Shown here piece after piece: positions 1-24,455 of a DNA stretch of 24,455 nt; the first letter of the stretch is position 1; each line of letters begins with the position of its first letter. The DNA is from a virus: positions 1-24,455 of IMG/VR virus record IMGVR_UViG_3300006751_000129; one strand, 5' to 3'. A program made the position numbers and the translations under genes. The notes below the pieces were generated by a model that saw only the letters and a list, made by a program, of their open reading frames with translations, did not search any database and was not told the DNA's origin.

Positions 1-702
1 GGAACTGCTGTTCACGAAGGTTGCGAAAACATGCTTGAGGGAAAGGATCTAGATAAAGATAAATTACTCAATGATATCAGAAATGATTTTAAAAAGCATG
101 GCTTTGATGATCCTGAATGGGTTGCAAAGCAACCCGACTGGTATAAGAAATCATCAGATGTAGGTGTAGAAAAATGGTGTGAATGGGCAGAAAACATGTG
201 GGCAGAAGTACCAGGCTATCTAGATAGAGAGTTTCCCGGATGGGAGACAGTAAAGGCTGAGGAAGATCTATACGAGGATATAGAAGGAAAGCATATAAAA
301 TTCAAAGGCTTTATTGATGCAATTATAAAGGTTCCAAAGAAAAGAGGTGTAGGTTTTAACTATTGGATAATAGATTGGAAAACTGCTGGTGCCTATGGCT
401 GGAGAAGAGATAAAAAAGAGGACTTTAAAATGCAGGCTCAGCTTGTTCTATACAAACATTTTTGGGCAAAAAAACACAATATACCATTAAAGGATATACG
501 TTGTGGGTTTATACTTTTAAAAAGAGGAGCAAAGCCAGGAAAAGTTGTTGACATAGTTACTATATCAGTTGGACCAAAAACGCTCGAAAAGGGTATAAAG
601 ATCATGAACAATATGATAACTTCAGTTTCAAACGGCATGTATTTAAAAAATAGAAACTCTTGCAAGTTTTGTCCATACGAAAATACTGAATATTGTACTT
701 AA
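1..702 (+). CDS. RecB/Cas4-like PD-(D/E)XK nuclease, 5' end cut by window
   Basis: This is probably a DNA exonuclease of the RecB/Cas4-like PD-(D/E)XK superfamily. The frame is open to base 1, and the residues before the first ATG (base 31) read GTAVHEGCEN, which matches the family's G-x3-H-x3-E motif. The gene therefore starts upstream and the ATG at 31 is internal. Counting from base 1, the nuclease core is D106 in GFIDAI, then D125 and K127 in IIDWKT, followed by the RecB-type Q147-x3-Y151 helix. Three cysteines close the protein (C221, C224, C232), as in nucleases that bind a zinc ion or an Fe-S cluster. A fourth cysteine, C8, follows the His motif, but in Cas4 the first ligand lies before that motif, so the true fourth ligand may be off-window. 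The role is inferred to be phage recombination or replication. Fold assignment is fairly sure; substrate is unknown. Confidence 0.8.
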   Translation, partial: GTAVHEGCENMLEGKDLDKDKLLNDIRNDFKKHGFDDPEWVAKQPDWYKKSSDVGVEKWCEWAENMWAEVPGYLDREFPGWETVKAEEDLYEDIEGKHIKFKGFIDAIIKVPKKRGVGFNYWIIDWKTAGAYGWRRDKKEDFKMQAQLVLYKHFWAKKHNIPLKDIRCGFILLKRGAKPGKVVDIVTISVGPKTLEKGIKIMNNMITSVSNGMYLKNRNSCKFCPYENTEYCT

Positions 703-770
703 TTATAAACTTTAGATTTTAACTTGTCTTATATTATGGGTAATATTCACCTATAAAAAGGATTTTGTCA

Positions 771-2015
771 ATGAGCAAAAAAAAGATCTTGGTCTTATCT
801 GATCACGCATTATCAACTTCTGGAGTTGGAACTCAAACAAGGCATCTTATAAATGGGCTACTTGAGAAGAAAAAGTATTCTTTTAGACAATTTGGTGCTG
901 CACTAAAGCATAACGACTACAGGACAGTAGTTGTAAATGATGATTTCATAATCAAGCCAATAGATGGTTTCGGAAATAGGGATTTAATAAGAGTTGCACT
1001 GGCAACAGAAAAACCAGATGCACTATTTATATTTACAGATCCTAGATTTTTTATCTGGCTTTTTGAAATGGAAGATGAAATACACCAGATTTGTCCAATA
1101 TTGTGGTGGCATGTATGGGATAATGAACCCTATCCAGAATTTAACGATGTTTTATATAAAGCAACTGATGCAATTAATTGTCATAGTCATCACACGTATA
1201 CACAAATAGAAGCTCATCACGGTGATAAGGTCAAATTTATACCTCACTCTGTTCCAAAAGATGTATTTTACCCACTTGACAAAAATCATGTCCAACAACA
1301 AAAAGAGTCAATCTTAGGAAAAGACAAGGGTGATCATTTTGTTGGAATATGGGTAAATAGAAATGCAAAAAGGAAAAGACCGGCAGACGTTCTTGAATCT
1401 TGGAAAATTTTCCTAGATGATCTCGAGAGCAGTCAAGGTCATAGAAAGGCAACGTTAATAATGCATTGTGATCCGTATGATCAAGAGGGTCCAAACCTTA
1501 TGATTGTAACAAAAATGCTTGGAATAGGTGACAATATAGTGTTTTCATCAGACAGACTAGAGTTTGATAAGATGAATATACTGTATAATATATCTGACTT
1601 TTGCATAAATATTAGCTACGCAGAAGGATTCGGTCTTGCAACACTTGAGTCAATGTCAGCTGGAACACCAATTATAGCAGTAAAAACTGGTGGTCTAACA
1701 AGACAAGTTGTAGATCACCGCGATAATACAGAGAATGGAGTTGCTATAGATGTAGATCTAAGGACACTTGTGGGATCGCAGGGTGTTCCCTATATTTACG
1801 AAGACTATGCATCAAACAATTCAATCTCTGAAGCAATAATGAAATTCTATAACAAGTCAGATCTAGAAAAAGAAGAGCTAAGCGGAAAAGTTCTAGAGTA
1901 TGTAGATTCTGAATTTAATCATAATGATATAGTTGATATGTGGGATAATTCACTTTCAAGTACAATATCATCATGGAAAGAAAATTATGAAAGATACGAG
2001 ATTATTTCAATATAG
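771..2015 (+). CDS. GT-B glycosyltransferase, GT4-like (first of a pair)
   Basis: This 414-residue protein has the build of a GT4-family, GT-B-fold retaining glycosyltransferase, which moves a sugar from a nucleotide donor to an acceptor. The N-terminal lobe opens with a beta strand and a glycine loop (KILVLSDHALSTSGVGTQ). The C-lobe contains a basic RNAKRKRP segment near residue 190 and the EGFGLATLE motif, in which E285 and E293 form the EX7E donor-binding pair; AGTPIIAVKTGGL follows. ATG 771 is preferred because the AAGGA at 758-762 is then 8 bases upstream; a TTG at 765 would leave only 2. A second GT4-like gene follows after 10 bases. The acceptor (modified DNA base, virion protein or host envelope glycan) cannot be told from sequence. 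Confidence 0.85.
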   Translation: MSKKKILVLSDHALSTSGVGTQTRHLINGLLEKKKYSFRQFGAALKHNDYRTVVVNDDFIIKPIDGFGNRDLIRVALATEKPDALFIFTDPRFFIWLFEMEDEIHQICPILWWHVWDNEPYPEFNDVLYKATDAINCHSHHTYTQIEAHHGDKVKFIPHSVPKDVFYPLDKNHVQQQKESILGKDKGDHFVGIWVNRNAKRKRPADVLESWKIFLDDLESSQGHRKATLIMHCDPYDQEGPNLMIVTKMLGIGDNIVFSSDRLEFDKMNILYNISDFCINISYAEGFGLATLESMSAGTPIIAVKTGGLTRQVVDHRDNTENGVAIDVDLRTLVGSQGVPYIYEDYASNNSISEAIMKFYNKSDLEKEELSGKVLEYVDSEFNHNDIVDMWDNSLSSTISSWKENYERYEIISI

Positions 2016-2025
2016 GTGATAATAA

Positions 2026-3192
2026 ATGAACGTAATAATAAGAGCACCATTACTTTCTGTTAGCGGATATGGTGTCCATTCAAGGCAGATATATACATTT
2101 CTAGAAGAATCAAAGAGAAATTTTAATATTGAGGCACAATCAGTAAACTGGGGAAATACTTCCTGGCTTGTAAATCCAGATCTTGAAGATGGACAGGTAG
2201 GAAGAATTATGAGAAGATCAGAGCCCTTAGGGTCTGTTGCAGATATTTCATTCCAGGTTCAGCTACCAGATGAATGGGACCCGAATCTTGCAAAGAGGAA
2301 TATAGGCGTATCAGCCGTTGTAGAGACTGATAGGTGCAATCCAGAATGGGTAGATGCATGCAATAAGATGGATGCAGTAATAGTTCCGTCAGAACATGCA
2401 AGACTCTGCCTTGAAAGATCTGGAGATCTTAGAACAAAAGTCACTGTTATACCCGAGTGGTTTTTTACTCAAATATCTGATAAAAATAAGGTAAATACTG
2501 AAATGTCAAATTTTCAATTTGACACAGACTTTAATTTTTTAATAGTCTCTCAGATAAATGGTACGAATGCATTTAACGATAGAAAAAATATATTCTTTAC
2601 GATAAGATGGATTTGTGAGCAATTTAAGGATGATCCTAATGTTGGAATAGTTTTAAAGACTAATAGTGGAAGAAATACATTGATAGATAGAAATGTAACT
2701 TTAGATCTAGTAAAAAGTCTTATAAATGAGGTTAGACCAGGAAATTTTCCCAAAATACATCTAGTTCATGGTAATTTATATCCAGCAGAGCTTGTTGATT
2801 TATACAAAAATGATAGAATAAAAGCACTTGTAAATCTAACAAGGGGAGAAGGATTTGGTCTACCTATACTAGAAGCAGCTGCATCAAATCTTCCTGTAAT
2901 AGCTACAAATTGGTCAGCTCATAAAGAATTTTTATCAATTGGAAAGTTTATAGATGTTGATTATAATCTTATAGAAATACCAGAGTCAAAGATCGATAAT
3001 AGAATTTTTATAAAATCTTCAATGTGGGCTGACCCTATAGAAAATGACTTTAAGAAGAAAATATCAAAATTTAGAAATAAACCTGATATCCCTAAAACCT
3101 GGTCTCAAAGACTCGGTGAAAAAATAAGGAATAAGTACTCAAAGGAATCAATACTTGGTCAATATGAAACATTTATTGACGAGATGTTGTAA
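2026..3192 (+). CDS. GT-B glycosyltransferase, GT4-like (second of a pair)
   Basis: This 388-residue protein is a second GT4-like glycosyltransferase. It opens with MNVIIRAPLLSVSGYGVHSRQ, a strand and glycine loop typical of the acceptor lobe. Near the C-terminus GEGFGLPILE supplies the EX7E pair (E275, E283), followed by ASNLPVIATNWSAHKEFL, where GT4 enzymes bind the nucleotide sugar. The middle segment NDRKNIFFTIRWICEQF lies at the start of the C-lobe. A GGTGAT sequence serves as ribosome binding site. The stop codon overlaps the next start as TAATG, which suggests translational coupling. The two transferases differ clearly, so this is not a recent duplication; they probably act in one pathway, adding different sugars or acting in succession. 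Acceptor and donor are unknown. Confidence 0.83.
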   Translation: MNVIIRAPLLSVSGYGVHSRQIYTFLEESKRNFNIEAQSVNWGNTSWLVNPDLEDGQVGRIMRRSEPLGSVADISFQVQLPDEWDPNLAKRNIGVSAVVETDRCNPEWVDACNKMDAVIVPSEHARLCLERSGDLRTKVTVIPEWFFTQISDKNKVNTEMSNFQFDTDFNFLIVSQINGTNAFNDRKNIFFTIRWICEQFKDDPNVGIVLKTNSGRNTLIDRNVTLDLVKSLINEVRPGNFPKIHLVHGNLYPAELVDLYKNDRIKALVNLTRGEGFGLPILEAAASNLPVIATNWSAHKEFLSIGKFIDVDYNLIEIPESKIDNRIFIKSSMWADPIENDFKKKISKFRNKPDIPKTWSQRLGEKIRNKYSKESILGQYETFIDEML

Positions 3193-3497
3193 TGTTACCC
3201 GAGACCATATTACTCATATCTGCATCAATAAATATACTTTTTTTAATTTTACTATTTATATCGGTAAGAATTAATTATAAACTAGGTGTAACTATTCTTA
3301 ATGTAGAAGATGCTATAGAGTCTTCTCTTGATGTCCTTGATAAAAGATATAATTCAATGTCAAAAATATTAGAAATTCCGGTCTTTTTTGACTCTGTAGA
3401 GGTTAGACAGGTAATTTCTGATATCGAAGGGTCAAAAGAGACAATTTTAGATATTGCAAATACATTGACGAGAGTAGATGGTAATAATATAAATTGA
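3192..3497 (+). CDS. Small membrane-anchored protein of unknown function
   Basis: This 101-residue protein is not recognised. Residues about 4-26 are a continuous hydrophobic stretch (ILLISASINILFLILLFIS) followed by arginine and lysine, consistent with a single N-terminal membrane helix or uncleaved signal anchor. Residues 35-101 are soluble, rich in Asp, Glu, Ser and Ile, and probably helical. The start is set by the TAATG overlap with the glycosyltransferase stop, so translation is likely coupled. It sits between the glycosyltransferase pair and the sigma factor. It could tether an enzyme to the inner membrane, but nothing in the sequence shows this. Confidence 0.6.
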   Translation: MLPETILLISASINILFLILLFISVRINYKLGVTILNVEDAIESSLDVLDKRYNSMSKILEIPVFFDSVEVRQVISDIEGSKETILDIANTLTRVDGNNIN

Positions 3498-3515
3498 TAG
3501 AGGATTTTTTTATAT

Positions 3516-4256
3516 ATGATTAAAAAAACAAAAAGAATTCGAAGAAAAAGATCGAAAGGGAAATCCTCGAAAGAATACTTTGGAATTGATACACACAATG
3601 CAATAAAGGAATTTCAGCACCTTGAATCATTTGAGGATAAACATTCTTTATATATTTTAAGAATACTTCCAGCTTTTGATAAACTTGTTGAAAACCTAAT
3701 ATTCATACATGGATTTGCAAAAGGCCCAGTTATTTTTGAAGTTTTAAAGAGTGACTGTGTAACTTTTTTATATGAGACAATTCATAAATTTGACCCAGAT
3801 AGAGGAACCAAAGCATTCTCTTATTTTAATGTTGTTGCAAAGAATTGGCTAATAATACAAAGTAAAAAACAAGCAAAGATGCGGAGAAGAACAGTAAGTA
3901 TAGAATCTGACTTGCAAGAATCAAACTCTATAGACTTTTATGATGAGTTTAGTCTAGAGCCGCAACAGGACAAAAGAATTATAAGGCAAGAATCAATTGA
4001 AAGTTTAAATAAGCTATTATTAGAAATAAAAAACAGGCTAAAGACAGAAAAAGAAATGGCGTGTATAGATGCAATAATATCTCTATTTTCAAGAGTAGAT
4101 GATCTCGAGCTTCTTAACAAAAGAGCAATATTTGTATATTTGCGTGATATTTCAAGCTTATCGCCCAAGCAACTATCAGTAACAATGTCAACAATTAGAA
4201 AACACTACAGGGATATATCTGGAAGAGACGAGTACGAGCTTTTTCTAGGGCTATAG
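3516..4256 (+). CDS. gp55: gp55-like late-transcription sigma factor
   Basis: This 246-residue protein resembles the T4 gp55 family of late sigma factors, which bind host RNA polymerase and recognise late promoters. The key segment runs from F92 to about residue 120 (FDPDRGTKAFSYF followed by VVAKNWLIIQSKK). It matches sigma-70 region 2, where core binding and -10 recognition occur. The N-terminus is very basic (KKTKRIRRKRSKGKS). It is longer than T4 gp55 (185 residues). A C-terminal helical region (about 165-235, including LSPKQLSVTMSTIRKHYRDI) could be a degenerate helix-turn-helix. The protein ends EYELFLGL, an acidic-hydrophobic tail that resembles the sliding-clamp-binding end of T4 gp55; that comparison is from memory. 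AGAGGA at 3500-3505 precedes the ATG. It lies directly upstream of the baseplate genes it would control. Confidence 0.75.
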   Translation: MIKKTKRIRRKRSKGKSSKEYFGIDTHNAIKEFQHLESFEDKHSLYILRILPAFDKLVENLIFIHGFAKGPVIFEVLKSDCVTFLYETIHKFDPDRGTKAFSYFNVVAKNWLIIQSKKQAKMRRRTVSIESDLQESNSIDFYDEFSLEPQQDKRIIRQESIESLNKLLLEIKNRLKTEKEMACIDAIISLFSRVDDLELLNKRAIFVYLRDISSLSPKQLSVTMSTIRKHYRDISGRDEYELFLGL

Positions 4257-4264
4257 GAGATATT

Positions 4265-4624
4265 ATGACAACACAAGAAGACTTCATTGACAGAATAAAG
4301 AAAAAAGAAGAGAAGATAGAAAAGTTTTCAGATTTGTTAAATTCACTAGAAAATACTGAAGATAAAAAGAAACTGCTCTGGAAAGAAGTTTATGAAAATG
4401 CCTTAAGCGATAGAGATAATGCATCGATACTTTTAACTGATCTTCTAATGGAGACAAGGGGAAACCTAACAAATCATGCAACATATGGCGGAACTCTATC
4501 AAAATATCTTGAAAGAATGTCAAAATCAAATGATCAAATACTTAAGCTTGCAGAGCTAATATCAAAAGAGGATGAAAAGCCAGTCGATATTAACGACATA
4601 TATAACAAAATAGACGGATCATAG
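4265..4624 (+). CDS. Small helical protein of unknown function; TerS-like or gp33-like possible
   Basis: This 119-residue protein is predicted to be almost all helical. Residues 1-50 are highly charged and heptad-like (DRIKKKEEKIEKFSDLLNSL), consistent with a coiled coil. Residues 58-105 contain ASILLTDLLMET, then HATYGGTLSKYLERMSKSND and QILKLAELISK. That second half resembles, by memory, the central oligomerisation helices of T4-type small terminase subunits. An alternative suggested by position next to gp55 is a late-transcription coactivator with the role of gp33. Neither is secure. TAGGAGA at 4254-4260, in the tail of the sigma gene, gives a strong ribosome binding site. The stop is one base before the next ATG. 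Confidence 0.55.
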   Translation: MTTQEDFIDRIKKKEEKIEKFSDLLNSLENTEDKKKLLWKEVYENALSDRDNASILLTDLLMETRGNLTNHATYGGTLSKYLERMSKSNDQILKLAELISKEDEKPVDINDIYNKIDGS

Positions 4625-4625
4625 C

Positions 4626-6125
4626 ATGGGATTAAGAAATTTTGGCAATAAAAATGATGCTTCATTTGGAAAAGGTAGAGATAAAAGTAGAATACTTTAC
4701 GCAGCTGTTGTTGTCAATTTTATATCAAATCCAATAGTAGACTTAAAAAAGGTACCAGCAAATGATGAAGAATTGACATATGCACAATCACTTTTGAGGG
4801 GAGCAAACAAAGTATCAAATGCTGATCTCATAATGAAAATGCCAAGATCATCGATTATTGCAAATGTAATATCAGATAGAGACGGATGGAAAAGCTTACC
4901 TGAAATATTCTATCCATTTTTTCCGCATATGTCTTTCCCAGTCAAACCGGGAGAGCAGGTATGGGTAATATACGATACTGACAAGAGATCAAAATCAAGA
5001 AGAGGGTACTGGATGACAAGAATAGCATCAGATCTTCAGGTTGATGATTTAAACTATACACATCTTAATAGAGAGATTCTCTATTTGAATAAAAGCAGTG
5101 CTGATACAAGCCCAATGGAGGCACATGAAGGAGCAGCACTTTTTACCGAAGATATAGCATATTCATATCCCTTGGGTGGTGGATCAACTGTAACAAATAA
5201 TACACTTCCGGGAGATAATCCATTTGGAAATATAATTGCATCATCTCCTTCGTATGTTGATCAATTTATAGGAGAGCCAGTTCCAAGATTTAGCAAGAGA
5301 GTTGGAGATTTTATATTACAAGGTTCTCATAATACTTTGATATCGATGGGCGCTGATAGAAGTGGAGACACAGATACAAGACCAGGTATTGGTGATTTAG
5401 CTGGTATAACAGGCGACACTGATATTCTCAAAGGGTACGGAACTATAGATATTGTTACAGGAAGAGGGCAGACAGACACAACATGCCCAGTATATCCAGA
5501 GGGAAGTACAAATGATGTTTATCTAGGAGAAGGTGTAGTTGAAAATGATAGAGAGTACGAAGAAATAGATAAAATGGCTGAGTCGTTTGGAAGATCTTCA
5601 AATCCAAATGAGGGAGATACAGACTTTATTTATGATCTTTCGAGATTGTATATTTCAATGAAAACAAGTGGCGATGCAAACTTTGGATTATCTTTTACAT
5701 ACCTTGACAACGTTGATGAATCTCCGTACATAATTGCAAAGTCAAATGAGATAAGACTTATCGGAAGGGGAAGCGTAAGAGCAATGTCAGAAGCCGGCGC
5801 TGAGCTTACACTTATGTCAACTGGTGAAGGAGCTTTAATTGGGAGTAGAGTATTTCTAGGTGCAGCATCTTATGATCATGTAGACTGGGGCAGTCCAGAT
5901 ATGGAATCTGGCCATGAGCATGTAATAAAAGGAGATACGCTTCTTGTTGCATTTGAATCATTTCTTGAAGAATATAAAACTCTAGAAGCCACAATTATAA
6001 CTTATAATGGATCTCCTATTCCCGGGCTTAATTGGGACATAGGCTTTGGAACTCTACTCAGTTTATTTGAGACACTTGTTGGAGATATACGAGAATCTTT
6101 GAGTGATATTGTTCATACAGCATAA
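4626..6125 (+). CDS. gp5: gp5-like baseplate central spike/hub protein with OB fold, no lysozyme domain
   Basis: This 499-residue protein is a likely baseplate central spike or hub subunit. Residues about 20-135 look like the gp5/VgrG-type OB fold: an opening strand (RILYAAVVVNFI), a long insertion, PFFPHMSFPVKPGEQVWVIYD (GEQVWVIYD at 109-117) and GYWMTR at 127-132. Residues 210-420 are rich in Gly, Asp, Ser and Thr with short strand-like stretches, as expected for a beta-helical spike (for example DFILQGSHNTLISMGADRSG and EIRLIGRGSVRAMSEAGAEL). The C-terminal segment HEHVIKGDTLLVAFESFLEE is followed by helices. T4 gp5 carries a lysozyme domain after its OB fold; no such domain is visible here, so peptidoglycan cleavage must be supplied elsewhere. 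It opens the baseplate gene block. Confidence 0.72.
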   Translation: MGLRNFGNKNDASFGKGRDKSRILYAAVVVNFISNPIVDLKKVPANDEELTYAQSLLRGANKVSNADLIMKMPRSSIIANVISDRDGWKSLPEIFYPFFPHMSFPVKPGEQVWVIYDTDKRSKSRRGYWMTRIASDLQVDDLNYTHLNREILYLNKSSADTSPMEAHEGAALFTEDIAYSYPLGGGSTVTNNTLPGDNPFGNIIASSPSYVDQFIGEPVPRFSKRVGDFILQGSHNTLISMGADRSGDTDTRPGIGDLAGITGDTDILKGYGTIDIVTGRGQTDTTCPVYPEGSTNDVYLGEGVVENDREYEEIDKMAESFGRSSNPNEGDTDFIYDLSRLYISMKTSGDANFGLSFTYLDNVDESPYIIAKSNEIRLIGRGSVRAMSEAGAELTLMSTGEGALIGSRVFLGAASYDHVDWGSPDMESGHEHVIKGDTLLVAFESFLEEYKTLEATIITYNGSPIPGLNWDIGFGTLLSLFETLVGDIRESLSDIVHTA

Positions 6126-6143
6126 GCGTTTAACTTTTATTTG

Positions 6144-6151
6144 TATAAGTG
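6144..6151 (+). promoter_or_regulatory. Possible late-promoter-like element
   Basis: TATAAGTG matches the T4 late consensus TATAAATA at 6 of 8 positions. A start site about 6 bases downstream would leave the ribosome binding site (6168-6174) inside the leader of the acidic hydrophobic protein. The gap is very AT-rich, so a chance match is quite possible. Confidence 0.22.
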
Positions 6152-6178
6152 TTTAATAGAATTATATAGAGGAAAAAT

Positions 6179-6781
6179 ATGAGCCTTGCAGCACCACTAG
6201 CAGCATGTCTTTCTGCTGATCTCGATGCAGCTTCAGCTGCATTTGTAATTGGAGAGGTTGAAGCTTATTGGGGGCCAATAGCAGACGCAAATATGGCAAT
6301 TGTATCTCCAATACTCGATGCAATATGCGTATTAATAAGCGCAGACCCAGACCTCCCCTTTGAAATACCCTCGTTTTTTGCAGATATATCGTTCGATATA
6401 CCGACAATTATTGCATCAATAGGATTGCCAGTATTCGATTTAGATCTTGATATATACTTCGATCTTCCAGATATAGTATTGTCATTTCTCATAGGGTTGC
6501 TTACAATACCGATAGATATTGTTCTTGGGTGGTTCGAATCCTGGCCGAATATTGAGATACCTGATTTTGATCTAATGTTTCAGCTTGTACTAGATTTAGG
6601 CTTGACATTACCTGATATAGCAATAGATTGTATTGTTGAGTTTATGCTTATTCCATTTATGGCAGTTGAAGCTGCTCTAGAACTAAGCCTTCCTCCTAAT
6701 GCTGAAGCAGCAATTGAACTTGGAATATGCGCAGGATCTGGTAGTGATATAGATCTCGACGTACTGCTGGAGTGGCCATGA
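6179..6781 (+). CDS. Acidic hydrophobic protein lacking all basic residues, unknown function
   Basis: I do not recognise this 200-residue protein. It has no Lys, Arg or His, but by my count 22 Asp and 11 Glu, so apart from the N-terminal amine it carries only negative charge. It is also very rich in Ile, Leu, Phe, Val, Ala and Pro. Segments such as LPFEIPSFF, VFDLDLDIYFDLPDIV and IEIPDFDLMF alternate acidic and hydrophobic residues with prolines, suggesting short amphipathic strands. A strongly hydrophobic stretch (about 96-120, LSFLIGLLTIPIDIVLGWF) could be a membrane segment. Four cysteines lie at 10, 50, 151 and 184. AGAGGAA at 6168-6174 is a good ribosome binding site. Its place between gp5-like and gp25 genes suggests a baseplate, spike-tip or membrane-contact role, but this is inference only. 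Confidence 0.65.
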   Translation: MSLAAPLAACLSADLDAASAAFVIGEVEAYWGPIADANMAIVSPILDAICVLISADPDLPFEIPSFFADISFDIPTIIASIGLPVFDLDLDIYFDLPDIVLSFLIGLLTIPIDIVLGWFESWPNIEIPDFDLMFQLVLDLGLTLPDIAIDCIVEFMLIPFMAVEAALELSLPPNAEAAIELGICAGSGSDIDLDVLLEWP

Positions 6782-7014
6782 GCAATAAAGAAGAGTGGCT
6801 AGATTTCATAAAAGAATGTATATCAAGAAGAACATTAAGCAATAATCTTTCAGAAAAAGTTGAAAATAGATCAAAAATTTGCAGTAATTGTTCAAAGCTA
6901 AATATTATAAAAAGAATGGGATTTTCGCTATCTGCGAGATGTAAGAGTTCACAATGTTGTTTTCCAATGATATTATATGTAGAAAATAAACAATGCCCAG
7001 ATGGCAAGTGGTAA
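6778..7014 (+). CDS. Small cysteine-rich (CPxGKW) protein, paralogue 1
   Basis: This 78-residue protein has the layout of small phage proteins with a cysteine cluster and a C-terminal CPxGKW signature, probably zinc-binding and of unknown role. Cysteines occur as CSNC, then RCKSSQCCFP, then CPDGKW at the very end. Compared with its downstream paralogue, the cysteine four residues before Phe-Pro is replaced by Ser, and an extra Cys directly precedes Phe-Pro, so the metal site may be altered. Start: ATG 6778 overlaps the previous stop as ATGA, with TGGAG 5 bases upstream; an in-frame GTG at 6772 is less likely. The N-terminal half is helical and charged. It may be an assembly factor or minor virion component given the baseplate context. 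Confidence 0.7.
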   Translation: MSNKEEWLDFIKECISRRTLSNNLSEKVENRSKICSNCSKLNIIKRMGFSLSARCKSSQCCFPMILYVENKQCPDGKW

Positions 7015-7032
7015 TACAATAAGGTTGATAGT

Positions 7033-7305
7033 ATGTCTATTAAAAATATAATTGATGGCTGGCTAAATTATACAATGATAAAGCTTCTTAAGACAAAAGA
7101 TCCGTCTCCTGAGGCAAGAAAGCATATTGAGGATAGATATAATCACTGTAGCTCATGTCCCCATCTTAAGGGAAAAAAGTTAAAAAAGAGAAATATACCA
7201 ATAATGTTTTGTAATATGTGTGGGTGTGGATTTCCAATGCTAATTTTTGCTCCAGCAAAAGAGTGTCCAGCGGGAAAGTGGAAATCTATGCCAGATGATA
7301 TTTAA
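7033..7305 (+). CDS. Small cysteine-rich (CPxGKW) protein, paralogue 2
   Basis: This 90-residue protein is a tandem paralogue of the gene just upstream. It shows the fuller form of the motif: CSSCPHLK, then CNMCGCGFPM, then CPAGKW near the end, giving a set of six cysteines that suits a zinc ribbon. A basic stretch (KGKKLKKRN) lies between the first two clusters. Small phage proteins with this cysteine pattern are common and are usually annotated as of unknown function (possibly DUF6171; the number is from memory). AAGGT about 10 bases before the ATG is the ribosome binding site. The motif makes it a real gene; the function is open. Confidence 0.72.
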   Translation: MSIKNIIDGWLNYTMIKLLKTKDPSPEARKHIEDRYNHCSSCPHLKGKKLKKRNIPIMFCNMCGCGFPMLIFAPAKECPAGKWKSMPDDI

Positions 7306-7352
7306 CAGTTAAATATTGTGAAGGTTTTCTATAGCTCATTTTTTACTAAGTG

Positions 7353-7360
7353 TATAATTA
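7353..7360 (+). promoter_or_regulatory. Possible late-promoter-like element before gp25
   Basis: TATAATTA differs from the T4 late consensus TATAAATA at one position and includes a perfect TATAAT. No -35 hexamer is seen at the right distance, which is normal for T4-type late promoters. The expected start (about 7366) would place the GGAG at 7367-7370 at the extreme 5' end of the message, which weakens the case. Confidence 0.25.
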
Positions 7361-7378
7361 CTATACGGAGACTTTCGC

Positions 7379-7858
7379 ATGCCAAAATTTAAGTTTAAGA
7401 GCTCTGGAGTAAATGTAGATAATGTTGAGCTTAAAACAATAGTTGAGTCGAGGCCTATTGGTGTAGCAACGCCTTTAAGTCTAGGCTCAGGCAGATCCGG
7501 TTTGTTTGAAATGAATTTTGATCCTGTCGAACAAATATCAGATAATCTTAGAAATTTAATATTGACCAATGCTGGTGAAAGATTGGGAAATTACTACTAT
7601 GGAGCAAATTTAAAACCAATAACTACTGAATATAGTAGTATGGAAGATTTTGAAAATGCTGCAATGACAAGAATTTTAAATGCTGTAAATCAATTTTTAC
7701 CAATAGTAGATTTGGATTCATTTTCTGTATCGCGAGTTCAAGAGGATGATGGAAACGCAGATAGAGGATTATTAAGAATTGATATGACAGTAAAGTATAA
7801 CATACCACAGCTAAGAATTGGTGGCAAAGTTTTAAATGTTTCAATGTACGTAATATAG
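7379..7858 (+). CDS. gp25: gp25-like baseplate wedge subunit (GPW/gp25 family)
   Basis: This 159-residue protein belongs to the GPW/gp25 family. In T4 gp25 is part of the baseplate wedge, contacts gp6 and gp53, and helps to start sheath polymerisation; homologues occur in type VI secretion baseplates. The family core is clear at residues about 45-80: ISDNLRNLILTNAGERLGN then YYYGANLKPI, matching the usual L-x-T-x-x-GER-x(5-7)-G pattern. The C-terminal half (SVSRVQEDDGNADRGLLRID and MTVKYNIP) gives the closing beta hairpin. It is somewhat longer than T4 gp25 (132 residues), mainly at the N-terminus. GGAG at 7367-7370 lies 8 bases before the ATG. gp6 follows 9 bases after the stop, consistent with the two acting together. 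Confidence 0.88.
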   Translation: MPKFKFKSSGVNVDNVELKTIVESRPIGVATPLSLGSGRSGLFEMNFDPVEQISDNLRNLILTNAGERLGNYYYGANLKPITTEYSSMEDFENAAMTRILNAVNQFLPIVDLDSFSVSRVQEDDGNADRGLLRIDMTVKYNIPQLRIGGKVLNVSMYVI

Positions 7859-7867
7859 GCAAATTAT

Positions 7868-9727
7868 ATGGCAAATAATAAAAAGAATACACTATCATCA
7901 ATAAGATCAAGTCAGAGATCATATCTTAATAGAGACTTTGACACATTTAGATCGCAACTAACAGATTACTCAAGAGCATTCTTTTCTGATAAGATAGCTG
8001 ACTTTGGTCCAAATGGATTTGCTGGGATGTTTATAGAATTAGCATCCTATGTTGGAGACGTTATGTCTTTCTACATGGATCATCAGTTTAATGAACTTGA
8101 TATAATGTCTGCTGTAGAAAATGAAAACATAGAGAGGCTAGTAAGAAATTCTGGCGTAAAAATAACTGGTGCAGCTCCTTCAACTGTTGACGTAAACTTT
8201 TATCTAGAGGTTCCTTCTATATATTCATCTATGGTGGGCGATTATATTCCTAATGAAATATTTCTACCAATAATAAAAGCAGGAACTGTAGTATCTTCAA
8301 ACTCAGGTATAAATTTTACTCTTACAGATGACATAATATTTTCAGAGAAAAATATATCTGGAAATCTATCTTGTGAATATGTTTCTATGAAAATATCATC
8401 AGACGGATCTCCAAGTACATTTTCTGTAAAGAAATCTGGGTTATGTGTATCAGCAAAAACAGTCAAGGAGAACTTCAGTATAGGCGATAAGTTTATGCCG
8501 TTTAGGACAATAACTCTATCATCAATTGATGTCTCAGAGATAATATCTATTGTTGATTCTTCTGGAAATGAATATTATCAAGTAGACTCTTTAACACAGG
8601 ATACAGTATTTAGAAGAGTTTTAAATACAAGTTCTGATTCAATAGAGGTTCCAGAAAATCTTGAATTAATATCTGCTCCGTATAGATTTATATCACAAAC
8701 TTCTAATATAACAAAGAAAACAACAATTAGATTCGGCGGGGGGTCGAGTGATGCACCAGACTCTGATATGATGCCAGATCCATCAGATTTGACAATACCC
8801 TTGTATGGAAAGCGAAAAACTATATCTACATTTACAATAGATCCAAATAGACTTTTAAAAACAACTACCCTCGGTGTTTCACCTCAAAATACACAAATAA
8901 CTGTAACATATAGATCTGGCGGGGGAATATCACACAACGTAGCTGCTGGGTCAATTAGAAAAGTAAGCTCTTTAAAATCTAAATTTAATAGTTCTGTAAA
9001 TGCAGCAAATGTTGCAAGCATAAGATCTTCTATAGAAGTAACTAATAAAAATGATGCAACAGGTGGAGAGCAAGCACCTACTATAAATGAGCTTAGGTCA
9101 ATAGCACTATCTTATAGAAACTCACAGTCAAGAATTGTAACAAAAGAAGATCTAATAGCAAGAATTTATACAATGCCAAGTAAGTTTGGAAGAGTATTTA
9201 GAATTGGAATTAGAGCAAATCCAAACAATCCACTCTCTTCAGAGCTATCTATAATAAGCAGAAATAAATTAGGAAAACTAATAATATCTCCAGACTCGTT
9301 AAAGCAAAATTTATCAACATATCTCAATGAATCTAGGTTAATATCAGATGCAATAGATATAGTTGATGCTGCTGTTATAAATGTAGCATTGGAGTATGGT
9401 GTAGTATGCTCAGCCTCTTCAAACCCTGAAACAGTAATTCAACTAATAAACAAGGATATATCTGAATATTGCAAAATAGAAAATTTTCAAATAGAGCAAC
9501 CAATATTTCTATCAGATTTGGCAAATATAATAATAAATAATCAAGATGTTGTATCGCTTGTTGATTTTACTTTCTATAACATGGCAGGTGTTGTTGAGGA
9601 TAGAATATATAGTGATGTTACTTATGCAATAAATGAGAATATAGATAGGGGAATACTTGTATGTCCGGCAGGGTCAATATTTGAATTCAAATTTCCCAAT
9701 GATGACATTGTCGGAGTAGCGAGGTAA
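7868..9727 (+). CDS. gp6: gp6-like baseplate wedge protein
   Basis: This 619-residue protein is the likely gp6 homologue (T4 gp6, 660 residues). In T4 gp6 dimerises to form the ring that holds the wedges of the inner baseplate. The N-terminal region (SSQRSYLNRDFDTFRSQLTD, then GMFIELASYVGDVMSFYMDH, residues 15-77) is the characteristic helical start of gp6-type proteins. Residues about 404-445 (PTINELRSIALSYRNSQSRI and VTKEDLIARIYTMP, then KFGRV) match the conserved baseplate-J/gp6 segment. The C-terminal part (DISEYCKIENFQIEQPIFL, then SDLANIIINNQDVVSLVDFT) is the usual ending. It is immediately downstream of gp25. The assignment rests on motifs and order. Confidence 0.85.
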   Translation: MANNKKNTLSSIRSSQRSYLNRDFDTFRSQLTDYSRAFFSDKIADFGPNGFAGMFIELASYVGDVMSFYMDHQFNELDIMSAVENENIERLVRNSGVKITGAAPSTVDVNFYLEVPSIYSSMVGDYIPNEIFLPIIKAGTVVSSNSGINFTLTDDIIFSEKNISGNLSCEYVSMKISSDGSPSTFSVKKSGLCVSAKTVKENFSIGDKFMPFRTITLSSIDVSEIISIVDSSGNEYYQVDSLTQDTVFRRVLNTSSDSIEVPENLELISAPYRFISQTSNITKKTTIRFGGGSSDAPDSDMMPDPSDLTIPLYGKRKTISTFTIDPNRLLKTTTLGVSPQNTQITVTYRSGGGISHNVAAGSIRKVSSLKSKFNSSVNAANVASIRSSIEVTNKNDATGGEQAPTINELRSIALSYRNSQSRIVTKEDLIARIYTMPSKFGRVFRIGIRANPNNPLSSELSIISRNKLGKLIISPDSLKQNLSTYLNESRLISDAIDIVDAAVINVALEYGVVCSASSNPETVIQLINKDISEYCKIENFQIEQPIFLSDLANIIINNQDVVSLVDFTFYNMAGVVEDRIYSDVTYAINENIDRGILVCPAGSIFEFKFPNDDIVGVAR

Positions 9728-9732
9728 GTTTT

Positions 9733-11268
9733 ATGTATAGAATACTAAGTGCAAGTAAAGACACATATATTACAGACAAAATTATTAATAATAGCTTTAG
9801 AGCAACTGATGCAAATGTCGGTTCAGCATCTACACTTGATATTTTTAAACTATACGCAGAGTCTACAACAGGTTCAAATAATGAGCCGATAGAGCTATCT
9901 AGAGCACTAGTTCACTTTAATTTAGATCCAATTAGAAATCTAACAGGGACGTTTCTAGATATAACCCATAGTACTTTCAAAGCAACGCTTAGACTGAGTG
10001 ATGTCTACGGCGGACAGACAACTCCCAGCAATTTTAATTTAATTGTATTTCCACTTTCCAGGTCATTTGATGAAGGGGTTGGTAGAAATGTTATAGACTT
10101 TACAGATCTTGATTCAGCAAACTTTTTAACTGCATCTGTTACATCTGCAACCCCATCAGTCTGGTACCTTAGCGGGGCAAATAAACAAGGCCTATTGGGC
10201 TCTAGCGATATTGATATAATATCTAGTGGAAATCTAAGCGATGGAAATGGTATAGTAAATTTATGGAAAAATGTAAAGTTTGAGACAGGCGATGAAGATT
10301 TAAAAGTAGATGTAACAACAATAGTATCGGGTGTCCTTTCAGATCAAATACCGGATTGTGGCTTTAGAATATCATTTAGTGGGTCAGAAGAGACAGATAG
10401 TGTAACAAGATATGTAAAAAGATTTGCATCGAGAAATACATCAGACTATACAAAAAAGCCAGCACTTATAATTCAGTATGATGATTCAACTCACGATAGT
10501 ACTGGTGATTTATACTTTGACCTAAGCGGAAGTATCTTTTTAAACAATTACGCAAGAAGCGAGTTAAGAAATCTAACATCAGGATCAGGAGCAACAGAGG
10601 TATCGGGTGATGACTGTCTTCATGTAATATTTAAATCTGGATCTTCATCTGCAGGAACACTATTCAGCAAGACAATAACAGGATCACAGCATAAAATAGG
10701 CGATAATTCTATAGAAGGAATATACTCTGCTTCGTTTTCAATAAGCCAGTTTGAAAATTCAAATTTAAATACACAAGTATCAAAAGCGCTATCAGCCAGC
10801 TTTACTGTTGTGTGGTCTTCAATAGATGAAACTGTTGGATTTCTAACGTCATCTATGAATATTAATACAATAAATAGAACATCATTTAAAAATGAAGATA
10901 AGAGGCTTGTAGTTAGCGTAACAAATCTTCAGCCTGCATATGGAAAAAACGATAAGGTTAGATTTAGAGTTTTCGTAGAAGATGTTGATAGAGATATCGT
11001 TGCAAAAAAAGTTCCATTCTATACGAAAAGTCAAATCTTTACAAAAATGTACTACAGGATAAGAGATGAGATATCAAATGACATAGTAATACCGTTTGAT
11101 AAGTCAAATAGATCAACAATATGTTCAACAGATACAGACGGAATGTATTTTGATTTTTATATGGATACTCTTCAGCCTGGCAGATTATACACAATAGATT
11201 TTCTAATATCGGGTAGAAATAACGATATGATGTTTACTGATGTTGCTGCAAAATTTAAAGTAGAGTAA
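9733..11268 (+). CDS. DNRLRE-like domain virion protein
   Basis: This 511-residue protein is a probable virion structural protein. The N-terminal ~230 residues resemble a DNRLRE-type (disaggregatase-related) beta-sandwich: YRILSASKDTYITDKIINN, then ATDANVGSASTLDIFKLY and ELSRALVHFNLDPI, ending with FRISFSGSEE and PALIIQY. Such modules are associated with carbohydrate contact or surface adhesion. The C-terminal ~250 residues show alternating strand-like segments with many Ser and Thr (SASFSISQFENSNLNTQVSK, YGKNDKVRFRVFVED) and look like one or two further beta-sandwich domains. GAGGT at 9721-9724, overlapping the gp6 end, serves as ribosome binding site. Its place right after gp6 suggests a peripheral baseplate role. 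Domain assignment is from motif memory. Confidence 0.65.
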   Translation: MYRILSASKDTYITDKIINNSFRATDANVGSASTLDIFKLYAESTTGSNNEPIELSRALVHFNLDPIRNLTGTFLDITHSTFKATLRLSDVYGGQTTPSNFNLIVFPLSRSFDEGVGRNVIDFTDLDSANFLTASVTSATPSVWYLSGANKQGLLGSSDIDIISSGNLSDGNGIVNLWKNVKFETGDEDLKVDVTTIVSGVLSDQIPDCGFRISFSGSEETDSVTRYVKRFASRNTSDYTKKPALIIQYDDSTHDSTGDLYFDLSGSIFLNNYARSELRNLTSGSGATEVSGDDCLHVIFKSGSSSAGTLFSKTITGSQHKIGDNSIEGIYSASFSISQFENSNLNTQVSKALSASFTVVWSSIDETVGFLTSSMNINTINRTSFKNEDKRLVVSVTNLQPAYGKNDKVRFRVFVEDVDRDIVAKKVPFYTKSQIFTKMYYRIRDEISNDIVIPFDKSNRSTICSTDTDGMYFDFYMDTLQPGRLYTIDFLISGRNNDMMFTDVAAKFKVE

Positions 11269-11269
11269 A

Positions 11270-14200
11270 ATGCCACCAAATAACAGAAAGACATACAGAA
11301 AGAGACCTGCTCTATTCAAGGGAACATCAAACCCGCAGGGAAGAAAGACAATAAGCTTGAAATCCCTTAGTGATTCTGCGTTTTTAAATACAGGATCTTT
11401 CATGTATGATCCAGTCGGTTCAGGATTAAAAAGTACTCAACAAATACCAATAGAGTGGAAGAATTTTGAAAATCACACATTTTTTGATTCAGCACAAAGT
11501 AAGACAAATATAGCATTTGATAAAATTATTAACGAATATCCGTTTCAAGGAACAAAAGAAGACGTTGAGATTTTTATGGATTCGCTAACTGGATTTGAAA
11601 AATATGTTTATGGTCTGTTTCCAAAATCAAGAGGATATTTACATTTTTCAGGAACTGTAAAAGACGAAGATCCCGGGCATGGATTTTCCGGTGGGCTTGG
11701 AACAAGAATAGAAGTAAGAGACTATGCAGGATCTCTATTTCCATCATTTTCAAAAAGAAGAGATGGAGCAGCTGTTATAGATTTTTCTAAAAATTCATTT
11801 GCAATAGAATACCATATCTTTATACCTGAAATAATAAACAATAGTCAGGTAATATTCCAGAAACAATCCGGAATATCTCACGGATTGACAATAGGATTAA
11901 GTCAGTCAAGTGATTTTTCAAAGTGCGATTTATTTTGCAACATAGTATCGGGATCAAGTTCATTATTTGCATCTTCGTCTATAGAAAAGGGAAAGTTTGT
12001 ACAAGTTGTTAACGAATACGAAAGAGATTCTGGAAATTTAAAAATATATCTAGATTCAGATCTTGTTACCACATCGTCGAATAGAGAGGTATTTGACTCT
12101 CTATCATTTTCAAAATATGACTTCTTAATAGGATCTGGCAGCAGCTGTACTGTTAATGGTAATAATTTAGGCATGCCATCAATTACAACATTTGATCCAG
12201 TTGTAACGTTTACAGGATCATTAGATGAGCTAAAAATTTTTCATAGCACAAGATCTACAGAAGATCAAAAGGCATATAGAAAGAAAACAATATATGCTCA
12301 AGATAATCTAGTTCTATACTATAAATTCAACGAGTCGTCAGGAAGCTATAATAAAAACAATATATGCCTTGATTCGTCAGGAAATTCATTACATTCAAAG
12401 ATAACTCATTTTGAAACATCACTTAGAGTTACTGGGTCTGTACCCTCGCCGATGTCAGAAGAAAAACTTTCACTAAATCCAGTTCTATTTCCAGACCACT
12501 GGAAAATAAAGCGAATTAATGTAGATCTTCTTAATTCTGCGTCTATCTATGATGATTACAACCCAAACCTAATAACAAGACTAGTACCCCCACACTTTTT
12601 TATTGAAGGTCAGGCAAGTCAAGGATTTAAAAATGAGCAAGGGAATATATTCAATCCAATAACAGGAAAATCAATCCCTGGATCTGCAAAAATGGGATCG
12701 TCGCAATATTTAACTGCATTTTTATTAATATACGCAAAGTTTTTTGATGAAATAAAAATATTTCTTGATCACATTAGAAATATTTTAAATGTCAGCTATG
12801 AAGATGTAGAGGTTGTTGCAGATCAATTAATACCATTTGTTGCAAAGTACTACGGAATTGAATTACCGCAACTTTTTACTTCATCGAATATACTTGAATT
12901 TATAGACGGAGAAGATATAGGAGATTCATACGGATATTCAAATAAATCACTTAGACAAGTACAAAGTGAGCTTTGGAAAAGATTTTTGATAAATCTGCCA
13001 TTTTTTATAAAGGGAAAGGGGACAGTATCTACAATAAAATCTGTAATTAGATCGTTTGGAATAGATCCAGAATCTTTGATGACAATAAGAGAGTTTGGAG
13101 GCCCAACAAAAAGATCGCTAGAAGACCTAAGATACGAAAGAGTAAAAAGTATTCAGTTGATAGATTTTTCAGGAAGTAGGGCAGAAATTCCATCAACACC
13201 GGATATTCATGGATTTTCTGATAATATGCCAAGAATTGTAAGTTCATATCTTACTTCAAGCAGAGTTGAGGCGGGATACCCTGAAATAGCAGGTACTTTT
13301 GTTAATAAGTCTATCTTCCAGAGAAATGGAATATCAAATAATGAAAACGACGGACTTCAAACATCTGGATCTTTTACATATGAAGCTTTCTATAGATTTT
13401 TAGGACCAAAGAAAGCAGGCTTTAATCAAATAACTACACAGAGCCTTGCAAGATTACAAGTTACAGGATCATCATCAATATTAAGAGGGGCAGTCGTAGC
13501 AAATCTTGTTGCAATATCTTCTTCCATATCAGAGGTAAGCTTACTTGTTCGACCGGGAATGAATGGTGCAACAGATCCCGGTCTAAAACTTGTACTAACT
13601 GGTGCACAGATATTTAATGGTGATCTCTGGTACTTGTCATTTGGAAGAAATAGAAGTGATGAGAGAGTGATGTCAGTATCACAAAGCTATCTCGCACCAG
13701 AACTATCTACAATGGGATCATCATCATATTTTCTAAGGGCTGCCAGGTCAGTAAATGGAAGAATAGCAGAGAAATATTACACATCTTCATTTTTTAAATC
13801 AACACCTAACGGAAGTGAAGTTTTTACATCAAAGTCATCAAATTATAATGCAAGCGGAACTTTTGTTGTAATAGGATCACAAAGTTTAGAAAGTACATCG
13901 ACAAGATTTTTAACAGACCCGTCAGTTGGATTAAGAAAGGGGTTCACACCATCAGATAATGAACTTTCAAAAATAACAAAGTTCTCAGGACACGTATCAA
14001 AAATAAGATTTTGGTCAAAAGGCTTGACTGAAAAAGAGACTAGGGATCATATTTTAAATCCAGATTCAATAGGAACTCATAATCCTCTAGTTTATTATAA
14101 TTTTAAAAGTCAAGACTCTGGATCATTTCAGAGACTAAGGGCAGATCTTCAGCTGTCGCAGCCTGATATAACTTCATCAGCAGAAGGCTCTCTTGTTATT

Positions 14201-14878
14201 ACAAATTTTTCAGGCGGTAGAACAAGAGCAGAAGGATTTGACAATGCAGAGTGCAAAGGCTTTGAAAAGAATAAGAAAATAATAAAGACTGAGACGTTTT
14301 TCTTTAACTCTCTTTCTCCAAAGTTTGATTTGAATCAAACGTCAAATAAAGTTAGAGTTAGAAGCTATTTAAGCTCAGATCTAATAGAAGAAAATAGTTA
14401 CTCAACATCTGCACCACTATATAGTGTTAGAAGAAGCGAATCTCCTGATGATGATACAAGATTTGCAATAGAGTTCTCAGCAGTAAAAGCTCTTGAAGAT
14501 GATATAATGAATATATTTTCAAATCTTGAATTCTTTGATAATGGAATTGGAAAGCCAAGCTATTTATTTGATGAAAACTATCCAGACTTAGAAAGTGCAA
14601 GAGAAGTATACTTTAGAAGATTAACTGGTAAGCCAGAATATCAAGGATTCTTTAATATGTACAAGTGGTTTAGTAATTCACTAGGAGATATTCTAGTACA
14701 GCTAATACCTAAAAAGACAAAATTTCTAGGTGTTGATTTTGTGTATGAATCACACCCATTGGAAAGAAACAGGTTGAGATATTTATTTGATGAAATTTAC
14801 TTACTGTCAACGGAGAGATCATTTGACAGAGGAGATATACTTCTTTCTCAGTATGTAGGAAAACTTAAAAGATTTTAG
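11270..14878 (+). CDS. Large baseplate protein with P2-gpI-like core and two LamG-like regions
   Basis: This 1202-residue protein appears to combine a baseplate core with glycan-binding decorations. Residues ~150-370 look like a LamG/concanavalin-type jelly roll (FAIEYHIFIPE, FTGSLDELKIFHSTRSTEDQ, NLVLYYKFNESSG). Residues ~485-610 resemble the core of tail protein gpI-like wedge subunits: a helical bundle (IYAKFFDEIKIFLDHIRNIL), then LPFFIKGKGTVSTIKSVIRS and FGIDP ending EFGG. A second LamG-like region spans ~700-945 (GSFTYEAFYRF, FSGHVSKIRFWSKGLTEKET, PLVYYNFKS). The C-terminus (~1115-1155, FRRLTGKPEYQGFFNMYKWF) again looks like baseplate scaffold. In T4 the next wedge protein after gp6 is gp7 (1032 residues), so a gp7-like position is plausible. 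The first 80 residues are basic and Pro-rich, possibly an anchoring arm. The ribosome binding site is weak. Confidence 0.68.
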   Translation: MPPNNRKTYRKRPALFKGTSNPQGRKTISLKSLSDSAFLNTGSFMYDPVGSGLKSTQQIPIEWKNFENHTFFDSAQSKTNIAFDKIINEYPFQGTKEDVEIFMDSLTGFEKYVYGLFPKSRGYLHFSGTVKDEDPGHGFSGGLGTRIEVRDYAGSLFPSFSKRRDGAAVIDFSKNSFAIEYHIFIPEIINNSQVIFQKQSGISHGLTIGLSQSSDFSKCDLFCNIVSGSSSLFASSSIEKGKFVQVVNEYERDSGNLKIYLDSDLVTTSSNREVFDSLSFSKYDFLIGSGSSCTVNGNNLGMPSITTFDPVVTFTGSLDELKIFHSTRSTEDQKAYRKKTIYAQDNLVLYYKFNESSGSYNKNNICLDSSGNSLHSKITHFETSLRVTGSVPSPMSEEKLSLNPVLFPDHWKIKRINVDLLNSASIYDDYNPNLITRLVPPHFFIEGQASQGFKNEQGNIFNPITGKSIPGSAKMGSSQYLTAFLLIYAKFFDEIKIFLDHIRNILNVSYEDVEVVADQLIPFVAKYYGIELPQLFTSSNILEFIDGEDIGDSYGYSNKSLRQVQSELWKRFLINLPFFIKGKGTVSTIKSVIRSFGIDPESLMTIREFGGPTKRSLEDLRYERVKSIQLIDFSGSRAEIPSTPDIHGFSDNMPRIVSSYLTSSRVEAGYPEIAGTFVNKSIFQRNGISNNENDGLQTSGSFTYEAFYRFLGPKKAGFNQITTQSLARLQVTGSSSILRGAVVANLVAISSSISEVSLLVRPGMNGATDPGLKLVLTGAQIFNGDLWYLSFGRNRSDERVMSVSQSYLAPELSTMGSSSYFLRAARSVNGRIAEKYYTSSFFKSTPNGSEVFTSKSSNYNASGTFVVIGSQSLESTSTRFLTDPSVGLRKGFTPSDNELSKITKFSGHVSKIRFWSKGLTEKETRDHILNPDSIGTHNPLVYYNFKSQDSGSFQRLRADLQLSQPDITSSAEGSLVITNFSGGRTRAEGFDNAECKGFEKNKKIIKTETFFFNSLSPKFDLNQTSNKVRVRSYLSSDLIEENSYSTSAPLYSVRRSESPDDDTRFAIEFSAVKALEDDIMNIFSNLEFFDNGIGKPSYLFDENYPDLESAREVYFRRLTGKPEYQGFFNMYKWFSNSLGDILVQLIPKKTKFLGVDFVYESHPLERNRLRYLFDEIYLLSTERSFDRGDILLSQYVGKLKRF

Positions 14879-14894
14879 AATAGAGAGAAAAAAA

Positions 14895-15767
14895 ATGCCA
14901 ATACTTCCGTTCAATGATAGACCATATGTAAATATAAACTATATAAGTGATATATCTGTAAATGGGTCTAACGGAATAAATACATCAGAGATAGATATGT
15001 TTAGGCAGGGTATAAATGTTAAGACAAATAAATACTTTTGCGATAGAATTTTACCAATAATAGGATCAAAAGCACTCCCTGCAAGGCAAAATGACTTAAT
15101 AGATTTCTCAATAGAGAGAACAACATATGGGTATGTAGACTTATTTATTGAATCAAATAATGATAAAACAGTTGCACCATTTGATGATATATCTTCACTA
15201 AATAATCCAGTTTCTTTTCTAAAGGATAGCGGAATAACAGCATACCCACAAGTAATGCTTAGCCCAAACTGGCTTGATCCCGGCGCTATGAATGGAATAA
15301 TCGAACCGCTATCTGTAAGAGGGACAATTCCAGGTGCCAGCATAGAATCTCCATTTGTTTATAATACTATTAAAGCAGATGTAACAGAGACATCATATCT
15401 AGTAGAGGCTTATATACTCTTTGAGTCAGCCAAGAGTACAATTTTTGATATAACATCACCGTTTATTGATTCACAAGATTTAAGTTTTGTAACTGATAGT
15501 GTTATAATATCAGATGCTGGAATTTCTGATTTTGGACCAGGAACACTTTCACCCTTCATGGGTGATACATCGGTATTCATTATTAAAAACGATCTTAAGT
15601 CAATGACATCATCAGACTTTAACGATTGTGTAGGTCTAGGGATAATAAGAATGGGTACACCTCACGGATTCGTTTATTCAAGCGAGAAATCAGTATCCTT
15701 ATATGAGAGTGGAATTAGAAATGTTTGCGGTGTAGACTCACTAGCATTTGGCGGATTATTAAAGTAA
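14895..15767 (+). CDS. Putative virion structural protein, unknown
   Basis: This 290-residue protein has no domain that I can name. It begins MPILPFNDRPYVNINYISDI and contains a region (about 34-100) with INVKTNKYFCDRILPIIG and IERTTYGYVDLFIESN. The rest is rich in Ser, Asp, Pro and Ile with predicted strands and little charge, as in tail or baseplate accessory proteins. No signal peptide or membrane helix is seen. It lies between two LamG-bearing giants, and its stop overlaps the next ATG as TAATG, so it is probably made together with the 1421-residue protein. A connector or fibre-attachment role fits the context but is inferred. Confidence 0.6.
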   Translation: MPILPFNDRPYVNINYISDISVNGSNGINTSEIDMFRQGINVKTNKYFCDRILPIIGSKALPARQNDLIDFSIERTTYGYVDLFIESNNDKTVAPFDDISSLNNPVSFLKDSGITAYPQVMLSPNWLDPGAMNGIIEPLSVRGTIPGASIESPFVYNTIKADVTETSYLVEAYILFESAKSTIFDITSPFIDSQDLSFVTDSVIISDAGISDFGPGTLSPFMGDTSVFIIKNDLKSMTSSDFNDCVGLGIIRMGTPHGFVYSSEKSVSLYESGIRNVCGVDSLAFGGLLK

Positions 15768-18700
15768 TGGCAAGATATAGAAAATCAAAATTTAATGCAT
15801 TAAAAGATTTTGTAACTGTTGATGGACAGTATCAAAGAAAGGATAGCGTAATAGGGTACTGGAAGTTTGAAGATGATGTATCTGAATTAGGCAGTACTGC
15901 TGATAGATCTAAGACAAAAGCAAATCTAACTTATACAACATCAGGAAGGCCATCATATAGCCAGCAAACTCCAGAGTCTAGAAAATACATACAGAAAAAT
16001 ACAGCTCTATTTAACTCAAGCCACGGAATTATAGGAAACCCTTCTGGAAACTCTTTATCATTTGGAAATGGTGCAACAGATAAGCCGTTTAGTATTTCAT
16101 TTTGGATAAAGCCAGTTCTAAAGATGGATGGAAATAATAATGAGTATGATATCTTTCTTAAGATGACAGCTGGCGGTTACGAATATGCTGTATATCTCTA
16201 TGAAGAATCTGCAAGACCTGGTCAGGCTAAGCTTACATTCAAGCTTTATAACGCTGGGGGAACAACAGCAAATGCAAATATCTTTTGCTCAACAGAAAGT
16301 GTAACAAGAGATAGTAGAATTAGATATGATCTTGATAGAGACAAGTGGTATAACTGTACAGTAACTTATGATGGAAGCGGCGCAGCAGCTGGTCTAAAAA
16401 CATACGTAAATGCTATAGAAAACTCAACAGTTGGAACAGGTGCTGGCGGGTACACAGCTATGAATGCAACAGCTTCAGAGATAACTGTTGGAAGACATTT
16501 TACAGGAGCATCAAATTACTTTTCCGGAAACCTGTCTTCAATAATGATGTGGGATGTTTGTCTAAGTCAGTCTAATATCACTGCTCTATATCAAGCTGCA
16601 TCTGGACCCTACAATGCAATTTCTGGATATCTAAATGATCCCTATAGGGTCATGTTAAGAAATCTTGACAATAGAACTGGATCATATCCTGGAAATCTTA
16701 GAACAACTGGCATGTCAGGTGGCGAAAAGGGAAACTCAGCAATAGCATTTAGAGATCAAAGTACAATAGTATTCAGCAACAAAGAACAGGCGCTTTACCC
16801 TATAGTTCTAACACAAACAGAAATATCACAGTCTGGTATACATGATTTACTATCATCACCAAATATGCTGCCAGATATAATTGCCCCAGGATCATCAAAA
16901 CCATCTATTTCAACAGATCCCCTTGATAGAGATTTTTATAATAATCACCCCTACACTCCGTTTGAAGATAGCAGAGTCTATTTAAAAGACAAGAATACTA
17001 GTGCATTTTTTGCATCTGGCACAAGGCATGACGTATATCCCGGATTTGGATCACCCGTAAGAGATAAATACGCAATCGGTATAGACATATCTTGTGGAGA
17101 GGAAAAGGTAGTTAGCAGATATAATACAAACGGATTACCCATCGACCCGCTCGGTATAATGACAAGGCGCCCTTACGCCCCCACAGATGGTGCACACACA
17201 CGCCCTAAGACCGGATTTTGCTATTTTAATAAAGATCTTAGAAGATGGGAAGATATAGGTCTATCAATTATATCGTCTGCTTCAATTACTGACTATAGAA
17301 TGTGGGAAACAGTGTATGAAGATTTTGCATATGCACATGATGGAAATCGATGGCGTCCGGCTGGTATGTCACGACCCAATGGCTCAGATGGCGGACAGGG
17401 AATACGATATGCGGGCGACGTTCCAAAAGCATATCAGTTTAAAATGTCTGACCATATGGGCTCGTTTGCTGGGACAAAAAATGTTCTTGTAAATAATTTT
17501 GGATATGATAAAATAGGCTCACCAACAAGATCAGGTCAAGCACCATACCATAAAATGTATCATGCATCTTCTAGCCAAACAATACAAATGTCTGACTATA
17601 TAACAGCACCGTTTGCAGTTGAAAAGATAGTTCTTCAAATACCAATAACTGCACAAACAATGCTAGGATCACAAGCAGCTACAGGCAAGAAATTTCACGA
17701 TTCAGTAAGAGATATAGATAATTACACATTCTTTCTATATAGACAATCAAGATCAGGGGGAAATTTTGACACTGACTCACGTGAAGATGTAGAATCTTCT
17801 AGACGATATTTATTTGCTAGTGGCTGCGCAGCATTTTATAATTCAAACGCATTCTCTTCGTCTGTTTCAGCTGAAATTTTAACTGACGGCCTTCCTCACA
17901 CACCAGCCTGGTCACATGATTGGGATAATAATATATTTCAAGGTGAACAAAATATAAGACACATGTCAGTTTTTACCGGATCAATAGTTGTAAAAATGAC
18001 TCCCGCAGTTGGAAACTGCCAGTTTTTAGGCGGCAGCAGATTTCCAGTAAAGGCAGCAAAACTCACACCATCAGCTGAGGGTGTTCAACTTGGTTGCGGA
18101 GGAATAGTTATATCGGATTTTTGGGAAGGTGGAACCACAGCTGCTTCAGCCTCTCTTATCGGGTCTTCTAACTGGCAAGTAGACGTACACTACCCACTAA
18201 TGCCGTCAGGGACACATGCAGCTGACGTCGCAGATGGATCTAGTCCAGCAGCAACAGATGGGTATGCAATGAGTACAGGAAGTATAGGAATGGCAAACTC
18301 TCTTGTTGGAAACATTAGAAGGTTCCAGCCTACATTAAATTCGTCTCCAAGATCTCAAAATTCCCCAAGGTACATAAGCGGCTGGCCAGCAACATATACA
18401 AAAGCAGTCTTGAGACCAGAGCCATACTCCTCAGATGCACGTGTCCCTGTATCAGAAATACCAGATGATAGAAGACCCCTTAGAGGATTTACAGGTGAAA
18501 GGACTTCAAGACAGACATATATCCCATATGTCTCTACTTCTTCGTGGTCAAGAGTTTATAGAACACCCGATCAGCAAGGAATACTAAATTATACAGCAAA
18601 CAAGGGAAAGCTCACATTTGGAGATCTTCCCGGGTCCACAGAATCACCGTATGTTTTGCTTCCAGGCGATGAGTTAGTTTTGGGCATCGATGCTGGAATA

Positions 18701-20032
18701 TCAATGTTGCCAGTTAGCGGTACGGGTACACTGTGGGGTCCATCAAAGCCAGATATAAACTATCATGGATTTACAAAGTTTAAAAATGAAAACGAATTTT
18801 TCGGATGCATGTCAGCATCATTTATGCAAATAACGACTGATACTGCAAAGCTAACAATATTCGGAAGTCTTATAAGAGAAGATAAAGAATTAATGTTTGA
18901 GACAAATCAGAATCTAACTTCAGATGCAATTCATGAAAGTGTAGGGTGTGATAGAGTTACTGATCAATATATGGTAAGTACACGAAGAGAGATGTCAGCT
19001 TCATATCTTGACAGATGGGTAGCAGGCGTTTTTACAGAAGAGGAAAGTCTAGCACGAGATGGGTTTAATCGAACAAACGTATGGCCGCCGCCAAGAAGGG
19101 TATATGGGCTCTTTTCAAAGCAAGTTGATGCTTCTAACTTAAATAGACTTTCACCATATCACTGGTTTCGAAATTACGAGAGGGGAACATGGGCACCCGG
19201 ATACGTTGGTATCTCACTCCTGTCGAATTTTAGGGCTGATCCGTTTGGAGTTAGCTCAAGAAATGTTCAATTTGTTAAATCCGCAAATATAAGATCTTCT
19301 CAGAGATTTGTATCACTTGTAGATAAGGAAGAAAGATACTATGATTCTATCATGCCAAAAATATCAAGCTATATGTCAAACTCACTTAGTCTTGGAAGGA
19401 CTCTAGAACCGGGATACATGTCTAAACTTCTCTACACATTTGAACCTGAGGCGTGGGGTAGCGCAGATAAGAGATATGCTTACGGATTTCCATATGCAAA
19501 AAATCCACCCAGACAAATAGTTGATAAAACTTTTATAAAATTTGTAGATAGAGAAGGGGGATCAAATATATTTTCTGCATATACGCAGAGAACAGTCGTC
19601 AATACAACACTATTTCAAAAAGGTTGGCGCTGGTCAGGATTATCAACAATAATGACAACAGATACATCAGGATCATGGTGTAATCTCTATGGAATTAAAA
19701 ATGTTAGAAGAGAATTTACAAAAGCAGTATTTAGATCTGATCGATATGGACAGTTTAGAGACATGCTTGAACAAAGAAGAGATACAAAGTTATATCTCAG
19801 TAAAGATCTAGAAAAAGGGATCTCAGACTCTCCAGTTCAGGTCAAATTTGTAAAATCTTCTGACGGTGTAACACAAGTACCGCCTCATGAAACAGACTCT
19901 GCAAATTTTTCAACCGAGTATACGTCTTCAATACCCTATGTAGATGCAGATCAACTATCAGGTCTAAAAGTATACTTAGGATTGCCAACATTTGTAATTA
20001 CAAAAGCTGATTTCACTGCAGGCACCTCATAG
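15767..20032 (+). CDS. Giant LamG-domain tail/adhesin protein
   Basis: This 1421-residue protein is a likely tail or baseplate adhesin. Residues ~26-285 form a clear LamG/concanavalin-like domain: DSVIGYWKFEDD, FSISFWIKPVLKMD, DKWYNCTVTYDGSGAAAGLK, ITVGRHFTG, NYFSGNLSSIMMWDVCLSQS. Such jelly rolls typically bind glycans. The remaining ~1100 residues have no domain I recognise; they are rich in Ser, Gly, Tyr, Arg and Pro, with few long helices, as in large phage surface proteins. A late conserved-looking segment, YGQFRDMLEQRRDTKLY, lies near residue 1330. The start is the ATG at 15767 that overlaps the preceding stop; the upstream in-frame TTG at 15725 lies inside that gene. Bases about 17100-17420 are locally GC-richer and use CGN arginine codons, unlike the AGA used elsewhere. 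Confidence 0.72.
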   Translation: MARYRKSKFNALKDFVTVDGQYQRKDSVIGYWKFEDDVSELGSTADRSKTKANLTYTTSGRPSYSQQTPESRKYIQKNTALFNSSHGIIGNPSGNSLSFGNGATDKPFSISFWIKPVLKMDGNNNEYDIFLKMTAGGYEYAVYLYEESARPGQAKLTFKLYNAGGTTANANIFCSTESVTRDSRIRYDLDRDKWYNCTVTYDGSGAAAGLKTYVNAIENSTVGTGAGGYTAMNATASEITVGRHFTGASNYFSGNLSSIMMWDVCLSQSNITALYQAASGPYNAISGYLNDPYRVMLRNLDNRTGSYPGNLRTTGMSGGEKGNSAIAFRDQSTIVFSNKEQALYPIVLTQTEISQSGIHDLLSSPNMLPDIIAPGSSKPSISTDPLDRDFYNNHPYTPFEDSRVYLKDKNTSAFFASGTRHDVYPGFGSPVRDKYAIGIDISCGEEKVVSRYNTNGLPIDPLGIMTRRPYAPTDGAHTRPKTGFCYFNKDLRRWEDIGLSIISSASITDYRMWETVYEDFAYAHDGNRWRPAGMSRPNGSDGGQGIRYAGDVPKAYQFKMSDHMGSFAGTKNVLVNNFGYDKIGSPTRSGQAPYHKMYHASSSQTIQMSDYITAPFAVEKIVLQIPITAQTMLGSQAATGKKFHDSVRDIDNYTFFLYRQSRSGGNFDTDSREDVESSRRYLFASGCAAFYNSNAFSSSVSAEILTDGLPHTPAWSHDWDNNIFQGEQNIRHMSVFTGSIVVKMTPAVGNCQFLGGSRFPVKAAKLTPSAEGVQLGCGGIVISDFWEGGTTAASASLIGSSNWQVDVHYPLMPSGTHAADVADGSSPAATDGYAMSTGSIGMANSLVGNIRRFQPTLNSSPRSQNSPRYISGWPATYTKAVLRPEPYSSDARVPVSEIPDDRRPLRGFTGERTSRQTYIPYVSTSSWSRVYRTPDQQGILNYTANKGKLTFGDLPGSTESPYVLLPGDELVLGIDAGISMLPVSGTGTLWGPSKPDINYHGFTKFKNENEFFGCMSASFMQITTDTAKLTIFGSLIREDKELMFETNQNLTSDAIHESVGCDRVTDQYMVSTRREMSASYLDRWVAGVFTEEESLARDGFNRTNVWPPPRRVYGLFSKQVDASNLNRLSPYHWFRNYERGTWAPGYVGISLLSNFRADPFGVSSRNVQFVKSANIRSSQRFVSLVDKEERYYDSIMPKISSYMSNSLSLGRTLEPGYMSKLLYTFEPEAWGSADKRYAYGFPYAKNPPRQIVDKTFIKFVDREGGSNIFSAYTQRTVVNTTLFQKGWRWSGLSTIMTTDTSGSWCNLYGIKNVRREFTKAVFRSDRYGQFRDMLEQRRDTKLYLSKDLEKGISDSPVQVKFVKSSDGVTQVPPHETDSANFSTEYTSSIPYVDADQLSGLKVYLGLPTFVITKADFTAGTS

Positions 20033-20043
20033 TGGGATACTAG

Positions 20044-20853
20044 ATGGGAAATGATTTAAAGCATATAAAAAAATATGACTTACTTAGAGCAGAGACTATC
20101 ACAAAGAATATCGGTGATAAAGTAGATAAATTTATATCACCAAATAGATTTCAGGTTGGAGTTGAAAGTGTTCTTACTCCAGGGGGTGTAATATTTGGAA
20201 ATCTATCAGTTAGCGGAAGCTGTCTAGTTGAGAAATTTGTTAATTTTGGAAAGAGAACAGGCGATAGTGGATTTGGATTTAGAGTAAATAGTAGTACTGG
20301 AAAGATACAGTATAGATCAGATCCGTCATTTGGCCAGGCAACGTCATGGGCAGATATTTCTGCAGGTAGCGGTGGTACACCAGGCGGAAGTGATACCCAG
20401 GTTCAGTTTAACGATGGTGGGTCATCTTTTGGTGGAGATTCTAGTTTTATATTTAATAAGACAAGCGATTCTCTCACAGTTTCAAATATTTCAGGCTCAC
20501 TTACAAGATTGTCAAATGGAACATCATATTTGATAGCCGGCAATAATGTAACAATAACATCTGCTTCATCTGGGGGAATAACAATAGGATCTCTTGCCTC
20601 AATTAGCAGAGAAAAAAATGTTCAAACTCTAACATCCGGTGTTTCAGCTGGGAGTGCATTGACTGTTAGCGGAATTGATTTTAGCTCTGTTGGATACGCC
20701 CCATCTTCAATTGACGTATATGTAAATGGTCAAATGATACACTCTGGTACGAATGAAGATTACATACTTACAGCAAATCAAACAAATCAAATAACATTTG
20801 CGTTTGATCTAGATGCTGATGACGTAGTAACTACAATACTTTTTTTAGTCTAA
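20044..20853 (+). CDS. Short tail fibre protein with marine-phage fibre motifs
   Basis: This 269-residue protein is a probable short tail fibre. After a charged helical start (NDLKHIKKYDLLRAETITKN) it has GVIFGNLSVSGSCLVEKFVN, then a glycine-rich linker (SAGSGGTPGGSDTQVQFNDG) followed by SSFIFNKTSDSLTVSNISG. These VQFNDGG and LTVSNI motifs recur in fibre proteins of marine phages and usually mark thin trimeric shafts. Then come SNGTSYLIAGNNVTITSAS and a C-terminal module (residues ~190-269) with VYVNGQMIHSG, DYILTANQTNQITFAFDL and DDVV. The same terminal module recurs in the 640-residue protein at 21268. The SD is GGGA, 8 bases before the ATG. Trimerisation and attachment to the baseplate are inferred from family behaviour. 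Confidence 0.72.
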   Translation: MGNDLKHIKKYDLLRAETITKNIGDKVDKFISPNRFQVGVESVLTPGGVIFGNLSVSGSCLVEKFVNFGKRTGDSGFGFRVNSSTGKIQYRSDPSFGQATSWADISAGSGGTPGGSDTQVQFNDGGSSFGGDSSFIFNKTSDSLTVSNISGSLTRLSNGTSYLIAGNNVTITSASSGGITIGSLASISREKNVQTLTSGVSAGSALTVSGIDFSSVGYAPSSIDVYVNGQMIHSGTNEDYILTANQTNQITFAFDLDADDVVTTILFLV

Positions 20854-20874
20854 ATTAAGTTTCACACTGTCAAG

Positions 20875-20914
20875 CAAGATACTTAGTTAATGTTAACAGG
20901 GAATTTTTATCTTG
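20875..20914 (+). promoter_or_regulatory. Possible RNA hairpin around the ribosome binding site
   Basis: CAAGATA (20875-20881) is a perfect inverted complement of TATCTTG (20908-20914). The loop holds a second dyad, GTTAA-TG-TTAAC (20886-20897), and the AGGGAA Shine-Dalgarno (20898-20903). If folded, the TTG at 20912-20914 is paired and the start of the DUF5659-like gene is partly masked. It could be a translational control element or chance in AT-rich DNA. Confidence 0.25.
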
Positions 20915-21142
20915 ATGTCTAGCAGTAATACATATACAACATCTGATATCGGTTTAGCTGCATTTTTAATGCTAAGAGGTCGCAACCTTGTATCTGCAAG
21001 CCAGGGTGGAAGAGGTTATAAGATAACATTCGATAACTCTGATGGAATGTGTGAAAAAATTTCAATTGAGTATATGAATTCAGATTTTATAAGATACGAT
21101 ATGTATTCAAAAAATCTTAGAATAATGATAAAAAAATCTTAG
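20915..21142 (+). CDS. DUF5659-like small protein
   Basis: This 75-residue protein fits a small family of unknown function common in phages, which I recall as DUF5659. It shows YTTSDIGLAAFLMLRGRNLV, then GGRGYKITFDNSD and FIRYDMYSKNLRIMIKK, matching the usual pattern of a T-x-D-L-x-L-A-x-F-L start, a short F/Y-x-F strand and a closing basic helix or strand. The family name is from memory. The start is ambiguous. AGGGAA at 20898-20903 is 8 bases from a TTG at 20912 and 11 from the ATG at 20915; ATG is chosen, and the TTG would add one residue. The preceding gene is a tail fibre and the following one a repeat protein, so a role in virion assembly is possible but unproven. Confidence 0.68.
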   Translation: MSSSNTYTTSDIGLAAFLMLRGRNLVSASQGGRGYKITFDNSDGMCEKISIEYMNSDFIRYDMYSKNLRIMIKKS

Positions 21143-21238
21143 AAAAATACAGTGATATCGAATACTTAGAAAAGTTAAATTGGTTAGTTTTCTTTTTTTA
21201 AATTTTGGTTTATTTTCTTTAGTTCCTTTATTTTAGGC

Positions 21239-21262
21239 GATAATATTTTCAAATAAAGGAGG
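21239..21262 (+). promoter_or_regulatory. Candidate promoter plus strong ribosome binding site
   Basis: AAAGGAGG at 21255-21262 is the best Shine-Dalgarno in the window, 5 bases before the ATG at 21268, so this gene should be translated strongly. Just upstream, GATAATAT (21239-21246) is a weak match to a -10 or late-promoter box after a T-rich tract. No convincing -35 is seen. The ribosome binding site is certain; the promoter is a guess. Confidence 0.45.
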
Positions 21263-21267
21263 AAAAA

Positions 21268-23190
21268 ATGCCTATTAAATCACAAATAAGATTGCAACAA
21301 CTCACTGGGTCAATGGTTGCAATTAAAACTTCTGCTGCATTGAGACAGGGTCCGGGAACTGTTGCGACCGCAACGGGTTCAAATGTAGAGGATATCTTTG
21401 GATACTTTGGTGCAGCAATTCAAAGAATTGTTGGAGCAGCATCCGGAGAAGCATTCAACCAAGCAGTTGGAACAATTGCATCACCTGGCGACTATCTCAT
21501 TGATTCAGGTGATCACGTAATTCTAGATGCTACACACGGTCTATTCGTTAAGGATGGCGGTGCATACGTTCTAGATGTTCCACTATCAGGAAGTGCCTGG
21601 ACAGCAAGCAAAATTGTTGATATTAAAGCTGTAGGATCAGCTGAGTCTATTCACCTTAGAGGTAATGGAAACAGACTTGGTATTGCAGGTGCAAAATTAG
21701 CAAATGTTAATGGAGGAGCAAATGCAATTGTAGAGGTAATGTCATCAGGATCAAGCCCACTAGCTATTAAACTCAATGCCCCTGCCGGTGGTATCGATGC
21801 TTCTGCTGCCACTGGAATTGAGTTTGAATCAACTGCCGGTGCATTCTCAGTAGACGTTAACAACAGAGTATTCCTATCAGGCTCTGATATTGGAATCAAG
21901 GGTGAAAGTGCAGCAGCTAACGCTATCAGGCTCGAAGCTTCTGCTGGAGGTATTGATATTGACGCAGCTGGTGCTATAGCAATAGATGGTACAGGTATCT
22001 CACTTGACTCTGATGCATCTTCAAACTTCAGTACGTCTGTTGGATCACTAACACTAGTTGGTGCGAATAGAACATTCGTAACAGGTTCAGACGTAGGTAT
22101 CAAGGGAACTTCTGCAGCAGCTAACGCCATTAGGCTAGAAGCTTCTGCTGGTGGAATTGATATTGATGCGACGCTTGGCGGAATAAATGTTGCATCGACA
22201 GCCGGACCATTCACAGTTGATGTCAACAATAGAGTGTTCTTATCAGGATCTGATATAGGTCTTAAGGGTGAGAGTGCTGCTGCTAATGCAATAAGACTCG
22301 AAGCTTCTGCTGGTGGAATAGACGTTGATGCAGCTGGTGCTATAGCAATAGATGGTACAGGTATCTCACTTGACTCTGATGCATCTTCAAACTTCAGCAC
22401 ATCAATTGGATCACTAACATTTGTTGGTGCGAATAGAACATTCGTAACAGGTTCTGATGTTGGAGTCAAGTCAACATCAACAGCTGTTAATTCAATTAAT
22501 ATAGAAGCTTCAGCTGGTGGAATGGTCTTGTCAGTTCCAGATCAAAAGGGCTTGTCTCTTGGTAAGGCTGGCGGTGCAGAGATTCTTATCACACCTCATG
22601 ATACACCAGCTAGTGAGAAGATACTAGTTGAGAATAGTGCAGGTACTGCATTAGACTCTGTTCTTCTAAGATCACCAGGTGGTGTTATAGCTTCAGGATC
22701 ACAGGTTCAGCTAACTGGATCAGATGGTGTATTCTTTGCTTCACATAAAGATATGACTGGCGATAGAATAAAACTAGCAAACACTGGAGATTGGACAAGC
22801 TTCGTTGGAAATGCACTCTTTGGTGCAAGCACAACAATAATTGGAGCACTAAACGTTCTAGCTTCAGCTGCCGGTGGTGGCCAGATAGGCTATGCTGTTC
22901 TAACTGGATCAGTTTCTTCACCAGATCCTTTCTCGCTAAATGCAGCGTCAGGATTCGTAAATGGAAATGGATATACGCAGCACACTGCATTCATTCCAGG
23001 CGAAGTTAATCCAGCAAACACTCAGGTGTATGTAAATGGTCAACTACTTGCAAGTTCATCAAATGCTGCTGCACCAACAACTTCTGGTGACTATCAGATT
23101 GTTAGAGGTGTTACTGGTCAGATCAAGTTCAGTTTTGATCTCGAGGAAGATGATGTTGTACTTATAAAAACCTCTGCACAACAAAGCTAA
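21268..23190 (+). CDS. Repeat-rich, probably abundant virion surface/fibre protein
   Basis: This 640-residue protein is probably an abundant virion protein, perhaps a fibre or surface decoration. After an N-terminal part (residues 1-110, SQIRLQQLTGSMVAIKTSAA) come repeats of a GGIDIDA-type unit: NRVFLSGSDIGIKGESAAAN and AIRLEASAGGIDID alternate with ANRTFVTGSDVGIKGTSAAA, in two 122-residue super-repeats. Such short Gly/Ala/Ile/Asp repeats suggest a beta-helix or elongated shaft. The C-terminus (residues ~585-640, VYVNGQLLASS, DYQIVRGVTGQIKFSFDL, DDVV) matches the end of the fibre gene at 20044. Codon use is less AT-biased than its neighbours, the ribosome binding site is near perfect, and a strong terminator follows, all pointing to high expression. 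No catalytic motif is seen. Whether it is tail- or capsid-bound is unknown. Confidence 0.72.
   Translation: MPIKSQIRLQQLTGSMVAIKTSAALRQGPGTVATATGSNVEDIFGYFGAAIQRIVGAASGEAFNQAVGTIASPGDYLIDSGDHVILDATHGLFVKDGGAYVLDVPLSGSAWTASKIVDIKAVGSAESIHLRGNGNRLGIAGAKLANVNGGANAIVEVMSSGSSPLAIKLNAPAGGIDASAATGIEFESTAGAFSVDVNNRVFLSGSDIGIKGESAAANAIRLEASAGGIDIDAAGAIAIDGTGISLDSDASSNFSTSVGSLTLVGANRTFVTGSDVGIKGTSAAANAIRLEASAGGIDIDATLGGINVASTAGPFTVDVNNRVFLSGSDIGLKGESAAANAIRLEASAGGIDVDAAGAIAIDGTGISLDSDASSNFSTSIGSLTFVGANRTFVTGSDVGVKSTSTAVNSINIEASAGGMVLSVPDQKGLSLGKAGGAEILITPHDTPASEKILVENSAGTALDSVLLRSPGGVIASGSQVQLTGSDGVFFASHKDMTGDRIKLANTGDWTSFVGNALFGASTTIIGALNVLASAAGGGQIGYAVLTGSVSSPDPFSLNAASGFVNGNGYTQHTAFIPGEVNPANTQVYVNGQLLASSSNAAAPTTSGDYQIVRGVTGQIKFSFDLEEDDVVLIKTSAQQS
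21829..22528 (+). repeat. Two tandem copies of a 366-bp coding repeat
   Basis: Copy 1 covers 21829-22194; copy 2 starts at 22195 and stays recognisable to about 22528. The period is 366 bp (122 residues), and each copy holds two related ~60-residue units. Identity is uneven: a 68-bp block (21964-22031 and 22330-22397) and a 32-bp block (22057-22088 and 22423-22454) are identical, while the parts between differ at many third positions. Confidence 0.9.
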
Positions 23191-23219
23191 TCTTTAGATT
23201 ATATTTGTAGAGTAATTTT

Positions 23220-23253
23220 TGAGGACCGTGTTTACGCACGGTCCTCATTTTTT
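23220..23253 (+). terminator. Rho-independent terminator
   Basis: GAGGACCGTG (23221-23230) and CACGGTCCTC (23237-23246) form a perfect 10-bp stem, extended by one T-A pair, around a TTTACG loop. Six T residues follow (23248-23253). The stem is far more GC-rich than its surroundings. It lies 30 bases after the stop of the 640-residue gene and should end its transcript. Confidence 0.93.
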
Positions 23254-23258
23254 ATAAT
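23231..23258 (+). promoter_or_regulatory. Possible sigma70-type promoter overlapping the terminator
   Basis: TATAAT (23253-23258) is a perfect -10 box. TTTACG (23231-23236), which is the terminator loop, matches the -35 consensus at 4 of 6 positions with a 16-base spacer. Transcription would start near 23265, about 20 bases before the TTG of the next gene, leaving its AGGTG ribosome binding site in the leader. The overlap would let one transcript end while the next begins. Confidence 0.4.
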
Positions 23259-23284
23259 TTCTCTATGCATCAACAGGTGAAAAA

Positions 23285-23704
23285 TTGAAGTTTTTAGATG
23301 AATTAGACAATATGATAAAAGGCGCAGATAAAGAGATTTTAAAACTAGATACTGCAAGAATAAAAAAAGATTACCATGTTAATTTTGTGACAGATAGAAT
23401 AAACAAAGGAATAGAAGCGCTGACAAAAGAAAACCCTGAGGATCCGGTAAAGGTTCTAGGGTCAGTTCTGTCAATGGTTCCAGATTTTATATCAGAGGGA
23501 TTTGATCTAATAAATAGATCGCATAGAGACCTTTTAGTATCAAAGCAAACAATGGTTAAAATAAGGGATGGTATACAGAAATCAGATGAGGAGGGTGAAG
23601 AAGAAGAAGAGCTTAGCGCATTGGTAGAAAACGGCCAGAGCAAAAAAAAATCATCTAGAAAAAAACCAAAGCAGAGAAAAACATCTGACAGACCTTCAAA
23701 ATAA
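23285..23704 (+). CDS. Small charged protein of unknown function
   Basis: This 139-residue protein is not recognised. Residues 1-95 are probably helical (FLDELDNMIKGADKEILKLD and others). Residues 101-110 are an acidic run (DEEGEEEEEL), and residues 119-139 a basic tail of Lys, Ser, Arg and Pro that is likely disordered and could bind nucleic acid or an acidic partner. The start is a TTG: CAGGTGA (23274-23280) lies 4 bases upstream, and no in-frame ATG occurs before the helical part is cut. It is the first gene after the terminator and so heads a new transcription unit, probably with the J-domain-like gene that follows 71 bases later. Confidence 0.6.
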   Translation: MKFLDELDNMIKGADKEILKLDTARIKKDYHVNFVTDRINKGIEALTKENPEDPVKVLGSVLSMVPDFISEGFDLINRSHRDLLVSKQTMVKIRDGIQKSDEEGEEEEELSALVENGQSKKKSSRKKPKQRKTSDRPSK

Positions 23705-23750
23705 AAGATAATAGTTTTAAAAACTAAATACTCGGAAATATTTTCAAATA

Positions 23751-23767
23751 CCTAGTAATATACTAGG
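23751..23767 (+). promoter_or_regulatory. Palindrome covering the ribosome binding site of the J-domain gene
   Basis: CCTAGTA (23751-23757) and TACTAGG (23761-23767) are perfect inverted repeats with a 3-base gap, ATA. The Shine-Dalgarno AGGA (23765-23768) lies in the right arm. In RNA the hairpin would hide it; in DNA the site could be an operator. Only the palindrome itself is seen; function is inferred. Confidence 0.4.
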
Positions 23768-23775
23768 AATTTATA

Positions 23776-24455
23776 TTGAAAAACTCAACACAGAGAAATG
23801 AGAGTAGAAAGCTTAGAAGGTTAAAGTCTAAGCTTTCATATTATAGAGCTGCTCTTGATGATATAAAAGGTACACTCTTTGATTACGAAAAGGAGTGGCT
23901 TTCTGATATAACGAGAATAAAAAGCAAGGCTTGCAAACAAAATGATAATAAAAAAGAAATAGACACAAAAACGTCTGTAGATATTAAAAATTTTGAAAAC
24001 GCTAGCGAAGAAAAAGATCAAAATTGCAACAAAGAAGACAATAGCATCTCAGATAAAAAACATCCTAGATGGGTAAAAAAACTATTTAAAAAAATAGCAT
24101 ATCTGACACATCCTGATAAGCTAATTGGCGAGTTAGAGAAAGAAAAATTCTCTGATTTATTTAATAAATCAAGGGAGGCTCTTGATAATACTGATTATGA
24201 TAGACTCGTAGAAATAGGCGATAGCCTTAATGTTGAAATAGATCTTAGTATAAATGAAATTATTTTAAAGCTTGAAAAAAGATTAGACTCTATAGTAAGT
24301 GAAATATCATTAATAGAAAAATCGTCTGCCTGGATGTGGGGAGAAAGTTTTGGAATTATAGATATCAGGCTCAAGATTGCAAAGTATGAGCTTGAATCAT
24401 CAGGAGCTGGAAATATACATGATGGAGATATTATTGATATTATTTTAGATATAGA
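23776..24455 (+). CDS. J-domain-like (DnaJ-type HPD) protein, 3' end cut by window
   Basis: This open frame of at least 226 residues runs off the window. Residues about 97-145 look like a DnaJ J-domain: a basic helix II (PRWVKKLFKKIAYL), the invariant HPD motif at 112-114 (THPDK), and helix III (EKFSDLFNKSREAL). J-domains stimulate the ATPase of Hsp70/DnaK, and phages use them to recruit host chaperone. Before it lies a charged helical segment (~1-50) and a polar linker (~50-95). After it comes a helical region with SSAWMW and more charged helices. The start is TTG 23776, with AGGA at 23765-23768 seven bases upstream; an in-frame TAG at 23764 rules out a longer start except ATA. No ATG exists before the domain. 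Assignment rests on HPD and flanking helices; the rest is novel to me. Confidence 0.7.
   Translation, partial: MKNSTQRNESRKLRRLKSKLSYYRAALDDIKGTLFDYEKEWLSDITRIKSKACKQNDNKKEIDTKTSVDIKNFENASEEKDQNCNKEDNSISDKKHPRWVKKLFKKIAYLTHPDKLIGELEKEKFSDLFNKSREALDNTDYDRLVEIGDSLNVEIDLSINEIILKLEKRLDSIVSEISLIEKSSAWMWGESFGIIDIRLKIAKYELESSGAGNIHDGDIIDIILDI

Follow-up and report, generated by a model that had tools for sequence, protein, structure and literature searches.

A phage protein free of basic residues occupies a variable genomic slot whose content follows the tip type of a putative tail hub

The window, that is, the whole analyzed stretch of 24,455 nucleotides from the IMG/VR record of an uncultured tailed phage, contains a tail locus in which a gene for a protein without a single Lys, Arg, or His is placed between a putative hub gene and two baseplate wedge genes. 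The genes and features of this locus are as follows.

4626-6125, + strand: putative hub/spike gene (499 aa), directly upstream of the basic-free gene, assigned from the gene order hub-gp25-gp6 in approximately 76 loci and from the family alignments A4 and A8.
About 5733-6122, + strand: variable C-terminal tip region of the putative hub.
6168-6173, + strand: Shine-Dalgarno-like AGAGGA, read from the sequence, 5 nt upstream of the ATG of the basic-free gene.
6179-6781, + strand: gene of the basic-free protein (33 Asp or Glu but no Lys, Arg, or His among its 200 residues; Cys at residues 10, 50, 151, and 184).
6479-6535, + strand: conserved hydrophobic segment spanning residues 101-119, a candidate membrane helix (with Asp/Glu taken as charged, its Wimley-White octanol sum is -9.9).
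6778-7014, + strand: small Cys-rich ORF with an ATGA overlap with the basic-free gene.
7033-7305, + strand: second Cys-rich ORF, a paralog of 6778-7014, with the pattern CxxC...CxxCGCxFP...CPxGKW (PHROG_13558 of unknown function, E 8e-5).
7379-7858, + strand: gp25-like baseplate wedge gene (phrog_43, 7e-5; Pfam GPW_gp25, 6.7e-4, below the Pfam cut-off).
7868-9727, + strand: gp6/Baseplate_J-like wedge gene, used as the synteny anchor (phrog_6, 8.5e-16; Pfam Baseplate_J above the cut-off).

Two further genes of the window may be mentioned here. The 640-aa protein encoded at 21268-23190 contains repeated 'FVTGSDVGIKGTSAAANAIRLEASAGGIDID'-like units, and the mechanically called ORF 15725-20032 starts at a TTG within the preceding gene, its true start probably being an ATG near 15767.

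A reading of the sequence alone had placed the basic-free gene between gp5-like and gp25 genes. The position between the hub gene and gp25 was confirmed, but no profile confirmed the likeness to gp5: profiles of the hub gave no match to T4 gp5, P2 gpV, VgrG, the PDB, Pfam, or PHROGs. With hhalign, the C-terminal part of the hub matches at 93% the protein in the hub position of Flavobacterium phage immuto, and the gene order parallels V-W-J of P2 and 5-(5.4)-6 of T4. We infer the spike identity of this neighbor from its position. The genome of one related locus, L069, has separate sheath and tube genes, which indicates that these are contractile phages. The same genome (G013, 70935-77313) carries two consecutive long sheath-like genes of approximately 1070 and 1040 aa, the first of which matches the PHROG tail sheath.

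Translation of ORF 6179-6781 (+) gives 200 residues with K=0, R=0, H=0, D=22, and E=11, a net charge of -33, and a GRAVY of +1.02, in full agreement with the absence of basic residues, the approximately 33 acidic residues, and the strongly hydrophobic composition that the sequence-only reading had described. Its judgment that such an absence is unlikely also holds, as the chance of zero Lys, Arg, and His in 200 positions is about 1e-11 at the basic rate of 11.9% found in the other window proteins. The longest run free of these residues in any other ORF of the window is 69, and the lowest fraction among 471 ORFs of at least 100 aa, taken from about 76 related loci and lying outside the interval between hub and gp25 (the slot), is 6.1%.

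A sequencing error that shifts the frame had been named as one way in which the peculiarity could be spurious. All 603 bases are identical in two further IMG/VR contigs, the ATG is preceded by the ribosome-binding-like site listed above, and the stop codon overlaps the start of the next ORF (ATGA). Two orthologs, in the related loci L009 (4335-4877) and L069 (3359-3907), share 29% and 35% identity with the protein, respectively, in alignments that start at residue 1, and the substitutions relative to one of them number 74, 44, and 101 at codon positions 1, 2, and 3. A frame error or a wrong strand is ruled out by the orthologs, the codon-position pattern, and the identical independent copies; ORF 6179-6781 is a real gene with orthologs and not a frameshift. 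Base composition was likewise rejected as the cause of the missing Lys, since the GC3 of the gene (0.25) is similar to that of its neighbors.

The statement that no named family fits the protein was upheld: no match was found in Pfam, PHROGs, NCBIfam, PDB sequences, or 50,697 phage records, the best hit among PDB sequences being a viral glycoprotein with an E of 0.58, taken as chance. A direct search with the protein returned near-identical copies only, a pattern search found no copies in bacterial genomes, and a literature search found, among the papers covered, none on phage proteins lacking Lys and Arg. A search for virion proteomics of related phages with an occupied slot likewise gave no result. 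The family is new, and we infer its function below.

Relatives were reached via gene order. A search with the gp6 protein yielded 47 loci and a search with a gp6 alignment yielded 80, many of them closer. Approximately 76 related loci have the order hub gene, variable slot, gp25, and gp6, and where the contigs reach further, the fuller order is glycosyltransferase, small membrane protein, sigma-like gene, 120-aa gene, hub, slot, gp25, and gp6. Relatives of the basic-free protein fill the slot in six distinct loci, the window included, and have 0/200, 4/180, 4/182, 2/147, 1/145, and 6/192 basic residues per length, with zero His and one Arg in all six combined. The orthologs of L009 and L069 each contain four Lys and neither Arg nor His; the shorter or more distant relatives are those of L071 (two basic residues; its true start is probably an upstream GTG), L073/L092 (one), and L122 (six). 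Profile comparison (88.5% and 80%) ties these to the family, as do a shared C-terminal motif of the type DAAIxLxGC and, in most cases, the Cys-rich ORF downstream; the link of L071, L073, and L122 to the strict orthologs is made by the profiles and the shared neighbor, the pairwise scores not being strong. All four Cys are kept in the three orthologs, and one N-terminal and one C-terminal Cys are present in all six proteins. Homologs with normal numbers of Lys and Arg, which the sequence-only reading had named as a refutation, did not turn up, all members carrying between zero and six basic residues: the whole family is nearly devoid of them. The close relatives L066 and L067 have no basic-free gene, which shows that some phages can do without it. 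The Cys-rich family is confined to loci with the basic-free gene, being present in five of the seven carrier rows and in none of the 69 others.

The single possible membrane segment noted earlier corresponds to residues 101-119 and has a counterpart at the equivalent position of each of the five other relatives, with Wimley-White octanol sums from -4.2 to -8.9. This conserved hydrophobic segment lends indirect support to the suggested contact with the membrane. The proposed strands of alternating Asp and Glu, in turn, were not predicted. AlphaFold2 models, with a pLDDT of 36 for two sequences and 49 for six, were all helix and of a confidence too low to be usable, and fold searches with the latter gave no match, as expected at such quality.

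The slot between hub and gp25 is empty or holds a short gene in many related phages and contains long hydrophobic proteins in others. The median basic fraction is 6.3% for 40 distinct slot proteins of at least 100 aa versus 11.9% for the 471 other ORFs of the same loci (Mann-Whitney P=3e-19), and the eight lowest fractions all belong to slot proteins, from eight loci. Thus low basic content characterizes the slot as such, the window protein being its extreme. The slot families B, C, Cp, D, and E (at L021, L022, L072, L085/L086, and L112) share with the basic-free family the genomic position and a hydrophobic, acidic, basic-poor composition, and several of them have hydrophobic C-termini, with C-terminal hydrophobic, glycine-rich stretches in the long families. 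They differ in their length of 340-440 aa, in the hub tip of type III, and in showing no convincing homology; in particular, homology of the basic-free family with the long hydrophobic families B and C was not detectable. The longer family C proteins have PHROG matches to tape measure proteins, which are probably driven by composition. In Microcystis phage Mel-JY01 (L006, 5948-6979) the slot is occupied by an endolysin/chitinase-like protein (phrog_181, 1e-32), which fits a role in penetration.

Individual slot proteins are unusual in other ways. Those of L085 (3416-4438) and L086 (3401-4435), with 340 and 344 aa and six and four basic residues, respectively, contain 12-14 Cys and 12-13 Trp ('DCDWDWDLIWDI') and by length are more extreme than the window protein. 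The 310-aa slot protein of L128 (3473-4405) has a GRAVY of +1.61 and consists almost wholly of hydrophobic helices.

The last 80-110 residues of the hub sort into types, and the slot family follows them. When carriers of the basic-free family are left out one at a time and scored with a profile of the remaining carrier tips, the hubs of L009, L069, L071, L073, and L122 reach 67-124 bits and non-carriers at most 36. With the type III tip profile, again leave-one-out, the carriers of long slot proteins score 87-107 bits and one non-carrier, L101, scores 76-88. Among the 11-12 independent pairs on the gp6 tree that differ in tip class, none is opposite in slot class (p ~0.002), and with 12 pairs approximately 10.4 are concordant; the classes had initially been drawn after the data were seen. 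The leave-one-out tests are independent of motif patterns, as is the distance test, a partial Mantel comparison of slot family with tip type given gp6 distance (r=0.29, a value that none of 2000 permutations attained). For instance, L069 and L067 are 70% identical in gp6 and 66% in the N-part of the hub, yet L067 has a different tip and no slot protein of the basic-free family, whereas L069 and L009, with 68% in gp6 and 61% in the hub N-part, share 81% in the tip and 62% in the slot protein. The change in similarity falls inside the hub gene and not at its border. These observations indirectly support the earlier idea of a contact with the spike tip. The hub tip of the window itself has diverged and has no clear fit to its group: the profile built from the tips of the remaining carriers gives it 25.7 bits, which is the background level of unrelated tips. 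As a separate case, L101 combines a type III tip with an empty slot (hub end 4447, gp25 4490), and a search of its 98-kb contig for a long slot gene elsewhere, run without a positive control, gave no match.

Taken together, the nearly equal extremeness of the relatives and the tie to particular spike-tip types suggest a spike-linked protein working at or in the bacterial membrane. We tentatively propose, at somewhat less than even odds, that the basic-free protein belongs to an exchangeable spike-tip module that acts at the membrane in penetration or DNA entry. Against this proposal stand the diverged hub tip of the window, the lack of any profile match of the hub to gp5 or VgrG, and the absence of the gene from L066 and L067. 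Such a module would combine the C-terminal tip of the hub with a hydrophobic slot protein poor in basic residues and, in many cases, with a small Cys-rich protein. In the virion, the slot protein would sit on or next to the spike tip and, after sheath contraction, would reach the inner membrane from outside, where its conserved hydrophobic segment could insert and help the tail or the DNA through the envelope. In detail, Asp and Glu might become protonated, or an anionic passage might form for the DNA. The absence of positive charge would fit insertion from outside, as the protein would have no positive-inside anchor and would not stick to anionic lipid or DNA. Moreover, a protein lining or adjoining the DNA path should not bind DNA, so positive charge would be avoided.

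The proposed arrangement resembles the type VI secretion system, where exchange of the C-terminal domain of VgrG switches effector specificity while the N-parts are alike, for example, in the pairs VgrG4b-PldA and VgrG5-PldB (PMC6684961). In both, a conserved N-part of the spike is followed by a variable C-terminal tip, and the adjoining gene family follows the tip, here across the lineage but not clearly for the tip of the window itself. In the phage system, in contrast, neither a toxin or enzyme domain nor an immunity gene was seen. In T4 the order is gp5-5.1-segC-5.3-5.4-gp6, gp5.4 being the PAAR tip protein, and PAAR tips bind metal (PMC10715212). The slot protein shares with gp5.4 the interval between the hub/spike gene and gp6 and, as proposed, the same apex, but is twice as long, hydrophobic, and without basic residues. 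It has no Pfam match to PAAR and an hhalign probability of 0.1% with T4 gp5.4, and homology to T4 gp5.1 or gp5.4 was rejected. Hydrophobic segments borne on the tail, as proposed for the slot protein, are also a feature of tape measure proteins such as that of TP901-1, where they have been suggested to form the channel through which DNA crosses the membrane (PMC5099701). A tape measure protein would be expected to be long and helical, to set the tail length, and to match PHROG tape measure families; the basic-free protein, with 200 aa, has no PHROG match and falls far short of the length needed to measure a tail.

Several other explanations of the same observations were considered. A tail-assembly factor or chaperone, an acidic hydrophobic protein that covers a sticky hub tip during assembly and is absent or passive in the mature virion, would also explain why the slot gene varies together with the tip and is missing where tips differ, why its product is so strongly negative, and why it lies in this operon; the Cys-rich neighbor could then be a zinc-binding assembly partner. 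We regard this as rather unlikely, because the conserved, strongly hydrophobic segment and the C-terminal stretches of the long slot families are unusual for soluble chaperones and the slot of Mel-JY01 encodes an endolysin-like protein. A structural tip or cap that replaces T4 gp5.4/PAAR, with no membrane insertion of its own, seems less probable than a chaperone. The interval between hub and gp6 is the same as that of T4 5.4, the slot family is linked to tip type, and an acidic protein with Cys residues could coordinate metal in the manner of PAAR tips (PMC10715212), but the protein is twice the size of gp5.4, shows neither a PAAR match nor profile similarity, and has a GRAVY of about +1 and a membrane-like segment, and the slot is empty in many related phages.

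Being small, hydrophobic, and accessory in its presence and absence, the protein could also act in the membrane of the infected cell (holin-like, in superinfection exclusion, or in host takeover) and merely be located in the baseplate operon. Holins normally have basic residues on the cytoplasmic side, which are missing here, and no holin family was matched in Pfam, PHROGs, or NCBIfam; the gene has the same position at every locus where it occurs, and its family tracks the hub tip, which leaves a role outside the virion with a lower probability than the cap. Finally, the co-variation of tip and slot can stem from joint transfer of neighbors without physical contact. On this reading, neighboring sequence is swapped in blocks and the slot gene is cargo with no functional tie to the hub. 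Phage genomes do exchange blocks, L101 has a type III tip with an empty slot, and the window tip is unlike its group. Since about ten independent changes are concordant and none contrary, the shift in similarity lies inside the hub gene, and low basic content recurs in unrelated slot families, we consider such hitch-hiking the least probable of these explanations.

The spike-tip module acting at the membrane may be part of a broader scheme. By analogy with VgrG-effector pairing, these phages could form a contractile lineage with interchangeable tip modules, whose delivered partner would be a membrane-inserting, anionic DNA-entry pore nearly or wholly free of positive charge, a trait selected because it allows entry into the inner membrane from outside; this extension is speculative and on balance improbable, slightly more so than the chaperone. 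In sum, the basic-free protein is real, unusual, and conserved in kind, and is best taken as a putative accessory protein of the spike, although there is a moderate chance that it is something more. How contractile phages cross the inner membrane after piercing the outer one is poorly known, and the slot family offers a concrete candidate, a small, extreme, exchangeable family that adjoins the putative spike gene and occupies a slot whose content varies with tip type. The near-absence of Lys, Arg, and His may serve as a compositional signature for finding such proteins where sequence searches fail.
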